Source: Azospirillum lipoferum 4B
GTDB taxonomy: Bacteria; Pseudomonadota; Alphaproteobacteria; Azospirillales; Azospirillaceae
Assembly: GCF_000283655.1 (NCBI RefSeq)
Contig: NC_016587.1
Coordinates: forward strand, 124,001 to 188,000
DNA: 64,000 bases
Direction: 5' to 3'
This document shows, piece by piece, positions 1 to 64,000 of this stretch (position 1 is the stretch's first letter; the number at the start of each line of letters is the position of its first letter). The notes under the pieces were generated by a model. The model was not told where the DNA came from. It saw only the letters and a program-made list of their open reading frames with translations, and made no database searches. The translations under genes were made by a program, and so were the position numbers.

Positions 1-186
1 CACAGCGACCGCCGCGGTTGCGGCGATGGCGAGCGGAGCGGGTGCCGCCGGCACGGTCAGGATGGCGCCGGCGGGGACTGCCAGCGGCTGCGCCGTCATC
101 AGCAGGGCGACGGCGGCGGCGCGCCATCGCTGTTTCCAGAGGTCCAGCGGCCGGGTGGGACACCGGGGCTTCGCGGTCTGCGTCAT
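1..186 (-). CDS. Secreted or membrane-anchored protein, N-terminus only (truncated by window edge)
   Basis: Sixty-two codons of a minus-strand frame run off the window start without a stop. The ATG follows a GAGAGG ribosome-binding site. The N-terminus has a basic stretch (residues 8-22, with several R and K) followed by a hydrophobic Ala/Leu/Val run, as in a signal peptide or signal anchor. It lies 130 bp downstream of plsC on the same strand, so it could be cotranscribed. Too little is visible to name a family. Confidence 0.5.
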   Translation of the reverse strand, partial: MTQTAKPRCPTRPLDLWKQRWRAAAVALLMTAQPLAVPAGAILTVPAAPAPLAIAATAAVAV

Positions 187-315
187 CCGTCCTCTCGCGC
201 GTCAACCGGAGCCGGTTCAACCGGCCCTCCCGGCGATTCGTTGCGCGAGCGTAGGCAGATACGCGGCGGTGCTCAAGGGATTAACCGCCGCGGCCCGCCG
301 GTTGCGGCCGAACCG

Positions 316-1098
316 TCACGACACGGCGGTCGCCGCCTGCTTGTTCCGCTCCGGCTCGGCCTGCGGCGGGCGGATGGTGGGCGGGCCGCCGGCAGCGGTG
401 ACGAGGCGGTCGCTGGCGGCCTCCAGCCGTTCCTCCAGATCGCGCATCGCCTCGGCGCGCGGACGGCCGGGAGGGATCGGCGGCAGGAACTCCACCACCA
501 CGGTGCCCGGACGCTTCAGGAAGCTGTGGCGCGGCCAATAGAGGCCGGCGTTCAGCGCCATCGGCACGATGGGGATCTTCAGGCTGTCATAGAGCATGCC
601 CACGCCGATCCGATAGGGCCGGTATGTGCCGGGAGCGACGCGGGTTCCCTGCGGGAAGATCACGATGGGCCGGCCTTCGTCGCGCACCGGGCGGGAGTTC
701 CGGATCAGCGACTTGATCGCCGCCCCGCCGGCGCCGCGGTCGACCGGGATCATCTTCGCCTTGGCGGCGTACCAGCCCCAGATCGGGATCCACATCAGCT
801 CCCGCTTTAGGATGATCGCCGGGTCCTTCACCAGAAGGTGGAGCTTCATCGTCTCCCAGGCCGACTGGTGCTTGGCCGCCAGCAGGAAGGGGCCGTCGGG
901 CAGGTTCTCGCGCCCGTGCACCTCGTAGCGGATGCCGACGAGCGTGCGCTCCAGCCAGCCGACGGTGCTGAGATACCATTTCACGACCGCGACCATCTGC
1001 GGACGCGGCAGCAGCAGCATCCACAGCAGGGCGAAGCACATCAGCGCGGTCCAGAGGTGGAACGCGATGTTGAAGGCAAGGGACCGGATCCAGATCAT
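316..1098 (-). CDS. plsC: 1-acyl-sn-glycerol-3-phosphate acyltransferase (PlsC family)
   Basis: The 260-residue protein acylates lysophosphatidic acid to phosphatidic acid at the inner membrane. An N-terminal hydrophobic segment covers residues 8-30. The acyltransferase motif I appears as HQSAWE (H77, E82), the HX4E variant of HX4D. Motif III is FPQGTR (148-153), and a proline-rich motif IV follows (KIPIVPMALN). The start was taken at the ATG that begins MIWIRSL, because the frame further upstream is antisense to ftsE. It is divergent from ftsE with about 150 bp between starts. The C-terminus carries a short polar tail rich in Pro and Ala. Family assignment is secure; acyl specificity is not visible. 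Confidence 0.9.
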   Translation of the reverse strand: MIWIRSLAFNIAFHLWTALMCFALLWMLLLPRPQMVAVVKWYLSTVGWLERTLVGIRYEVHGRENLPDGPFLLAAKHQSAWETMKLHLLVKDPAIILKRELMWIPIWGWYAAKAKMIPVDRGAGGAAIKSLIRNSRPVRDEGRPIVIFPQGTRVAPGTYRPYRIGVGMLYDSLKIPIVPMALNAGLYWPRHSFLKRPGTVVVEFLPPIPPGRPRAEAMRDLEERLEAASDRLVTAAGGPPTIRPPQAEPERNKQAATAVS

Positions 1099-1245
1099 GG
1101 CCGGCAACTTGTCAGGTCTTCGCCGACTTCTCAAGTATTCCGCGCTGTTGCGGCGATGGTGCCGCTGTGCGGGGCGGGGTGGACTCCGTCCCCCGCCGGG
1201 TGCATTGTCCCCGGCACGGAGGGTTGTCGTGGCTGTGGTGGGACC

Positions 1246-1986
1246 GTGATTCGTTTCGAAAATGTCGGCTTGCGGTACGGCACGGAGGCGGAGGTGCTGC
1301 GCGACATCAGCTTTACCCTGTTGCCGGGGTCCTTCCATTTCCTGACCGGTGCCAGCGGGGCGGGCAAATCGTCGCTGCTGAAGCTGATGTATCTGGCCCA
1401 CCGGCCGTCGCGCGGTCTGGTCACCCTGTTCGGCCGCGACATGGCGATGGCGACCCGCCGCGACCTGCCGGAGCTGCGCCGCCAGATCGGCGTGGTGTTC
1501 CAGGACTTCGCCCTGCTCGACCATCTGTCGGCGCTGGACAATGTGGCGCTGCCGCTGCGCATGGCCGGCACGCCGGAGGCAGACGTGGTCGCCCACTGCA
1601 CCGAGATCCTGCGCTGGGTGGGGCTGGGCAACCACCTGCACGCCAAACCGTCCACCCTGTCGGGCGGGCAGAAGCAGCGGGTGGCCATCGCGCGCTCGGT
1701 CATCAACCGGCCGCGGCTTCTGCTGGCGGACGAGCCGACCGGCAACGTCGACGACGGCATCGGCATGCGCCTGCTCTATCTTTTCGAGGAACTGTACAAG
1801 CTGGGAACCACCGTGGTGATCGCCACCCACAACGAGGCGCTGATCCGCCGTTTCGACCACCCGCGACTGCACCTCGACAATGGCCGGTTGATGGTGCTGC
1901 CTGCGCGCGGAAGCCGGGTTCATGATGGCCATGCGCCCGACGGCCGTGCCGGCGACACGCGCCCGCAAGAGTCGCGGTGGGAGTAG
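1246..1986 (+). CDS. ftsE: Cell division ATP-binding protein FtsE
   Basis: This 246-residue ABC ATPase partners FtsX at the division septum, where the complex controls peptidoglycan hydrolases. Visible motifs are Walker A GASGAGKSS (35-43), Q-loop VFQDF, signature LSGGQ (138-142), Walker B LLLADEP with catalytic E163, and H-loop H195. I chose the GTG at 1246 because homologues begin at IRFENV and the upstream frame overlaps plsC antisense. A C-terminal extension of about 25 residues after LHLDNGRLMVL overlaps the start of ftsX. The gene is translationally coupled to ftsX. Confidence 0.92.
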   Translation: MIRFENVGLRYGTEAEVLRDISFTLLPGSFHFLTGASGAGKSSLLKLMYLAHRPSRGLVTLFGRDMAMATRRDLPELRRQIGVVFQDFALLDHLSALDNVALPLRMAGTPEADVVAHCTEILRWVGLGNHLHAKPSTLSGGQKQRVAIARSVINRPRLLLADEPTGNVDDGIGMRLLYLFEELYKLGTTVVIATHNEALIRRFDHPRLHLDNGRLMVLPARGSRVHDGHAPDGRAGDTRPQESRWE

Positions 1987-2884
1987 CGGCATGGCGCTTC
2001 GTCCGGTCCGTCCCCGCTCCGACCTGCCGCTTGCGGTCGATCCTTCCTCGCGCTTCCTCGGCTGGATCACCGCGCTGATGGCCTTTCTTGCGGTGTTGGC
2101 GCTGGCCGGCGCCATGCTGGTGTCGGACATGGCGCAACGCTGGGACAGCGGCCTTGCCGGCGGGCTGACCGTGCAGGTGGCGCCGATGCCGGGCGCTCCG
2201 GTCGCGCCGCTGGGCGAGCGGGTGGAGGCGGCGGTGACCGTCCTGCGCGCCTTCCCCGGAATCCGGTCGGCCACCGTGCTGGGCGGGGGCGAGATCGCCC
2301 GGCTGCTGGAACCCTGGCTGGGGGCGGGGGCGTCGGACCCGCTGCTGCCGATGCCGCGGCTGATCGACGTCGCCGCCGACGGGCCGGTCGACGTCGCGGC
2401 CTTGCGGCTTCGCCTGACGTCGGCGGCGCCGGGGGCGACGCTGGACGACCATGCGGTGTGGCTGGCCGATCTGCGCTCCTTCGCCGGGGCGGTGCGGCTG
2501 GCGGCGCTGGGGGTGGTCCTGCTGATCGGGGCGGCGGCGGTGATGACGGTGGTCTTCGCCGTGCGCACCGGCCTTGCCATCCACCGTCCGGTGGTGGAAC
2601 TGCTGCACCTGATGGGCGCGACCGACCGCTATGTGTCCCGCCAGTTCGAACGGCATGTGGTGTCCTTGAGCCTGCGCGGCGGCGCCATCGGCCTGCTGCT
2701 GGCCGGCGGCACGCTGTTCGGGCTGTACCGGGCGTCCCAGGGGCTGCGGGCCAGCCTGCTGTCCGACCTGTCGCTGCAGCCCTGGCAGTGGGCGGTGCTG
2801 CTTCTGGTGCCGGGAATGCTGGCCCTGCTGGCGCTGGCGACCGCCCGCTGGACCGTCCTGCGCACGCTGGAGTCCATGCCGTGA
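1922..2884 (+). CDS. ftsX: Cell division protein FtsX (ABC transporter permease-like)
   Basis: The membrane partner of FtsE is 320 residues from this start. The topology matches FtsX: one transmembrane segment near residues 50-70, a periplasmic domain of about 130 residues, then three more membrane segments in the C-terminal half. Two starts are plausible. The ATG at 1922 overlaps ftsE by 65 bp and has GGAAG upstream. The ATG at 1991, just after the ftsE stop, has GGGAG upstream and gives 297 residues. The residue run LLHLMGATDRYVSRQFERH after the second membrane segment is typical of the family. It is followed after one base by the DUF218 gene. Confidence 0.9.
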   Translation: MMAMRPTAVPATRARKSRGGSSGMALRPVRPRSDLPLAVDPSSRFLGWITALMAFLAVLALAGAMLVSDMAQRWDSGLAGGLTVQVAPMPGAPVAPLGERVEAAVTVLRAFPGIRSATVLGGGEIARLLEPWLGAGASDPLLPMPRLIDVAADGPVDVAALRLRLTSAAPGATLDDHAVWLADLRSFAGAVRLAALGVVLLIGAAAVMTVVFAVRTGLAIHRPVVELLHLMGATDRYVSRQFERHVVSLSLRGGAIGLLLAGGTLFGLYRASQGLRASLLSDLSLQPWQWAVLLLVPGMLALLALATARWTVLRTLESMP

Positions 2885-2885
2885 G

Positions 2886-3536
2886 ATGGGGGGCGCCATG
2901 AGATCCGTGCACCGGCGGCGCAACGGGATGGTGGCGCGGGCGGTGGCCTATCTGCTGGCCGGCTCGCTGGTGGCGGCCGTCCTCTGGCTGGGCGGGCTGG
3001 TCTGGTACGCCGCCGACGTGCCGCGCTCATCCCCCGCCGGATCTGAAGCCGAACGGCAGACCGAGGCCATCGTCGTGCTGACCGGAGGCAGCAACCGGCT
3101 GGGCACCGGGCTGGAGCTGCTCGCCGCCGGACGGGCGAAGAAGCTGTTCGTCTCCGGCGTCTATGACGGCGTGGATGTGCAGGAACTGCTGAAGCTTTCC
3201 CGCCATTCCCCGACCGAGATGGAATGCTGCATCACGCTCGGCTATTCGGCGGACAGCACCATCGGCAACGCCTATGAGACGGCGGACTGGATGCGCGACC
3301 AGGGGTTCCGGTCGCTGCGGCTGGTGACCGCCAACTACCACATGCGCCGCAGCCTGCTGGAACTGTCGATGGCGATGCCCGACGTGGAACTGGTGCCCCA
3401 TCCCGTCGTCGCTCCCACCGTCCATCTGGACGAATGGTGGATGTGGCCCGGCACCGCGAACCTGCTGATCAACGAATACAACAAGCTGTTGGTGGTTGGC
3501 CTGCGCTGGATGGTGCATCGGGCGGTCAAGGGCTGA
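2886..3536 (+). CDS. YdcF/SanA-family DUF218 protein
   Basis: The 216-residue protein has one N-terminal membrane anchor (about residues 15-38) and a soluble DUF218 domain facing the periplasm. Family features visible are AIVVLTGGSNRL, LLAAGRAKKLFVSGV, and SADSTIGNAYETADW, followed by RSLRLVTANYHMRRS. Relatives (SanA, ElyC, YdcF) are linked to envelope integrity and polyisoprenoid or peptidoglycan metabolism. No reaction is established for this subgroup. It follows ftsX directly, and an alternative ATG lies at 2898. The ftsE-ftsX-DUF218 arrangement suggests a cell-envelope role. Confidence 0.85.
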   Translation: MGGAMRSVHRRRNGMVARAVAYLLAGSLVAAVLWLGGLVWYAADVPRSSPAGSEAERQTEAIVVLTGGSNRLGTGLELLAAGRAKKLFVSGVYDGVDVQELLKLSRHSPTEMECCITLGYSADSTIGNAYETADWMRDQGFRSLRLVTANYHMRRSLLELSMAMPDVELVPHPVVAPTVHLDEWWMWPGTANLLINEYNKLLVVGLRWMVHRAVKG

Positions 3537-3571
3537 CGGCAGGAACCGCGTTGAGAGCTGGGCGGGAAAGC

Positions 3572-3592
3572 GAATGAGAATGACTTGCAATT
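3572..3592. promoter_or_regulatory. Putative Fur-type iron operator upstream of hemP
   Basis: The segment GAATGAGAATGACTTGCAATT resembles proteobacterial Fur boxes (AATGAGAAT followed by a TTGCAAT-type half). It lies about 85 bp before hemP, a gene family normally repressed by iron. I assign this by similarity of motif and position; binding has not been shown. Confidence 0.5.
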
Positions 3593-3677
3593 GGTTCCGG
3601 ACGGGCGTAGTGTCCGGTTCAGGGTTCACGCCCGGACATCGCCGACCGCAACGTCCGTCCAGCAAGAAAGACACGCC

Positions 3678-3845
3678 ATGCACGACATCGCCGTCTCCGC
3701 TCCCGCTTCCTTCATCGCCGCGTCCCTGCCGGTGGTCGAATCCGCCCGTCTGATGTCGGGCAGCCGCGAGATCGTGATCCAGCACGCCGGGCAGAGCTAT
3801 CGCCTGCGCGTGACCCGCGCCAACAAGCTGATCCTCACCAAGTAA
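3678..3845 (+). CDS. hemP: Hemin uptake protein HemP
   Basis: This 55-residue protein ends with YRLRVTRANKLILTK, the diagnostic C-terminal signature of HemP. The preceding SREIVIQHAGQS matches the family's SxxLLxGxxxVxIxHxG region. HemP proteins accompany heme and siderophore uptake; in Burkholderia relatives HemP acts as a regulator of heme-receptor expression. Here it stands alone, between the DUF218 gene and copZ, with a Fur-like box upstream and a strong terminator downstream. The start is the ATG of MHDIAVSAP; a longer in-frame start at 3585 would overlap the operator. Confidence 0.85.
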   Translation: MHDIAVSAPASFIAASLPVVESARLMSGSREIVIQHAGQSYRLRVTRANKLILTK

Positions 3846-3884
3846 AAAGACCTTCAAAAGAACCTTCCGGGAATACGCCATCGG

Positions 3885-3924
3885 GAATGGGCGCCGGCCA
3901 TATGGCCCGGCGCCCATTCTTTTT
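3885..3924 (+). terminator. Rho-independent terminator of hemP
   Basis: An almost perfect 15-bp GC-rich stem runs from GAATGGGCGCCGG to CCGGCGCCCATTC, with a loop around ATAT and one bulged base. It is followed by TCTTTTTG. It lies 40 bp after the hemP stop and just before the convergent copZ stop, so it may also insulate copZ. Confidence 0.85.
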
Positions 3925-3936
3925 GCGGATGGCGCC

Positions 3937-4137
3937 TCACGCCCGGCCCTGCACCTCATAGCCGGCATCCTCGATGGCCTGGCGGACGGTCGATTCGTCG
4001 GCGTCGCCCTCGACGGTCACCTGGCCCTCCTTCAGATCGACCAGGGCGCGCTCGACCGACGGCAGCGCTTCCACCGCCTTGGTCACGGTCTGGGCGCAGT
4101 GGCCGCAGGACATTCCGGATACCTTCAACGTCAGCAT
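3937..4137 (-). CDS. copZ: Heavy-metal-associated domain copper chaperone (CopZ-like)
   Basis: The 66-residue protein is a single HMA domain. It has the Cu(I)-binding motif GMSCGHC (C11, C14) after the first beta strand, and the family's AVEALPSVERALVDL and AIEDAGYEV segments. It should bind cytosolic Cu(I) and pass it to an exporting P-type ATPase, which is not in this window. The ATG was chosen because the domain begins at LTLKVSGM and the MerR-type promoter lies just upstream; a longer open frame upstream would cross that promoter. A metal-specific role other than copper cannot be excluded. Confidence 0.9.
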   Translation of the reverse strand: MLTLKVSGMSCGHCAQTVTKAVEALPSVERALVDLKEGQVTVEGDADESTVRQAIEDAGYEVQGRA

Positions 4138-4180
4138 GGGTCTTCTCCCTTGGCGATGCGACGGCGCACGCAATCTGCAC

Positions 4181-4211
4181 AGGCTGGGCCTTCCAACGGT
4201 TGGAAGGTCAA
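4181..4211 (-). promoter_or_regulatory. CueR/MerR-type promoter and operator of copZ
   Basis: Read on the minus strand: TTGACC (-35), then a spacer holding the perfect dyad CCTTCCAACCGTTGGAAGG, then CAGCCT (-10, with the conserved A2 and T6). The gap is 19 bp, the over-long spacing typical of MerR-family copper-activated promoters. Escherichia coli copA has the same TTGACCTTCC/GGAAGG layout. It ends about 45 bp before the copZ start. Confidence 0.75.
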
Positions 4212-4359
4212 GCGGCATTCCACAAGTCGGCTCAACCGCCTTCCGAGATGATCGTTTCGCCTTGCCGTGGACGTCTATAATTCGAGACTTATTCTCTAAA
4301 AACAGACGGATCACTCTTGCGCAATCTCGATTATGAGACAGGCAGCTAGTCGTGGGGTT

Positions 4360-4378
4360 TTGTGTGCAATGCACAAAA
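4360..4378. promoter_or_regulatory. Dyad, probable activator/regulator site for the 3-hydroxybutyrate operon
   Basis: The 19-bp inverted repeat TTGTGTGCAATGCACAAAA has a perfect GTGCA-A-TGCAC core and two further matching pairs outside one mismatch. It sits about 50-65 bp upstream of the sigma-54 promoter, a distance compatible with an enhancer-binding protein or a GntR-type regulator. The binding protein is unknown. Confidence 0.5.
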
Positions 4379-4425
4379 TCAGCCTTATCAAAGATTTCCG
4401 CTGACACCATCGGGCCGTCCAATCC

Positions 4426-4441
4426 TGGCACAAGCCTTGCT
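4426..4441 (+). promoter_or_regulatory. Sigma-54 (RpoN) promoter
   Basis: TGGCACAAGCCTTGCT matches the RpoN consensus TGGCAC-N5-TTGCW at every position, with GG and GC exactly 10 bp apart. Transcription would start near 4452, leaving a 42-base leader before the first gene of the operon. Confidence 0.85.
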
Positions 4442-4493
4442 CTTATGGTTGTACCCCGCTCTCAGGGGACTGCCGCCATGAGAAAGCGCTCCG

Positions 4494-4928
4494 ATGCCGC
4501 TCGTCACCGCAACCTCTCATCTGCCCGTTCCAGCGCGCCGCGTGTGGCCGTTGGTCCGGTGGAACGGGGCGTTGGGCGACTGGTATCCCGGTGCGGTCTC
4601 CGTGATCGTGGAGGGGGCGGGGAAGGGCGCGCTGCGGCGTCTGCGGCTTTATGACGGGGCGCCGGTCGTCCATCGGCTGGAGCATGTCAGCCGCATCGAC
4701 GATGCCTACACCTATGCGGTGGTCGAAGGACCGTACCCGGTTGCCGACCTTCTGGCGCAGATCCGTCTGCGCGCCGATGGGGAACGGCAGGCCGCCCTGG
4801 ATTGGACCGCCACCTTCCGCCCGCTTTCCACCCACCCCAACCAGGGCGCGGAGGCGGAGGCGGAGCGCTTCGTCCGCGACCTTTACGACGCCGGCATGGC
4901 CCGGCTTCGCAGTCTGCTTCAGCCGTAA
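4494..4928 (+). CDS. SRPBCC (START-like) family protein
   Basis: The 144-residue protein has the Bet v1/START fold signature. It opens with ATSHLPVPARRVWPLV, then has a GDWYPGAVSVIVEG strand-turn, an RRLRLYDGAPVVHRLEHV hairpin, and a C-terminal long helix (AERFVRDLYDAGMARLRSLL). This fold binds hydrophobic ligands; the substrate here is unknown. It is the first gene after the sigma-54 promoter and precedes the GntP permease by 63 bp, so its role probably relates to hydroxybutyrate or acetoacetate use. GAGAAAG precedes the ATG. Confidence 0.75.
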   Translation: MPLVTATSHLPVPARRVWPLVRWNGALGDWYPGAVSVIVEGAGKGALRRLRLYDGAPVVHRLEHVSRIDDAYTYAVVEGPYPVADLLAQIRLRADGERQAALDWTATFRPLSTHPNQGAEAEAERFVRDLYDAGMARLRSLLQP

Positions 4929-4991
4929 ATCCCGAAAACACACCCGTGACGGTCACCGTCCGAAAAGAATAACCGAGGGAGCATCGTCCAA

Positions 4992-6383
4992 ATGAGTTTC
5001 CTGATCTGCGTGGGAGCGCTCGCGTTCCTGATGCTGGTCGCCTATCGGGGCTTCAGCGTCATCCTTTTTGCGCCCATCGCGGCGATGGGTGCCGTGCTGC
5101 TGACCGATCCGTCCGCCGTGCCGCCCATCTTCACCGGCCTGTTCATGGACAAGATGGTCGGCTTCGTGAAGCTGTACTTCCCGGTCTTCCTGCTGGGCGC
5201 GGTATTCGGCAAGGTGATCGAGCTGTCCGGCTTCTCCAAGTCGATCGTCTCGGCCGTCATCAAGCTGGTCGGGCGCGAGCGTGCTGTGACCTCCATCGTG
5301 CTGGTCTGCCTGCTGCTGACCTATGGCGGCGTGTCGCTGTTCGTCGTGGTCTTCGCCGTCTATCCCTTCGCGGCGGAGATGTTCCGGCAGAGCGACATCC
5401 CCAAGCGCCTGATCCCCGGCGTGATCGCGCTCGGCGCCTTCACCGTCACCATGGACGCGCTGCCGGGCACGCCGCAAATCCAGAACATCATCCCCACCAC
5501 CTTCTTCAAGACCGATGCCTATGCCGCGCCCTGGCTGGGCGTGATCGGCTCGATCTTCATCCTGGCGCTGGGGCTGCTCTATCTGGAATGGCGCGTGCGC
5601 TCGGCCATCGCGCGGGGCGAGGGCTACGGCAGCGGCCACAGCAACGAACCGGAGCCGGTCGCCTCGGAAGCGCTGCCGAACCCGATCCTGGCCCTGTCGC
5701 CGCTGGTCGCCGTCGGCGTGCTGAACAAGCTGTTCACCATGGGCATCCCCGGCATCTACGGCACCACCAGCGAGGTGGCGCTTACCCCCGGCGCCAAGCC
5801 GCTGGTGACGCAGGTCTCCTCCGTCGCCGGCATCTGGGCGGTGGAAGGGGCTCTGCTCTGCGGCATCCTGATGGTGCTGGCCTTCGCCTGGAAGCCGGTG
5901 TCCCAGCGCTTCGCCGACGGAACCAAGGCCGCCATCGGCGGGTCGCTGCTGGCCGCCATGAACACGGCGTCGGAATACGGCTTCGGCGCGGTGATCGCGG
6001 CGCTGCCGGGCTTTCTGATCATCCGCGACGCGCTGGCCGCCATCCCCAACCCGCTGGTGAACGAGGCGGTGACCGTCACCGCGCTGGCCGGCATCACCGG
6101 TTCGGCGTCGGGCGGCATGAGCATCGCGCTGGCAGCCATGGCCGACCAGTTCATCGCCGCCGCCAACGCCGCCGGCATCCCGATGGAGGTGCTGCATCGT
6201 GTCGCCTCCATGGCCAGCGGCGGCATGGACACCTTGCCGCATAACGGCGCGGTCATCACGTTGCTGGGCGTCACCGGGCTGACGCACCGGCAGTCCTACG
6301 GCGACATCTTCGCCGTCACCTGCATCAAGACGCTGGCGGTCTTCTTCGTGATCGCCGTCTATTACCTGACCGGGATCGTCTGA
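4992..6383 (+). CDS. GntP-family permease, probable D-3-hydroxybutyrate/short organic acid transporter
   Basis: This 463-residue integral membrane protein has about 12 hydrophobic segments. It shows GntP-family features: an LLTYGGVSLFVVVFAVYP segment, MDALPGTPQIQNIIPTTFF, and the C-terminal SMASGGMDTLPHNGAVITLL. These match the hydroxybutyrate-permease branch better than gluconate permeases. The next gene starts two bases after the stop, and the CoA-transferase and dehydrogenase that follow specify ketone-body catabolism. The start at 4992 follows a GAGGGAGC ribosome-binding region. Substrate is inferred from context. Confidence 0.87.
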   Translation: MSFLICVGALAFLMLVAYRGFSVILFAPIAAMGAVLLTDPSAVPPIFTGLFMDKMVGFVKLYFPVFLLGAVFGKVIELSGFSKSIVSAVIKLVGRERAVTSIVLVCLLLTYGGVSLFVVVFAVYPFAAEMFRQSDIPKRLIPGVIALGAFTVTMDALPGTPQIQNIIPTTFFKTDAYAAPWLGVIGSIFILALGLLYLEWRVRSAIARGEGYGSGHSNEPEPVASEALPNPILALSPLVAVGVLNKLFTMGIPGIYGTTSEVALTPGAKPLVTQVSSVAGIWAVEGALLCGILMVLAFAWKPVSQRFADGTKAAIGGSLLAAMNTASEYGFGAVIAALPGFLIIRDALAAIPNPLVNEAVTVTALAGITGSASGGMSIALAAMADQFIAAANAAGIPMEVLHRVASMASGGMDTLPHNGAVITLLGVTGLTHRQSYGDIFAVTCIKTLAVFFVIAVYYLTGIV

Positions 6384-6385
6384 CC

Positions 6386-7045
6386 ATGAAGAACAAACTC
6401 GTTTCCCTGGAAGAGGTCGTCTCGCGCATTCCCGACGGCGCTTCCCTGCTGATCGGCGGCTTCATGGCCGTCGGCGGCCCCAGCCGGCTGGTGGACGAAC
6501 TGATCCGCCAGGGCAAGCGCGACCTGACCATCATCGCCAACGACACCGCCCGGCCCAACAACGGCCTGGGCAAGCTGGTGGTGGAAAAGCTGGTGCGCCG
6601 CGTCGTCACCAGCCACATCGGGCTGAACCCCGAGACGCAGAAGCAGATGATCGCCGGCGACATCGAGGTGGAGTTGGTGCCGCAGGGTACGCTGGCCGAG
6701 CGCATCCGCGCCGGCGGCGTCGGCCTGGGCGGCGTCCTGACCCCCACCGGCGTCGGCACGATTGTGGAGGAGGGCAAGCGCACGGTCGAGATCGACGGCG
6801 TCACCTACCTGCTGGAGACACCGATCAAGGCCGACTTCGCGCTGGTCGCCGCCAAGCAGGCCGACCTGTACGGCAACCTGACCTACGCGCTGACCGCGCG
6901 CAACTTCAACCCGCTGATGGCGATGGCCGGCGCCACCGTGATCGCCGAGGCCGAGGACATCCTGCCGGTCGGCTGCATCCCGCCCGACGCGGTGATGACG
7001 CCGTCGGTTCTGGTCGACCACATCGTCACCGCAACGCCGCGCTGA
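6386..7045 (+). CDS. atoD: 3-oxoacid (acetoacetate) CoA-transferase subunit A
   Basis: The 219-residue alpha subunit of a family I CoA-transferase works with the next gene to move CoA onto acetoacetate. Visible family features are DGASLLIGGFMAVGGP near the N-terminus, NGLGKLVVEKLVRRVVTSHIGLNPETQ, the GTLAERIRAGGVGLGGVLTPTGVGT region, and KADFALVAAKQADLYGNL. It starts two bases after the permease stop, so translational coupling is likely. The symbol follows Escherichia coli AtoD; a ScoA name would be equally apt. Confidence 0.9.
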   Translation: MKNKLVSLEEVVSRIPDGASLLIGGFMAVGGPSRLVDELIRQGKRDLTIIANDTARPNNGLGKLVVEKLVRRVVTSHIGLNPETQKQMIAGDIEVELVPQGTLAERIRAGGVGLGGVLTPTGVGTIVEEGKRTVEIDGVTYLLETPIKADFALVAAKQADLYGNLTYALTARNFNPLMAMAGATVIAEAEDILPVGCIPPDAVMTPSVLVDHIVTATPR

Positions 7046-7062
7046 TCGGGGAGTATTGAGCC

Positions 7063-7710
7063 ATGGATGAAAAGACCCTGATCGCCAAGCGCGTCGCGCT
7101 GGAACTGATGGACGGCGACCTCGTCAACTTGGGAATCGGCCTGCCGACCCTGGTCGCCCGCTATGTCCCCGCCGGACGCCATGTGTTCTTCCAGTCGGAG
7201 AACGGCATCGTCGGCATGTCCGGCCCGATCACCGGGGCGGAGAACCACGACCTGACCGATGCCGGCGGTTCGCCCATCTCGGCCCTGCCGGGGGCGGCGT
7301 CCTTCGACAGCGCCTTCTCCTTCGGGCTGATCCGCGGCGGCCATCTGGACGTCACCGTGCTCGGCGGCCTGCAGGTGGACCGTGAAGGACGTCTCGCCAA
7401 CTGGATGGTGCCGGGCAAGATGGTGCCGGGCATGGGCGGGGCGATGGATCTGGTCACCGGCGCCCGCCGGGTGATCGTCGCCATGCAGCACAGCGCCAAG
7501 GGCGAACCGAAGATCGTCGAGCGATGCGCGCTGCCGCTGACCTCGGTCCGCCGGGTCGACCTGGTGGTGACCGACCTCGCCGTCATCGAGCCGACCGACG
7601 CCGGCCTCGTCTTGAAGGAAACCGCCCCCGGTGTCACCGTGGAGCAGGTGATCGCCAACACCGGGTGCGAACTGATCGTCGCTCCGGATCTCCGTCCCAT
7701 GCCGCTCTAA
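7063..7710 (+). CDS. atoA: 3-oxoacid (acetoacetate) CoA-transferase subunit B
   Basis: The 215-residue beta subunit carries the catalytic glutamate in FFQSENGIVG (E46), which forms the glutamyl-CoA thioester. The GIGLPTLV oxyanion loop lies at residues 24-31. The segment MVPGKMVPGMGGAMDLV and the C-terminal VEQVIANTGCELIVAPD are typical. With AtoD it activates acetoacetate produced by the downstream dehydrogenase. The spacing of 17 bp from atoD includes a GGGGAG ribosome-binding site. Confidence 0.92.
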   Translation: MDEKTLIAKRVALELMDGDLVNLGIGLPTLVARYVPAGRHVFFQSENGIVGMSGPITGAENHDLTDAGGSPISALPGAASFDSAFSFGLIRGGHLDVTVLGGLQVDREGRLANWMVPGKMVPGMGGAMDLVTGARRVIVAMQHSAKGEPKIVERCALPLTSVRRVDLVVTDLAVIEPTDAGLVLKETAPGVTVEQVIANTGCELIVAPDLRPMPL

Positions 7711-7722
7711 GGGTAAAGAACA

Positions 7723-8511
7723 ATGACCAATCTGAAGGGGAAGGCCGCGCTCGTCACTGGGTCTACCAGCGGGATCGGCCTTGGAATCGCACGGCAGCTT
7801 GCAGGCCAGGGTGCCGACCTGATGCTGAACGGCTTCGGCGACACCGGCTACATCGCCGAACTGTGCCAGTCGCTGTCGGCGGAGTTCGGCGTGCGCGTCG
7901 CCCACAATGGCGCCGACATGTCGAAGCCGGAGGAGATCGAGGCGATGGTCGCCGCCACCGAGGCGGCTTATGGCCGGCTGGACGTGCTGGTCAACAATGC
8001 TGGCATCCAGCATGTGGCGCCGGTCGATGCCTTCCCGGTGGAACGCTGGGACGCGGTGATCGCCATCAACCTGTCGGCCGTCTTCCACGGCACCCGTGCG
8101 GCATTGCCGGGCATGAAGGCGCGCGGCTGGGGCCGGGTCATCAACATCGCGTCGGTGCACGGCCTGGTGGCGTCGGTCAACAAGTCGGCCTATGTCGCCG
8201 CCAAGCACGGTGTGATTGGCCTGACCAAGGTGACGGCGCTGGAACTTGCGGAGACCAACATCACCTGCAACGCCATCTGCCCGGGCTGGGTGCTGACGCC
8301 GCTGGTGCAGAAGCAGATCGATGCGCTGGCTGCCTCGCGCGACCTGTCGGTGGAGGAGGCCGGACGTGAGCTGCTCAGTGAGAAGCAGCCGTCGAAATCC
8401 TTCGTCACCCCGGAACAGCTGGGTGAACTGGCGCTGTTCCTGTGCTCGGAAGCTGCCGGCAACATGCGCGGGGCCGCGCTGACCATGGACGGCGGCTGGA
8501 CCGCCCAGTAA
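7723..8511 (+). CDS. bdhA: D-3-hydroxybutyrate dehydrogenase (SDR family)
   Basis: This 262-residue classical short-chain dehydrogenase oxidises 3-hydroxybutyrate to acetoacetate with NAD+. It has the nucleotide motif TGSTSGIG (12-19), NNAG (91-94), and the catalytic triad S144, Y157 and K161. The QKQIDALAASRDLS and LLSEKQPSKSFVTPEQLGELALFLCSE segments are specific to the hydroxybutyrate dehydrogenase subgroup. It ends the operon, giving the chain: import, oxidation, CoA activation. A thiolase gene is not present nearby. Confidence 0.93.
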   Translation: MTNLKGKAALVTGSTSGIGLGIARQLAGQGADLMLNGFGDTGYIAELCQSLSAEFGVRVAHNGADMSKPEEIEAMVAATEAAYGRLDVLVNNAGIQHVAPVDAFPVERWDAVIAINLSAVFHGTRAALPGMKARGWGRVINIASVHGLVASVNKSAYVAAKHGVIGLTKVTALELAETNITCNAICPGWVLTPLVQKQIDALAASRDLSVEEAGRELLSEKQPSKSFVTPEQLGELALFLCSEAAGNMRGAALTMDGGWTAQ

Positions 8512-8579
8512 GGCGGCCCTTCCAATGCTTCGAGGGGGTGGGTCGAGATGCCTGCCCCTTCCTGGAAGCCCGGGCCTTC

Positions 8580-8960
8580 TCAGCTTTCGCTGGTGGCGGG
8601 AATCGTATCGAAGGGGGTGGCGATGAACGGGCGGCCCTGGCCATGGCCGGCACGGGCGTGGCCGCGCTCGGTCGCAGCCTGCCGGAAATAGCCGACCACG
8701 AATACGCGCAGAGCGTTCGCGAGCGATACGCCGGCCTGGGAGGCGCGACGGCCCTGCTGCTCCATGCGATCACGGACATCCCCGCACAGCTCTTCCACCG
8801 TCAGGTCTTCCCGCTGGCAGATCTCATCGAGCCCCTCCCAGTAGGACGGCTCCAGACGGATGGACACATCGCGTCCAGACAATTTCAGCGTGCGAAGGGC
8901 CAGCGAAGCAACACCCGTGGATTGATCAATGCGAGACCTGTTGTTCCCGTCGCTCGACAT
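8580..8960 (-). CDS. Ribbon-helix-helix (RHH_4-type) protein
   Basis: The 126-residue protein has the RHH_4 layout: LRTLKLSGRDVSIRLEPSYWEGLDEICQREDLTVEELC, i.e. one beta strand (SIRLEP) and helices, then ANALRVFVVGYFR. A low-complexity polar tail follows (HARAGHGQGRP). The family is common in Rhodospirillales, and its DNA targets are mostly unknown. The start was set at MSSDGNN; upstream codons to 9026 have no clear ribosome-binding site. The plus-strand gene at 12350 encodes a shorter relative. It lies convergent to bdhA. Confidence 0.7.
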   Translation of the reverse strand: MSSDGNNRSRIDQSTGVASLALRTLKLSGRDVSIRLEPSYWEGLDEICQREDLTVEELCGDVRDRMEQQGRRASQAGVSLANALRVFVVGYFRQAATERGHARAGHGQGRPFIATPFDTIPATSES

Positions 8961-9067
8961 GCTCTTAAATCCTCGTCCTGCCCGTGCGATTGCCCCCAAC
9001 GCGCGCCCACTATAACGCGACCACAACCGGCTTTGGGAACAAAACTTTCGGCAGGTAAGGATTCTCC

Positions 9068-9778
9068 CTAGGGAGTCCGTTCGGGATCTCCGGCCATATC
9101 CTTTAGTAGAGCCAGATCATTGATGACAATAAAACCTTTGGCATATGTCACTGCGCCAGTCCTGCGCAGGGCGCCGAGACACTTGTTCACCATTTCGCGG
9201 GTTACACCCAGCATGTTGGCGAGTGCTTCCTGCGACAGCGGCAAGGTCAGGCGCAGGCCGGCCGCAGTCGGCTGTCCGTAGCTGTCCGACAGCAGCAGCA
9301 ACCTGCGGGCGAGACGGCGCGGGACATCGTGGAAGACGGCATCCTCGATGTTCTCGGACACCCAGCGCAGCCGGTCGCACAGGACCACCATCATGCTGGT
9401 GCACAGGCGCGGGTGGCGTTCCAGGAACGGGATGAAGTCGGCGCGGTCGATGCGGTAAAGTTCGACCGGGCGCAAGGCGACGGCGGCGGCCGTGCGTTCG
9501 CGGCCGTCGATCAGGCCGATTTCTCCCAGGACGTCGCCGGCCTCCAGGATGTTCAGCAGCATGGTCTTGCCATCCGCCGAGGAGGTCCGGATGGCGATCT
9601 GGCCTTTCAGCACGGCGAACAGGCTGTCGCCGGGATCGCCCTTGTCGAAGATGATCTGGTCGGCATCGAAGCGGACGATACGGCCCAGCCCCAGCATTTC
9701 CGCCATTTGCCCGGCGTCGAGCTCTCCAAGCAGGCGGTTGCGCCTCAGCACCGCCGCCACATCCATGGGCGCGTTCAT
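9068..9778 (-). CDS. Crp/Fnr-family transcriptional regulator
   Basis: A cyclic-nucleotide-binding-type sensor domain covers residues 10-130 (GDPGDSLFAVLKGQIAIR, GEIGLIDGRERTAAAVA). A long dimerisation helix follows, then a C-terminal winged helix with recognition helix LSQEALANMLGVTREMVNKCL. There are no N-terminal Fnr cysteines, so it is not an oxygen-sensing Fnr. The family members closest in appearance bind cAMP or an unknown nucleotide. The ATG at 9778 follows GGACGG; an upstream ATG at 9802 lacks a ribosome-binding site. It is last in a minus-strand run behind tfuA, 77 bp downstream. A CRP-like box lies upstream of the run's first gene. Confidence 0.88.
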   Translation of the reverse strand: MNAPMDVAAVLRRNRLLGELDAGQMAEMLGLGRIVRFDADQIIFDKGDPGDSLFAVLKGQIAIRTSSADGKTMLLNILEAGDVLGEIGLIDGRERTAAAVALRPVELYRIDRADFIPFLERHPRLCTSMMVVLCDRLRWVSENIEDAVFHDVPRRLARRLLLLSDSYGQPTAAGLRLTLPLSQEALANMLGVTREMVNKCLGALRRTGAVTYAKGFIVINDLALLKDMAGDPERTP

Positions 9779-9855
9779 CCATCCGTCCCGGCACCGTTTC
9801 ATGCCTGGGCGACGACAACCGCCACCCCGACGCGATCAGTCTACCGAAAACGCAC

Positions 9856-10608
9856 TTACATCGCGAGGGGGGCAGCGTCGCGCAGGGCACGTTCCCACAG
9901 GACGGTCCGTTCGAAATGGAAACGGACTTCCTGCATCGCATCATCGCCGGTCGGACGGCCCAGGCGCCGCGCCATGCTGCGCAGCATTGCCTTGGCATCG
10001 TCTCGCTTCTGGTCGAAGCGGCCCTGGGGCAGCCAGCTGCGGAAAGCCGCCAGCTCTTCCGCCGGCAGGCCGATGTCGCCACCCAGCCGCAGCATCCGGC
10101 CATAGCCGCGCTCGCGGTAGGGCAGTTCCTTGGCGATGGATTCCAGGCGCAAGGCCGTGCCCGCGGCCAGGACCCGGTCGGTCACCGCGTCGGACAGGGT
10201 GCGGCGGATGTTGACCATCGCCTCCGACAGGGCGGTGTAGCCCAGCTCGGCCGGGCCGTGGATCACCGCAACCTCGTCGTCGTCCTCCAGCCGGCCGTCG
10301 CGGAACGCCTCGAAGATGGCGCCGACGCCGATCATGCCGAAGGGATGCAGCTCCGCCGCGCGCAGCGCTCCCATGCTGGAGGCACCGAACACAGGGATGC
10401 CGGCATGGATAGCGTAGAGGATTTCCTTGTGCCAGACCGACGGCACGCTTTCGAAGAAGCCGTCGACGATGCCGATGGCTGCCGGCTTCTCCGCACACAG
10501 CCGCAACACGTCGCCTTGGGCGACCGGTGGCAGATAGGTAGCGTCCAGCTCCAGCACCGCATCCTCGCGCGGCAGGGTGGGGCCGAGGAAGACATAGACG
10601 CCGCTCAT
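9856..10608 (-). CDS. tfuA: TfuA-like protein (YcaO partner)
   Basis: The 250-residue protein has the TfuA core: VYVFLGPTLP at the N-terminus, AIGIVDGFFESVPSVWHKEILYA, and GASSMGALRAAELHPFGMIGVG. It overlaps the ycaO start-stop junction by four bases. TfuA proteins were first seen in trifolitoxin production and later shown to assist YcaO enzymes in thioamide formation, for example on methyl-coenzyme M reductase, probably by supplying sulfur. Here it should act on the same substrate as the YcaO. The C-terminal 60 residues are helical and less conserved. The overlap indicates coupled translation. Confidence 0.85.
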   Translation of the reverse strand: MSGVYVFLGPTLPREDAVLELDATYLPPVAQGDVLRLCAEKPAAIGIVDGFFESVPSVWHKEILYAIHAGIPVFGASSMGALRAAELHPFGMIGVGAIFEAFRDGRLEDDDEVAVIHGPAELGYTALSEAMVNIRRTLSDAVTDRVLAAGTALRLESIAKELPYRERGYGRMLRLGGDIGLPAEELAAFRSWLPQGRFDQKRDDAKAMLRSMARRLGRPTGDDAMQEVRFHFERTVLWERALRDAAPLAM

Positions 10609-11876
10609 GCCGCCTTCTCCATGGCTTGGGTGCCGAGTACACGCAGGCCGCGTTCGCCCAGCAGGTAATCGGGGGATTCGTCGGCACCCTCCAACCCAGG
10701 CACGACGACGCGGACGACGGGGATGCCGAATTCAGGCTTGGTCAGGTCGACCGCCACCGCCTCTTCGATGCCGACGGCGCGCAGCCGGTCGAGCTGGTGG
10801 GCGAGATCGGCCTCGATCGTGGGGGCGGTGCTGGTCGGGCAGTGACGGAAGGAGCGCCGGCCGGCGCCATCGGCGATCATCGCCTTCCAGCGGGCATGGT
10901 TGGCCGGGTCGAGGTGCCGTTCATATTCGGCGCGGGGCATGTCGTCGCGGGCGCCGGCAATGAAGGTCAGGCGGCTCTGCGCCGCTTCCGTCAGGGCGCG
11001 GGACAGGGCGATCTCGCGCGCCACATGGCAGCCCATGCCGGTGGCCGGGCGGATGGAGTGCTGGGGCAGATCCTCGCGCTCGACAATGCGGCAGAGGAAG
11101 GCGGGCAGGCCGATGTCGCTGGTGGTCTCCCACACGCCGACGGCGACGCCGGCGGCATCGAACCGGTCGATCAGCGAGCGGCAGACCGGATCGTCGATGC
11201 TGTCCAGGTCGATGCGGGTTGCCCCCTGGGTGGCGGGGTCCTGCAGGCGCCACAGGGTGGTTGCGTCGCGCTCCACCAGTTCGGTGACGGCGTGGCTGAT
11301 CGCCTCCACCTTGTGGTTGCCCGACGCCAGCCCGTTGGAGCCGGCAAGGAAGGCGCCGTGGCCGGGGGCCATCGGCACGGTGAAATTCAGGTGGACCATC
11401 TCGAACGGAACCCATTTCGGGCCGCCGTTCAGCAGATCCTGGCCCTCGATCCACAGGATGGGGCTGTTGGGATTGAAGCAGCCGGTCGACAGCCGGGGCA
11501 GGCGGCTGACGTCCACCACCGGGTGGGTCCAGCGCAGCTCCTCGAAGCTGGCGAACTTCAGCGGCAGGGTGATCCGTTCGGCGTGATAGCTTTCGATCGA
11601 TTCCATGACCCCCGACGCCTTGGCGGCGGCGAGCGTCACCCCCTTGCCCTGCGACACCGAGATGGAACGCGAGTTCGGCCGCGTCACCATCACCACCGGA
11701 ATGCCGACGGCATCCAGCCCGGTGACGTTGGCGACCCGGGTGATCCCCATTATCGGCAGGAACGGGGTGACCCGAGCCAGGGTCTGTTCGGGGGCCATGA
11801 CCCGGTGGGTGCCGACCGTGTGGGCCTTCACCGCATCCGAAACGGAGGCTTTGACATCGAGCAGATCGAAGGGCAT
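10605..11876 (-). CDS. YcaO-domain ATP-dependent peptide cyclodehydratase/thioamide synthetase
   Basis: The 423-residue protein keeps the YcaO ATP and Mg site: SQGKG (75-79), MESIES (E92, E95), NGLASGN (181-187), and EAISHAVTELVERDA with E191, E199, E202 and D204. YcaO enzymes phosphorylate a peptide backbone amide to form azolines, amidines or, with TfuA, thioamides. The C-terminus does not end in the Pro-rich PxPxP run of many azoline-forming YcaOs. It is preceded by a 65-residue peptide gene on the same strand and is fused by overlap to tfuA. Substrate is unknown; the small peptide is the main candidate. Confidence 0.88.
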   Translation of the reverse strand: MPFDLLDVKASVSDAVKAHTVGTHRVMAPEQTLARVTPFLPIMGITRVANVTGLDAVGIPVVMVTRPNSRSISVSQGKGVTLAAAKASGVMESIESYHAERITLPLKFASFEELRWTHPVVDVSRLPRLSTGCFNPNSPILWIEGQDLLNGGPKWVPFEMVHLNFTVPMAPGHGAFLAGSNGLASGNHKVEAISHAVTELVERDATTLWRLQDPATQGATRIDLDSIDDPVCRSLIDRFDAAGVAVGVWETTSDIGLPAFLCRIVEREDLPQHSIRPATGMGCHVAREIALSRALTEAAQSRLTFIAGARDDMPRAEYERHLDPANHARWKAMIADGAGRRSFRHCPTSTAPTIEADLAHQLDRLRAVGIEEAVAVDLTKPEFGIPVVRVVVPGLEGADESPDYLLGERGLRVLGTQAMEKAA

Positions 11877-11919
11877 CGCGGCTTGTCCGGGGCGGAGGAA
11901 AATCGAGAGGACGCGTCCC

Positions 11920-11993
11920 GTTCCCGGGTCCGTGGCCGATCAGCACCTGAAGCGGTGCTGGTGGCCACGGTCCGAAGAACCGGAACCGGGAAC
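11920..11993 (-). promoter_or_regulatory. Large intercistronic hairpin between peptide gene and ycaO
   Basis: Nested complementary arms are GTTCCCGG/CCGGGAAC (outer), CCGTGGCC/GGCCACGG (middle) and CAGCACC/GGTGCTG (inner), around a short loop. The structure starts five bases after the peptide stop. No T-tract follows on the minus strand, so it is more likely an attenuator or mRNA-stabilising structure than a full terminator. Confidence 0.6.
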
Positions 11994-11997
11994 CCGA

Positions 11998-12195
11998 TCA
12001 GGCGCCCGGGGTGATGCTGTAACGGCCAGCCTCGTGATCGGCGGCATCGAAGGTGCCGCGGTCACCGGAGCGGACGAGATTGCGGACGGTCGACGCCTGG
12101 ACTTCGGCGATCTCGGTCACGCCCTGGGCGGAAACATTGTACAGACGGCCATCGGCGCCACGAACCATCGACGACTGGGACAGATTGAGCGACAT
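11998..12195 (-). CDS. Small peptide, candidate substrate of the YcaO-TfuA pair
   Basis: Sixty-five residues, beginning MSLNLSQSSM and ending GRYSITPGA. The start is fixed by AGGAGA nine bases upstream. It is rich in Ser, Thr, Gly and Ala, contains no Cys, and has a DGRLYN turn and several Gly pairs with small residues. I recognise no domain. It is the first gene of the ycaO-tfuA-crp run, separated from ycaO by a hairpin, as precursor peptides often are. That position makes it a precursor candidate, but an unrelated small conserved protein is equally possible on sequence alone. Confidence 0.6.
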   Translation of the reverse strand: MSLNLSQSSMVRGADGRLYNVSAQGVTEIAEVQASTVRNLVRSGDRGTFDAADHEAGRYSITPGA

Positions 12196-12231
12196 CGTAT
12201 GTCTCCTTGGCATAAGTGATGCACTCATTTC

Positions 12232-12243
12232 TTCGAATTCGAA
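12232..12243. promoter_or_regulatory. Perfect 12-bp palindrome upstream of the peptide gene
   Basis: TTCGAATTCGAA is a complete palindrome, 37 bp before the peptide start and adjacent to the CRP-like box. It is AT-richer than its surroundings. It could overlap the promoter or be a second operator; no binding protein is suggested by the sequence. Confidence 0.35.
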
Positions 12244-12254
12244 CTAACTTGCGC

Positions 12255-12270
12255 TGTGAAGTTTTTCACT
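12255..12270. promoter_or_regulatory. CRP-like operator in the divergent promoter region
   Basis: TGTGAAGTTTTTCACT fits TGTGA-N6-TCACA except for the last base. Its centre lies about 67 bp before the peptide start codon, between the minus-strand operon and the plus-strand RHH gene. The operon itself ends with a Crp/Fnr gene, so autoregulation is a reasonable inference. Confidence 0.5.
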
Positions 12271-12349
12271 TTGCGAACACCGCCCTTCGGATAACACAAC
12301 ACTTCAAGCTAGGTTTTCGGCCGTGGCTGCAGTTAGGGGGACCTCTGGG

Positions 12350-12637
12350 ATGCTGAACTCTGCCAACAAACAACGTGATTACCGGGCGGGCCACTTATCC
12401 AGCTTGATGGCTTGGCCTGCAATGTCGGTTCGCGTTGTATTGGTTGAAGACGGAGAGAGGCGTGTGCGTCTTGAAAATGCCGTGTGGGACGGGCTGGATG
12501 CCATCGCGCAAGCTGAAGGATTGCTAACTAAGCAATTGTGCGCGAAATTGGATGCACGACGCTCAAAGAGCGTGGACTTGAGTAGTGAAATCCGAAGCTT
12601 TGTTCTGGACTATTTTCGTGGAAACGACGCAATTTGA
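12350..12637 (+). CDS. Small ribbon-helix-helix (RHH_4-type) protein
   Basis: Ninety-five residues. The core RVRLENAVWDGLDAIAQAE followed by SSEIRSFVLDYFRG parallels the RHH_4 protein at 8580-8960 (SIRLEPSYWEGLDEIC and NALRVFVVGYFR). The ATG at 12350 follows AGGGGG; another in-frame ATG at 12422 would give just the domain. Base composition is lower in GC than its neighbours, as is the following 60 bp. It is divergent from the peptide-ycaO-tfuA operon and could be a local regulator. Confidence 0.6.
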   Translation: MLNSANKQRDYRAGHLSSLMAWPAMSVRVVLVEDGERRVRLENAVWDGLDAIAQAEGLLTKQLCAKLDARRSKSVDLSSEIRSFVLDYFRGNDAI

Positions 12638-12676
12638 GTCATTTCTGTTTTCATAATACCATTTTAAATAGACACT

Positions 12677-13230
12677 TCATCCAATTGTAATTCGTTGATG
12701 GTCTGCATGTGTGGTGCGGATGGGCCAACTGCTGAATGTCTTCAGAAAATTCTCAGCGCGTGATGCCAACGACGTTTGAGAAGTGCTGTTAGCGATTTCC
12801 AGTCCATCGTTAGCAGCCTGCGAAGCTGCATCCATCTCGCCGGTGGTGGCAAGTGCCTCGGCATACCAAATCAGAACCTGGGGAACACGCCCCAGTGGGT
12901 GAAGTCGGCCATTTCCTCCACCTTGCTGCTGAAATAGTGCAAAGCTGTTTTCGAACATGGCGAATCCTGACTTGTGGTTCCCCGTCAGGACCGACGCATA
13001 TCCGATACCCCCCATGACTAAGGGAAGCAGCAGTGGGGCATGTATGGCGTGACCGACCGATAATGCCGCTTCCAGTGCGGGAATGCTGGCTTTCAACTGC
13101 CCGCAGATGATGTGCGTCCAACCCAGATGCGTCAGAGCGAACAGCCGTGAGAAAAGATGGTTGCTCTCCTCCGCGATCTCTACCGACCGGCGGCCGGTTT
13201 TGATGGCTTCATCGACTTGGCCCAATTCCG
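12677..13230 (-). pseudogene. C-terminal fragment of the cyclase/ATPase/TPR protein, cut off by an IS
   Basis: The frame reads AELGQVDEAIKTGRRSVEIAEES onward and contains several TPR-like helical pairs (ALTHLGWTHIICGQLKASIPALEAAL, LIWYAEALATTGEMDAASQAANDGLEIA). It has no start codon of its own other than a weak TTG. If the IS at 13235-14076 and one CTAG copy are removed, this frame joins the upstream fragment exactly, giving about 1026 residues. It is probably untranslated now. Confidence 0.85.
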
Positions 13231-13234
13231 CTAG

Positions 13235-14076
13235 GGCGTGTCGTCAGTTGAGCCAGATGACAGCCGACACGAGGTAAACAGCCGCCAAGAAAGTGCTGGC
13301 AAGCTTGTCGTATCGAGTTGCAATGGCTCGGAAGCCCTTCAGCTTGTTGAAGAATCGCTCGACGAGATTACGTTCGCGGTACAAGGCGAAATCGGTATCG
13401 CGGGCGATCAGCCGATTAGCCTTGGACGGGATGACGGGGACGATGTCGCGCTCCTTCAATGCGTCGATCAGGGCGTCGCCATCATAGGCCTTGTCGGCGA
13501 TGAGGGCCTGCGGCTCGACCGCGTCGAGCAGAGGGGCGGCTTGGCTGAAGTCAGAGGCCTGACCGGGGGTCAGGGAGATCGCCACCGGGTTGCCCAAGGC
13601 GTCCACGATGGCATGGATCTTCGTCGTCAGCCCCCCTCGTGATCGGCCGATGGCTTGGCAGGCGCCCCCTTTTTTCGCGCCCCGGCGCTGTGCTGGTGGG
13701 CGCGGACGATGGTCGCGTCGAGCATCATGTACTCGTTGTCGCTGTCCTCGGCCAGGGCTTTGAAAAGGCGCTCGAACACCCCGCTCTCGCACCAGCGGCG
13801 GTAGCGGCGGTGGGTGTTCTTCCAATCCCCGAACCGGGTGGGCAGGTCGCGCCAGGGAATGCCAGCCCGGTAACGGTACAGCACCGCCTCGACGAACAGG
13901 CGGTTGTCCTTCGCCGTCCCCCCGACATGGCCTACCCGCCCCGGCAGAAAATCCTGGACCCGCTCCCACTGATCGTCGCGCAAAGCATAGCGTCGCATTC
14001 GTCGGCCCTCCCGTCAGCCGACCCTCTATGAATCACGCATTCCTACCGCTGGGAATCCCATAACTGACGACACGCC
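13235..14076 (-). mobile_element. IS5-family (IS427-like) insertion sequence, 842 bp
   Basis: The element has 15-bp identical terminal inverted repeats GGCGTGTCGTCAGTT, and a transposase read in two overlapping frames. It is flanked on both sides by CTAG, the likely target duplication (13231-13234 and 14077-14080). It lies within a coding sequence and looks complete, so it may still be mobile. The size, frame arrangement and DDE-type C-terminus place it in the IS427 group of IS5. Confidence 0.88.
13244..13998 (-). CDS. IS5/IS427-type transposase made by programmed -1 frameshift
   Basis: Frame one starts at 13998 (MRRYALRDDQWERVQDFLPG) and contains the helix-turn-helix region and the first acidic DDE residue (MMLDATIVRAH). 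It ends at 13627. Frame two carries GGLTTKIHAIVDALGNP, IADKAYDGDALIDAL (second D) and NLVERFFNKLKGFRAIATRYDK (E), and stops inside the left inverted repeat. The overlap holds A_AAA_AAG followed by G-tract, a classic slippery site; a -1 shift there joins the frames. The product would be about 250 residues. Both halves look intact. Confidence 0.87.
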
Positions 14077-16603
14077 CTAGCCCTCTGGCCGCAAGACTGC
14101 CCATATGCACCCGCGCGACGGTCGCGAGACCATATCGGTCGTAAGGACGGGACGTCGAGAGCATGCGGGAGCCGTGCTCGAATGTCTTCAGCGCCTCGAC
14201 GAAAAGTCCCTTGTCCGTTTGCAAGCCGCCCAACCTGAACAGCAACTGCACGCGGGTGCGGCGGTCGTCCCGCTCGTCGAGTGCGGAAAGGCCGTCGCGG
14301 CAAAGAGCAAGGCCTTGGTCGAGATCGCCGAACGTCCACAGGAACGATGCCAGCATCGAGCAAGCGCGTGCATAGCGGATGAGATCGCCCGAATCGCGCG
14401 CCATGGCGATGGCCCGTTGCAGATGGTCATCCACGCCCATCGACCCCCGTGGCAGCAGGGATCGCGGAAGGGCGATCAGAAGATCGATCTGGCGTGCCGT
14501 GTTCCGTGGATGGTCCGGCAGCCGCCGCACGGCGGCCAATGCGTTGGCGTAATGCCGACTGGAGTCCTCCAGCTTGGAGCGGCCTTCCGCCTTTTCACCG
14601 GCGCGGCGGCCGAACAGGTGGGCGGCAGGCCAGCTTTCCGCCATGAAGGCGTGGTGGGCCAGCAGGTCCAGGCGGTTCGGCAGGTCGTGGTCGCGGCGGT
14701 GGCGCAGTGCCTCAAGCACGCGGGCATGCAGCGCCCGGCGGTCGGACTTGGTCAGGGTGGCGTAGGCGACCTCTTGGATCAGGGCATGCTTGAAGGAATA
14801 TTCCAGGTTGGGCAGCAGGCGGGTGCGCAGCACGAAGCCGGCGCGCTCGAGATAGGCCAGACAGTCCGACAGCTTCGTCATCGGCAGGCCGGTCAGCGCC
14901 TGGAGCAATCCGACGTCGAAGGTCGTGCCGATTACCGCCGCATTCATCAGCAGCCGGCGCCGTTCCAGCGTCATAAGGTCCATGCGCTCGGCCAGCAGGG
15001 CGTGCAGCGTGCGCGGCAGCTTGTGGACCACCAGCGGATCGATCAGCCGGTAGGCGCCCGGCGCGCCTTCGATGGCGTTGGAGGCTTCCAGCGTGCGCAG
15101 CACCTCTTCCAGATAGAGCGGAACGCCCTGGCAGCGGGCGGCGACCTGGGCCTTCAGCTCCACCAGCGACCAGTCCGGTCCCAGCCAATGGGCCAGGAAG
15201 CTCTGCACCTGTTCCGCCGACAGCATGCCCAATTCCATGCGCCGGCCGCCGGGCCGTCCATTCCATCCCTGTTCCTGCGACTCAGGACCCAGCGGCGGCG
15301 GTCGTCGGGTGGCGAGCAGCAGCAGTCGGGACCCTGAGCCCGGCAGCGCTTCGGCCAGCCGCTCGAGAAGCCGCACCATCACCGGCCGCGCCCAATGAGC
15401 ATCCTCGACAAGGACCAGCAACGGCCGGCCGACGACGCCATCCATCGCCTCGCCGGCAGGCTGGGCGCCGTCGCAGCGCCGCAGCGGAGCCGCCAGCTCC
15501 AGCGTCGCGCCCACCAGCCCCTCGATTCCCAGCGACAGGCGTTGTGCTGCGTCCAGGCCGGTCCACAGCCGGTCCAGTCCCGGCCGGCCGAACAGAGTGC
15601 GCACCGCGTCGCCGGCCAGCGAGCCGGAACGGCGCCCGGCGGCCTCGCAGACCCAGTCGATACCCTGCTCGCTGGCGCAGCCGGCCACCTGCTCCGCCAG
15701 GCTCAGTGCCACCGCCTCCAGATCGTCCGGATCGGCCAGCCGCCGGATCGGCATCTGCGGCCATTGCAGCAGGGTCCAGCGCCGGCTGCGCGGGTCGCGC
15801 AGGAATTCGCCGACGAGGCGCGACTTGCCGATCCCCGCCTCTCCCTGCAGCAGAAGCTGGACCGGCGTCCCGCCTTCCACCGCATCGGCCATCGCGAACA
15901 AAGCCGCCACTTCCTGCTCCCGGCCGACACAGGGGGCGGTGGTGGCCGACAACAGATCGGTGGCGGTGCGGCGCACGGCACGGGCCCCGTCGAGCAGGAA
16001 GGCGGGCATCGGCTCCACCTCCTCCGACAGGCGAAGGCTCCCCATCGGGCGCACCGCGACGCCGACCGGGATCAGGTCCAGCGTGTCGCGGGTGAGCTGG
16101 GCGGTGTCGGAGGCGGCGCGCTGCTGCAACTTGGCCGCCATATGCACGCATTCGCCGACCGCACGGTAATCGGTCCACAGGCCGTTGGTCACCACATGGG
16201 CCACCGCGTCGCCCGAGCTGATGCCGATGCGGATGTGGAAGAGCGGGCGGCCCTGTTCGTCGCGGGTGGCGCTGAGGATGTCCTGGGCAGCCAGGCAGGC
16301 GCGCAGGGCGTGGTCCTCCTTGGCGCCGGGAGCGCCGAAGGTCGCCAGGAAACCGTCGCCGAGCATCTGGGTCACCGTGCCCTCGAAACGCGGCACCGCC
16401 TCCGTCACGCGGTTCAGGATGGACAGGAGCAGATCGTCGGCGTCTTCCGGATCGCGGCCGGCAACCATGGCGGAGGAGCGGACGATGTCGACGAACATCG
16501 CCGTCACCACCTTGCGTTCGCGCGGCTTATCGGCGGACAGACGCGATGCATCCTGTCCGGGACCGCCGTCGTCGGTCGCTGTGCTCCACATGGCGTCCGC
16601 CAT
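14077..16603 (-). pseudogene. Class III adenylate/guanylate cyclase-AAA ATPase-TPR protein, N-terminal part (IS-interrupted)
   Basis: About 842 original codons remain before the IS, plus 14 foreign codons read into it. An N-terminal cyclase catalytic domain has FVDIVRSSAMV with D39 and LGDGFLATFG with D83, the metal-binding aspartates. An AAA/NACHT-like ATPase follows, with QGEAGIGKSRL (Walker A, about residue 255) and LLVLVEDAHWARP (Walker B-like). TPR helices run to the break. Such proteins are large cytosolic signal integrators. The truncated product may still be made with its catalytic domain intact, but it lacks the last 184 residues. Confidence 0.87.
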
Positions 16604-16734
16604 GTCCGCCCCCCTCGCGAAAATCGCGTCGGCATATTAGAGCATGCATTTCGAATTTTGCGAACATCCGAGCGATGCATCGCTCCAAGAAATTCGCGCA
16701 GGCGGAAGCCAGCATATCTGCGTATGTAATTCTG

Positions 16735-16771
16735 TTCAAAAAGAAAGCGCCGCGACTTGCGCGGCGCCTTG
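16735..16771 (-). terminator. Rho-independent terminator downstream of ilvD
   Basis: On the minus strand the stem GGCGCCGCG/CGCGGCGCT is followed by TTCTTTTT. It lies about 80 bp after the ilvD stop and between ilvD and the cyclase gene. The 16604-16847 gap holds nothing else recognisable apart from an AT-rich promoter-like stretch before the cyclase gene. Confidence 0.8.
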
Positions 16772-16847
16772 ATTGTTACTTGTGATGAATGTTCGCCGTG
16801 CCTTATTGGGAGAGATATAACACGAGCGCAGACGGACGATCCCCCAC

Positions 16848-18713
16848 TCAGCGGCGGACGGCGATGTTCTCCACCTGGGTCACGTCGCGCACGGCGCCGC
16901 GGTCGGCACTGGTGGTCAGGGCGGCATAGGCGCGGAGCGCAGGGGAGACCACGCGGTCGCGGCTGGCCGGCTTCCAGGCATCGACACCCTTGGTGTTCAT
17001 CGCGTCGCGGCGGCGCTGCATCTCTTCATCGCCGACGGCCAGGCGGATGATGCGGTTGGGGATGTCGATCTCGATGCGGTCGCCGTCCTGCACCAGGCCG
17101 ATGGCACCGCCCTGCGCCGCTTCCGGCGAGACGTGGCCGATCGACAGGCCCGAGGTGCCGCCGGAGAAACGGCCGTCGGTGACCAGCGCGCAGGCCTTGC
17201 CCAGCCCCTTCGACTTCAGGTAGCTGGTCGGGTACAGCATTTCCTGCATGCCGGGGCCGCCGCGCGGACCCTCGTAGCGGATGACCACCACCTCACCCGC
17301 CTTGACCACATCGCCCAGAATGCCGGCGACGGCGTCGTCCTGGCTTTCGAAGACGCGGGCCGGGCCGGCGAAGACAAGGTTGGAGGCATCGACGCCCGCC
17401 GTCTTTACGATGCAGCCGTTCTCCGCGATGTTGCCGTACAGCACGGCCAGCCCGCCGTCCTGGCTGAAAGCGTTCTCAGCCTTGCGAATCACGCCCTTCT
17501 CGCGGTCGAGGTCGAGCTCGGGCCAGCGGCGCTCCTGGCTGAAGGGAACGACGGTCGGGATGCCGCCGGGGGCGGCGCGGTACAGGGTGTGGACGGCGGA
17601 ATCCTGGGTGCGCATCACGTCCCAGCGGTCCAGCGCCTCGCCCAGCGTCGGGGCATGGACGGTCGGTGCCTCGCGGTTCAGCAGGCCGGCGCGGTCGAGC
17701 TCGCCCAGGATGCCGAAGATGCCGCCGGCGCGGTGCACGTCCTCGATGTGGACGTCGGACACTGCCGGGGCGACCTTGCAGACGTTGGGCACGCGGCGCG
17801 ACAGCCGGTCGATGTCCGCCATGGTGAAGTCGATGCCGCCCTCCTGCGCCGCGGCCAGGATGTGCAAGACGGTGTTGGTCGAACCGCCCATGGCGATGTC
17901 CAGCGTCATCGCGTTCTCGAACGCCGCCTTGCTGGCGATGCCGCGCGGCAGGGCGGTGGCGTCCTCCTCCTGGTACCAGCGGCGGCAGAGGTCGACGGCG
18001 AGGCGGCCGGCGGCGAGGAACAGCTCCTTGCGGTCGGCGTGGGTGGCCAGGATGGTGCCGTTGCCGGGCAGCGACAGGCCCAGCGCCTCGGTCAGGCAGT
18101 TCATCGAGTTGGCGGTGAACATGCCGGAGCAGGAGCCGCAGGTCGGGCAGGACCCGCGTTCCATCTCCGCCGCCTCCTCGTCGGAAACCGTCGGGTCGGC
18201 TGCGGCGACCATGGCGTCGATCAGGTCGACCGACTTGACCTTGCCGCGCCAGTTGACCTTGCCGGCCTCCATCGGGCCGCCGGAGACGAAGACCGCCGGG
18301 ATGTTCAGCCGCATCGCGGCCATCAGCATGCCGGGGGTGATCTTGTCGCAGTTGGAGATGCAGACCAGCGCGTCGGCGCAATGGGCGTTCGCCATGTATT
18401 CGACCGCGTCGGCGATCAGCTCGCGCGAGGGCAGGCTGTACAGCATGCCGCCATGGCCCATGGCGATGCCGTCGTCCACCGCGATGGTGTTGAACTCCTT
18501 CGCCACGCCGCCGGCCTTCTCGATCTCGCGCGCCACCAGCTGGCCCAGGTCCTTCAGATGGACGTGGCCGGGGACGAACTGGGTGAAGGAGTTGGCGATG
18601 GCGATGATCGGCTTACCGAAATCGCCATCCTTCATGCCGGTCGCCCGCCACAGGCCGCGCGCGCCCGCCATGTTGCGGCCGTGGGTGGAGGTGCGGGAAC
18701 GGTAGTGCGGCAT
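16848..18713 (-). CDS. ilvD: Dihydroxy-acid dehydratase
   Basis: This 621-residue Fe-S enzyme dehydrates 2,3-dihydroxyisovalerate and its isoleucine-pathway counterpart in branched-chain amino acid synthesis. Cluster ligands are visible in [12 protein letters not shown] and [18 protein letters not shown]. The N-terminal [20 protein letters not shown] and [20 protein letters not shown] segments are characteristic. Length matches the family's 610-620 residues from the ATG at 18713; the frame upstream to 18779 lacks a ribosome-binding site. It has its own terminator and appears to be a single-gene unit. Confidence 0.95.
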
Positions 18714-18939
18714 GGATCGGTCCTCAGCTGGTCGATTCGGGCGAGTTGGCGAAAGGAATGGAACGAAACGGGTGGGCACCTTAGCAATCTCCTGTCGCCC
18801 GCGCCAGAGGCGCGATCCTGTTGCGGACGCCGGAGGCGCGACTGCGGCGTTGCCCTGCCATGCACGCCACGAGGACGGTGGCGGCGGCAGGGGCGGAGAG
18901 GTGCTCGTGCCAGGGTGCCCGAACCAGGCGGGGCGTCCG

Positions 18940-19284
18940 TTACGCCGCCATCCGCGACATTGCCCGGCAGCTTTCGGCGCAGCGGCGGCACATGTCGGCG
19001 CACCGCTTCATCATCGGGTCGTCGGCCATGCGGTCGCAGTTGTCGGCGCAGGCCGCGCAGATCTCGGCACAGGCGCCGCAGGTGAGGTGATGGAAGCGGG
19101 AGCCGCGGATCATGAAGTCGGCGCTGGTGCGGCAGATGTCGATGCAGTCCAGCATCAGGCGGATATGCCCGGCCTCCGCATGCGCACCACCCTTGTTCAG
19201 GCAATGCGCGACGGTTTCCAGGCAGATCCTGTGGCAATCGGTGCAGTTGCGGATGCAGTCGTCCATCGACGGTGTGGCGGACAT
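18940..19284 (-). CDS. Four-helix bundle copper-binding protein (DUF326-type)
   Basis: The 114-residue protein has about 14 cysteines in a CxxxC-type pattern: [43 protein letters not shown], and [15 protein letters not shown]. This fits the four-helix copper storage (Csp-like) or DUF326 family, which lines a helix bundle with cysteines for Cu(I). There is no signal peptide, so a cytosolic form is expected. It also has several His and Met. It is about 230 bp upstream of ilvD on the same strand with no clear link. The 18714-18939 interval shows no other gene. Confidence 0.87.
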
Positions 19285-19363
19285 GGCCGGTCCTCCGGGG
19301 AAGGTTGCAGGATGAATCCGTCAACCGCCCCAGGCGCCGCGGGGTTCCGAGGTGGAGGGGCGC

Positions 19364-19810
19364 TTAGCCGGGCGAAGCGGTCTTTCCGCTGTCCTTCTTC
19401 GCGCTGCGCGGAGGCTTGGCGGGGGGAGACTTTGCAGCCTTCGCCCCAGTAGCCTTGGCCGGAGCGGGATCCTCCGATGGGGCTGCGGCTTTCGACTTGC
19501 CGGGCGGCTTGGCCGACGCCTTCGCCTTGGGCGGCGCGGGCGTGTCGGGCTGGGCTTCCGCCGGGGCGTTCGCGACCTCCGACAGGGATTCGGCGGCGGC
19601 GCGGGTGCTCTTGCCCGCGGCCTTGGAACTGCCGGTCTTCTTGCGCGACCCGGCGACCTTTTCGGTCGGCTCCAGTGCGCCGGCACCGCGGATTTCCGCT
19701 TCCGCCTGCGCCCAATGGTCGGCATCGCGGCCGTGCGGGTGGCCTTCGCTTTCCCACAGCTCATGGGCGCGGCGTCGGATACGCTCCTGGATGTCGTCGG
19801 TATCGGCCAT
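19364..19810 (-). CDS. DUF2934 domain protein with Lys/Ala/Pro-rich tail
   Basis: The 148-residue protein starts with the DUF2934 motif (DIQERIRRRAHELWESEG, then HGRDADHWAQAEAEI). From about residue 50 it becomes a low-complexity tail rich in Lys, Ala and Pro (KAAGKST, KPPGKSKAA, KSPPAKPPRSAKK), resembling a histone-like tail. The start at 19810 follows GGAAG; an alternative ATG lies 12 bases upstream. Function is unknown; the tail suggests nucleic-acid binding. The transcript runs toward the copper-binding gene. Confidence 0.75.
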   Translation of the reverse strand: MADTDDIQERIRRRAHELWESEGHPHGRDADHWAQAEAEIRGAGALEPTEKVAGSRKKTGSSKAAGKSTRAAAESLSEVANAPAEAQPDTPAPPKAKASAKPPGKSKAAAPSEDPAPAKATGAKAAKSPPAKPPRSAKKDSGKTASPG

Positions 19811-20070
19811 CGAGTCTTCCATTTGCGAGTCCCCCATTTGTCTGCCCGGCGGGTCTGCCATACCGTATTCTGTGGCAGCGACCCGCCAACGTTGCAAAGC
19901 CGCTCGTGCGAGGCACCACGAAAGGGGCGGAGACTCCCGACTCCGCCGTTCCATGAGGGCAACACCGTGGAATCGGGGTGGTTCCCGACGTGAGACGGGA
20001 GTCGGTTCCCAACAGGCGCATTCCATGCCACAAGGCGCCCGCCGACCTGAACCGTGAGCATGGGAAGCCG

Positions 20071-21708
20071 ATGACGCCCGTTCCCTCCACCGCCCGTCCA
20101 TCCCTTCTCGACCGCGTCGCGGCGGCGCCATGGTGGCTGCTGTGCGCCGGGCTGGCCGCAGCGATGGCGCTGTCGATCCTGCTGGTGGGGTTCCGGCTGC
20201 CCTACTGGGTGCATGCGGACCAGGATCTGGTGTTGGCCTATCATGGGCTCCTGTTCGGCGACGGCTTGCCGCAGGAGTATTTCGATCATCCCGGCTACGG
20301 CTATTTCCTGGTGATCGACGTCTGGTACCGGCTGCTGCATGCGCTTGGCTTCCTGCCGGTCGCCATCCTGTCGGCCCTGCCGTCGGGCAGCGACGTCGCG
20401 GCGACGCAAGCCGTTTGGCAATCGCTGATCCAGGCCGGGCGGGCGCTGTCGATCCTGCTGACCGCCGCCTTCGCCGTCAGCTTCACCACCCTGCTGCGCG
20501 GGCTGGTGGGGGATCGGCGGGTGGCACTGCTGGCCGGCATCCTGCTGGCCTTCGGCGTCGGGCTGACGGCGCAGGGGCGGCAGATGCGCACCGACCTGTT
20601 GTCGGCCGGCTTCGTCGTGCTGGGGCTGCTGCTGTTCCTGCGGGCGGTGCGGCCGGCCGAGGGCAAGCGGTGCGGCGGCGCGTCGCTGCTGCAGCTGGCG
20701 CTGGGCGGGCTGCTGGTCGGGCTGGCCATGGTGACCAAGGTGCAGGCGGTGTTCCTGGCGATGGGGCTGCCGGTGGCGGCGATCCTGTTCGGACGGCGGG
20801 CGGAGCGGGAGGCCGCGTCCGGCACCGGCTGGGGCAAGGGGTGGGGCGTGGCGGCGCTGGTCGGGCTGCTGGCCGCGGCGGCGGCGGTGCCGGCTTTCGG
20901 GCTGATCCAGGCCGGTCTGGCCGGCTGGGGGCGGGCGGTCTATCCCTACACCCCCGTCGGCGGCGGGCTGTCGGGCGGCGGCTATCAGGCCGTGGTCGCG
21001 GGGTGGGTGCTGGTCGGCATCCTGGTCCATGCGGCGGTGCATCGGGTGCCGCCGGTCCGTGTTGTCGCCGGGGCGGCGGCGGTGCTGCTGGGGCTGGCGG
21101 TGGGGCTGCTGGCGCTCGACATCCGCTGGAACGAGCAGAACGCCATCGCCGTGGCGAACTTCGTCGAGCATATGTTCGTCTTCTCCTCCTGGCGGCACGG
21201 GGCGGCGCTGCAGGGCCAGGGGAACGTGGTGGGGGAGGGGACGCTGGCGCTTCTGCTGGCCGGCATCGGCCGCACGCTGGCGATCCGCACCATCGTCCTG
21301 CACCCCGACAACATCCCCCAGACCATCGTCGTGGAGTGGTTCGCCATCGCCGGGGCGGCGGTGCTGTGGCGGCGCGGGCAGAGGCTGGCCGCCGTGCAGG
21401 CGCTGTTCCTGCTGCTGGTCGCCTGGGGGCTGGAGGCGCTGTTCTCGCTGCGCGGTTTCCAGCGCGCCTATGCCGCCTACACCGACCCGCTGGCGATCCT
21501 GTCGGCCGCCTGGGTGCTGGCGCGGATGCCGGGGCTGCTGGAGCGGACGAAGTCGCGGCGCTGGATCCTGGGGGGCGTGGCGCTGGTGGTGGTCGCGGCC
21601 CATGCCTGGCCGATCATCGAGATCCGCCGCCTGCCCAACCCGGTGACCCATTGCGAGTGGATCCCGATTTACATGCCCAAGGTGGCGCCCTTCCCCTTCT
21701 GCCGTTAG
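20071..21708 (+). CDS. GT-C-type membrane glycosyltransferase-like protein
   Basis: This 545-residue polytopic membrane protein has about 11 hydrophobic segments. The first loop contains an acidic pair (HADQDLV) and a downstream HPGYGYF motif, as in PMT/ArnT-like GT-C enzymes that use polyprenyl-phosphate sugars. The sequence ends with a periplasmic segment containing two Cys. The ATG at 20071 follows GGGAAG. It lies convergent with and overlapping by four bases the GT9 gene, within a surface polysaccharide group. Sugar and acceptor are unknown. Confidence 0.7.
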   Translation: MTPVPSTARPSLLDRVAAAPWWLLCAGLAAAMALSILLVGFRLPYWVHADQDLVLAYHGLLFGDGLPQEYFDHPGYGYFLVIDVWYRLLHALGFLPVAILSALPSGSDVAATQAVWQSLIQAGRALSILLTAAFAVSFTTLLRGLVGDRRVALLAGILLAFGVGLTAQGRQMRTDLLSAGFVVLGLLLFLRAVRPAEGKRCGGASLLQLALGGLLVGLAMVTKVQAVFLAMGLPVAAILFGRRAEREAASGTGWGKGWGVAALVGLLAAAAAVPAFGLIQAGLAGWGRAVYPYTPVGGGLSGGGYQAVVAGWVLVGILVHAAVHRVPPVRVVAGAAAVLLGLAVGLLALDIRWNEQNAIAVANFVEHMFVFSSWRHGAALQGQGNVVGEGTLALLLAGIGRTLAIRTIVLHPDNIPQTIVVEWFAIAGAAVLWRRGQRLAAVQALFLLLVAWGLEALFSLRGFQRAYAAYTDPLAILSAAWVLARMPGLLERTKSRRWILGGVALVVVAAHAWPIIEIRRLPNPVTHCEWIPIYMPKVAPFPFCR

Positions 21709-22643
21709 GCGCCTCCCTTTTCCCGCGCCCGATCCAAAGCCTCGACCACGCCGGCGCTGTCGATGTCGTTGAAGTCGGGGCGGTGGTGGATCAGCACGCG
21801 CGGGCCGGTGCTGTGGATCGGGTTGGAAGCGTCGGAGAAGACGACCACGGTGGGACAACCGACCGCGGCGATCAGATGGGTCGGGCCGGTGTCGTTGCCG
21901 ACCGCCCCCCAGGCCCGGCGCGCCAGCCCGCCCAGTTCCGGCACGCTGGTGCGGTCGGTCAGGTCGACCGCCTGCGGGCAATACTCCGCGATGGAGCGGG
22001 CGAGGTCGCGCTCGATCCCGGTGCCGATCACCGCCGGGACGATGCCGCGCTCCGCCAGCGCCGCCGCCACCTCGGCATAGCGGCGGACCGGCCAGCGCTT
22101 GTCCGGCCGTCCGGGGGAGGAGCCGGGGACCAGCAGGGCGAAGCGCTCCGGCAGCCCAAAACCGGAGATGTCGGCGTCGAGCCAGGACAGGTCCGGCGTC
22201 TCGTCCGGCACGATGCCGAAGGGGGCCAACTGGCGCACATAGCGCTCGCGCACCGGCACCTTGCGCCGCCCCTCGTAGCGGTCGGGGTGGGAGGCGCCGC
22301 TGGCGGTGCCCGACCATTCCGGCCAGGGGCCGGGGAACAGCAGCCGGTGATAGAGGTCGGTGCGCGTCTGCGCCTGGAGGTCATAGACCCGGTCGAAGCG
22401 GTGGGCGCGCAGTGTCTTGCGGATCGCCAGATAGGCCGACAGCGAGCGGTCGCGCGGGTCCTCCAGCACCTCGTCGAACAGGCCGCTCATGCGGGCGAGC
22501 GGGGCGAGAGAGGGCAGGGTCAGCAGCGTCACCCGGTCGCCGGCATGGTGGCGGCGGATGGCGGCGAAGGCGGTCTGGGCCAGGAAGAAGTCGCCGAAGG
22601 CGCCCAGCTTGATGACCAGGATGCGGAGCGGGCGCTTGCTCAT
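21705..22643 (-). CDS. Glycosyltransferase family 9 (ADP-heptose:LPS heptosyltransferase-like)
   Basis: The 312-residue cytosolic enzyme begins with ILVIKLGAFGDFFLAQTAFAAI, the N-terminal GT9 motif. It also has LLVPGSSPGRPDKRWPVRRYAEVAAAL, and the C-terminal nucleotide-sugar site GAVGNDTGPTHLIAAVGCPTVVVFSD. It should add a heptose or related sugar to the LPS core. Its ATG overlaps the O-antigen ligase stop by four bases, so the two are coupled. Confidence 0.9.
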   Translation of the reverse strand: MSKRPLRILVIKLGAFGDFFLAQTAFAAIRRHHAGDRVTLLTLPSLAPLARMSGLFDEVLEDPRDRSLSAYLAIRKTLRAHRFDRVYDLQAQTRTDLYHRLLFPGPWPEWSGTASGASHPDRYEGRRKVPVRERYVRQLAPFGIVPDETPDLSWLDADISGFGLPERFALLVPGSSPGRPDKRWPVRRYAEVAAALAERGIVPAVIGTGIERDLARSIAEYCPQAVDLTDRTSVPELGGLARRAWGAVGNDTGPTHLIAAVGCPTVVVFSDASNPIHSTGPRVLIHHRPDFNDIDSAGVVEALDRAREKGGA

Positions 22644-23908
22644 CGTGTCTGTTCCCCGATACGGGCCGCCAGCCGCAGCATCAGCGCGGCGGCCAGGAAT
22701 CCCGACATCCACCAGGGCTGCCAGATGCCGTAGGCGGTGCTGCCCATCGCCAGCGCCGCGGCGAACAGCGCCAATGCGAAAGGTTGGGCGTGGCGGTCGA
22801 GCCGGGCGGTGGCGGCCAGCAGCATCAGCAGCACGGCCAACGCCAGAGCCGCCCCCACCGCTCCGGTCTCCAGCCAGACCTGAAGGAAGGCGTTGTGCGG
22901 ATGCAGCGGCAGCAGGCTGTCGCCGATCGGCGAGAACTCCGACACCGCGCCTTCCGGCGGCAGCGAGCGCGAGGCGTCGATGCCCTGGCCGAAGACCGGC
23001 GTGCGCAGCGCCCGCTCCGCCGCATGGCCCCAAATCTCCACCCGGTGCTGGGCCGAACGGAACAGCAGCGGCGAATGGTCGAGGTCGAGCGGGCCGGAGA
23101 ACAGCAGGGCGGCGGGCAGCACCAGCAGGAAGGCGGCGCTGACCGCGGCGGCGAACAGCCGGCGGGTCCAGCGGGCCGATGCGCGGGCGGCGGCCAGCGT
23201 CACCAGCCCGGCGGCGATGCCGAGCATGGCCGAGCGGCTGGTCAGCGGCAGGCAGGCCAGCGCATAGCCGACCGGAACCAGCATGGCCAGCGCCCGGCGG
23301 CCGAAGCGGTCCACCGCCAGGGCGGCCGGCCAGACCAGCAGGCAGAGCAGCGCCGCCGTCCGCTTCGGCACATTGCCGTTCAGCAGGTTGGGCAGCTGGT
23401 CGTCGGGCACGCCGTTCCACCAGCGGTTCAGCGGGAAGTCCAGCGCCGCCTCTACTGCGAACAGCAGCCCGCCGGCCAGCCCGCCGGCCAGGAACAGTTT
23501 GGCCAGCCGCCGCAACTCCGCCGCCGGCATCCCGGCAATCCAGGCGCCGCCGGCCAGCGCGCCGAGCGCGATGTAGCCGATCTCCCCCACCGTCGCCGCC
23601 GCGCGGGCGGACGGGCTCCACAGGCTGGAGGCCAGCGCCAGCGCCAGGAAGGCGGTGACCGCCGCGACCGGCGGCGTCAGCCGCAGGATGCGCCCGAAGG
23701 CCCCCCGCTGCGCCAGCCCGGCCAGCGACAGCAGCAGCACCAGGATCGCCCACACCGGCAACCCGCGCGGGGCGACCGCGGCCAGCGGCCCCAGCAGCAG
23801 CGCCGCCGCCCCGGCCAGCGTCCGCAGCATGGCATCGAGCCCGCCTGCGGCGGGGGCCGAGGTCGGGGCGGTGCGGGGCGTGGCTAGGTCCGGGGAGTTG
23901 GCGGGCAT
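22640..23908 (-). CDS. O-antigen ligase/polymerase family membrane protein (WaaL-like)
   Basis: The 422-residue protein has about 11 membrane segments and a long periplasmic loop between them. Within the loop, SAQHRVEIWGHAAERALRTPVFGQG and LPLHPHNAFLQVWLETG match the Wzy_C family, including the conserved PHN and R residues. Such enzymes join O-antigen to lipid A core or polymerise it. The start at MPANSPD was chosen over upstream codons that lie in the 24003-24153 repeat region. It is translationally coupled to the GT9 gene. Confidence 0.85.
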   Translation of the reverse strand: MPANSPDLATPRTAPTSAPAAGGLDAMLRTLAGAAALLLGPLAAVAPRGLPVWAILVLLLSLAGLAQRGAFGRILRLTPPVAAVTAFLALALASSLWSPSARAAATVGEIGYIALGALAGGAWIAGMPAAELRRLAKLFLAGGLAGGLLFAVEAALDFPLNRWWNGVPDDQLPNLLNGNVPKRTAALLCLLVWPAALAVDRFGRRALAMLVPVGYALACLPLTSRSAMLGIAAGLVTLAAARASARWTRRLFAAAVSAAFLLVLPAALLFSGPLDLDHSPLLFRSAQHRVEIWGHAAERALRTPVFGQGIDASRSLPPEGAVSEFSPIGDSLLPLHPHNAFLQVWLETGAVGAALALAVLLMLLAATARLDRHAQPFALALFAAALAMGSTAYGIWQPWWMSGFLAAALMLRLAARIGEQTR

Positions 23909-24002
23909 GGACTCGGTGGGGATCAGCGGAAACCGGCGGCGACTTAACCGCACTCCCGCCGCGAAAGCAACGGCGCGCGGTCCGCCGTGGAGAGCCGCCG
24001 TG

Positions 24003-24065
24003 CTGAACGTTTGAAACACCGTGAAACAGGGGTGCGGGGGGTGTTCCACTGTTTCATCCGGCGGC
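24003..24065. repeat. Direct repeat, copy 1 (63 bp)
   Basis: Begins CTGAACGTTTGAAACACC and ends TTTCATCCGGCGGC. It matches copy 2, 88 bp further on, at 56 of 63 positions. Each copy contains GAAAC and GTTTC elements that can pair. It lies in the 449-bp gap upstream of the O-antigen ligase, divergent from an acetyltransferase; nothing else was recognised in the gap. Confidence 0.85.
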
Positions 24066-24090
24066 AGGGCGGTGCCAAGGCGGTGCCGGA

Positions 24091-24153
24091 CTGAACGTTT
24101 GAAACGCCGTGAAACAGGATTCCGGGGGGTGTTTCATTGTTTCATCCAGCGGC
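24091..24153. repeat. Direct repeat, copy 2 (63 bp)
   Basis: Begins CTGAACGTTTGAAACGCC and ends TTTCATCCAGCGGC. It is equal in length to copy 1, with seven substitutions and no gaps. The flanks are GC-rich, and the copies may mark a duplicated promoter or operator. Confidence 0.85.
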
Positions 24154-24357
24154 GGAGCGGCGTGAGGGTGGTGCATGGCGGTCCTTTCCCGGCGGTTTGC
24201 AGGATGATCTTCCTATCATGGATGTCTGCCGGTGGGAAAAGGGTGGGTGAAAAATGCGCGTGCCCCCCTCCCGAGACGGAAGAGGGGGGGCCTTTCCGGG
24301 CTGCGAGTTGACGGATACGCTCCATTCCACGGGAACCCGTTCGGAGGAGTGGCAAAG

Positions 24358-25242
24358 ATGCTGGGAACCGAAGAAGAGGCGGCGGACGGCTACCGGATCC
24401 GCGTGATGAGCCGGGCCGATCTCGATCTGGCCGTCGATTGGGCGCGGGCTGAGGGCTGGAATCCCGGCCTCCACGATGCCGGCGCATTCCATGCCGTCGA
24501 TCCGGCTGGCTTTCTGGTCGGGTTGCTCGACGGGCGGCCGGTGGCCTCGCTGTCGGTCGTGCGGTATCCGGCCAACTTCGGCTTCCTCGGTTTCTACATC
24601 GTGCGGCCGGAGGCGCGCGGGCGGGGCTATGGCTGGCGGCTTTGGCGGGCGGGACTGCGCCATCTGGAGGGCTGCACCGTCGGGCTCGACGGCGTGGTCG
24701 CCCAGCAGGAGAACTACCGCAAATCCGGCTTCGCCCTTTCCCACCGCAACATCCGCTTCGGCGGCACCCTGCCGGACGGCGGAACGGGGCCGGACGGCGG
24801 GACGGGCGGAACCACCCTGGTTGACGCGCGGACGGTGCCCTTCGACCGGCTGACGGCACTGGATGCCGAGCTGTTCCCGGCGCCGCGCCCCGGCTTTCTC
24901 GCCAACTGGATCGCCCTGCCGGGCGCCACGGCGCTGGCGGCGGTGAAGGATGGCGACCTGATCGGCTTTGGGGTGATCCGGCCCTGTCACAGCGGTTTCA
25001 AGATCGGCCCGCTCTATGCCGCCGATGCCGGGGTGGCGCGGGATCTGGTGCTGGCGCTGGGCCGGGCGGCCGGCGAGGGGCCGGTGTTCCTCGACGTGCC
25101 GGAGCCGAACGGGGCAGGCTTGCGGATGGCGGAGGAATTGGGGCTGTCGCCGCAGTTCGAGACGGCGCGGATGTATCTGGGACCGGCGCCGGCAACCGAT
25201 TTGGCGCGGGTGTTCGGGATGACCAGCTTCGAGCTGGGGTGA
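24358..25242 (+). CDS. GNAT acetyltransferase with tandem domains
   Basis: The 294-residue protein has an N-terminal GNAT domain with VRPEARGRGYGWRLW as the acetyl-CoA pyrophosphate loop (around residues 82-96). A C-terminal Acetyltransf_18-type domain ends in the typical DVPEPNGAGLRMAEELG and ETARMYLG segments. A Gly/Asp repeat (GGTGPDGGTGG) links the halves. The substrate is unknown. The start follows a GGAG-type site; it is the only plus-strand gene in this stretch. Confidence 0.82.
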   Translation: MLGTEEEAADGYRIRVMSRADLDLAVDWARAEGWNPGLHDAGAFHAVDPAGFLVGLLDGRPVASLSVVRYPANFGFLGFYIVRPEARGRGYGWRLWRAGLRHLEGCTVGLDGVVAQQENYRKSGFALSHRNIRFGGTLPDGGTGPDGGTGGTTLVDARTVPFDRLTALDAELFPAPRPGFLANWIALPGATALAAVKDGDLIGFGVIRPCHSGFKIGPLYAADAGVARDLVLALGRAAGEGPVFLDVPEPNGAGLRMAEELGLSPQFETARMYLGPAPATDLARVFGMTSFELG

Positions 25243-25277
25243 TGGGGAAGGATGTTCGGCATGGCGGCACCGGACAC

Positions 25278-25772
25278 TCAGCTCCCCATGAATTTCACCA
25301 TCAGGATCTCGTCGACATAGGTCCCATCCACCTTCAGCGCCCGCGGCTCCGTACCGAACGCTTCGAAGCCCAGGCGTTTGTAAAAGCCGATGGCCCGCCC
25401 GTTGGTCGCCGCGACGGAGAGGTGGATTTGCTCGACATGCTCCGCGGCATGGGCGAGCAGGGCGGTCATGACCGCATCGGCCAGACCGCTGCCCCGCCTG
25501 TTCCCGCGGACATAGACCCCCCAAAGCATGCCCTTGTGCCGCGACTTGGCCTGGGTGGGAACCAGCAGCCCGGCGGTGGCGTCGAGCCGCCCGTCGACAA
25601 AGCCGCCGGCGATGTATCCTCCCGCGATCCTGTCGGCGAAGCTGGAAAGGGGACGGGTGCTTTCCTCGGCATGGCTCGATCCGAACGCTTCCGGATGCCG
25701 CTGCAGGGCTTCGAGGCGGAGCGAGCGGTACTCCTCCGCGTCGTCCGGCAACAGCCGTCTCACCACCGTCAT
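25278..25772 (-). CDS. GNAT family N-acetyltransferase
   Basis: A single-domain 164-residue acetyltransferase. It opens MTVVRRLLPDDAEEYRSLRLEAL, and has the acetyl-CoA loop YVRGNRRGSGLADAVM and C-terminal ATNGRAIGFYKRLGFEAFGTEPRAL. Its ATG overlaps the vapC stop by four bases, an uncommon partner for a toxin gene, so it may be cotranscribed with the VapBC module. Substrate is unknown; GNAT toxins exist, but nothing here marks it as one. Confidence 0.85.
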   Translation of the reverse strand: MTVVRRLLPDDAEEYRSLRLEALQRHPEAFGSSHAEESTRPLSSFADRIAGGYIAGGFVDGRLDATAGLLVPTQAKSRHKGMLWGVYVRGNRRGSGLADAVMTALLAHAAEHVEQIHLSVAATNGRAIGFYKRLGFEAFGTEPRALKVDGTYVDEILMVKFMGS

Positions 25773-26179
25773 TCCGGCCGGCTTTCCAGCCAGTTTTCCA
25801 CGGCCAGTCCCCGGACGCGCTGAAACTCTCGCACATTCGCCGTCACCAGGATGACGCCGAGCGTCCGGGCATGGGCGGCGATCAGCAGGTCGTTGCCGCC
25901 GATAGGATGGCCGGCCGTCTCCAACTCCGCCCGGATATTACCGTATTCGGCATCGGCCGGCGGTTCGAGCGGAAGCACGGCGACGTCGGCCAGCAACGCC
26001 TCGACCCTCTGCGACAGCTTGGCCGATGCCTTCTTCGCGGCGCCGTATCGCAATTCCGCAGCCACCACGATGCTGGTGCAGATCGCATCCTCGCCGACAC
26101 GCCGCACATGCCCGGCCACCGGGCCGGCCGGATTGCGGATCAGGTCGCTCATGGCGTTGGTGTCGAGCAGGTAGAGCAT
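25769..26179 (-). CDS. vapC: PIN-domain ribonuclease toxin (VapC family)
   Basis: The 136-residue protein has the PIN acidic residues D6 (YLLDTN), E42 (AAELRYG) and D97 (GGNDLLIAAHA). The C-terminal VTANVREFQRVRGLAVENW is typical of the VapC/FitB group, where the fourth acidic position is often Asn. It cleaves RNA when not bound by its antitoxin. Its ATG overlaps the antitoxin stop. Confidence 0.92.
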   Translation of the reverse strand: MLYLLDTNAMSDLIRNPAGPVAGHVRRVGEDAICTSIVVAAELRYGAAKKASAKLSQRVEALLADVAVLPLEPPADAEYGNIRAELETAGHPIGGNDLLIAAHARTLGVILVTANVREFQRVRGLAVENWLESRPE

Positions 26180-26430
26180 CAGAAAATGTCCTTCGGCGCG
26201 ACCGGCTGATCGTCGATATCGGGGAATTCCTCCTCCAGCGGCTCCCAGCTCTCGAGCAGTGCCAGAAGCCCCTTCTTGCGGATCGGTTCGATGATCAGCC
26301 GGTCGCCGTCGCGGCTGATGAAGACGGACTCGCCGGGAAGCTCGAATTCGGCGGGAATGCGGACGGCCTGGCTGCGGTTGTTGCGGAACAGGCGGACTTG
26401 CCGGCGCTGCGGCGTCGCTGGCTGTGGCAT
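26179..26430 (-). CDS. vapB: AbrB-fold antitoxin (VapB family)
   Basis: The 83-residue protein has an N-terminal swapped-hairpin DNA-binding domain (QVRLFRNNRSQAVRIPAEFELPGESVFISRDGDRLIIEPI). A C-terminal acidic tail (LESWEPLEEEFPDIDD) would wrap VapC. It is directly upstream of vapC with an ATGA overlap, and its own palindromic operator lies just before its start. Confidence 0.9.
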   Translation of the reverse strand: MPQPATPQRRQVRLFRNNRSQAVRIPAEFELPGESVFISRDGDRLIIEPIRKKGLLALLESWEPLEEEFPDIDDQPVAPKDIF

Positions 26431-26444
26431 GGTCGGGCCTCCCG

Positions 26445-26467
26445 ATGCATATGCATGTTGTATATGC
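26445..26467. promoter_or_regulatory. Palindromic operator of vapBC
   Basis: The segment has ATGCATATGCAT followed by GTTGTATATGC, giving overlapping dyads 15 bp before vapB. Toxin-antitoxin complexes typically bind such sites; this is by position, not demonstrated. Confidence 0.45.
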
Positions 26468-26520
26468 CAGGAGTCGCCCGGTGGTCAATCGACCGCCGGG
26501 AGGAAACAGGTGGGAGCGCC

Positions 26521-27426
26521 TCACCCCGCCGCCGTCTTCTCCAGCGAGCGGATGATGTGTTCGGCCAGCAGTTCCACCGCCTTGGGCAGCGGGCCGGGCT
26601 GGCGGTAGAGGGCGGTTTCGATGTCGGGCAAATCGGGCAGGTCGTGTTCGGCGTTCACGATGTGGAAGCCGGGGGCCAGCATGTCCTTGGGCAGGATGGT
26701 CACGCCCAGCCCGGCCGTCACCGCCGCCTTGATGCCGGCGAGGCTGGGGCTGGTGTAGGCCATGCGCCAGGGGCGGCCGCGGGCGTCCAGCGCGTCGATG
26801 GCGCGCTTGCGGTGGATGTCCGGCGGCGGGGCCAGCACCAGCGGGACCGGGGCGCCCGCATCGAGGATCAGGCGGTCGGACGCCACCCAGAACAGCGGCT
26901 CGCGCCAGACCTTGACGCCGCCGGCCGGACCCTGCGGCTCCCGCTTGCACAGGACGAGGTCGTATTCGCCGCGGGAAAAGCGGTCGAGCAGGTTGATGGT
27001 GAAGTCGCACTGCACCTCCAGCGCCACCTGGGGATGGGCGCGGGAGAAGCGCCACAGCACGTCGGGCAGATGGGCGGTGGCGAAATCCTCCGGCGTGCCG
27101 AGCCGCACCACGCCGCCTACCTCCGGCTCCATCAGCAGGGCGCAGGCCTCGCCCGCCATGCCCAGCAGGCGGCGGGCATAGGTCAGCAGGATCTCGCCGT
27201 CGGGGGTCAGGTCCAGGCCGCGGCCCTCGCGCAGGAACAGGCGCTTGCCCAAGCCGTCCTCCAGCCGCTTGATCTGCAGGCTGATGGTGGACTGGGTGCG
27301 GCCCAGCCGCTCCGCCGCGCGGGTGAAGCCGCCGCTGTCGACGATGGTCACGAAGGTGCGCAACAGGTCGAGGTCGAAGGGCGGCAGCGGAGTGGGCATG
27401 GTGGGCGGTGGGGCGGGCGGGGTCAT
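26521..27426 (-). CDS. LysR-family transcriptional regulator
   Basis: The 301-residue regulator has an N-terminal winged helix (DLDLLRTFVTIVDSGGFTRAAERLGRTQSTISLQIKRLE) and a ligand-binding domain of two alpha/beta lobes. It sits 23 bp downstream of the SbtA-type permease on the same strand, so it may be cotranscribed. An inner ATG at 27399 (MPTPLPPF) would give 292 residues; neither start has a strong ribosome-binding site. The target is plausibly the permease; unlike most LysR pairs it is not divergent. Confidence 0.87.
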   Translation of the reverse strand: MTPPAPPPTMPTPLPPFDLDLLRTFVTIVDSGGFTRAAERLGRTQSTISLQIKRLEDGLGKRLFLREGRGLDLTPDGEILLTYARRLLGMAGEACALLMEPEVGGVVRLGTPEDFATAHLPDVLWRFSRAHPQVALEVQCDFTINLLDRFSRGEYDLVLCKREPQGPAGGVKVWREPLFWVASDRLILDAGAPVPLVLAPPPDIHRKRAIDALDARGRPWRMAYTSPSLAGIKAAVTAGLGVTILPKDMLAPGFHIVNAEHDLPDLPDIETALYRQPGPLPKAVELLAEHIIRSLEKTAAG

Positions 27427-27449
27427 GATGGCGGTTCCAGCTCGGCCGG

Positions 27450-28487
27450 TCAGCTCAGCACCGCCCGGCTCACTGCGAGGTAGAGTGGAATACCGACGAG
27501 GATGTTGAAAGGAAATGTGATGCCCAGCGACAGCGGAAGCGACAGCCCCGGCTCCGCCGCCGGCAGGGCGTGGCGCAGCGCCGCCGGCACCGCGATGTAG
27601 GAGGCGCTGGCGCACAGCGTCACCAGCAGGGCGGCGTCGCCGAGGCCGAGCCCCAGGGCGGCGGCGGCGGCCAGACCGATCCCGGCGCCGATCAGCGGCA
27701 TGACGATGCCGAAGGCGATCAGCCGCGGGCTGAGCGAGGCCGCTTCCCGCAGGCGGGAGGTGGCGAGATAACCCATCTCCAGCAGGAACAGGCACAGCAC
27801 GCCGTCCCAGGGGGCGATGAACAGGCCGTGCAGGCTCTGCAGGCCGGGCTTGCCGATGACGAGGCCGACCAGCAGCGACCCCGCCAGCAGCAGGACGGAG
27901 CCGTTGAAGGCCGCCTCGCGGATCGCGTCCTTGATCGAGCCGCCCCGGGCCGGCTCGCCGCCGCCGGACCCGCCGAGCGGAACCGACCCAAGCGGAACCG
28001 TCATGGTGGCGCCGTTGCCGCCAGCCGCGACGCCCGACACCATGCCGGTGGCCCCCGCCAGCAGCAGGCCGCTGACGATGGCCGGGCCTTCCATGATCGC
28101 CAGCGCCGCGACCATGTGGCCGCCGAAGGTGACGCCCTGGCTTTCCAGCAGCTTGGTGGCGGTGACGAAGGTGACGAGGCTGACCGATCCGTAATGGGCG
28201 GCGATGGCGGCGGAGTTGACCTGATCCAGCCCGACCGCCGAGCGCAGCAGGCCGAAGCCCAGGATCGGCATCAGCAGGCTGAGCAGCGCGGCCGTCAGCA
28301 GCAGCGGCAACACCGAGCCCACATCGGCGCCGGCCAGCGCAACGCCGCCCTTCAGGCCGATGGCGACCAGCAGATAGGCGGCAAGCGCCTTGCCGAAGCC
28401 CTCCGGGAATGGAATGCGCGCCCCGGTCAGCGCAATGGCGGCACCAAGGCCGAAGAACAGGATCGGTGCGGACAGCAGCGCGTCCAT
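27450..28487 (-). CDS. Sodium-dependent bicarbonate permease (SbtA-like)
   Basis: This 345-residue integral membrane protein has about 10 hydrophobic segments in two inverted halves. Characteristic segments include FPEGFGKALAAYLLVAIGLKGG, AIAAHYGSVSLVTFVTATKLLESQG, and the C-terminal LLVTLCASASYIAVPAALRHALPAAEPGLSL. A Gly/Ser-rich cytoplasmic loop is in the middle. SbtA moves bicarbonate with sodium; the noncyanobacterial relatives are little studied. No gene for the SbtB regulator is adjacent. Confidence 0.82.
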   Translation of the reverse strand: MDALLSAPILFFGLGAAIALTGARIPFPEGFGKALAAYLLVAIGLKGGVALAGADVGSVLPLLLTAALLSLLMPILGFGLLRSAVGLDQVNSAAIAAHYGSVSLVTFVTATKLLESQGVTFGGHMVAALAIMEGPAIVSGLLLAGATGMVSGVAAGGNGATMTVPLGSVPLGGSGGGEPARGGSIKDAIREAAFNGSVLLLAGSLLVGLVIGKPGLQSLHGLFIAPWDGVLCLFLLEMGYLATSRLREAASLSPRLIAFGIVMPLIGAGIGLAAAAALGLGLGDAALLVTLCASASYIAVPAALRHALPAAEPGLSLPLSLGITFPFNILVGIPLYLAVSRAVLS

Positions 28488-28635
28488 AATGGATCATCCC
28501 TTGTCAAAATCGTCAGCGCGGGTCATGCCGCACTGCGGCAACCCCATTGGCCGGACGCTAACGAGGGATGCGCCTCATGGGAAATTGATAGTTTTCTGCA
28601 CTTCCATTGATTTTTTCAATGACAAGCGGAGTGCG

Positions 28636-28908
28636 TCACGCCAGCAGATCGTCCTGCCGGTTGCGGCGCATCCACAGGGCGGCGTAGCTGCACAGGGGCA
28701 GGATCTTCAGCCCTTCGGCGCGGGCGGCCTCCATCACGCCTTCCATCAGGCGGCCGGCGGCGCCGGTGCCGCGCAGCGACGGCGGGGCCTCGACATAGGA
28801 AATCACCAGGGTCCGGCCGTTGCGGCGGTAGTCGGCATAGACCGTCCGGTTGCCGACCGCCAGTTCGAACCGGTTCATGGTGCGGTTGTCGGTGACCGCC
28901 TGTTCCAT
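28636..28908 (-). CDS. Small GNAT-like acetyltransferase (NATD1/YjdJ type)
   Basis: This 90-residue mini-GNAT has FELAVGNRTVYADYRRNGRTLVISYVEAPPSLRGTGAAGRLME, with the acetyl-CoA loop RGTGAAG, then ILPLCSYAALWMRRN. Such small proteins have unknown acceptors. It is separated from the permease gene by a 148-bp promoter region. Confidence 0.8.
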   Translation of the reverse strand: MEQAVTDNRTMNRFELAVGNRTVYADYRRNGRTLVISYVEAPPSLRGTGAAGRLMEGVMEAARAEGLKILPLCSYAALWMRRNRQDDLLA

Positions 28909-28996
28909 GCTGATCGCTCCGTCGGTTGTGGGGGGGCTCCCTGCAAGGTGGGGTCGGGAGCGGTGGACGGCAGCCCCCTTTTGCGCGGAAGCGCCC

Positions 28997-29704
28997 TCAG
29001 TCGCCCTGCCAGCCGCAGGCGGACAGCGCGTCCCGCATATGCGCCGGTGCCGGGGCGACGGCGCTCACCGCCGCATAGTCGAAGGCCATGCGGAAGGCGA
29101 CGGAGCGGGCCAGCAGGTGCAGGTTGCCGGGGGGCAGGCGTTCGGGGCCGTAGAAGGGCTCCCCCACCAGCGGGCAGCCGATGGCGGCGCAATGGACGCG
29201 GATCTGGTGGGTCCGGCCGGTGCGCGGGCGAAGCTCCAGCCAGGAGCGGCCATCGGCGCCGGTGCCCAGGACGCGGTACTCGGTGACCGCCGGCTGGCCC
29301 GCCGGGTCGGGCAGGATGGTCCAGGAGGAGCGCGACGCACCGGGTTCGATCCGCTTCAGCAGCGGCAGGTCGATCACGCCGGATTCGGCATCCGGGATGC
29401 CGTCGGCCACCGCCCAATAGGTCTTCTCCACATGGCCGGCGGCGAACATCTGGCCGAAGCGCTTCAGTGCCCAGGGGGTGCGGCCCAGGATCAGGCAGCC
29501 GGCGGTGTCGCGGTCCAGCCGGTGGGCGAGCTTGGGCGGCTCGCCGTCCGGCTCGCCGAGGAAGGGCAGGTAGAGCTCCAGATGGTCGGTGATGCGTCCG
29601 GCCTTGTGGACGGCCAGACCGGCCGGCTTGTCGATGACGAAGCACAGCTCGTCCTGATGGAGTACGCGGGCGCGCAGCGAGTCGGGGGTCATGGCCCGCA
29701 GCAT
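28997..29704 (-). CDS. RluA-family 23S rRNA/tRNA pseudouridine synthase
   Basis: The 235-residue protein has the RluA catalytic motif HRLDRDTAGCLILGRT, whose second Asp is nucleophilic. GRTHQIRVHCAAIGCPLVGEPFYG is the second conserved segment. It lacks an S4 domain, so it is the short RluA-like form; target base is unknown. Start codon options are 29704 (MLRAMTP) or 29692. Confidence 0.9.
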   Translation of the reverse strand: MLRAMTPDSLRARVLHQDELCFVIDKPAGLAVHKAGRITDHLELYLPFLGEPDGEPPKLAHRLDRDTAGCLILGRTPWALKRFGQMFAAGHVEKTYWAVADGIPDAESGVIDLPLLKRIEPGASRSSWTILPDPAGQPAVTEYRVLGTGADGRSWLELRPRTGRTHQIRVHCAAIGCPLVGEPFYGPERLPPGNLHLLARSVAFRMAFDYAAVSAVAPAPAHMRDALSACGWQGD

Positions 29705-30105
29705 GGTCGCCGCCGCGCCTTTCGCGCAAGGGCCGTGAACCGCATGTCATACGGAAAGCGGGGCGGTGCAGCGATGAGGGGGCGATGGGCGAAACGGGCA
29801 GCGGCACGGTGTCGCGCCTTTGGTTTTCCGTAGTTTTACAAGCGTTGCCGCCTATGAGAAAGGTCCGGGGCGGCTTCGGACCTTGCGGATAAAGATCGGC
29901 CGGAATGAGGACATTCGGCCGGTTTTCATTTGATTTCGGCCGCCGGGACTAGCCTTTTGCCCGGTCTCGGAAGGTTTGTTGCGCAGTCGCGGAAGGCGTG
30001 GCAGAAAGCCCCGGAACACGGTCGTGCTTCCGCCGGCTCCGCTTGCGGTCGGGCAATGCCGTGGGACCATGGATTTGACTTCGCCTCAACCACAAGAGAC
30101 GTCCA
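29705..30105. other. 401-bp intergenic region upstream of galU with two hairpins
   Basis: No gene is visible. AAGGTCCG/CGGACCTT forms a hairpin at 29859-29885. A second imperfect stem with CGGCC arms at 29896-29922 is followed by GTTTTC on the plus strand, terminator-like. There is no plus-strand gene upstream for it to end, so a small plus-strand RNA is possible. The promoter of galU must lie in this region too. Confidence 0.45.
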
Positions 30106-30975
30106 ATGCGGAAACCCGTGCGCAAGGTGGTGTTCCCGGTCGCCGGTCTCGGCACGCGCTTCCTGCCGGCCACCAAGGCCATCCCGAAAGAGATGCTGCC
30201 CCTGGTCGACCGCCCCCTGCTGCAGCACGCCGTCGAAGAGGCGCGCGCCGCCGGCATCGAGGATTTCGTTTTCGTCACCGGCCGTTCCAAGCGCGCCATC
30301 GAAGACCATTTCGACGCCGATACCGAACTGAACCGCACGCTTGAAGAGCGCGGCAAGCAGGACGCACTGGAGGAGGTCCGCCACAGCGAGATCGCCCCCG
30401 GCCGCTGCTTCTACACCCGCCAGCAGGTTCCGCTCGGCCTCGGCCACGCCGTGTGGTGCGCCCGCGCCCTGATCGGCAACGACCCGTTCGCCATCGTGCT
30501 GCCCGACGATTACGTCCAGGGCAAGACCCCCTGCCTGAAGCAGATGGTCGAGGCCTATGAGGAGGTCGGCGGCAACATCGTCGCGGTGGTCGACGTGCCG
30601 CGCGAACGCACCAGCAGCTACGGCATCCTGGACGTCGAGAAGGACGACGGCCGTCTGGCCACCGTCCGCGGCCTGGTGGAGAAGCCCAAGCCGGAAGAGG
30701 CGCCGTCGACCCTGTCGATCATCGGCCGCTACATCCTGCAGCCGGAAATCTTCGATCATCTGGAAAAGCAGCAGCGCGGCGCCGGCAACGAGATCCAGCT
30801 GACCGACGCCATGGCCAAGCTGATCGGCAACCAGCCCTTCCACGGCCTGCGCTTCGAAGGCACCCGCTACGACTGCGGCGACAAGGTCGGCTTCATCGAG
30901 GCGACGCTCGCCCACGCGCTGAACCGGCCGGACATGGCCGACAAGGTGCGCGAGATGCTGCGCAAATATTGCTGA
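30106..30975 (+). CDS. galU: UTP-glucose-1-phosphate uridylyltransferase
   Basis: The 289-residue enzyme makes UDP-glucose for surface polysaccharides. Family motifs are VFPVAGLGTRFLPATKAIPKEMLPL (nucleotide and catalytic loop), the FAIVLPDDYV metal-binding region, RYDCGDKVGFIEATL near the C-terminus, and GNEIQLTDAM. Start at MRKPVRKVV, with length typical. It heads the galU-ugd-phosphomannomutase series, which share direction. Confidence 0.95.
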   Translation: MRKPVRKVVFPVAGLGTRFLPATKAIPKEMLPLVDRPLLQHAVEEARAAGIEDFVFVTGRSKRAIEDHFDADTELNRTLEERGKQDALEEVRHSEIAPGRCFYTRQQVPLGLGHAVWCARALIGNDPFAIVLPDDYVQGKTPCLKQMVEAYEEVGGNIVAVVDVPRERTSSYGILDVEKDDGRLATVRGLVEKPKPEEAPSTLSIIGRYILQPEIFDHLEKQQRGAGNEIQLTDAMAKLIGNQPFHGLRFEGTRYDCGDKVGFIEATLAHALNRPDMADKVREMLRKYC

Positions 30976-31161
30976 CCGACGGGCAGCATGCATGATGCCG
31001 CGCCCGCCCCGTCCCCTGACCCGGACGGCGGCGGGCACGTGCGTTCGTGCTGCGCCTTGGAGCAAGCCGGCCGATTCGGAGGCCGGACATGAGGAACGCC
31101 CGGCAAGGGCATCCCAGAGACATACAGGTTTCCTGACTTTCAAGGACTTGAGGGGGACGCG

Positions 31162-32493
31162 ATGCGCATAGCGATGATCGGCACGGGCTATGTCGGCCTG
31201 GTCTCCGGCGCCTGCTTTTCGGAATTCGGCGTGCACGTCACCTGCGTCGACAAGGACGCGGGCAAGATCGAGCGGCTGAAGCGCGGCGAGATTCCGATCT
31301 ACGAGCCCGGCCTGGACGACCTCGTCGCCCGCAACGTCGCGGCCGGCCGCCTGTCCTTCACGCTGGACCTGAAGGAGGCGATGCAGGGCGTCGACGCCGT
31401 GTTCATCGCGGTGGGCACCCCGTCGCGCCGCGGCGACGGCCATGCCGACCTGTCCTATGTCTATGGCGCCGCCGAGGAGATCGCCCGGCATCTCGACCAC
31501 TACACGGTGGTGGTGACCAAGTCGACCGTGCCGGTCGGGACGGGCCGCGAGGTCGAGGCGATCATCCGCCGCGTGCGGCCCGACGCCGAGTTCGACATCG
31601 CCTCCAACCCCGAATTCCTGCGCGAGGGCTCTGCCATCGGCGACTTCATGCGGCCGGACCGCGTCGTCATCGGCGCCACTTCGGACCGCGCGGGCGAGGT
31701 GATGCGTCGGCTCTACCGGCCGCTCTACCTGATCGAGACGCCGATCGTGGTGACCTCGCTGGAGACGGCGGAGCTGACCAAATACGCCGCCAACACCTTC
31801 CTGGCCGCCAAGATCACCTTCATCAACGAGATCGCCGACCTGTGCGAGAAGGTCGGCGCCAACGTCCATGACGTGGCGCGCGGCATCGGGCTGGACGGCC
31901 GCATCGGCAAGAAGTTCCTGCACCCCGGTCCGGGTTACGGCGGCTCCTGCTTCCCGAAGGACACGCTGGCGCTGGTCCGCACCGCCCAGCAGGTGGGCAG
32001 CCCGCTGCGCATCATCGAGACGGTGGTGGACATCAACGACAAGCGCAAGAAGCAGATGGCCGAGCGCATCATCGCCGCCTGCGGCGGGTCTGTGGACGGC
32101 AAGACCGTCGCGGTGCTGGGCGTCGCCTTCAAGCCGAACACCGACGACATGCGCGACAGCCCGTCGCTGGACATCGTCCCGGCCTTGCAGGCGGCCGGCG
32201 CCCATGTGCGCGCCTTCGACCCGGCGGCGATGCACGAGGCCGAGAAGCTGCTGCCCGGCGTGGAATGGGCCAAGGACGCCTACGGCACCTTGGAAGGGGC
32301 CGACTGCGTCGCTATTCTCACGGAGTGGAACGAATTCCGCGCGCTCGACCTGCGTCGGGTGAAGTCGATGCTGAAGCGGCCGGTGATGATCGACCTGCGC
32401 AACATCTACAACCCCGAGGACATGGCGAAGGCCGGCTTCACCTATACCTCCATCGGCCGGCCGTCGCCGGCCGGCGGGATGGACCGCGGCTGA
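31162..32493 (+). CDS. ugd: UDP-glucose 6-dehydrogenase
   Basis: The 443-residue enzyme oxidises UDP-glucose to UDP-glucuronate with NAD+. It has an N-terminal Rossmann motif MIGTGYVGLVSGACFSEFG, the ASNPEFLREGSAIGDFMRPDR segment, and the catalytic cysteine in GPGYGGSCFPKD. The downstream NTDDMRDSPSLDIVPAL is the UDP-sugar domain. It lies 186 bp after galU, possibly with its own promoter; the gap holds no other gene. Confidence 0.95.
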   Translation: MRIAMIGTGYVGLVSGACFSEFGVHVTCVDKDAGKIERLKRGEIPIYEPGLDDLVARNVAAGRLSFTLDLKEAMQGVDAVFIAVGTPSRRGDGHADLSYVYGAAEEIARHLDHYTVVVTKSTVPVGTGREVEAIIRRVRPDAEFDIASNPEFLREGSAIGDFMRPDRVVIGATSDRAGEVMRRLYRPLYLIETPIVVTSLETAELTKYAANTFLAAKITFINEIADLCEKVGANVHDVARGIGLDGRIGKKFLHPGPGYGGSCFPKDTLALVRTAQQVGSPLRIIETVVDINDKRKKQMAERIIAACGGSVDGKTVAVLGVAFKPNTDDMRDSPSLDIVPALQAAGAHVRAFDPAAMHEAEKLLPGVEWAKDAYGTLEGADCVAILTEWNEFRALDLRRVKSMLKRPVMIDLRNIYNPEDMAKAGFTYTSIGRPSPAGGMDRG

Positions 32494-32532
32494 CGGTCCA
32501 AAGACGGCGTCCAACAGAGGACTAACGAGACG

Positions 32533-33933
32533 ATGAGCGAAGCCCATACCTTCCACCCCACGGTGCTGCGCGAGTACGACATCCGCGGCATCGTCGGCAA
32601 GACGCTGACCCCGGCGGACGCCCGCGCGGTCGGCCGTTCCTTCGGCACCGTGGTGGTGCGCAAGGGCGGCAAGACGGTCTGCGTCGGCTATGACGGCCGT
32701 CTGTCCTCGCCGGAACTGGAGGAGGCGCTGGTCGAGGGGCTGGTTTCCACCGGCCTGCACGTCCTGCGCATCGGGCTCGGCCCCACGCCGATGCTGTATT
32801 TCGCCACCCGCGACCGCGAGGCGGCGGCCGGCATCATGATCACCGGCTCGCACAACCCGCCGGACTACAACGGCATCAAGATGATGCTGGGCAAGGGTCC
32901 GGTCTACGGCCAGCAGATCCTGGAGCTCGGCACCATGGCGGCCAAGGCCGACTGGGAGCAGGGCCAGGGCTCGTCGGAGAAGATCGACGTCCAGGACGAG
33001 TATGTCGCCCGCCTGCTGAAGGATTATGACGGCACCCGCGACCTGAAGATCGCCTGGGACGCCGGCAACGGCGCGTCGGGCGAGATCCTGCGCCGCCTGA
33101 CCGCCAAGCTGCCGGGCACGCATGTCCTGCTGTTCGACGAGATCGACGGCAACTTCCCCAACCACCATCCGGACCCGACGGTCGAAGCCAATCTGGTCGA
33201 CCTGAAGAAGGCGGTGGCGGAGCATGGCTGCGACATCGGCATCGGCTTCGACGGCGACGGCGACCGCATCGGCGCCATCGACCACAAGGGCCGCGTGGTG
33301 TGGGGCGACCAGCTGGTCGCGCTCTATGCCGCCGACGTGCTGAAGAGCCATCCGGGCGCCACCATCATCGCCGACGTCAAGGCCAGCCAGGCCCTGTTCG
33401 ACGAGATCGCCAAGCATGGCGGCAACCCGCTGATGTGGAAGACCGGCCACTCGCTGCTGAAGGCCAAGATGGCGGAGACCGGCTCGCCGCTGGCCGGCGA
33501 GATGTCGGGCCACATCTTCTTCGCTGACAAGTGGTATGGCTTCGACGACGCGCTCTATTGCGGCGTCCGCCTCGCCGGGCTGGTCAGCAAGCTGAACACC
33601 ACGCTGGCGGACCTGCGCGACGGTCTGCCGGACATGGTCAACACGCCGGAGACCCGTTTCCAGATCGACGAGGAACGCAAGTTCGCCGTGGTCGAGGAGG
33701 TCAAGGGCCGCGTCAAGGCGTCGGGCGCCAAGGTCAACGACATCGACGGCGTCCGCGTGACGACCGACGACGGCTGGTGGCTGCTGCGCGCGTCCAACAC
33801 CCAGGACGTGCTGGTGGCGCGGGCGGAGTCCTACAGCCAGGACGGGCTGGAGCGGCTGAAGAACGCGCTGATCGAGCAGCTGGTGGCCTCGGGGCTGTCG
33901 GCACCGTCCTTCGAGGGCGGCGGGTCGCACTGA
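32533..33933 (+). CDS. Phosphomannomutase/phosphoglucomutase (AlgC-type)
   Basis: The 466-residue mutase interconverts hexose 1- and 6-phosphates, feeding GDP-mannose and UDP-glucose synthesis. It has the phosphoserine loop TGSHNP (catalytic Ser), the metal site FDGDGDRIG, a sugar-binding GEMSGHIFF, and a phosphate-binding [15 protein letters not shown] near the C-terminus. It follows ugd by 39 bp. Its symbol could be manB or algC; the family does not settle which. Confidence 0.92.
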
Positions 33934-33938
33934 GGTTT

Positions 33939-33983
33939 GAGGGTGGGGTATTCAGGCTTTGGCTGACGAATACCCCCATCCTC
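33939..33983 (+). terminator. Hairpin after the phosphomannomutase gene
   Basis: Arms GGGGTATTC and GAATACCCC, extended on both sides by GAGG/CCTC pairing, begin five bases past the stop codon. No clear T-tract follows, so termination may need Rho or be weak. It also marks the junction to the AT-rich island. Confidence 0.5.
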
Positions 33984-33993
33984 TAATTAAGGA

Positions 33994-34893
33994 CTATTTC
34001 CGCCCTTGGATCAGGCTCTGAATGAAATCTGGGAGATCAGAGCGCTTTGCTACAATTCGTTCTGAGTGCTTAATTTTTTGACTGAGTAGTATGTTCGAAA
34101 ATCCTCCATCTCCACGCCAAACGTCGCAGTGAGGAATGTATATGGCATGCAGCATATCGACGAAATCTGATTTTCGGGGCTTGAACCCTTTGTCTCTGCT
34201 TGAGCGTCCGTGATACGCCTCTAGTATATCAACGAAATATTCACCAAGTATTTCTGGGCCAAATACGGATCTGATATTTAAACTTTCAAGAGATCTCACC
34301 TTATCTTTCCATTGGTCAACAATGGCCCCACTTCCGGGGATAGTTGTTTCTGCTAGTTCGGGCCTGCTGTTGTAAAGTGCGACAAGCTTCTTGAGATCTT
34401 CCTTTGCTTTCTGCAGGGCCGCTTGGTGCTGCCCACATATTTTCGCGAAATCCTCAGAAAATTTTCTAACTTTTTCAGTCATGTCATGCCCGAGATTGAC
34501 ATATGTGTTTGATTTTCCGATAGAAAAGAAGGTGATCATAAATGCCCTTGGGTCTTGGAGTATTTTTTTATCCGCAGTTTTTTCCCATTCTAGAGGATAC
34601 CAGCGACCGTCGTTTGTAAAAACATCGCCATCTAGATTTTCAGGGAATCTAAATGCATTATTCCCGCAGATTTTATGAATAGTATTCATTCTGTTTATTC
34701 TATCTTGAAAATGCTCTGGCGAAAAATCCTGCATTAGTTCAAATAAATTTTGGAACGAAAACCCTATAACAATTTCTTTTTCATGTAATTTTCTCATTAG
34801 AAAATCGTAGACAAAGGCGTCTTTTGCGTTCATTTGATCTGATGAGAACGCTGAATAGTCATTCGTGTCTAGGTAAATTACTAATGGACGCAT
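33994..34893 (-). CDS. PIN-like domain protein in AT-rich island
   Basis: The 299-residue protein starts IYLDTNDYSAF (D9, N11), as in PIN nucleases. Near its C-terminus it has KSDFVDMLHAIYIPHCDVWRGDG, giving candidate active-site residues D246, D257 and D262. The middle (residues 40-235) is long, helical and Lys/Glu-rich. AGGGAGG precedes the ATG. Its codon use is much richer in A and T than all neighbours, indicating recent transfer. No antitoxin-like partner is visible. It may be a solitary RNase or a defence effector; the biochemical role is unproven. Confidence 0.65.
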   Translation of the reverse strand: MRPLVIYLDTNDYSAFSSDQMNAKDAFVYDFLMRKLHEKEIVIGFSFQNLFELMQDFSPEHFQDRINRMNTIHKICGNNAFRFPENLDGDVFTNDGRWYPLEWEKTADKKILQDPRAFMITFFSIGKSNTYVNLGHDMTEKVRKFSEDFAKICGQHQAALQKAKEDLKKLVALYNSRPELAETTIPGSGAIVDQWKDKVRSLESLNIRSVFGPEILGEYFVDILEAYHGRSSRDKGFKPRKSDFVDMLHAIYIPHCDVWRGDGGFSNILLSQKIKHSERIVAKRSDLPDFIQSLIQGRK

Positions 34894-35109
34894 TAAGTTC
34901 CTCCCTCTAAGGTTGTAACTAAAAATATATGTTAGATTTTACTCAAAGACAGAAAATTAGTGTTAGGGCAAGTTCCTAGAAAGATAGGGCGGCGCTACAG
35001 GGAAAACACATTTTCTCTTTGCTAAATCTAAGTTTTACGAATTCAAAGTACGTGCTTAGGAGGATAGCAGCAATCTCTTCCCAGAGCGACAGGGCGGTGG
35101 CTCCCGACC

Positions 35110-36237
35110 CTATCTGAAACTCGCCAAATGCCGCCTGAACCGCGCCAGGCTCCAGGCGAAGAACAGCGCGCCGATCCCGGCGGTGGCGGCGAACCTGGGC
35201 CACACCACGTCGAAGCCCGCCCCGCGGAACAGGATGGCCTGGGCGAAGGCGACGAAATGGGTCGAGGGTGACAGCTGCATCGCCGTCTGCAGCCAGTCCG
35301 GCTCGCTTTCCAGCGGGGTGAAGCCGCCGGACAGCATGTTCATCGGCAGCACGATCAGGATGAACAGCAGGCCCAGCTGCGGCATCGACCGCGCCACGGT
35401 GCCGAGGAAGATGCCGAGCGCCGTCGCGAAGAACAGGTACAGCGCCGTCCCCGCCAGGAACAGCGGCACCGATCCGGCCAGCGGCACCGACAAGAGGCCG
35501 CGCAGCACCGCATAGAGCGCCACCAGCGTCAGCACCAAAATCACCGCGCCGTTGGCCAGCACCTTGGCGGCCATGATCTCGGCCGGGCGGACCGGCATCA
35601 CCAGCAGATGTTCCAGCGTGCCGTGTTCGCGCTCGCGGATCAGGGCGGCGCCGGCCAGCAGCACCGCCAGCATGGTGACGTTGCTGACCACCGACATGGT
35701 GCCGGTGAACCATTTGGTGTCCAGCGCCTCGTTGTAGGCGACGCGGACCTGCAGGCTGACCGGGGCGGCGGTTCCCTCGGCCTCTCGGCGGACGAAGCGG
35801 CCGACCTCGTCATCGACGATGCCCTGGATGGTGCCGGCGCCGATGCCGGCCTGCATCATCGCGGTGGCGTCGATCAGCAGCTGGATCGCCGGGCTGCGGC
35901 CGGCCAGCACGTCGGCCTGGAAGTTCGGCGGGATGTCGAGGACGAAGGTGTAGCGGGCCGAATCCATCGCCGGATCGACTTCGGCATGGCCGATCATCGC
36001 CGGGGTCTGGAACTCGGGGCCATGGAAGCTGGAGGCCAGACGCTGCGACAGGGTCGAGCGGTCCTCGTCGACGATGGCGATGGCGGCGTTGTGCAGTTCG
36101 TGCGAGATGCCGGTCGCCTGGGAGTAGACGGAGAAGGTGAAGGAATAGACGACGAAACCCAGCATGAAGACGTCGCGCAGCAGGCTGATCCACTCCTTGC
36201 GTGCCAATGTCAGGCTGTTGCGGAGGAAGCGCGTCAT
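35110..36237 (-). CDS. ABC-2-type permease (YhhJ-like), second membrane subunit of an exporter
   Basis: The 375-residue protein has one N-terminal membrane helix, a periplasmic domain of about 140 residues (HELHNAAIAIVDEDRSTLSQRLASSF), and a cluster of five membrane segments in the C-terminal half. LIREREHGTLEHLLVMPVRPAEIMAAK is the ABC-2 signature. It is the last gene of a minus-strand run: HlyD protein, RbbA-like fusion, this permease. It starts three bases after the fusion's stop. The gap 34894-35109 is AT-rich and contains no gene. Confidence 0.9.
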   Translation of the reverse strand: MTRFLRNSLTLARKEWISLLRDVFMLGFVVYSFTFSVYSQATGISHELHNAAIAIVDEDRSTLSQRLASSFHGPEFQTPAMIGHAEVDPAMDSARYTFVLDIPPNFQADVLAGRSPAIQLLIDATAMMQAGIGAGTIQGIVDDEVGRFVRREAEGTAAPVSLQVRVAYNEALDTKWFTGTMSVVSNVTMLAVLLAGAALIREREHGTLEHLLVMPVRPAEIMAAKVLANGAVILVLTLVALYAVLRGLLSVPLAGSVPLFLAGTALYLFFATALGIFLGTVARSMPQLGLLFILIVLPMNMLSGGFTPLESEPDWLQTAMQLSPSTHFVAFAQAILFRGAGFDVVWPRFAATAGIGALFFAWSLARFRRHLASFR

Positions 36238-36240
36238 GGC

Positions 36241-39096
36241 TCAGCGCTCCTGTTTCGGCAGGAAGGCGACGCCGAGCGCCAGGAAGACGGGGATGAAGGC
36301 GGCGGTTGCCAGGATGAAGGGGAGAAGTTCGGCCAAGCCCAGGCCCTTGGTGAAGGCGCCGACGGAGATCTTCAGGAAATGGGTGGTCGGGAACAGCGTG
36401 CCGAACAGCCACGCCCCGCCTTCCAGCGTCGCCACCGGCTGCAGCATGCCGGAGAATTGCGTCGCCGGCAGCATGGTGACGATGGCGGTGCCGAACACCG
36501 CCGCCGTCTGGGTCGCGGTGAAGACGGAAATCAGCAGCCCCAGCGCCGTGGTCGCCACCACATAGACCAGCCCGCCCAGCAACAGCCCGAACAGGCTGCC
36601 CTTCACCGGCACGCCGAACAGGGTGACCGCCATGACGACCATCAGCAGCAGGTTGAAGGCGGCCAGCCCGATATAGGGCAGCTGCTTGCCCAGCAGGAAT
36701 TCCAGCCGCGTCACCGGGGTGACGTAGAGGTTGGTGATGGAGCCCAGCTCCTTCTCCCGCACCACGCCGAGCGCGGCGAGGATGGCGGGGATGAAGACCA
36801 GCAGCAGGCCGATGGTGCTGGGCACCATGGCGTCCAGGCTGCGGAAGGCCTGGTTGTAGCGGTAGCGCATCTCCACTGTGGCGGCCGGGGCGGGCAGGGT
36901 GACGCCGGACGCGATGGCGGCATCCTGGATGAAGCGCTGGTGCAGGCCGGAGACGTAGCCCTGGATCGTCTCCGCCCGGAAGGGCATGGCGCCGTCGATG
37001 CGCACCGCCACCTCCGGAGTTCTGCCGCGGCGGAGGTCGCGGCCGAAGCCCTCGGGGATCTCGATGGTCAGCGACGCCTCGCCCCGTTGCAGGCGCAAGG
37101 ACAGGTCGCGGGCATCCACGGCCGGCGGGGTGGCGCGGAAGCTGCGCGAGCCGTCGAACTGCTCGATATAGGCGCGGCTTTCCGGCGTGCGGTCGTGGTC
37201 GAGCACGGCGAAGGTCAGGTTCTCCACATCCATGGTGATGCCGAAGCCGAAGACCAGCATCAGCAGCACCGTGCCGAGCAGGGCGACGGTGAGGCGGACG
37301 GGGTCGCGGCGCAGTTCGAGGGTTTCGCGCCATGCGTAGGCGAGAAGGCGGCGGCGGGAGAGGGGGATGCGGGGCGAAGGAGCGGGATTTCCCGCGTGGC
37401 CGTCGTTTTCGGCGAAGACCGCCTGTCCGCAGCGACCGTCATTCCCGCGAAGGCGGGAATCCACCCGGTTCAGCGCTTTGGTGGCAGAGTTTCCTGGATC
37501 CCCGCCTTCGCGGGGATGACGTGCTTGTGAAGGAAGGGCATCGGTGGTGTTGGAGGGTGCTTCCTCCCCCTCTGCCTGCTCCATAAATCCGATGAAGGCG
37601 TCGTCCAGGCTGTCGGCCTGCTGTTGGCGGCGCAGTTCGTCGGGCGGGCCGGCGGCGATGACGCGGCCGGCGTTCATGAAGGCGACCCGGTCGCAGCGCG
37701 CCGCCTCGTTCATGAAATGGGTGGAGACGAAGATCGTCACCCCCTGGTCGCGCGACAGCGCGATCAGGTCGCGCCAGAACTGGTCGCGAGCCACCGGATC
37801 GACGCCGGAGGTCGGTTCGTCGAGGATCAGCAGCTCCGGTTCGTGCAGGATAGCAACGGCCAAGGACAGCCGCTGCCGCACGCCCAGCGGCAGGCGGTCG
37901 GCCACCGCGTCGATGTAGGGGGACAGGCCGAAGCGCTCCACCAGTGCCGCCAACCGGGTGTCGGCATCCGCGAGGTCGAACAGCCGGGCGTGCAGGTCCA
38001 GGTTCTGGCGCACCGTCAGCTCGCCATAGAGCGAGAAGGCCTGCGCCATGTAGCCGACGCGGCGGCGGCTTTCCAGATCGCCGGCATCCACCGGCTTGCC
38101 GAACAGCCGCGCCTCTCCCGCCGTGGCGGGCAAGAGACCGGTCAGCATCTTCATGGTGGTGGTCTTGCCGCAGCCGTTGGATCCCAGGAAGCCGAAGATC
38201 TCGCCGCGGCCGATGCGGAAGCCGATGTCCGACACCGCGGTGAAGTCGCCGAAGCGGCGGGTCAGGCCGATGGCCTCGATGGCGGGTTCGGCTCCGGCCG
38301 GCTCGGGCGGGCGGGGCGGCACGATCAGGCGTCGATGGCCGCGCCGGGCATCCTCCGGCAGCAGGGCGACGAAGGCCTCCTCCAGGTCGGCGGCGCCGGT
38401 CTGCGCCTTGACCGCGGCGGGGGTGTCGTGGGCCAGCAGGCGGCCGGCGTTCATCATCACGACCCGGTCGAACCGCTCCGCCTCGTCCATGTAGGAGGTG
38501 GCGACCAGCACGGTCATGCCGGGGCGGCCGGCGCGGATGCGGTCGATCAGCTCCCAGAACTGGCGGCGGGAGAGCGGATCGACGCCGGTCGTCGGCTCGT
38601 CGAGGATCAGCAGGTCGGGGTCGTGCAGCAGGGCGCAGCACAGGCCGAGCTTCTGCTTCATGCCGCCCGACAGCTTGCCGGCCGGGCGGTCGGGGAAAGG
38701 GGCGAGGCCGGTGGCGTCCAGCAGGTCGGCGATGCGGTGCCGGCGCTCCGCGGCGTTCAGGCCGAACAGGCGGCCGAAGAACTGGAGGTTCTCGGCGACG
38801 CTGAGGTCTGCATAGAGGTTGCGGCCGAGACCCTGCGGCATATAGGCGATGCGCGGCTGGAGGGCGGCGCGGCCATGGCGGTCGGCGACGTCGGTGCCGA
38901 GAACGCGGACGCTGCCCTGCTGGATCTTCTTGGCGGTGGAGATCAGCCCGAGCAGGGTCGATTTGCCGACGCCGTCCGGGCCGATGATCGCGACGCTGAC
39001 GCCGGCGGGAATGTCGAGCGATGCGTCCTCCAGCGCCACCGTCCCGCCATAGCGGTGCCGCACGCCGGACAGCGAGACGGCGGGGGCGGGGGTCAT
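36241..39096 (-). CDS. RbbA-type fusion: two ABC ATPase domains and an ABC-2 permease
   Basis: A 951-residue protein. The first ATPase has Walker A GPDGVGKST (39-47), signature LSGGMKQ, and Walker B LLILDEPTTGVDP. The second has GSNGCGKTT, a degenerate signature PLGVRQR, and LLILDEPTSGVDP. After a linker come one membrane helix, a periplasmic domain, and a membrane cluster with VVREKELGSITNLYVTPVTRLEFLLGKQLPY. This layout matches RbbA/YhiH multidrug exporters, driven by both ATPase halves. Residues 526-554 in the linker are encoded by an inserted palindromic repeat (see the separate entry). Overlaps the HlyD stop by four bases. Confidence 0.9.
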   Translation of the reverse strand: MTPAPAVSLSGVRHRYGGTVALEDASLDIPAGVSVAIIGPDGVGKSTLLGLISTAKKIQQGSVRVLGTDVADRHGRAALQPRIAYMPQGLGRNLYADLSVAENLQFFGRLFGLNAAERRHRIADLLDATGLAPFPDRPAGKLSGGMKQKLGLCCALLHDPDLLILDEPTTGVDPLSRRQFWELIDRIRAGRPGMTVLVATSYMDEAERFDRVVMMNAGRLLAHDTPAAVKAQTGAADLEEAFVALLPEDARRGHRRLIVPPRPPEPAGAEPAIEAIGLTRRFGDFTAVSDIGFRIGRGEIFGFLGSNGCGKTTTMKMLTGLLPATAGEARLFGKPVDAGDLESRRRVGYMAQAFSLYGELTVRQNLDLHARLFDLADADTRLAALVERFGLSPYIDAVADRLPLGVRQRLSLAVAILHEPELLILDEPTSGVDPVARDQFWRDLIALSRDQGVTIFVSTHFMNEAARCDRVAFMNAGRVIAAGPPDELRRQQQADSLDDAFIGFMEQAEGEEAPSNTTDALPSQARHPREGGDPGNSATKALNRVDSRLRGNDGRCGQAVFAENDGHAGNPAPSPRIPLSRRRLLAYAWRETLELRRDPVRLTVALLGTVLLMLVFGFGITMDVENLTFAVLDHDRTPESRAYIEQFDGSRSFRATPPAVDARDLSLRLQRGEASLTIEIPEGFGRDLRRGRTPEVAVRIDGAMPFRAETIQGYVSGLHQRFIQDAAIASGVTLPAPAATVEMRYRYNQAFRSLDAMVPSTIGLLLVFIPAILAALGVVREKELGSITNLYVTPVTRLEFLLGKQLPYIGLAAFNLLLMVVMAVTLFGVPVKGSLFGLLLGGLVYVVATTALGLLISVFTATQTAAVFGTAIVTMLPATQFSGMLQPVATLEGGAWLFGTLFPTTHFLKISVGAFTKGLGLAELLPFILATAAFIPVFLALGVAFLPKQER
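37437..37521. repeat. Palindromic repeat element inserted in-frame in the RbbA-like gene
   Basis: Eighty-five bases. Its ends are inverted copies: CGTCATTCCCGCGAAGGCGG at the left, and the complement of CGTCATCCCCGCGAAGGCGG at the right. The middle is GC-poor. Each arm can also fold by itself into a hairpin (TTCCCGC/GCGGGAA). Read through, it encodes the HPREGGDP peptide seen with this repeat class. It keeps the host frame open. Confidence 0.85.
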
Positions 39097-40112
39097 GAGC
39101 GGGGACCTTGGGTGGAGGAGAGGGGCACCTCCCGCGTCAGGGTCGATTCCAGCCAGTCGGGCCAAGCCGCCTTGTCGTCCAGCTTCACATAGGCCATGCC
39201 GGTCAGGCCGGTCTTCACCCGCTCGATGTAGCGGGTCACCAGCGCTTCGGGGACGCGGGCCTTGACGCGGAACATCATGCGGTCGCGTTCGGACTTGGTC
39301 TCCACCTGCTTGGGCGTGAACTGGGCGCGCGGGGCGACGAAGGTGACGGTCGCGGGAATCGCCGTGTCGGGAACGGCGTCCAGCAGGATGCGGGCGTCGG
39401 CGCCGAGCGCCAGGTTTCCGGCGGTGTCGGTCGGCAGGAAGAAGGTCATGTAGACGTTGGACAGGTCGAGCAGCGTTGCCGCCTTGCCGCCGGCCGCCAG
39501 CACCTCGCCGGGTTCGGACAGGCGGTAGAGGACGCGGGACTTGCTCGGGGCCTTCAGCACGCCGTCGGCGACCAGATCGGTCAGCCGGTCGACGTCGCCG
39601 GCCGCGGCGGCGATGGATTCGTCGGCGCTGGCGAGGTGGCTCTTGGCGGCGTCGAGCGCGGCGTCGGCGGTGCGGCGGCTGTTGCGGGCCTGATCGACGC
39701 GCTGTTCGGCGACATGGCCCTTGCCGAACAGGATCAGCGCCCGTTCCATCTCCTTGGCGGCGAAATCGGCCTCGCTGGCGCGCTGGGCGACCAGGGCGAC
39801 GGCTTCCTCGCGGGCGCGGCGGGTCTGGCGCAGCTGCGCCTCGGCGGAGCGGAGCTGCGCCTCCAGGTCGCGGGTATCGAGCGTGGCGATGACGGCGCCG
39901 GCCTCCACCAGATCGCCCTCCTGCACCGGGATGGTCAGGACGCGGGCGGCGTATTTGGTGGCGACGTCGATCTCGTTCGCCTCGATCCGGCCATTGCCGG
40001 AAGCGAAGCCGGCGGGCAGGCGGTTGCCCTGCATCGCCCGCCAGCCATAGGCGGCCCCGGCGCCGAGCAGCGCCAGCAGGGCCAGGGCGATGAGAACACG
40101 CTTGACGGTCAT
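39093..40112 (-). CDS. HlyD/EmrA-type membrane fusion protein
   Basis: The 339-residue periplasmic adaptor has one N-terminal membrane helix (residues 5-22) and a lipoyl half-motif (YAARVLTIPVQEGDLVEAGAVIATLD). A long coiled-coil hairpin rich in Ala, Arg and Glu follows (residues 80-150), and beta-barrel strands after it. It heads the exporter operon. An outer membrane partner is not adjacent, so a generic TolC is presumed. The 40113-40349 gap upstream shows no gene or clear operator. Confidence 0.9.
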   Translation of the reverse strand: MTVKRVLIALALLALLGAGAAYGWRAMQGNRLPAGFASGNGRIEANEIDVATKYAARVLTIPVQEGDLVEAGAVIATLDTRDLEAQLRSAEAQLRQTRRAREEAVALVAQRASEADFAAKEMERALILFGKGHVAEQRVDQARNSRRTADAALDAAKSHLASADESIAAAAGDVDRLTDLVADGVLKAPSKSRVLYRLSEPGEVLAAGGKAATLLDLSNVYMTFFLPTDTAGNLALGADARILLDAVPDTAIPATVTFVAPRAQFTPKQVETKSERDRMMFRVKARVPEALVTRYIERVKTGLTGMAYVKLDDKAAWPDWLESTLTREVPLSSTQGPRS

Positions 40113-40349
40113 GGCTGCGCTCCCTTGCCTGCTTTGTCGTCAATGTCCGGCATGCGACGCAGGGTCAACAGAGCTTTCCCGATCGGTGTCTGTCGCCACA
40201 AGATGTCGAAGCGTCAGCATGGGGACAGTCTACGACAGGCCGCGCCGAACAGAGACGCCCAGCCTGCGCGCCAGCCATTCCCGCCCTTGCGCGTCGCGTT
40301 TGATCCCGATCATTGGCAGGGCGGGGCGGCCGTGCTTATGGGAGCGGGG

Positions 40350-40844
40350 CTATCGCCCCAGAGTCTGCCTGACCCACCCCACCAGCGCCGGCAGCGGCAT
40401 GGCGCCGGCCGTGCGGGCGATCTCGCGGCCGTGATGGACCAGCACCAGCGACGGGATGCTGCGGATGCCGAACCGGGCGGCGAGGTCCGGCGAAGCCTCC
40501 GTGTCGATCTTGGCGAGGCGGAGCCGGGGTTCCAGCTGTGCCGCCGCCTGGGCGAACACCGGGGCCATCATGCGGCAGGGACCGCACCAGTCGGCCCAGA
40601 AATCGATCAGCAGGGGCAGGTCGCCGCGTTCGGCATGGGCGGCGAAGCGGCTGGCGTCGAGCGCCACCGGCTTGCCTTCGAACAGCGGCTTGCCGCAGCG
40701 TCCGCATTTGCCGCCGCCGAGCCGGGCCGTAGGCACGCGGTTCAGGGTGTCGCAGTGCGGGCAGGCGACGTGCAGGCTGTCGGCGCCTGTGGAAGACTGG
40801 GTGCCTGTGGAAGAATGGCCTGAAGACTGGGCGGTGGTCGGCAT
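40350..40844 (-). CDS. trxC: Thioredoxin 2
   Basis: The 164-residue protein has a zinc-binding ribbon with CPHC (28-31) and CGRC (47-50), then the thioredoxin fold with active site WCGPC (86-90) and cis-Pro SIPSL. This is the TrxC arrangement, a redox-resistant thioredoxin. Residues 8-21 are a Ser/Thr/Gly-rich N-terminal stretch encoded by a short imperfect tandem repeat. It seems to be a single transcription unit. Confidence 0.92.
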   Translation of the reverse strand: MPTTAQSSGHSSTGTQSSTGADSLHVACPHCDTLNRVPTARLGGGKCGRCGKPLFEGKPVALDASRFAAHAERGDLPLLIDFWADWCGPCRMMAPVFAQAAAQLEPRLRLAKIDTEASPDLAARFGIRSIPSLVLVHHGREIARTAGAMPLPALVGWVRQTLGR

Positions 40845-40963
40845 GGCGGGGCTCCTTCCCCTGGCAGCGGTTCCACCGTCGATGTATGGGGCCGGGGCCA
40901 TCCGCTCAAGGTGGGCCGCTCAAGGTGGGCCGCCCAAGGTGGGATGCCCAAGGCGCACGGTGC

Positions 40964-41218
40964 CTACTCCCGCCGGCCCATCAGCCCTTCCAGCTTGGCG
41001 AAATCCACATACTGCGCCGGCCGGTCCTTCAACAGGTCCGGGGCGGCCTGGGCATTCTCCCGCGCGCATTCGGCGACATAGCGGGCCAAGAGGTCGCGCA
41101 TGACCTCGGCCAAAGGCGTCTGCCGCTGGCGTGCGTAATTCTTGGCGACATCTTTGATTCGGCGATCAACGCGCAAAGAGATCGTCGCCTTCTTTGGATG
41201 AAATGGATCTCCGATCAT
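40964..41218 (-). CDS. Small ribbon-helix-helix-like protein, antitoxin-like
   Basis: Eighty-four residues: KKATISLRVDRRIKDVAKNYARQRQTPLAEVMRDLLARYV fits a beta strand and two helices like CopG/ParD antitoxins, followed by a polar tail. There is no adjacent toxin gene. Its ATG overlaps the stop of the metal sensor frame by four bases. The region is moderately AT-rich. Function is unknown. Confidence 0.65.
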   Translation of the reverse strand: MIGDPFHPKKATISLRVDRRIKDVAKNYARQRQTPLAEVMRDLLARYVAECARENAQAAPDLLKDRPAQYVDFAKLEGLMGRRE

Positions 41219-41958
41219 GACGATCCCCCACCAATCTTGCCGATCCTCGTCATTTGGATATGCCGGATCGGCGGTGGATACAAGGATCGTCGGGAAGAGG
41301 GGAGATAAATCTTGGGGATGATAACTTGTGAATTTGTGTGGATAAAATTTCCGCTGGTTTTCTTCTCCACAGAATCTGTGGATAGATGTGTGTGCAATCC
41401 CCGAACAGAATCATCCACATCCTTCGCGCCAGCCTGTCCGGCCTGTGGATGACTGGGTTTGCTTATTTTTTTAGGCATTGCTGGCATGCCGGGGGAACCC
41501 GGACCGCCGACCAGCCGCAGGCGGCCGGCGGGGGACAGGTCGGGCAGGATGGAGAGGACGGTTTCCTCCGTCAGCTCGATCATCTGGCGGCGCTTGGCGC
41601 GGGCCGCTTCGGTCGCGACGCGCAGGGAGTCGTAGTCGACGGGCTCGGCCTGCAGCAGGGCGCGCACCCGCTGCCCGGCCTCGCGGTATTCCCCGGTCAG
41701 CGCGTCATAGCGCGGGCGCAGCGGCTCGAAGGCGGCACGCAGGCGCCGGGCGTCGGCATCGGTGAGGTCGGCGGCCATCCGCTCGACGAAGCGGTCGGGC
41801 ATCGGCTGGTGAGGGGACTGGTGGAACGGCGGGGGAGACTGGCGGACGGTCGCGACCAGCATCGCGCCCAGGAACAGGTTCAGCGCCAGCGAGACCAGCG
41901 CCAGCATGCGCAGGCCCGGCCGCCGCAGGAATTGACGGAGCGCGGCGAAACCGCTCAT
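41215..41958 (-). CDS. Periplasmic heavy-metal sensor-like protein (Metal_resist family)
   Basis: The 247-residue frame has an N-terminal membrane helix (LALVSLALNLFLGAMLVATV), a helical periplasmic domain with FVERMAADLTDADARRLRAAF, and ERTEE-type helix EAARAKRRQMIELTEETVLSIL. That resembles CnrX/ZraP-like sensors, which regulate ECF sigma factors. The last 80 residues after PAMPKK are Ser/Lys/Ile-rich and unlike the rest. It follows the anti-sigma-like gene with a four-base overlap; the three genes form an ECF regulatory unit. Confidence 0.75.
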   Translation of the reverse strand: MSGFAALRQFLRRPGLRMLALVSLALNLFLGAMLVATVRQSPPPFHQSPHQPMPDRFVERMAADLTDADARRLRAAFEPLRPRYDALTGEYREAGQRVRALLQAEPVDYDSLRVATEAARAKRRQMIELTEETVLSILPDLSPAGRLRLVGGPGSPGMPAMPKKISKPSHPQAGQAGAKDVDDSVRGLHTHLSTDSVEKKTSGNFIHTNSQVIIPKIYLPSSRRSLYPPPIRHIQMTRIGKIGGGSS

Positions 41959-42398
41959 CGGGACTCTCCGTCGAACAGCGTGACGACGTCATCGTGCAGC
42001 AGGGCCAGTTCCTGGCCGCGCGGCGTCGGGGCGGCGGGTGCCGGCAGCGTCCCGGCGAGCCAGCCGCCGGTGAGCCAGCCCAGCGCCAGCAGGGCGGCGC
42101 AGAAGCCCGCCACCGTCCGCCGCGGCATCCGCCCCAGCAACAGCAGCACAAGCCCGTCCTGCGGCACGGCGCGGGCGGTGGCGCCGGCGGCCGACAGCAG
42201 GCGGTCGATGCGGGCATCCTCCACCATGGGCGGGCTGCCGGACAGCAACCGGTCGAAGGCCAGCGCCTCGTCCGCCGCGGCCCGCAGCGCAGGCGAACGG
42301 GCAAGCGCGGCCTCCGCCCCGGCGCGCAGCTCGGGCGGCCAGCGGTTCGGGGAAGCGCCGTAGTCGTCCAGGTGGCGGAGGAAGTCTCGGTCGGTCAT
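41955..42398 (-). CDS. Membrane-anchored anti-sigma-like protein
   Basis: The 147-residue protein has a cytoplasmic N-terminal helical region (DFLRHLDDYGASPNRWPPELRAG), and a membrane helix near residues 98-118 (FCAALLALGWLTGGWLAGTL). A short periplasmic tail follows. Position between ECF sigma and the metal-sensor gene implies it sequesters the sigma factor. Start at 42398 is fixed by GAGGGAGGA; the upstream ATG at 42413 lies inside that ribosome-binding site. No zinc-finger HxxxCxxC is present. Confidence 0.72.
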   Translation of the reverse strand: MTDRDFLRHLDDYGASPNRWPPELRAGAEAALARSPALRAAADEALAFDRLLSGSPPMVEDARIDRLLSAAGATARAVPQDGLVLLLLGRMPRRTVAGFCAALLALGWLTGGWLAGTLPAPAAPTPRGQELALLHDDVVTLFDGESR

Positions 42399-42409
42399 GG
42401 AATCCTCCC

Positions 42410-42976
42410 TCATGGGACATCGGCGGAGGTGAGCGCGCTCTTCAGTGCCGAGCGGGCGCGGGCGAGCAGCGAGGCGAAGGCGGTCTCACTCATGCTCAGC
42501 ACCTCGGCGGCCTGCCGCAGGCTGAGCCCCTCCTGGTGGAACAGCACCACGGCGGCGCGCTGGCGGTCGGGCAAGGCGGCCAGCGCCCGGTTGACGCGCT
42601 CCGCCGTCTGGCGTTCGGCGATGCGGGCGAGCGCGTCGGGAGACTCGTCGGGCGGATCGCCGGCCTCCTCCAGCGGCGACCAGCCGGGGCGGCGGCCGCG
42701 GTCGATGGCGAGGTTCATCACGATGCGGTAGAGCCAGGTGGTGAAGGAGGCCCGCCCGCCGTCCCAGCGCCCGGCATGCTGCCAGACCCGCAGGAAGGCC
42801 TCCTGCGCGATCTCGTCGGCATCGGACGGGTTGCCGGTCATCCGCTGGGCGAGCGCCACGGTGCGGCGCATGTGGCGGGCGGCCAGCCGGTCGAACGCCG
42901 CGGCATCGCCGCCGGCCACGCGGGCCATCAACTCGTCGTCCGTGCCGCTGGCCTCGATCACCGGGAGTCCGCTCAT
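42410..42976 (-). CDS. ECF-family RNA polymerase sigma factor
   Basis: The 188-residue sigma factor has region 2 (DRLAARHMRRTVALAQRMTGNPSDADEIAQEAFLRVWQHAGRWDGG, with the -10 binding helix) and region 4 (ERVNRALAALPDRQRAAVVLFHQEGLSLRQAAEVLSMSETAFASLLARAR). It is close to RpoE/SigC-type sigmas. The ATG at 42976 was chosen because the frame upstream enters repeated DNA. Followed by anti-sigma-like and metal-sensor genes, it probably responds to envelope or metal stress. Target promoters were not identified. Confidence 0.88.
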   Translation of the reverse strand: MSGLPVIEASGTDDELMARVAGGDAAAFDRLAARHMRRTVALAQRMTGNPSDADEIAQEAFLRVWQHAGRWDGGRASFTTWLYRIVMNLAIDRGRRPGWSPLEEAGDPPDESPDALARIAERQTAERVNRALAALPDRQRAAVVLFHQEGLSLRQAAEVLSMSETAFASLLARARSALKSALTSADVP

Positions 42977-43034
42977 GCCGTGGGCGGGAACTATGCCCAA
43001 CAGGATGGAGAGGCGCCAGGGGGACGAGGACAAT

Positions 43035-43290
43035 GTTCCCTCTGCCGTCCCGGGAGAGGGCGTGGAGCCGACGGCCATAGGCCGGACGAGCGCCGAAAGG
43101 CGATCGTAGGCGGAATGCAGTCGCGAGGCTTGCGAGCGACTTCGGGGCCCATGCGCAGCATGGGAAGGGTGAGGGGTGATCCAAGGAACCATGCGGCTCG
43201 GGATTCTTGAATGACCCCTCACCCTCCCCGCGCCTTCGGCGCGGGTCCCCTCCCTCTCCCGGGGCGGGAGAGGGCGTTTATCCCCGAGCA
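43035..43290. repeat. GC-rich inverted-repeat element, copy A (between mdtC and the sigma gene)
   Basis: The stretch holds GGGAGAGGGCG at its start. Then GGGTGAGGGGTG faces CACCCCTCACCCTCCCC, with a GATTCTTG centre, and it ends TCCCTCTCCC-GGGCGGGAGAGGG. The same motifs occur, in the same order, at 62285-62441. No gene lies in 42977-43312. Confidence 0.7.
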
Positions 43291-43312
43291 GCACCACGCC
43301 CATCCCGCCCCC

Positions 43313-46300
43313 CTATTCCGCCGGGGCGGCGATGGCGGCGCGGCGGTTGCGGCGCATCGCCAGCCGTTCCAGCGTCAGATAGACCACCGGCGTGGTGTAG
43401 AGCGTCAGCATCTGGCTCACCAGCAGGCCGCCGATGATGGCGACGCCCAGCGGGCGGCGGATCTCGCCGCCGGTGCCATAGTCGAAGGCGAGCGGAACCG
43501 CGCCCAGCAAGGCCGCCATCGTCGTCATCATGATCGGGCGGAAGCGGACCAGCCCCGCTTCGCGGATCGCCTCCAAGGGCGACAGGCCGCGCTCGCGCTC
43601 CGCCTCCAGGGCGAAGTCGATCATCATGATGGCGTTCTTCTTGACGATGCCGATCAGCAGGATGATGCCGATCAGCGCCACGATCGACAAATCGTAGCCG
43701 GTCAGGATCAGCGCGATCAGCGCCCCGAGGCCGGCCGACGGCAGGGTCGACAGGATGGTCAGCGGGTGGATCAGGCTCTCGTACAGAACGCCCAGCACGA
43801 TGTAGATGGTGATCAGCGCCGCCAGGATCAGCAGCGGCTGGCTGGAGGAGGATTGCTGGAAGGCCCGCGCGTCGCCCTGGAAGCCGGCGCGGATGCCGGC
43901 CGGCATGCCGATGTCCTCCGCCGCGCGCTGGATCACCTCGGTCGCCTGGGACAGCGAGACGCCGGGCGCGAGGTCGAAGGTCAGGTTGGCGACCGGAAAG
44001 CCGCTCTGGTGCTGGATGCTGGAGGCCTGGTTGCCGATGACGACGCGCGACACCGCCGACAAGGGCACCATGCCGTCGCGGCCCGGCACGTAGATGCGCT
44101 TCAGGTCATCGGGGCCGAGCGCCTCGCGCGGATCGACCTCCAGCACCACCTTGTGCTGGTTCTGCGCCAGATACATGGTGGAGACCTGCCGCTGGCCGAA
44201 GGCGTCGTACAGCGTCGCCTCCAGTTCGCTCAAGGTCACGCCGAGGCGCGCGGCGGCGTCGCGGTCGACGATCACATTGGCCTGGATGCCGCCGTTCTGG
44301 CGGTCGTTGGCGACGTCCACCAGCTCCGGCAGGGTGCGCATCTTTTCCACCAGCTTGGGCGCCCATTCGTTCAGCGCGGCGATGTCGGGATCCTGCAGGC
44401 TGTAGCGGTACTGGCTGCGGCCCTGGAAGCCGCCGACGCGGATGTCCTGCACCGGCATCAGGAACAGCTGCACCCCCGGCACCTTGCCGGCGCGCATGCG
44501 CAGCCGCTGGGTGACGGTCGCCAGATCCTCGCGCTCCGCCTTCGGCTTGAGCGCGATGAAGATCTGGCCGGAATAGGTGCCGCCCGGCCCGCCGCCGCCG
44601 ATGGTGCCGCCGACGCTGGCGACCGCCGGATCGCCGGCCACCGCCTCCTGCAAGGCGCGCTGGCGCGTGACCATGGCGGTGAAGGAGATGTCCGGCGGCG
44701 GGTCGCTGAAGCCCATCAGCAGCCCGGTGTCCTGCTGCGGCACGAAGCCCTTCGGCACCTGCCCGTAGAGCCAGACGCTGACGCCGACGATGGCGAAGGT
44801 CGCCGCCAGCATGGTGCGGCGATGGGCCAGCACCCAGTCCAGCCCGTCGGCATAGAGCCCGAACAGCCGGTCGCCGATCCAGGCGAGCGCGCGGGCAAGC
44901 CGTCCGGGGGGCTTGCGCTCCGAGTCCGGCTGCAGCAGGTGGGCGCACATCATCGGGGTCAGGGTCAGCGAGACCACCGCAGACACCGCGATGGCGACCG
45001 ACAGCACCACCGCGAATTCGCGGAACAGCCGGCCCTGAATGCCGCCCATGAACAGGATGGGGATGAAGACGGCGACCAGAGACAGGCTGATCGACACCAC
45101 GGTGAAGGCGACCTGCCGGGCGCCCTTCACCGCCGCCTCGAAGGGTTTGGCGCCCTTTTCGATGTGGCGGACGATGTTCTCGATGACGACGATGGCGTCG
45201 TCCACCACGAAGCCGACCGAGATGGTCAGCGCCATCAGCGAGAAATTGTCCAGGCTGTAGCCGACGATCCACATCACGCCGAAGGTGCCCGCCAGCGACA
45301 GCGGCACCGAGGCCGCCGGGATGATCGTGGCCCACAGGCGGCGCAGGAACAGCGCCATCACCATCACCACCAGCGCCACGGTGATCGCCAGCGTCTTCTG
45401 CACGTCGTCGATCGAGGCGCGGATGGTCGGCGTGCGGTCGGTGCGCACCGAAAGCTGCACCCCCGGCGGCATCCAGCCGCGCAGGGTCGGCAGTTCGGCG
45501 CTCACCCGGTCCACCGTTTCCACCACGTTGGAGCCCGGCTGCTTCTGGATGTTGATCAGCACCGCGCGTTGGCCGTCCTGCCAGGCTGCGGTGCGGCTGT
45601 TCTCCGGCGCCTCGATCACCTCGGCGACATCGCCGAGCCGGATGGTGGCGCCGTTCTTCTCGGTTACGATCAGCCGGCGGTAGGCGTCGGCGCCGAACAG
45701 CTGGTCGCTGGCGCCGATCGACCAGGATTCATGGGTGCCGTCGAAGCTGCCCTTGGGGCCGTTGGCGTTGGCGCGCGAGATGGCGCTGCGGATCGTCTCC
45801 AGGCTGACGCCCATGTTGGCGGCGGCGGTGGCGTTGACGCGCACGCGCACCGCCGTCTTCTCCGCCCCGTTGATGGAGACCTGGGCCACCCCCTCGATCT
45901 GGCTCAGCCGCTGGCCGATGACGCTGTCGGCGAGGTTGTAGAGTTCCGATGGCGCCAGGGTGGTGGAGGTCATGGCGAGCGTCATCACCGGCGCGTCGGC
46001 CGGGTTGATGCGCCGCATCTTGGGCGGGCTGGGCAGGTCGGCCGGCAGGTCGCCGCCGGCGGCGTTGATCGCCGCCTGCACGTCGCGCGACGCCGCCTCC
46101 ACGTCGCGGTTCAGGTCGAACTGCACGACGACGGAGGTGCTGCCGAGCTTGCTGTTCGACGTCATCTCGGTGATGCCGGCGATGCGGGACAGCCGCCGTT
46201 CCAGCGGGGTGGCGACGGAGGCCGCCATCGTCTCCGGGCTGGCGCCGGGAAGCGACGCGGTGACGACGATGGTCGGGAATTCCACCTGCGGCAGCGGCGC

Positions 46301-46432
46301 CACCGGCAGGAAGCGGTAGGCGACCATGCCGAGGATCATCAGCCCGATCATCAGCAGCGAGGTGCCGACCGGCCGTTCGATGAAGGGGGCGGAGAGCGAC
46401 AGCTTGGCGGCCGACAGCTTGGGGGAGGCCAT
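43313..46432 (-). CDS. mdtC: RND multidrug efflux transporter, MdtC-like
   Basis: The 1039-residue protein has 12 predicted membrane segments in the HAE1 pattern. SAPFIERPVGTSLLMIGLMIL at the N-terminus, GFVVDDAIVVIENIVRHIEKG with the proton-relay DD in TM4, and the C-terminal MTTMAALLGAVPLAF are typical. Six bases separate it from mdtB. Two RND pumps in a row mark an MdtBC-type heteromultimer, which exports bile-salt and drug-like compounds. Confidence 0.92.
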   Translation of the reverse strand: MASPKLSAAKLSLSAPFIERPVGTSLLMIGLMILGMVAYRFLPVAPLPQVEFPTIVVTASLPGASPETMAASVATPLERRLSRIAGITEMTSNSKLGSTSVVVQFDLNRDVEAASRDVQAAINAAGGDLPADLPSPPKMRRINPADAPVMTLAMTSTTLAPSELYNLADSVIGQRLSQIEGVAQVSINGAEKTAVRVRVNATAAANMGVSLETIRSAISRANANGPKGSFDGTHESWSIGASDQLFGADAYRRLIVTEKNGATIRLGDVAEVIEAPENSRTAAWQDGQRAVLINIQKQPGSNVVETVDRVSAELPTLRGWMPPGVQLSVRTDRTPTIRASIDDVQKTLAITVALVVMVMALFLRRLWATIIPAASVPLSLAGTFGVMWIVGYSLDNFSLMALTISVGFVVDDAIVVIENIVRHIEKGAKPFEAAVKGARQVAFTVVSISLSLVAVFIPILFMGGIQGRLFREFAVVLSVAIAVSAVVSLTLTPMMCAHLLQPDSERKPPGRLARALAWIGDRLFGLYADGLDWVLAHRRTMLAATFAIVGVSVWLYGQVPKGFVPQQDTGLLMGFSDPPPDISFTAMVTRQRALQEAVAGDPAVASVGGTIGGGGPGGTYSGQIFIALKPKAEREDLATVTQRLRMRAGKVPGVQLFLMPVQDIRVGGFQGRSQYRYSLQDPDIAALNEWAPKLVEKMRTLPELVDVANDRQNGGIQANVIVDRDAAARLGVTLSELEATLYDAFGQRQVSTMYLAQNQHKVVLEVDPREALGPDDLKRIYVPGRDGMVPLSAVSRVVIGNQASSIQHQSGFPVANLTFDLAPGVSLSQATEVIQRAAEDIGMPAGIRAGFQGDARAFQQSSSSQPLLILAALITIYIVLGVLYESLIHPLTILSTLPSAGLGALIALILTGYDLSIVALIGIILLIGIVKKNAIMMIDFALEAERERGLSPLEAIREAGLVRFRPIMMTTMAALLGAVPLAFDYGTGGEIRRPLGVAIIGGLLVSQMLTLYTTPVVYLTLERLAMRRNRRAAIAAPAE

Positions 46433-46438
46433 GGGCGG

Positions 46439-49400
46439 CTACTCCGCCGCCGCGCGGCCGGGCGCCCGGTCGTTGCCCGGCAGTGCCGCCGCCTTGGACC
46501 CCGGCCGCAGCCAGCGCCGCAGGCGGGTGCCCAGCCGGTCCATGTAGAGATAGACCACCGGCGTGGTGTAGAGCGTCAGCACCTGGCTCAGCACCAGACC
46601 GCCGACGATGGCGATGCCCATCGGCTTGCGCAGCTCCGATCCCGTGCCGTTCTCCAGCGCCAGCGGCAGGGCACCCAGCAGGGCCGCCATCGTCGTCATC
46701 ATGATCGGGCGGAAGCGCAGCAGCGACGCCTCGTAGATCGAGCGTTCCGGCGCCATGCCCTGGTGGCGTTCGGCCTCCAGCGCGAAGTCGATCATCATGA
46801 TCGCGTTCTTCTTGACGATGCCGATCAGCAGCACGATGCCGACCAGCGCGATCAGCGACAGGTCGTGGCCGGTCGCCATCAGCGCCAGAAGCGCGCCGAT
46901 GCCCGCCGAGGGCAGGGTCGACAGGATGGTGACGGGGTGGATCGTGCTCTCGTACAGGATGCCAAGCACGATGTAGACCGCGACCACCGCCGCCAGGATC
47001 AGCCAGGGCTGGGTTTCCAGCGAGCTGCGGAACTCGGCGGCCGTGCCGGCGAAGCGGGCGGTCGCGGTGTCGGGCATGCCGATGCTGTCGCGCGCCTGCT
47101 GGATCGCCGTGACCGCCGCCCCCAGCGAGACGCCGTGCGCCACGTTGAAGGACAGGGTGACGGAGGGGAACTGGCCCTGGTGGGTGATGACCAGGGGCGC
47201 GGTCCTGCGCTCCACCGACACCACGGCGCCCAGGGGCACCACGCCGCCGTTGCCGGACTTCACATAGATCTTGGACAGCGACGCCGGATCCATCTGGAAG
47301 GACGGCTCCACCTCCAGGATCACGCGGTATTGGTTGGTCTGGGTGTAGATGGTGGAGACCTGCCGCTGGCCGAAGGCGTCGTACAGCGTATCGTCGATGG
47401 CCTGCGGCAGCACATTCAGGCGGGATGCGGCGTCGCGGTCGATGGTCAGGTAGACCTGAAGCCCGTCCGGCTGCTGGTCGGTCGCCACGTCGGTCAGCTC
47501 CGGCCTTGCGCGGAGTGCGTCGAGCAGGCGCGGGGTCCAGTTCTCCAGCTCGCGCGGGTCGGCGTCCTGCAGGACATACTGGTATTGGGTGCGGCTGACG
47601 CGGCTGTCGATCTGCACGTCCTGCACCGCCTGCATGAACAGCGAAACGCCCTTCAGATCGCCGGTGGCGGCGCGCAGGCGGGCGATGATCTCCTCCGCCG
47701 AGGAGGTCCGCTGGTCGCGCGGCTTCAGCGCGATGGTCAGGCTGCCGGTGTTGGTGGTGGCGTTCACCGTGCCGGTACCGACGAAGCTGGCCACCCCGGC
47801 CACGTCGGGGTCGCGGCGGACGATGTCGGCGACCTCGCGCTGCCGCTCCGCCATCGCCTTGACCGAGATGGACGGGGCTGCGTCGGTCACGCCGGTGATG
47901 ACGCCGGTGTCCTGCTGCGGCAGGAAGCCCTTGGGCACCACGTCATAGAGGTAGAGCGTGGCGGCCAGCGTGGCGATGGTGAAGATCAGCGTCGCCGGCT
48001 GGTGGCGCAGCACGACGCGCAGCGAGGCGGCGTAGCCGTTCAACAGCGCGTCGAAGCCGCGCTCGGTCCAGCGGAAGACGGCGTTGGGCCTGCTTTCAGT
48101 TTCGGGCTTGAGCAGGCGGGCGCACATCATCGGCGTCAGCGTCAGCGAGATCGCCGCCGACACCAGAACCGCGATGGACAGGGTAATGGCGAACTCGCGG
48201 AACAGCCGGCCGACCACGCCGCCCATGAACAGCAGCGGGATGAACACCGCGATCAGCGACAGGGTCAGCGAAACGACCGTGAAGCCGATCTGGCGCGCCC
48301 CCTTGAGGGCCGCCGGCAGCGGCTTCTCGCCCTTCTCGATGTGGCGGACGATGTTCTCGATCATCACGATGGCGTCGTCGACGACGAAGCCCGACGCGAT
48401 GGTCAGCGCCATCAGCGACAGGTTGTCCAGGCTGAAGCCGCACAGCGCCATGATGCCGAAGGTGCCGATCAGCGACAGCGGCAGCGCCGCCGCCGGGATC
48501 ACCGTCGCCCACGCCTTGCGCAGGAACAGGAAGATCACCAGCACCACCAGCCCGGCGGTCAGCACCAGCGTCTTCTGCACGTCCACCACCGAGGCGCGGA
48601 TGGTCTCCGTCCGGTCGGTCAGCACCGCCATGTGGATCTGCGGCGGCAGCGTGGCCTGCAGCGACGGCAGCAGGGCGCGGATGCGGTCCACCGTGTCGAT
48701 GATGTTGGCGCCGGGCTGGCGCAGCACGTTCAGCAGCACCGCCGGCTTGCCGTCGTGCCAGGCCGCCAGCCGGGTGTTCTCCACCGAATCGACCACGGTG
48801 CCGATGTCGGACAGCCGCACCGGGCCGCCGTTCTTGTAGGTGACGATGATCGGGCGGTAGGCGGCGGCGGTCTCGATCTGGTCGTTGACGCCTATCGACC
48901 AGGACTGGCGCGGGCCGTCGAAGCTGCCCTTCGGCGCGTTGACGTTGGCCTGGGTGATGGTGGTCCGCACATCCTCCAGCGTCAGGCCGAGACCGGCGAC
49001 GGCGGCGGGATTGACCTGCACGCGCACGGCGGGGCGCAGGCCGCCCTCGATCCCGACATAGCCGACGCCGTCGACCTGGGACAGCTTCTGCGCCAGCAGC
49101 GTGTCGGCGGCGTCGCTGACGGTCTCCAGCCGCAGGGATTCCGAACTCAGCGCCAGCACCATCACCGGCGTGTCGGCCGGATTGACCTTGTCATAGACCG
49201 GCGGGTTCGGCAGGCCCTTGGGCAGCGTGCCCGATGCGGCGCTGATCGCCGATTGCACGTCCTGCGAGGCGGCGTCGATGTCGCGGGACAGGTCGAACTG
49301 CAGCGTGATGACCGACAGCCCGAAGGAGCTGGTCGAGATCATCGAGGAGATGCCGGCGATCTGGCCGAGCTGCCGTTCCAGCGGCGCGGTGACGGAGGAC

Positions 49401-49579
49401 GCCATCACGTCGGGGGCCGCCCCCGGCAGTTGGGTGGTGACGCGCACCGTCGGGAAATCGACCGTCGGCAGCGAGGAGATCGGCAGTGTGCTGTAGCCCA
49501 GCAGGCCCAGCAGCACGACCGCCAGCATCAGCAGCCCGGTGGCGACCGGCCGCAGGATGAAGGGGGCGGAGATGTTCAT
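46439..49579 (-). CDS. mdtB: RND multidrug efflux transporter, MdtB-like
   Basis: The 1046-residue RND pump starts ISAPFILRPVATGLLMLAVVLLGLLGY and carries GFVVDDAIVMIENIVRHIEKGEKPL, the TM4 proton-relay motif. MTTMAALLGALPLALENGTGSELR is near the C-terminus. It resembles the partner MdtC in length and segment order, consistent with duplication. It overlaps mdtA's stop by four bases. Confidence 0.92.
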   Translation of the reverse strand: MNISAPFILRPVATGLLMLAVVLLGLLGYSTLPISSLPTVDFPTVRVTTQLPGAAPDVMASSVTAPLERQLGQIAGISSMISTSSFGLSVITLQFDLSRDIDAASQDVQSAISAASGTLPKGLPNPPVYDKVNPADTPVMVLALSSESLRLETVSDAADTLLAQKLSQVDGVGYVGIEGGLRPAVRVQVNPAAVAGLGLTLEDVRTTITQANVNAPKGSFDGPRQSWSIGVNDQIETAAAYRPIIVTYKNGGPVRLSDIGTVVDSVENTRLAAWHDGKPAVLLNVLRQPGANIIDTVDRIRALLPSLQATLPPQIHMAVLTDRTETIRASVVDVQKTLVLTAGLVVLVIFLFLRKAWATVIPAAALPLSLIGTFGIMALCGFSLDNLSLMALTIASGFVVDDAIVMIENIVRHIEKGEKPLPAALKGARQIGFTVVSLTLSLIAVFIPLLFMGGVVGRLFREFAITLSIAVLVSAAISLTLTPMMCARLLKPETESRPNAVFRWTERGFDALLNGYAASLRVVLRHQPATLIFTIATLAATLYLYDVVPKGFLPQQDTGVITGVTDAAPSISVKAMAERQREVADIVRRDPDVAGVASFVGTGTVNATTNTGSLTIALKPRDQRTSSAEEIIARLRAATGDLKGVSLFMQAVQDVQIDSRVSRTQYQYVLQDADPRELENWTPRLLDALRARPELTDVATDQQPDGLQVYLTIDRDAASRLNVLPQAIDDTLYDAFGQRQVSTIYTQTNQYRVILEVEPSFQMDPASLSKIYVKSGNGGVVPLGAVVSVERRTAPLVITHQGQFPSVTLSFNVAHGVSLGAAVTAIQQARDSIGMPDTATARFAGTAAEFRSSLETQPWLILAAVVAVYIVLGILYESTIHPVTILSTLPSAGIGALLALMATGHDLSLIALVGIVLLIGIVKKNAIMMIDFALEAERHQGMAPERSIYEASLLRFRPIMMTTMAALLGALPLALENGTGSELRKPMGIAIVGGLVLSQVLTLYTTPVVYLYMDRLGTRLRRWLRPGSKAAALPGNDRAPGRAAAE

Positions 49580-50928
49580 GAGGGCTGCCGCCCGTCACGC
49601 TGGCCGGGCTGGCCGGGAGGGGGAGCGGTGCCGTTGTTCTCGCGCTGCTGCCGCTCGCGCCGCCGCTCCTCGCGGGCGGTCGGATCGGGCGCGGTGCCGG
49701 TGGGTGCGTTTGCAGCGGGTGCAGCCCCAGCCGGTGCGGCGGACGCGATGGGCTCGACGATGCGCACCTTGGAGCCGGGCTGCAGGCGGTATTGGCCGTC
49801 CACCACCACGCGCTCGCCGGGGGCCAGGCCATCGTCGACGATGGCCTTGTTCTCCTCCTGGCGGGCGACCTTGATCGGGCGCTGCTCCACCGTCAGGTCG
49901 TCCTTGATGACATAGGCGTAGGTGCCCTGCGGCCCGCGCTGCACCGCCGTCGAGGGCACCGTGGTGGCGTCTCGGCGGATGGTGGACAGCAGGCGGACAT
50001 TGACGAACTGGCCGGGCCACAGCTTTTGCGGGTCGTTCGGCATCTGCGCCTTCAGGCGGATGGTGCCGGTGCCGCTGTCGATCAGGTTGTCCACCACGGC
50101 GAGAGAGCCGGTGTCGAGCACGCGCCGGCCCTCGCGGTCCTGCACCTCCACCTTGACCGGGCCCTGAGCCTGGGCGGCCAGCACGGCGGGGAGCTGCTTC
50201 TCCGGCAGGGTGAAGAGCACGGCGATGGGCTGGATCTGGGTGATGGTGGCGATGCCGCTCTGGTCGCTCGCCCGCACCACATTGCCCTGGTCGACATTGC
50301 GCAGGCCGATGCGGCCGCTGATGGGGGCGGTGACGGTGGTGTAGTTCAGCTGGACCCGCACCGCCTCGATCGCCGCCTCGTCGGCGCGGATCTGCGCTTC
50401 GTACTGGGCGACCAGCGCGCGCTGGGTGTCGACCGTCTGGCGCGACGCGAACTCCTTCAGGTTCATGTTGCGCTCCAGGTCGCGGCGGGCGTTGGCGAGC
50501 TGCGCCTCGTCCTGCGCCTTCTTCGCCTCGGCCTGGGCCAGCTGGGCCTGGAGCGCGCGGGAATCGATGGTCGCCAGCAGGTCGCCGGCCTTCACCAGCT
50601 GGCCTTCCTGCAGCGAGACGCGCTGAAGCTCGCCATCGACGCGGGCGCGCACGGTGACGGTGTTGAAGGCCTGGATCGTGCCGATGCCGTCGAACCAGAT
50701 CGGCACGTCCTCGCGAGCCACCGTGCCGGCCTGCACTGCCACCACGGCGTTGCGGGAGCCGCCCTCAGGGCCGGGAGGGGCGCCGGGCGGACCGGGGGGC
50801 GGACCGCCGGCACCGGCGAACGGCGGTGTCGCAGGGGTGGTCAGCTTCTGCTGAACCGCGTAGCCGATGCCGCCGACCAGACCGGCGAGAACCACACCGG
50901 CGATCACCGGCTTCCAACGAATCGTCAT
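49576..50928 (-). CDS. mdtA: RND efflux membrane fusion protein, MdtA-like
   Basis: The 450-residue protein has an N-terminal signal-anchor (residues 9-24) and lipoyl half-motifs (GELQRVSLQEGQLVKAGDLLATID). A coiled-coil hairpin has repeated Ala/Gln/Glu, and an RND-type beta-barrel contains VTAPISGRIGLRNVDQGNVV. The C-terminus is Pro/Gly/Arg-rich low-complexity of about 65 residues, unusually long for the family. The gene starts the mdtABC operon. Confidence 0.9.
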   Translation of the reverse strand: MTIRWKPVIAGVVLAGLVGGIGYAVQQKLTTPATPPFAGAGGPPPGPPGAPPGPEGGSRNAVVAVQAGTVAREDVPIWFDGIGTIQAFNTVTVRARVDGELQRVSLQEGQLVKAGDLLATIDSRALQAQLAQAEAKKAQDEAQLANARRDLERNMNLKEFASRQTVDTQRALVAQYEAQIRADEAAIEAVRVQLNYTTVTAPISGRIGLRNVDQGNVVRASDQSGIATITQIQPIAVLFTLPEKQLPAVLAAQAQGPVKVEVQDREGRRVLDTGSLAVVDNLIDSGTGTIRLKAQMPNDPQKLWPGQFVNVRLLSTIRRDATTVPSTAVQRGPQGTYAYVIKDDLTVEQRPIKVARQEENKAIVDDGLAPGERVVVDGQYRLQPGSKVRIVEPIASAAPAGAAPAANAPTGTAPDPTAREERRRERQQRENNGTAPPPGQPGQRDGRQPS

Positions 50929-51052
50929 GACTGTCCCGACGCTTGCCGGGAGGGCCGCAGGGCCGCCCCGGTCTTTCCCTAGTGCCCTTGATACGGGGCG
51001 GCGGTGCCAATTCGTCGGGGAGGCGGGAGAAATTTTTTCTGCGCCGGGGCAG

Positions 51053-52051
51053 TCAGCGCATCGTGCCTGCCGGGTTGGGCGCGGACGCCAGGGCGGCGCG
51101 GGCCATCGCCAGCGCGCCGTCGCGCGAGCGGGCGGCGGCGACGAAGCGGTTCAGGTGGCAGAAGATGGCATCCTCCACACCGCAGACGCGGGCGAGCTCG
51201 GCATCGCGCAGGCCCGCCCAGGCCGCGGGCAGCGGCAGCTTCTGGGCGAAGCTGCCCGGTTCCGGCGGCATGCAGCCGACCATCCAGGCTTCGCCGCCCT
51301 TGTCGGGATAGACGGCGAACAGCACCGGCAGGTCCGCCTCATGCGCCGGTCCCTGCCAGGGCATGCCGCGGCCGAGCTCCAGGATGCGCGGGTCGGCCGA
51401 GCGGGCATGCGCCTCCAGCACGATGTCGCGGGCGGCGATCCGGGCGCGGATCTGTTCGATGCGGCCGTCGAGGACGGCGCCCGCGATTTCCGCCGCGCGG
51501 GCGAAGCGCTCGTCCTCGGCCGGCGCCCGGTCGGCCGTGGCGGCATCCCAGGGCAGGTTCAGCACCTCGACCAGGGACGGCAGCGCCAGCCCGTCGGCGA
51601 TCCGGGCCGCCCGGTCGAGCGCCTCGTCGCCGAAGCCCGGAACCGGGCGCAGCCCGTTGTCGGCAAGGTCGACGAGGCGGATGAGCTGCTCGTCCATCTC
51701 CGCCCAGATCTGCCCGACGACCTCCTCGCCGCCGCGGCCGGCCAGGACGGTGCGCACCGCATCGTGGCCGAAGGCGGACCACAGCAGGCCCGCCGAGGAG
51801 TAGGGCGACCCGTCGGCACGGGCCGGGGCGCCGCGCTGGTGATGGTCGAAGCGCCGCCGCGCCGGGTCGAAGACGCCGCCGACATCCCAGACGATGTCGG
51901 CGGCCTCGATGGCGCGCGGATCGCGGGTGCGCAGCAGGGTTGAGGCGGCCAGCGCCTCGGGCGGCAGGGCGCGGCGCAGGATGGCGTAGCCGAGCACCTC
52001 GTCGCAGTGGAACGAGCCGCCATGGGTGACAAGTCGAAGTCCGTCGGTCAT
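51053..52051 (-). CDS. MYG1-family protein (predicted metal-dependent phosphoesterase)
   Basis: The 332-residue protein opens LVTHGGSFHCDEVLGYAIL, with H and D metal ligands. It has IVWDVGGVFDPARRRFDHHQRG, the DHH-like second motif. This matches MYG1, whose human homologue was reported to be a nuclear and mitochondrial 3'-5' exonuclease. The substrate in bacteria is not known. Start at MTDGLRL was preferred, as upstream codons overlap the mscS tail. It is on the same strand as mscS, 64 bp after its stop. Confidence 0.87.
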   Translation of the reverse strand: MTDGLRLVTHGGSFHCDEVLGYAILRRALPPEALAASTLLRTRDPRAIEAADIVWDVGGVFDPARRRFDHHQRGAPARADGSPYSSAGLLWSAFGHDAVRTVLAGRGGEEVVGQIWAEMDEQLIRLVDLADNGLRPVPGFGDEALDRAARIADGLALPSLVEVLNLPWDAATADRAPAEDERFARAAEIAGAVLDGRIEQIRARIAARDIVLEAHARSADPRILELGRGMPWQGPAHEADLPVLFAVYPDKGGEAWMVGCMPPEPGSFAQKLPLPAAWAGLRDAELARVCGVEDAIFCHLNRFVAAARSRDGALAMARAALASAPNPAGTMR

Positions 52052-52115
52052 GCCGCTCTCTCGTCTCCAGGATTTGGGCGTTGCGGCCGCCGTCATTCCG
52101 GCGGCGTCTTCCGGG

Positions 52116-54473
52116 TCAGCGGCGGCCGACCGCAGCATCGGGCTCCAGCGCGTCCTCGCCGAGCGTGTGCAGGACGGCGCCGGATGCCAGGTTCCGCGCC
52201 TCTTCCCGTGACATGCTTCCAATCGGGCCGCCGGTGGGGGCGCCGGTGGGGCCGGCCGCCGTCGCCTCGCCGGCGAAGCGGACCGTCACCTCGCGGTGGG
52301 CGAAGCGGATACCCTCCCGCTGGAACAGGGCGTGCAGTTCCTGGAACACCCGCCGGCGGATATCCCACTGGTCGCCCGGCCGGGTCATGAACTTGACGCG
52401 GAGGATCATCGCCGAATCCTCCATCTGGATGACGCCCTGCGACTTCAGCGGCTGCAGGAACTTCGGCCCCAGCTCCGGATCCTCGAGCAGCGTCTGCCCG
52501 AGCTGCTTGATGTGCTTGCGGAGTTTCTCGACATCGGTGTCGTAGGTGATGCGCAACGGCAGCTTCATGATGACCCAGTCGCGCGAGTAGTTGGTCAGCT
52601 GGTGGATCTCGCCGAAGGGGACGGTGTGCAGCGGGCCGCGATGGTGGCGGAGCTGCATCGACCGCACGGAGATCTTCTCCACCGTGCCGCAGATCGACCC
52701 GATCTCGATGTATTCGCCCTTGCGGAAGGCGTCGTCGATCAGGAAGAAGGCGCCGGAGAAGATGTCGCGGATCAGCGTCTGCGCGCCGAAGCCGATGGCG
52801 ATGCCGACGATGCCGGCCCCGGCGAACAGCGGCGCGATGTTGACCCCGAGATCCATCAGCACGCTGATCAGGACCGTGCCGACGATCGACAGCAGGATGA
52901 CGTTGCGCACCAGCGGCAGCAGGGTCGCCAGCCGGCTGGACGAGCCGCCCCCGCCCCCTTCGTCGCCGGGAACGGTGCCGGCCACCGGCCCCTCCTCGGC
53001 GATCCGGCGGTCGATCCCGATGCGGACGGCATGGTAGGCGACATAGCCGATCAGGCAGACCGTCATGATGCCGATGAGCCGGTCGGCGGCATCGCCATGC
53101 ATGCGCGGGACGTTCCACACCGACAGGGTCACCGCCACCCCGGCGACGGCGGCGAGGATGCCCGCCACCCGCCGGGCCAGCGCCTCGTAGCTGTCGAGGG
53201 TCGCGGCGCGCGGGGCATCCCGGACTTCGCCGTCGGCATCCTGCGGACCGTCCCCACCTTCGTCCTGGCTTTCATCCAGCGGCCGCCACAAGGTCCGCCG
53301 CTGGTGGACCAGCCATTCGGTCGCGTAGGTGACGGCGGCGTAGACGCCGAGGATTGCGCCGGCGACCGCATAGGCGCCGACCAGCATCGGCAGCTCGGTC
53401 GGCCAGCGCAGGATGAGGCGGTTGACCATCGCCACCCAGGCATAGGCGAAATAAGCCACCACCACCGGAAACCACAGGCGCAGGGTCAGCCGTTCGAGCG
53501 CGGCGACCGTTCCGGCCGGGCGTTCGGCAAGGAAGGCGCGCTCCACCGTCCGCCGGTTGACGTAGAGCGCGCCGAGCGTCGTCAGCACGGTCAGCAGGCC
53601 GAACAGCGCGACCAGCACCGCATGCGGGTCGTAGGGCATCCCCAGCGCCTCCAGCCAGATGGAGCCGGTGATCAGGGCGACGCCGAGGGCTCCGCTGACG
53701 GTCAGGTCGCGCCGCATCCGGCAGATGGCCGAGGCCAGCCCGTCGTCCGCCGCGGCGCCCGGGGGCAGCACCAGCCGCCAGAACAGGGCGATGGCCCAGA
53801 CCAGCAGATAGCTGGAACCGGTGAGGATGACGGTCTTCTCGGTCAGCGGCGCCGGGTCGGGGATCAGCGCGGTGGCAATGGCGAATCCGATCAGGCTGGC
53901 GAGGATCATGCCGACCAGCGTCAGCAGCGCGCGGGCCGCCAGATGGGGGAAGCGGGCCGCCAGCGCCGAACCGCCCGGTCCGGGCGCGCGCGGGCGCGGC
54001 AGAAGGCGCCGGGCGACCGGCCGCTCGAAGACGATGTGCTGCACCGCGTGGCCGACTGCCATCACGGCGAGGGTCAGGCCGACGATCCGCAGGAAATGGC
54101 CGGGGTCTCCGGTCGGGCTTCCGGCGGTCAGGGCCTTCGCGACGGCCGACGGGATCTCGGGCGCGGCGCGCAGCCGCTTGGCCAGCTTGCCGCGGAACCC
54201 GGCCATGCGGCCCTGTCCCTCGCTGAGGATCGTCATCATCATGCCGTCGGCCGCACCCGCGGCAGCGGGGGGCGTGGCAGCGGGAGGCGCGGCAGAAGAG
54301 GGTGCCGGAGCGGCGGGCGTCGCCTGGATGGCCGGTGCGGGCGTCGATGCCGCTTGAGCTGATGCCGCGGCCGGCAGCAGCGCCAGCAGCAGAAGCAGCA
54401 CGGCGGTCCTGAGCCGGACCGGCCACCGGAGACGCCAGGGGAAGGCGCGGGCGAAAAGCGAGGCGGTCGGCAT
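52116..54473 (-). CDS. Mechanosensitive ion channel of the MscS family (large form)
   Basis: The 785-residue protein has a signal peptide (residues 20-41, LRTAVLLLLLALLPAAASAQA), then a Pro/Ala-rich region and about 10 membrane segments before the MscS core. The pore helix is FAGAGIVGIAIGFGAQTLIRDIFSGAF, and IEIGSICGTVEKISVRSMQLRHHRGPLHTVPFGEI is the beta domain. These large forms release solutes on hypoosmotic shock. A disordered Gly/Asp linker lies near residue 410. Confidence 0.9.
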   Translation of the reverse strand: MPTASLFARAFPWRLRWPVRLRTAVLLLLLALLPAAASAQAASTPAPAIQATPAAPAPSSAAPPAATPPAAAGAADGMMMTILSEGQGRMAGFRGKLAKRLRAAPEIPSAVAKALTAGSPTGDPGHFLRIVGLTLAVMAVGHAVQHIVFERPVARRLLPRPRAPGPGGSALAARFPHLAARALLTLVGMILASLIGFAIATALIPDPAPLTEKTVILTGSSYLLVWAIALFWRLVLPPGAAADDGLASAICRMRRDLTVSGALGVALITGSIWLEALGMPYDPHAVLVALFGLLTVLTTLGALYVNRRTVERAFLAERPAGTVAALERLTLRLWFPVVVAYFAYAWVAMVNRLILRWPTELPMLVGAYAVAGAILGVYAAVTYATEWLVHQRRTLWRPLDESQDEGGDGPQDADGEVRDAPRAATLDSYEALARRVAGILAAVAGVAVTLSVWNVPRMHGDAADRLIGIMTVCLIGYVAYHAVRIGIDRRIAEEGPVAGTVPGDEGGGGGSSSRLATLLPLVRNVILLSIVGTVLISVLMDLGVNIAPLFAGAGIVGIAIGFGAQTLIRDIFSGAFFLIDDAFRKGEYIEIGSICGTVEKISVRSMQLRHHRGPLHTVPFGEIHQLTNYSRDWVIMKLPLRITYDTDVEKLRKHIKQLGQTLLEDPELGPKFLQPLKSQGVIQMEDSAMILRVKFMTRPGDQWDIRRRVFQELHALFQREGIRFAHREVTVRFAGEATAAGPTGAPTGGPIGSMSREEARNLASGAVLHTLGEDALEPDAAVGRR

Positions 54474-54660
54474 GGCGTGATATCGCTAAGCTGGCGTCGG
54501 GCCCCGCCAGAGTAGCGCAGATCGTGCCTCCGTGAAGCGTCTCCTGAAATCCGGCGGCCGAACCGGCTCAACTGCTGGCGCGTCGCAACGCCGTGGATCG
54601 CCTGACGATGGCCTTCAAGCCGATGGGGCCGTCTTGACCCTCGGTCATCCTTGCGTCATG

Positions 54661-54672
54661 ATGATGCATCAT
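54661..54672. promoter_or_regulatory. Palindromic operator before the GntR gene
   Basis: ATGATGCATCAT lies about 35 bp upstream of the regulator start. The same TGATGCATCA core occurs before the kinase gene at 55489-55498, and it is likely the GntR protein's own binding site. Confidence 0.6.
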
Positions 54673-54706
54673 ACAGCGAATGGCGGCCGGGCGCGGAAGG
54701 CAGACG

Positions 54707-55408
54707 ATGAGCGGGTTCGACCTCACCCTTCTCGATCACGACAATCTCGGCAGCACGATCTATCAGAAGCTGTGCGAGGCGCTGATGAAGGGGGCGTTCA
54801 AGCCGAACGACCGTCTGAAGATCCGCGATCTGGCCGAACGGCTGGGGACCAGCGTCACGCCGGTGCGCGACGCCATCCTGCGGCTGGTGCAGGATCAGGC
54901 CCTGGTGTTGCGCTCGCCACGCGACATCCGCGTTCCGATGCTGACCCGCGCCGCCTATCTGGAGATCCGCGACATCCGCGTCAGCCTGGAGGGGATGGCC
55001 GCCGCCCGCGCCGCCGGGAAGGCCACGCCGGCCCAGATCGCGGCGCTGGAAAGCCTGCTGGCGCGCAACGAGGACGCGATGGCCGCCGGCAACACCGCGC
55101 TGGCAACCGAACTCAACCAGATCTTCCACTTCAAGCTGGCGGAGATCGCGGACATGCCGGTGCTCGGCGACATCCTGCGGCGGCTGTGGCTGCAGATGGG
55201 ACCGTTGATCGCCGACGTCTATGGCGGGGCCGGGCGCACGATGATCGACCATCATTACCCGCTGATGGACGCCATCCGCCGCCACGACGGCCCGGCCGCC
55301 GCCATCGCCATCCAGGCCGACATCCTGCTGGCCAGCGGCCCGATCCTGGAGCGGATCGACGCGGAGATCCCCGCCCCAGCGCCGGCCCCTGCCGCGCTCG
55401 TCTCCTGA
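54707..55408 (+). CDS. GntR-family (FCD-type) transcriptional regulator
   Basis: The 233-residue regulator has a winged helix (IYQKLCEALMKGAFKPNDRLKIRDLAERLGTSVTPVRDAILRLVQ), then an all-helical FCD domain with metal-ligand-like residues (LNQIFHFKLAE, DHHYPLMDAI). It would bind the ATGATGCATCAT dyads before itself and before the kinase. The start at MSGFDL was preferred over the frame's upstream ATG because the operator lies between. Ligand is likely a substrate of the kinase pathway. Confidence 0.9.
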   Translation: MSGFDLTLLDHDNLGSTIYQKLCEALMKGAFKPNDRLKIRDLAERLGTSVTPVRDAILRLVQDQALVLRSPRDIRVPMLTRAAYLEIRDIRVSLEGMAAARAAGKATPAQIAALESLLARNEDAMAAGNTALATELNQIFHFKLAEIADMPVLGDILRRLWLQMGPLIADVYGGAGRTMIDHHYPLMDAIRRHDGPAAAIAIQADILLASGPILERIDAEIPAPAPAPAALVS

Positions 55409-55488
55409 TCCCGCCGCCAGTCTGCCTGTTTTCACCTCCGCCTGTTTTCATGTCCGCCAGTTGCCGAGCCCCGGTCCGCCGATGACGA

Positions 55489-55498
55489 TGATGCATCA
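55489..55498. promoter_or_regulatory. Palindromic operator before the kinase gene
   Basis: TGATGCATCA matches the core of the site before the GntR gene. It sits about 40 bp before the kinase ATG. Confidence 0.55.
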
Positions 55499-55535
55499 AA
55501 CATTGAACGCCTCGAACCTCAAGGAGACATCGGCC

Positions 55536-56573
55536 ATGACATCCGGTGACGTTCTGACCACCGTCGCGCCGCCGATCTCCCCGGAGGCCGCCGCCGCCAT
55601 GATGCAGCGGTGGTTCGGGGTGACCGGCACCATCCGCGAATTGAGCAGCGAGCGCGACCGCAACTTCCACATCGCCGCCGCCGAAGGGCAGGGCTATGTG
55701 CTGAAGTTCACCAACCCGGCGGAACCGCAGCCCGTCACCAGCTTCCAGACCGGGGCGATGCAGCATGTCGCCGCGCGCGACCCGTCCCTGCCGGTGCCGC
55801 GGGTGGTGCCGACCCTGGATGGCGAGGCGCAGGCGATTGTCCGCATCGACGGACAGGCCATGGTGCTGCGGCTGCTGACCTATCTGGAGGGCACGCCGCT
55901 CCATGCGGCGCCGGCCTCACCGGGGCAGATGCGGGCGCTGGGGACGGTGCTGGCACGGCTGGATCTGGCGCTGGCCGACTACGCGCATCCCGGCTCGGAA
56001 CGTGACCTGCTGTGGGACATCACGCGCACCGCCAGCGTCGCCGACCGGCTGCATTATCTGCCCGACGGCCCGCGCCGCCGGATGGTGGAGCGCTTCGTCG
56101 CCCGCTTCGCCGAGCGGGTGGCGCCGCGGCTGTCCGCGCTGCGGCATCAGGTGATCCACAACGACCTCAACCCGCACAACGCGGTGGTCGATCCGGTCGG
56201 GCACGAGACGGTCACCGGCATCATCGATTTCGGCGACGCGCTGAAGGCGCCGCTGGTCAACGATCTGGCGACGGCGCTGGCCTACCATGTCACCAGCGGC
56301 GAGACGCCCTTCGGCTCGCTGGTCGAGATGACCCGCGCCTACAATGCCGTGCTGCCGCTGACGCCGGAGGAGGTGGAGCTGCTGCCCGATCTGGTGGCGG
56401 CCCGGCTGGCGCTGACCATCGGCATCACCGGCTGGCGGGCTGCCGAATATCCTGACAACGCCCCCTACATCCTGCGGAATTCCGAGCGCGCCTATGCCGG
56501 CCTGGAAAAGCTGACCGGCGACGAGGCCGCCACCGCGCACCGCCTGCTCCATCTCGCCTGCCAGAGAGTGTGA
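55536..56573 (+). CDS. APH-fold small-molecule kinase (hydroxylysine/homoserine-kinase-like)
   Basis: The 345-residue kinase has an N-lobe with YVLKFTNP (Lys57 for ATP) and catalytic Brenner motif VIHNDLNPHN (H208, D210, N215). Its metal motif is IIDFGDALKAPLVND (D231). Relatives include human hydroxylysine kinase (AGPHD1) and amino-alcohol kinases. The next gene is a PLP enzyme of the type paired with such kinases. AAGGAG precedes the ATG at 55536. The substrate is inferred only to be an amino alcohol or hydroxyamino acid. Confidence 0.82.
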   Translation: MTSGDVLTTVAPPISPEAAAAMMQRWFGVTGTIRELSSERDRNFHIAAAEGQGYVLKFTNPAEPQPVTSFQTGAMQHVAARDPSLPVPRVVPTLDGEAQAIVRIDGQAMVLRLLTYLEGTPLHAAPASPGQMRALGTVLARLDLALADYAHPGSERDLLWDITRTASVADRLHYLPDGPRRRMVERFVARFAERVAPRLSALRHQVIHNDLNPHNAVVDPVGHETVTGIIDFGDALKAPLVNDLATALAYHVTSGETPFGSLVEMTRAYNAVLPLTPEEVELLPDLVAARLALTIGITGWRAAEYPDNAPYILRNSERAYAGLEKLTGDEAATAHRLLHLACQRV

Positions 56574-56579
56574 CCCGTC

Positions 56580-57896
56580 ATGACCATGATCAACGCCTAC
56601 GCGCCCGACTCCGCCGGATCCCTGCCGGAGCGCGAGCGCGCCCTGATCGCCCGCCGCGAGAGGCTGCTCGGCCCGGCCTACCGGCTGTTCTACGCCGACC
56701 CGATCCATGTGGTGCGGGGGGAGGGCTCCTACCTCTATGACGCCGACGGCAACCGCTATCTGGACGCCTACAACAACGTCGCCTCGGTCGGCCATTCGCG
56801 GCCGGAGGTGGTGGAGGCGATGGCAAAGCAGGCGGCCGTGCTGAACACCCACACGCGCTACCTGACCGACGGCATCCTCGACTTCGCCGAAGCCTTCCTG
56901 GCGGAGTTCCCGGCCGAACTGTCGCACCTGATGCTGACCTGCACCGGCAGCGAGGCCAACGACCTGGCGCTGCGCGTCGCCCGCGTCCACACCGGCGGCA
57001 CCGGCGTCGTCATCGCCCACAACGCCTATCACGGCGTCACCTCGGCGCTGGCGGAGATGTCGCCCTCGCTGGGGGCCGCGGTGAAGCTGGGCGACCATGT
57101 CCGCGTGGTGCCGGCGCCCGACAGCCACCGCATCCGGGAGGCGGAGGTCGGCGCCGCCTTCGCCCGCTCGGTGGAGGCGGCCATCGCCGATCTGCGCGAG
57201 AAGGGCATCGCCCCGGCGGCGCTGCTGGTCGACACCATCTTTTCCAGCAGCGGCGTCTTCACCGATCCGGCCGGCTTCCTCGCCCCGGCGGTGGAGGCGA
57301 TGCGCAAAGCCGGCGGTCTCTTCATCGCCGACGAGGTGCAGCCCGGCTTCGGCCGGCTCGGCACCCACATGTGGGGCTTCGCCCGCCACGGGTTGGTGCC
57401 CGACATCGTGACGGTCGGCAAGCCGATGGGCAACGGCCACCCGGTGGCGGGGGCGATCTTCCGGCCCGAGGTGATCGAGGCGTTCGGCAAGAGCCAGCGC
57501 TATTTCAACACCTTCGGCGGCAACCCGGTCTCCTGCGCCGTGGCGCTGGCCGTGCTGCGCGTCATCAAGACGGAGCGGTTGCAGGAGAACGCCCTGGCCG
57601 TCGGCACGCAGATGATCGAGGGCCTGCGCGCGCTGGCCGCCAAGCATGACCTGATCGGCGACGTGCGCGGCAGCGGTCTGTTCATCGGCGTCGAGATGGT
57701 GCGCGACCGCAAGCTGAAGACGCCGGCACCGGAGGAGACCGCCCGCGTGGTGAACGACATGCGCCGGCGCCGGGTGCTGATCAGCGCCACCGGGCAGGAG
57801 GGGCACATCCTGAAGATCCGCCCGCCCCTGGTGTTCTCCTCCGACGATGCCACGCTGTTCCTCGCCACGCTGGACGAGGTGTTGGCGGCGCTGTGA
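56580..57896 (+). CDS. Class III PLP enzyme (aminotransferase or phospho-lyase)
   Basis: The 438-residue enzyme has the class III signature: LTCTGSEANDLALRVAR, FIADEVQPGFGRLG with D251, and PLP-binding Lys281 in VTVGKPMGNGHP. It begins seven bases after the kinase stop. AGXT2L-type relatives act as phospho-lyases on phosphoethanolamine or phosphohydroxylysine, releasing ammonia and phosphate. Paired with a kinase, lyase activity is more likely than transamination, but this is inference. GntR control is implied. Confidence 0.87.
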   Translation: MTMINAYAPDSAGSLPERERALIARRERLLGPAYRLFYADPIHVVRGEGSYLYDADGNRYLDAYNNVASVGHSRPEVVEAMAKQAAVLNTHTRYLTDGILDFAEAFLAEFPAELSHLMLTCTGSEANDLALRVARVHTGGTGVVIAHNAYHGVTSALAEMSPSLGAAVKLGDHVRVVPAPDSHRIREAEVGAAFARSVEAAIADLREKGIAPAALLVDTIFSSSGVFTDPAGFLAPAVEAMRKAGGLFIADEVQPGFGRLGTHMWGFARHGLVPDIVTVGKPMGNGHPVAGAIFRPEVIEAFGKSQRYFNTFGGNPVSCAVALAVLRVIKTERLQENALAVGTQMIEGLRALAAKHDLIGDVRGSGLFIGVEMVRDRKLKTPAPEETARVVNDMRRRRVLISATGQEGHILKIRPPLVFSSDDATLFLATLDEVLAAL

Positions 57897-57992
57897 TCCG
57901 GGCCGGCCACGGGTGCGGCCGCCCGGTGGCTGCACAAGAGAATGGCCGGAAGCGGCCGGCGGCATCCTGACGGGTCCGCCGGCCGTTACGCC

Positions 57993-58886
57993 TCAGCCAG
58001 CGGCGATGGCGGTGGCGTAGTCGCCCAAATCGTAGCCTTCATAGGGAAGCGCCGCGGTTGCCCACAGCGAAGCCCCTTGCGACTTCCAGCCCTGCATGTC
58101 GGACGTCGCCTGCGACGGCGTGACGTTGGGGGGCGCGGTGGTGTCGCAGGAGAAGATCGGCCAAATGAAGGAGGACGCATCGGCGACGCCGGTTCCGGAC
58201 TCCGCCGCGACGGCCTTCACCCATGCCGTGGGATCGTTCCCGGTGCCGCCGGCATAGATTTGCAGATTGAAACCGACCACGGGCTGGGTGTGCAGGGCCG
58301 AGTAAACAGTCGACAGGGACGAAATCCAGGGGGAAACAGCCTGATTTCGTGCCGGCAAATGCTGGAACGGACAGAACGTGAATTTGCAGTTGAATTCATT
58401 GTAGAACGCGATGGTCATGTTCGAGACGAGGGTGTGAAGATCCCCTTCGGCCTGCTCGAAATCGAGATCGAAGCCGGCGAAATTGGCGCCTTCGATGCCC
58501 TCGATGGCCGCGATGATGGCCTTGAAGTTGCTGAATAGCGTCGTCTTGTTGTCGGCAGGGCCTTCGAGGATGTCGTTGATGTTGGTGAAGGCATTCGAAC
58601 CCCAGCCGCCGATGGAAAGCCAGACCCGCTGACAGCTTCCCTGTTTGACGCCGGCGCTGACAATTGGGGTGATGATGTCGGATGTGCCCTGCTGTACAAC
58701 CCCATCGGAGGCCAGAACAGGGCCGGTCAGACCGAAATTGATGTCCGCACTGCTGCTGCTGTTCACATTCAGGCTGAAGATGATGTAGTCGGTGGTTCCG
58801 CTGTTCGGGATCTGCTTCAGCGCATTTTGCAGCCCGCTTTCCTGGTCCAGGCTGTTGAAATAGGCACCATTCATCAGCATCGCCAT
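57993..58886 (-). CDS. GH18-fold (chitinase-like) protein without signal peptide
   Basis: The 297-residue protein has the GH18 features WLSIGGWGSNAF (SxGG) and FAGFDLDFEQ, with D140, D142 and the catalytic acid E144; the first Asp of the DxxDxDxE motif is replaced by Ala137. The N-terminus MAMLMNGAYFNSLDQESG is not a signal peptide. Hydrolysis of chitin or another GlcNAc polymer is possible. AGGGGGG precedes the ATG. Codon use is less GC-biased than neighbours, and flanking DNA 58890-59030 is AT-rich. Confidence 0.72.
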   Translation of the reverse strand: MAMLMNGAYFNSLDQESGLQNALKQIPNSGTTDYIIFSLNVNSSSSADINFGLTGPVLASDGVVQQGTSDIITPIVSAGVKQGSCQRVWLSIGGWGSNAFTNINDILEGPADNKTTLFSNFKAIIAAIEGIEGANFAGFDLDFEQAEGDLHTLVSNMTIAFYNEFNCKFTFCPFQHLPARNQAVSPWISSLSTVYSALHTQPVVGFNLQIYAGGTGNDPTAWVKAVAAESGTGVADASSFIWPIFSCDTTAPPNVTPSQATSDMQGWKSQGASLWATAALPYEGYDLGDYATAIAAG

Positions 58887-59034
58887 TTATACCCCCCTGA
58901 GAGAGATGGAATACAACCCTTGATGAGCGATATATGGGTTGCGTCCATACTATGAGAGAGTTCCTCAAGAACTTCTTGCAATAAATTGCAATATTTTGTA
59001 GCGACCTATTCTATTACGTGCATATGAAGGAATA

Positions 59035-59068
59035 AGAAAAGCCGGCCGGACAGGTCGCGCGGGCCGGC
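59035..59068 (-). terminator. Rho-independent terminator of the VTT/ATP-grasp gene
   Basis: On the minus strand, GCCGGCC pairs with GGCCGGC across a 14-base loop, followed by TTTTCTT. It lies just after the fusion gene's stop and before the GH18-like gene's start region. Confidence 0.75.
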
Positions 59069-59102
59069 CTGCGATTGCGGGCGGGGCGATCCCGCCGCCC
59101 GG

Positions 59103-60821
59103 TCAGTTGGAGGCGGGATAGAGCGGAAGCAGGGTCTGCTGGCGGCGCTGGTAGCTGATCAGCTCCCAGGCCGTCAGCGGCCTGGCACCGTGCGCCCGGC
59201 AGGCGTCGGCGACCTCGAACATCAGCGCCTGCTGGTGGAACAGGGTGGCGTAGGCGTCGGCCAGCCGGAACTCCGGATCCCACATGTGGATGGCCTCGGC
59301 GCCCGCTCCGTTCACCTCGATGATGCGGAAATCCTCGCCCACCGCCAGCCGCTCCACCGAGGCGAAGCGCACGTCGAAGCGGCCGAAATGGAAGCCCGGC
59401 ATCTGGTCGGCGATCTCGTCGAAGCGCGCGGTCAGCGTCGCGGTGACATGGCCGCAGGCATCCTTGTAGAGCCCGCCGACCCGGCTGCTGCCGACCAGCG
59501 ACAGCCGCACCGTGCGGCCGGCCTCCGGCACCTCGTCCAGCCGGTCGGCCAGCGCCTCGTGGTGCAGGCCGGCCTTCCAGGCGGCGCGCGGGTCGGCGGC
59601 GATCAGGTCGCGCAGGCTGGAGCGGCCGTCGCCCACCACATGCGGGTAATAGCGGAAGGTCATGGAGAAGATGCGGCCGTGCCGCTCCCCCGGCTTGCGG
59701 ACATAGAAGATGCCGGCCTCGCCCGCGTAATCCACATGCTCCTGCAGGATCACCCGCGCTTCGGCCGGGAAGCCGGCGAGATAGGCGTGCAGGTCGGCGC
59801 AATCGCGCACCAGCCGCACGCCGATGCCGCGCCAGCCGATGTCCGGCTTGGCGACCAGCGGGAAGGACAGGCCGGCGCCGGACGCCAGCCGATCGAGCGC
59901 CGCCGGGGTCAGCGACGGCCGGTTGACCAGCGCGACGGAGCGCGCGGCCCAATGCCGGGCCGCCGGGCCGATCAGGTCCATGCAGGCGATCTTCGATTCG
60001 CCCAGCAGCCCGCCGGCCTCGATGGATGGGTTGGCGGCGGTCGGCAGGCTCAGGCTGCGGTGGCGGATGCCCAGCGCGAACCACTGGACCACCAGCGGGA
60101 TGTAGAACAGCAGCGGCGGAATGCGCTCCGCCCAGCCGATGGTGGGGGCACCGGCCGGCACCACCGGCAGGCCGGGCAGGGCGATGGCGCGCGGCGTCGG
60201 GCTGCCGTGCAGCGCGTCGCGCAGGCCGCGGGGCAGATGCGGCTCCGCCGTCTTCCGGATGCGGGCGAACAGGCTGCCGGCGACGGACCGGGCGCGCCGC
60301 GTGCGCAGAAGCACCAGCAGGGCCGCGCAGCCGATGCCGATCACCTGCACCTGGATCGCCGCAGCCTCCAGCGACGAGGTCATCAGCGTCAGCAGAAGCC
60401 CGACATGCACCCCCGCCGTCACCAGCGTGATGACGATGAAGCGCAGGAACGGCACCCGCATCACGCCGCAGGCGAAATAGGTCGGGAACAGGACGCCCGG
60501 AACAAGCCGGCAAGTCACCAGCGTCGGCAGCAGGTTCTTCTGCAATGCCGTGCGGCAGCGCTCAAGCATCGCGCCCTCGGTCCGCCGCCGGATCCAATTG
60601 ACCCGCAGCGACAACAGGCCGAGGACATAAATGAACAGGTCGCCGACAACAATCCCGCACAGCAACGTGACGGCGGTGACGCCGATGCTGACGGTACCGA
60701 CGCTGACCAGACTGGCTCCAACCGCAATTGCAACGTCTTCGTGCAGAAGCGTAAGGAAGGCAAGGCCCAGCAAAAGAGGGAATCCGGCAAGGGCGGTTAT
60801 TGGTTGCAGTGCAGAAAACAC
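59103..60821 (-). CDS. DedA/VTT membrane domain fused to an ATP-grasp domain
   Basis: This 572-residue protein has N-terminal membrane segments (residues 10-175) of DedA/VTT type, with VVGDLFIYVLG (D61), TCRLVPGVLFPTYFACG (R105), and two later helices. A linker and hydrophobic segment near 236-252 lead into an ATP-grasp domain: FPLVAKPDIGWRGIG (K325), VILQEHVDY (E361), HFGRFDVRF (D483), and RIIEVNGAGAEAI (E502, N504). DedA proteins are linked to lipid scrambling; ATP-grasp enzymes ligate carboxylates to amines. The substrate is unknown. A terminator follows. Confidence 0.75.
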   Translation of the reverse strand: MFSALQPITALAGFPLLLGLAFLTLLHEDVAIAVGASLVSVGTVSIGVTAVTLLCGIVVGDLFIYVLGLLSLRVNWIRRRTEGAMLERCRTALQKNLLPTLVTCRLVPGVLFPTYFACGVMRVPFLRFIVITLVTAGVHVGLLLTLMTSSLEAAAIQVQVIGIGCAALLVLLRTRRARSVAGSLFARIRKTAEPHLPRGLRDALHGSPTPRAIALPGLPVVPAGAPTIGWAERIPPLLFYIPLVVQWFALGIRHRSLSLPTAANPSIEAGGLLGESKIACMDLIGPAARHWAARSVALVNRPSLTPAALDRLASGAGLSFPLVAKPDIGWRGIGVRLVRDCADLHAYLAGFPAEARVILQEHVDYAGEAGIFYVRKPGERHGRIFSMTFRYYPHVVGDGRSSLRDLIAADPRAAWKAGLHHEALADRLDEVPEAGRTVRLSLVGSSRVGGLYKDACGHVTATLTARFDEIADQMPGFHFGRFDVRFASVERLAVGEDFRIIEVNGAGAEAIHMWDPEFRLADAYATLFHQQALMFEVADACRAHGARPLTAWELISYQRRQQTLLPLYPASN

Positions 60822-61095
60822 GGGCGGGATGTCCGATGGATGAATGGCGGTCAGGGTGCCATCGGCAAAATTGCATAGGTAATCGTAAGCATCACGTTAA
60901 AACTTTTGTGGAACCGATTGGATTACGGACTGTTGCTCTTTGTCCATATCGAAAAGTTATGACCAAGATAGAAAATATGTGTTTGCAGGTATGGCGCCAG
61001 CACGGCACAGTGCGGTTCAATCAATGACCGGCCACTCGGCAGCTGGCCGGTAACCGGCGGACCAGCCGCCACACGACACGACCAGGAGACGCACC

Positions 61096-62274
61096 GTGCA
61101 GAGCATCCAGTGGGACGACGCCTTCCTCCTTGAAGCCCAGCTGACCGAGGATGAGAAGCTGGTGCGCGACAGCGCCCGCGCCTACTGCCAGGACCGGCTG
61201 CAGCCCCGCGTCATCTCCGCCTTCCGCGAGGAACGCTTCGACCGCGAGATCATGAGCGAGATGGGCGAGCTGGGCCTGCTGGGTCCGACCATCCCGGAGG
61301 AGTATGGCGGGCCGGGCGTCAGCCACGTCGCCTACGGGCTGGTCGCCCGTGAGGTGGAGCGGGTGGACAGCGGCTATCGCTCCGCCATGTCGGTGCAGTC
61401 CTCGCTGGTCATGCACCCGATCTACGCCTATGGCAGCGAGGAGCAGAAGAAGAAGTGGCTGCCGCGGCTGGCCACCGGCGAACTGGTCGGCTGCTTCGGC
61501 CTGACCGAGCCGGACCACGGCTCCGATCCCGGCGGCATGAAGACCCGCGCCACCAAGGTCGATGGCGGCTATCTGCTGTCGGGCTCCAAGATGTGGATCA
61601 CCAACTCCCCCATCGCCGACCTCGCCGTCGTCTGGGCGAAGTCGGACGCCCATGACAACAAGATCAAGGGCTTCGTGGTGGAGCGCGGGACCAAGGGCTT
61701 CTCCACCCCGAAGATCGAGGGCAAGCTGTCGCTGCGCGCCTCGGTCACCGGCGAGATCGTGCTGGACGAGGCCTTTGTGCCCGACGAGAACCTGCTGCCC
61801 AACGTGTCGGGCCTGGGCGGTCCGTTCGGCTGCCTGAACAAGGCGCGCTACGGCATCGCCTGGGGCGTGATGGGGGCCGCCGAGTTCTGCTGGCACGCCG
61901 CCCGCCAGTACACGCTGGACCGCAAGCAGTTCGGCCGTCCGCTGGCCCAGACCCAGCTGGTCCAGAAGAAGCTGGCCGACATGATGACGGAGATCGCGCT
62001 GGGCCTGCAGGCTGCCTTGCGCGTCGGCCGCATGATGGACGACGGCAGCTGGTCGCCGGAGGCGATTTCGCTGATCAAGCGCAACAACTGCGGCAAGGCG
62101 CTGGACATCGCCCGCGTCGCCCGCGACATGCACGGCGGCAACGGCATCTCCGAGGAGTTCCAGGTCATCCGCCATATGGTGAATCTGGAGACGGTGAACA
62201 CCTACGAAGGCACCCACGACGTCCACGCCCTGATCCTGGGCCGGGCGCAGACGGGCCTGCAGGCGTTCTCGTAA
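61096..62274 (+). CDS. gcdH: Glutaryl-CoA dehydrogenase
   Basis: The 392-residue FAD enzyme oxidises glutaryl-CoA and decarboxylates to crotonyl-CoA, in lysine and tryptophan breakdown. It has [54 protein letters not shown], and the C-terminal catalytic Glu371 in [18 protein letters not shown]. The start is GTG at 61096 behind AGGAGA. It is alone, with a 274-bp upstream region holding AT-rich promoter-like DNA. Confidence 0.93.
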
Positions 62275-62284
62275 GGTCTTGAGA

Positions 62285-62441
62285 AACCCCTCTCCCGCCC
62301 CGGGAGAGGGAGGGGCCCACCGTGAAGCGGTGGGAGGGTGAGGGGTGAACCGAGAATCGGTGTGGTTGCGGATTCTCGGACTACCCCTCACCCTCCCCAC
62401 TCCGTGGGTCCCCTCCCTCTCCCAGGGCGGGAGAGGGTGTT
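62285..62441. repeat. GC-rich inverted-repeat element, copy B (between gcdH and the chemoreceptor)
   Basis: An approximately 65-base imperfect arm (GGGAGAGGGAGGGGCCCACC ... GAACCGAGAATC) pairs with GATTCTCGG ... CCTCCCTCTCCC. The sequence can form a cruciform or long hairpin between convergent genes, acting on either strand's transcript. Same family as 43035-43290. Confidence 0.75.
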
Positions 62442-62442
62442 T

Positions 62443-64000
62443 TCAAGCCGCCTTCACATCCCCCGTCGCCTGCTGGCGCACCTCGGTCAGGAAGCGCTCC
62501 ACCTCGGCCGCCAGTGCGCGGGTCTGGCCGGACAGGCCGCGGGCGGCGTCCTGCACGCCCAGCGCGGTGCTGCCGGCGCTTTCCGCCGTGTGGGCCAGCG
62601 CGGCGATGGTCGCAGACACGTCCTGGGTGCCCAGCGCCGCCATCTCCACCGCCCGCGCGATTTCCCGCGTGGCGGCGTTCTGTTCCTGCACCGACTGGGT
62701 GATGGTGCCGGAAATGCCGTCGATCTCGGTGATGGTGCTGCCGATGGCGCCGATGGCGTCGGCCGCCTCGCGCGTCACCGACTGCATGGCGTTCACCTGG
62801 GCGGCGATCTCGTCGGTGGCCTTGGCGGTCTGGTCGGCCAGCCCCTTTACCTCGGTCGCCACGACTGCAAAGCCTTTTCCGGCCTCCCCGGCACGCGCGG
62901 CCTCGATGGTGGCGTTCAGCGCCAGCAGGTTGGTCTGCTTGGCGATGGCGTGGATCAGCCCGACCACCTGGCCGATGCGCTCGGCATTGGCGATCAGCCC
63001 CTGGACGGTGGCGTTGGTGCGGTCGGTGTGGGACACCGCCTCCCCGGCGATGCGGGCGGAATGGCCGACCTGCTCGGAAATCCCGCCGATGGAGCTGGCG
63101 AGTTCGGTCGCCGCGGCGGCGGCGGAGCGGACGTTGGACTGGATGTCGTCGGATTCGCGGGCGACGTTGCGGGTCTGGCTCGACGCCTCGCCCACCACCA
63201 TGGCCATGCGGTCGGCGCTGTCGGCCATGCCGGATGCGGACTCGGCGATGCCCTCGACCAGACGCTTCACCGTGCCCTGGAAACGGTCGGCAAGGTCGAG
63301 CAGGGCGGCACGCTTGGCCTCCTCCGCCTTGGCGTCGGCTTCGGCCTGGGCTGTGTGCATGCGCTCGATGGCGCGGGCGTTGTCGCGGAAGACGGTGACG
63401 GAACCGGCCATGGCGCCGATCTCGTCGGAGCGGGCGGTGCCGGGCACCTCGACCGACGTGTCGCCGCCGGCAAGCCTTGCCATCGCCGCCGACATGGCGC
63501 GCAGCGGGCGGATGACGATGCGGCCGAGCAGGACGTTCAGCAGGGCGATCTGCACCACCAGCGCGATCAGGCAGATGGCGATCTGGTTGCGCATCTGGGT
63601 GGCGATGGCGTCGATCTGCTGATCCAGGCTCCAGGCGATCTGCAGGGCGCCGACCAGCCGGTTGCTCTTTCCGGTCACCACCGGCACCGTCACCACGATG
63701 TGGCCGTTGGCGGAGCGGGTCTGCGCCCCCTTGCCGGCCAGCACCGCCTCGACCAGATCCTGATCGGCCTTCAGGTCGTATCTGGCGAAGCGCTGGTTGG
63801 AGAAGTCGGCCAGCGTTCCCGATGCGGTCGCGGCGCGCAGCGAGGCCAGTTGCACCTCGCTGCTTGCGGCCAGAGGCATGAACTCCGTCTCGATGGAGGC
63901 GCCGTCGCCGGCGACGAAGCTGGTCTTGGTGGCATTGGCCAGCATGTCCGTCTTGACGCGGGCGTCATGCGTCGCCAGCCGCACCGCGTCGTCATACTGC
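62443..64000 (-). CDS. Methyl-accepting chemotaxis protein, C-terminal part (truncated by window edge)
   Basis: The frame is open to the window end, so the N-terminus is missing. Visible parts are the end of a periplasmic sensor, one membrane helix ([22 protein letters not shown]), a HAMP linker ([25 protein letters not shown]), and the MA signalling domain with the tip [33 protein letters not shown]. The C-terminus lacks the NWETF receptor-methylase pentapeptide. It signals to CheA/CheW. Confidence 0.9.

Follow-up and report, generated by a model that had tools for sequence, protein, structure and literature searches.

The 64-kb stretch of DNA analysed here (hereafter the window) carries a biosynthetic locus that probably, at a likelihood we put near 0.78, makes a thioamidated RiPP from a leader-recognised precursor by YcaO and TfuA, under the control of its own Crp and palindrome. 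A preliminary description had reported a compact peptide-YcaO-TfuA-Crp operon of four minus-strand genes, and all four ORFs are present: the 65-aa RiPP precursor with leader, linker and one core (11998..12195), ycaO (10605..11876; PF02624, 282.5 bits), tfuA (9856..10608; PF07812, 158.9 bits) and a Crp/Fnr regulator gene (9068..9802; PF00027 and PF13545). The peptide gene and ycaO are separated by 121 bp and tfuA and crp by 53 bp, and ycaO and tfuA overlap by the 4 bp already reported. The operon itself stands, but its four-gene extent was incomplete, the unit being a larger cyclase-palindrome-peptide-YcaO-TfuA-Crp module. A CRP-type palindrome, GTGAA-N4-TTCAC (12254..12271, no strand), lies 58 bp upstream of the peptide start codon, and further upstream is a class III nucleotide cyclase/AAA gene of which the first 856 codons remain (14033..16603, minus strand) before truncation by an IS element. 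The IS transposase ORFs (DDE_Tnp_1; 13244..13998, minus strand) sit inside this gene, and a TPR remainder (12677..13225, minus strand) corresponds to its C-terminal part in relatives. Two ribbon-helix-helix proteins (both PF13467), one downstream of crp (8580..9026, minus strand) and one divergent (12323..12637, plus strand), were matched at equivalent positions in most Azospirillum loci. Neither these two genes, nor the cyclase gene, the palindrome or the division of the peptide into leader and core figured in the earlier account. Peptide, ycaO, tfuA and crp occur together in 41 of 44 Azospirillum loci; in the three incomplete ones, the contig ends inside ycaO (L044) or the peptide gene is found away from the rest of the set (L068, L071).

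The 65-aa peptide evolves under purifying selection: two sets of close homologues gave pN/pS values of 0.13 and 0.17. Of 45 Azospirillum genomes, 44 contain a homologue of it, and the exception (G005) has neither peptide nor YcaO. A chance ORF was rejected on this conservation and these ratios, and the gene is real, as had been proposed. It encodes a leader at the N-terminus marked by the motif RGADGRL(Y/F), which is RGADGRLY in the window (residues 12-19; 12139..12162, minus strand), a variable linker and a single C-terminal predicted core, DHEAGRYSITPGA (residues 53-65; 12001..12039, minus strand). RGADGRL is kept in 50/50 aligned peptides and [AS][GAS]R in 45/50, the latter being what AGR-type cores preserve. 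Where YcaO is 87-96% identical to that of the window (L038-L047, L050), the peptide is 57-62% identical, and its substitutions are concentrated in linker and core. The absence of Cys noted previously holds for the window peptide; it does not extend to two homologues (L035, L047), which carry one Cys shortly after the leader motif. No credible Pfam or NCBIfam family was found for the precursors, and an MBG_2 match of the L181 precursor (4e-08, 34.2 bits for a cut-off of 25) was read as a chance fit to its repeats.

The peptide travels with its enzyme. YcaO was detected at E 1e-40 in 60 of 82 family genomes, of which 58 also contain an R[GA]ADGRL peptide (the 44 of Azospirillum, all 11 of a second genus, g11, and one from each of three further genera); this peptide is absent from the other two (G002, G082). 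The motif R[GA][AP]DGx[LI][YFW] was looked for in 80 loci: 30/32 from Azospirillaceae and 9/48 others have it on the same strand no more than 1.5 kb upstream, 2 further non-Azospirillaceae loci have it at another place on that strand, and none has it on the opposite strand; these loci, whose division into the two groups is our own, overlap our other sets (L186 = L144, L230 = L147), so that the separate counts are not additive. Not every YcaO on this branch is accompanied by the leader, because the motif was missing from the available DNA of 37 of the 48 non-Azospirillaceae relatives as well as from the two family genomes above. No leader-motif ORF was found in the available DNA of the near YcaO relatives L145, L148, L149 and L150. 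Single motif matches in GC-rich DNA are not proof on their own, since the reversed motif, used as a control, also occurs somewhere in 6/32 Azospirillaceae loci (0/48 others). A class-wide search of 385 genomes with the peptide profile matched 13. Peptide homologues lying mostly far from ycaO/tfuA had been named as counter-evidence; instead, all four matches with E < 1e-9, and two weaker ones, adjoin this YcaO. The remaining seven are weak (E 5e-5 to 0.01) and come from genomes in which YcaO was not matched at E 1e-60; we took them as chance, six of them falling within frames of at least 251 codons. Matches in G060, G062 and G080 (E 0.08-0.09; no YcaO at E 1e-40) and second-place matches in G016, G018, G031, G032, G040 and G043, in long frames, were likewise set aside as chance. 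In Anaerolineae, Verrucomicrobia and Fodinibius, too, relatives of this YcaO are preceded by the leader type RG[AP]DGxLY.

The palindrome, situated between the peptide gene and the divergent ribbon-helix-helix gene, is the only such site in the window; it precedes the peptide in 50/50 loci and, in two genomes with a split operon, stands before both halves. Its spacing, GTGA-N6-TCAC, is of the CRP type, with the half-site AGTGAA instead of TGTGAA in the window and in L031-L035. Crp follows tfuA in 41 of the 44 Azospirillum loci, and 26/26 loci without a close cluster Crp have no palindrome site (the Crp match in L150 and L153 being only 25%). The window Crp contains the segment GEIGLIDGRERTA, which we take to be the cNMP pocket, and the recognition-helix segment TREMVNK, which resembles that of the aligned GlxR-type proteins; GE...R[TS]A is kept in 65/66 Crp proteins, while 16/66 did not match the recognition-helix pattern. 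GlxR and M. tuberculosis CRP (4byy, 3d0s) share with it the Crp fold, GE...R[TS], a similar recognition-helix segment and a CRP-type operator; the Crp described here differs in that its gene is part of the cluster and that each genome has one main site, joined by a second in one clade. It is nonetheless conceivable, at odds of about one to three, that this Crp does not regulate the operon and that the palindrome serves a global CRP or the flanking ribbon-helix-helix proteins, whose matches border the operon in most Azospirillum loci, one of them divergent from the palindrome, and two additional palindromes of the genus (L257, L258) precede genes that look ribbon-helix-helix-like by eye; the CRP-type spacing, the absence of the site wherever a close cluster Crp is missing, the position of crp after tfuA and its GlxR-like recognition helix speak against this. 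The locus is apparently under a local cyclic-nucleotide switch. Of 62 loci, 54 carry the nucleotide-cyclase/AAA/TPR gene upstream in the same orientation; in most members covered, its cyclase segment has His and Lys at positions where Asn and Arg are usual. In the window strain the cyclase link may not work, given these residues and the interruption of the gene by the IS element, whose ORF at 13627-13998 was unmatched in the 44 loci of the genus.

The number of cores behind the leader varies from one in the window peptide to between 4 and 20 in relatives. The same leader is followed by 6 DHDAGRYMITPG-like units in L181 (a MAG), by 9 (L184) and 4 (L185) related units in Kiloniellales and by about 20 tandem units in L186; L146 has 5 units and L180 has 4, the latter counted by eye and by a repeated 5-mer (a regex count gave none). 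The g11 peptides end in a SAEIYS-like or other sequence instead of the window-type core, and the leader-bearing precursor of L230 ends in RAVMAS. One leader family is therefore better supported than one common product, since the core is not common to all leader-bearing precursors. The tandem multiplication is best explained if the peptide itself is the substrate; it identifies the peptide as a RiPP precursor and tells against a host-protein target.

Concerning the chemistry, the closest solved relative of YcaO is the methanogen enzyme MJ1094 (E 4.5e-38), with which the ATP-site segments align, in agreement with the intact ATP-site residues first noticed, and that of TfuA is 6xp8 (E 1.8e-33); neither protein reaches the curated cut-off of its McrA equivalog model (NCBIfam). 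Adjacent ycaO and tfuA with intact domains, beside a short conserved precursor gene with separable leader and core, place the locus among YcaO-TfuA RiPP clusters. With MJ1094 as the nearest solved YcaO and a TfuA that is intact, the chemistry is likely to be backbone thioamidation, and the thioamide-type RiPP that had been raised as a possibility is likewise likely; the preference for thioamide over azoline rests on family resemblance. There is perhaps one chance in seven that what arises on Ser/Thr or the core backbone is not a thioamide but an azoline or a different YcaO product (amidine, macrolactam), with TfuA otherwise employed. Ser60 and Thr62 lie in the core, every core unit of L180 carries a Ser, and a SagD-type cyclodehydratase model matches YcaO at 132.4 bits; this score is however below the cut-off of 219.25, neither a cyclodehydratase (C-protein) partner nor a nitroreductase-type dehydrogenase was found among the Pfam-scanned window neighbours, the L184 units are devoid of Thr and have Ser only at some unit borders, and what is conserved in AGR-type cores is [AS][GAS]R, not Ser/Thr/Cys. 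On the SagD score and the lack of a C-protein partner among the neighbours scanned, the locus was not assigned to the azoline-forming (LAP/TOMM) type. The earlier alternative of a host-protein target, as for McrA or uL16, with the peptide as adaptor or regulator, could draw on the kinship with MJ1094, the lack of an exporter or protease and a housekeeping-like near-ubiquity in Azospirillum, but was rejected as very improbable on the tandem core copies found behind the same leader in several lineages, the faster divergence of the peptide than of YcaO, mostly in linker and core, and the dedicated precursor, which a system of that type does without.

The lack of an exporter or protease in the operon had been remarked on before, and indeed no exporter or RiPP protease was found when ten neighbours in the window and ten ORFs flanking the L181 and L184 loci were scanned, nor did any travel with the locus in relatives, in a conserved-neighbour comparison whose queries were the window genes and whose loci covered about 10 kb. 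The L181 flank includes a LON-substrate-binding-domain protein, about 4 kb downstream of where ycaO ends, and that of L184 a JAB-domain RadC protein; both were read as ordinary neighbours. Scanning the operon for promoters, terminators and Rfam families yielded nothing of use.

The closest known systems are YcaO-TfuA RiPPs such as thiovarsolin; the locus described here has a leader, core and regulatory circuit of its own. No description of the gene set or of the precursor family was found in the literature searched, whose coverage stopped short of subscription literature and supplements. In the passages available on thiovarsolin (PMC6511847), thiovarsolin B is reported to need no more than precursor, YcaO and TfuA; the same minimal set is present in the Streptomyces varsoviensis var cluster, and related precursors range from no repeat to five repeats, a single-to-repeated core variation comparable to that described here. 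The product bears its thioamide before Arg (Pro-Arg), which can be likened to the site proposed below. In contrast, the thiovarsolin core is APR, against DHEAGRYSITPGA here; the var accessory genes (heme oxygenase, amidinotransferase, ATP-grasp) have no counterpart among the Pfam-scanned window ORFs (316-23953, a subset of the ORFs); and, as far as those passages go, the cluster is without the cyclase/Crp circuit of this alphaproteobacterial locus. A global antiSMASH/RiPPER survey of TfuA-related clusters (PMC8120280) reports, in its main text, adjacent ycaO and tfuA with a short ORF, as here, many orphan clusters in Proteobacteria and, by 2021, only actinobacterial origins for all known thioamidated RiPPs from TfuA-YcaO pairs; the words Azospirillum, Crp and repeat are all absent from this main text, and the cluster may be counted in the supplements, which lie outside our coverage. 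The McrA thioglycine system of methanogens (in the sections consulted of PMC5589413) shares the closest solved YcaO, a TfuA partner and overlapping ycaO-tfuA genes, but has a protein substrate instead of a short dedicated precursor. E. coli YcaO acting on uL16 (PMC13063428, in part) is an example of YcaO-family backbone thioamidation in Pseudomonadota, as proposed here, though on a ribosomal protein; the window YcaO scores 20.5 bits against the NCBIfam model of this type (cut-off 700). Finally, in the relevant passages of a graspetide survey (PMC8939145), branch 6 ATP-grasp enzymes are said to have adenylate cyclases as well as YcaO-TfuA among their neighbours, in complex ATP-grasp clusters and with no leader, core or palindrome described; here no ATP-grasp was found among the neighbours scanned.

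We infer the chemistry, its site, the maturation, the ligand and the biological role as follows. The RGADGRLY-containing leader would recruit the precursor, YcaO with ATP would activate a backbone amide in the core, and TfuA would assist sulfur delivery, yielding one or more thioamides; the best candidate site is the [AS]-[GAS]-R step preserved in AGR-type cores, with Gly57, which precedes Arg58, as the predicted position. A host protease would then release the core, given that neither a dedicated protease nor an exporter came to light. Crp would act on the palindrome to control transcription, its likely ligand being a cyclic nucleotide and the cyclase/AAA/TPR neighbour the likely source or sensor of this ligand. 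More tentatively, and rather less likely true than false, a self-contained cyclase-Crp-operator circuit might drive a thioamidated peptide that is retained by, or acts on, the producer or its kin, for instance as a signal or stress effector and not as an antibiotic, a function near-universal in Azospirillum, with core copy number setting yield or mixture in evolution.

In Azospirillum, a genus associated with plants, leader, core and operator can now be predicted precisely, and together with the relatives the locus supplies precursors with 1, 4, 5, 6, 9 and 20 cores, a natural series for probing leader recognition and core processing by YcaO-TfuA. The association of a cluster-situated Crp with a cyclase gene is an unusual regulatory arrangement, and the fact that both accompany the peptide across families suggests that its production may be conditional, through a local second messenger.

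The four minus-strand genes of the preliminary description were all borne out by an ORF check of the window. The peptide gene (11998-12195), which matches no Pfam family, is followed by ycaO (10605-11876; Pfam YcaO), by tfuA (9856-10608; Pfam TfuA), which overlaps ycaO by four bases, and by crp (9068-9802; Pfam cNMP_binding and HTH_Crp_2). The window resembles Azospirillum DNA, and the nearest genome compared (G001) has 38% of sampled words in common with it. Among 82 genomes of the family, including 45 of the same genus, the peptide was found in 44 of these 45 (E 7e-15 or better), and the remaining one (G005) also lacks this YcaO. The proposed association of the peptide with ycaO-tfuA holds across the genus: of the 44 genus loci fetched, 41 have peptide, ycaO, tfuA and crp in one place. 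The exceptions are L044, a locus whose contig end falls inside ycaO, and two genomes (G012 and G030) in which the peptide stands apart and the ycaO-tfuA-crp set is encoded elsewhere. The ycaO match of locus L074 (genome G045) is split between residues 1-336 and residues 335-414, which suggests a frameshift or a sequencing error. The pN/pS ratio of the peptide is 0.13 in the window's type and 0.17 in a second type, and its reading frame is thus under purifying selection.

All 50 aligned peptides contain RGADGRL and diverge after this motif; five peptides from other genera start a few residues ahead of it and have quite different ends. A core with [AS][GAS]R is present in 45 of the 50, the remaining five being from other genera. 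In a sibling genus group (g11, with Niveispirillum among its named members), RGADGRLY precedes YcaO in 11/11 genomes, several of which carry a short motif (SAEIY, for example) twice after it; one further genome (G054, locus L093) has the variant RAADGRLY. Around more distant YcaO relatives, the leader motif is followed in the DNA by tandem cores: six DHDAGRYMITPG-like units in L181 (MAG Rhizobium sp. Q54), DYDAGRMAIEA-type units, nine in L184 and four in L185, and four DHASARVF(I/V)(E/D)PG units in L180 (all Kiloniellales MAG loci), twenty AGRWA units in L186, which is the same as L144 (alphaproteobacterial MAG), and five DDSQRHAANFIG units in locus L146. Since the window peptide ends in one core unit, DHEAGRYSITPGA, we regard it as a one-core representative of a family whose core number varies, and we put the probability that it is a RiPP precursor at about 0.9.

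The specificity of the leader was assessed with the pattern R[GA][AP]DGx[LI][YFW] in the surroundings of YcaO relatives (80 named loci, 32 from Azospirillaceae and 48 others). The motif occurs on the same strand, at most 1.5 kb upstream, in 30/32 and 9/48 of them respectively, at another place on that strand in two of the 48, and on the opposite strand in none of the 80; the reversed motif, searched on either strand as a control, occurs in 6/32 and 0/48. Bearers outside Azospirillaceae include Anaerolineae (L204, L216), Verrucomicrobia or Chthoniobacterales (L215, L220), Fodinibius (L234) and Aestuariispira (L230). Within the DNA stretches examined, 37 of the 48 lack the motif, and it was not found in two genomes of the family with a more distant YcaO (G002, G082). 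The leader recurs along this branch of YcaO proteins and is far from universal.

Concerning the enzymes, the YcaO aligns with methanogen MJ1094 across residues 21-397 (E 4.5e-38), a stretch that takes in SNGLASGN...ELVERDA and GKG...ESIE, and TfuA matches the solved relative 6xp8. Both score below the McrA equivalog cut-offs, and YcaO also below that for SagD. The Met, His and Ala preferences of TfuA-associated YcaO (passages of PMC8120280) seem to fit, by eye, the invariant residues of a ten-sequence YcaO alignment. TfuA is described as functioning in sulfur delivery (sections of PMC8939145), and precursor, YcaO and TfuA were enough for thiovarsolin B (parts of PMC6511847), so that the Azospirillum set would be sufficient in principle. 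A backbone thioamide in the peptide is the predicted chemistry and we consider it rather likely. As the thioamide of thiovarsolins precedes Arg (PMC6511847, same parts) and the Arg-bearing [AS][GAS]R is kept in 45 of the 50 aligned peptides, Gly57 may be the modified position, which is a guess by analogy.

In line with the preliminary description, neither exporter nor protease was seen to accompany the operon when window genes were used as queries against loci of about 10 kb and Pfam was run on ten window neighbours and on ten flanking ORFs from two relatives; genes conserved in relatives only, or encoded elsewhere, could escape this design. Ribbon-helix-helix matches flank the operon on both sides in most Azospirillum loci. 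On the plus strand (4992-8511), two CoA-transferase subunits and a short-chain dehydrogenase follow a protein without Pfam match, presumably permease-like; we place these genes outside the module because they adjoin the operon in 14/44 genus loci.

Of the 62 YcaO loci examined, 54 have a class III nucleotide cyclase/AAA/TPR gene upstream and in the same orientation. The eight others include L061 and L108, which are contig ends, and the split loci L068 and L071, where the cyclase match is instead upstream of the lone peptide. The gene also occurs in L184, L185 and L186, weakly in L230 and partially in L181. In the window (12677-16603) it is interrupted by an IS transposase (DDE_Tnp_1, 13244-13998), which separates a cyclase/AAA part of 856 codons (14033-16603) from the TPR remainder (12677-13225); uncut relatives are mostly single frames of about 980-1100 codons. 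The Asp-bearing motifs, which we take to be metal sites, are kept in 6/7 members inspected. In most members covered, with L105, L144 and L146 as exceptions, the positions usually held by Asn and Arg have His and Lys, so that cyclase activity is uncertain. That the gene product supplies the Crp ligand is only a tentative proposal. ATP-grasp neighbourhoods that contain both adenylate cyclases and YcaO-TfuA are mentioned in a graspetide survey (sections of PMC8939145).

Other precursor-like ORFs accompany YcaO relatives. Many Azospirillum encode a second YcaO-TfuA pair, about 43% identical (L098, L099, L100), whose upstream ORFs contain many tandem Ala/Pro-rich repeats, e.g. PAAAMPATAN; one of them has what we take to be a Nif11-like start. 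Another type, 3-5 kb downstream of YcaO relatives (L154, L155, L191, L198, L203, L206, L218, L236, L239), has about 160-220 aa, a similar FGRxxxDL-like start, a YGFxFxGxYY-like body and C-terminal tandem repeats of 5-6 aa (VSGAR, GASVR, YSGGKA, SGKRV, DLVGRS). In Aestuariispira (L147/L230), a precursor-like protein downstream of YcaO combines a long leader with LRGADGRLYFVPG and ten copies of SRAVM.

The locus is of the YcaO-TfuA RiPP type in a new form. No paper joining Azospirillum and TfuA was found in the literature searched, which did not extend to supplements or subscription papers, and the parts of published surveys consulted contain no description of the leader, the core or the Crp-palindrome link. 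We favour a RiPP operon in which the peptide would be thioamidated on its backbone and expression would be governed by a local Crp switch; there is little to favour any single biological role for the product.

In 50/50 loci a GTGA-N6-TCAC palindrome begins 75-164 bp ahead of the peptide gene, and 51 of its 61 sites in 542 kb of those loci fall inside the 400-bp upstream stretches. The stricter GTGAA-N4-TTCAC occurs once in the 64-kb window (12254-12271). Across the genus, GTGAANNNNTTCACAG is rare, with 0-3 matches per strand and genome, some away from the operon, and its reversed control gives none. CRP-type sites also precede the precursors of L144, L146, L180, L181, L184 and L185, and were found in 0/26 loci without a close cluster Crp. 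In Crp, GE...R[TS]A is kept in 65/66 and the helix R-E-x-x-N-(K/R) in 50/66 by pattern; the nearest solved relatives include 4byy and 3d0s, presumably GlxR and M. tuberculosis CRP. The operon is probably regulated by the cluster Crp. A second GTGAA-N4-TTCAC site lies elsewhere in 14 lipoferum-type genomes (L240-L253, e.g. L240:5091), and all 14 fetched stretches contain a small ORF of the ALRAIxxEAAxARSALCENELVIRLDNILAIAR type without Pfam match, a possible second regulon member, between genes that look to us like hemolysin III and a Hint domain. In G012 and G030 (L068, L071, L091, L092), the palindrome stands both at the lone peptide and at the lone ycaO-tfuA-crp, which is good evidence that the two halves would be co-regulated, and these split operons constitute a natural test of the regulon.
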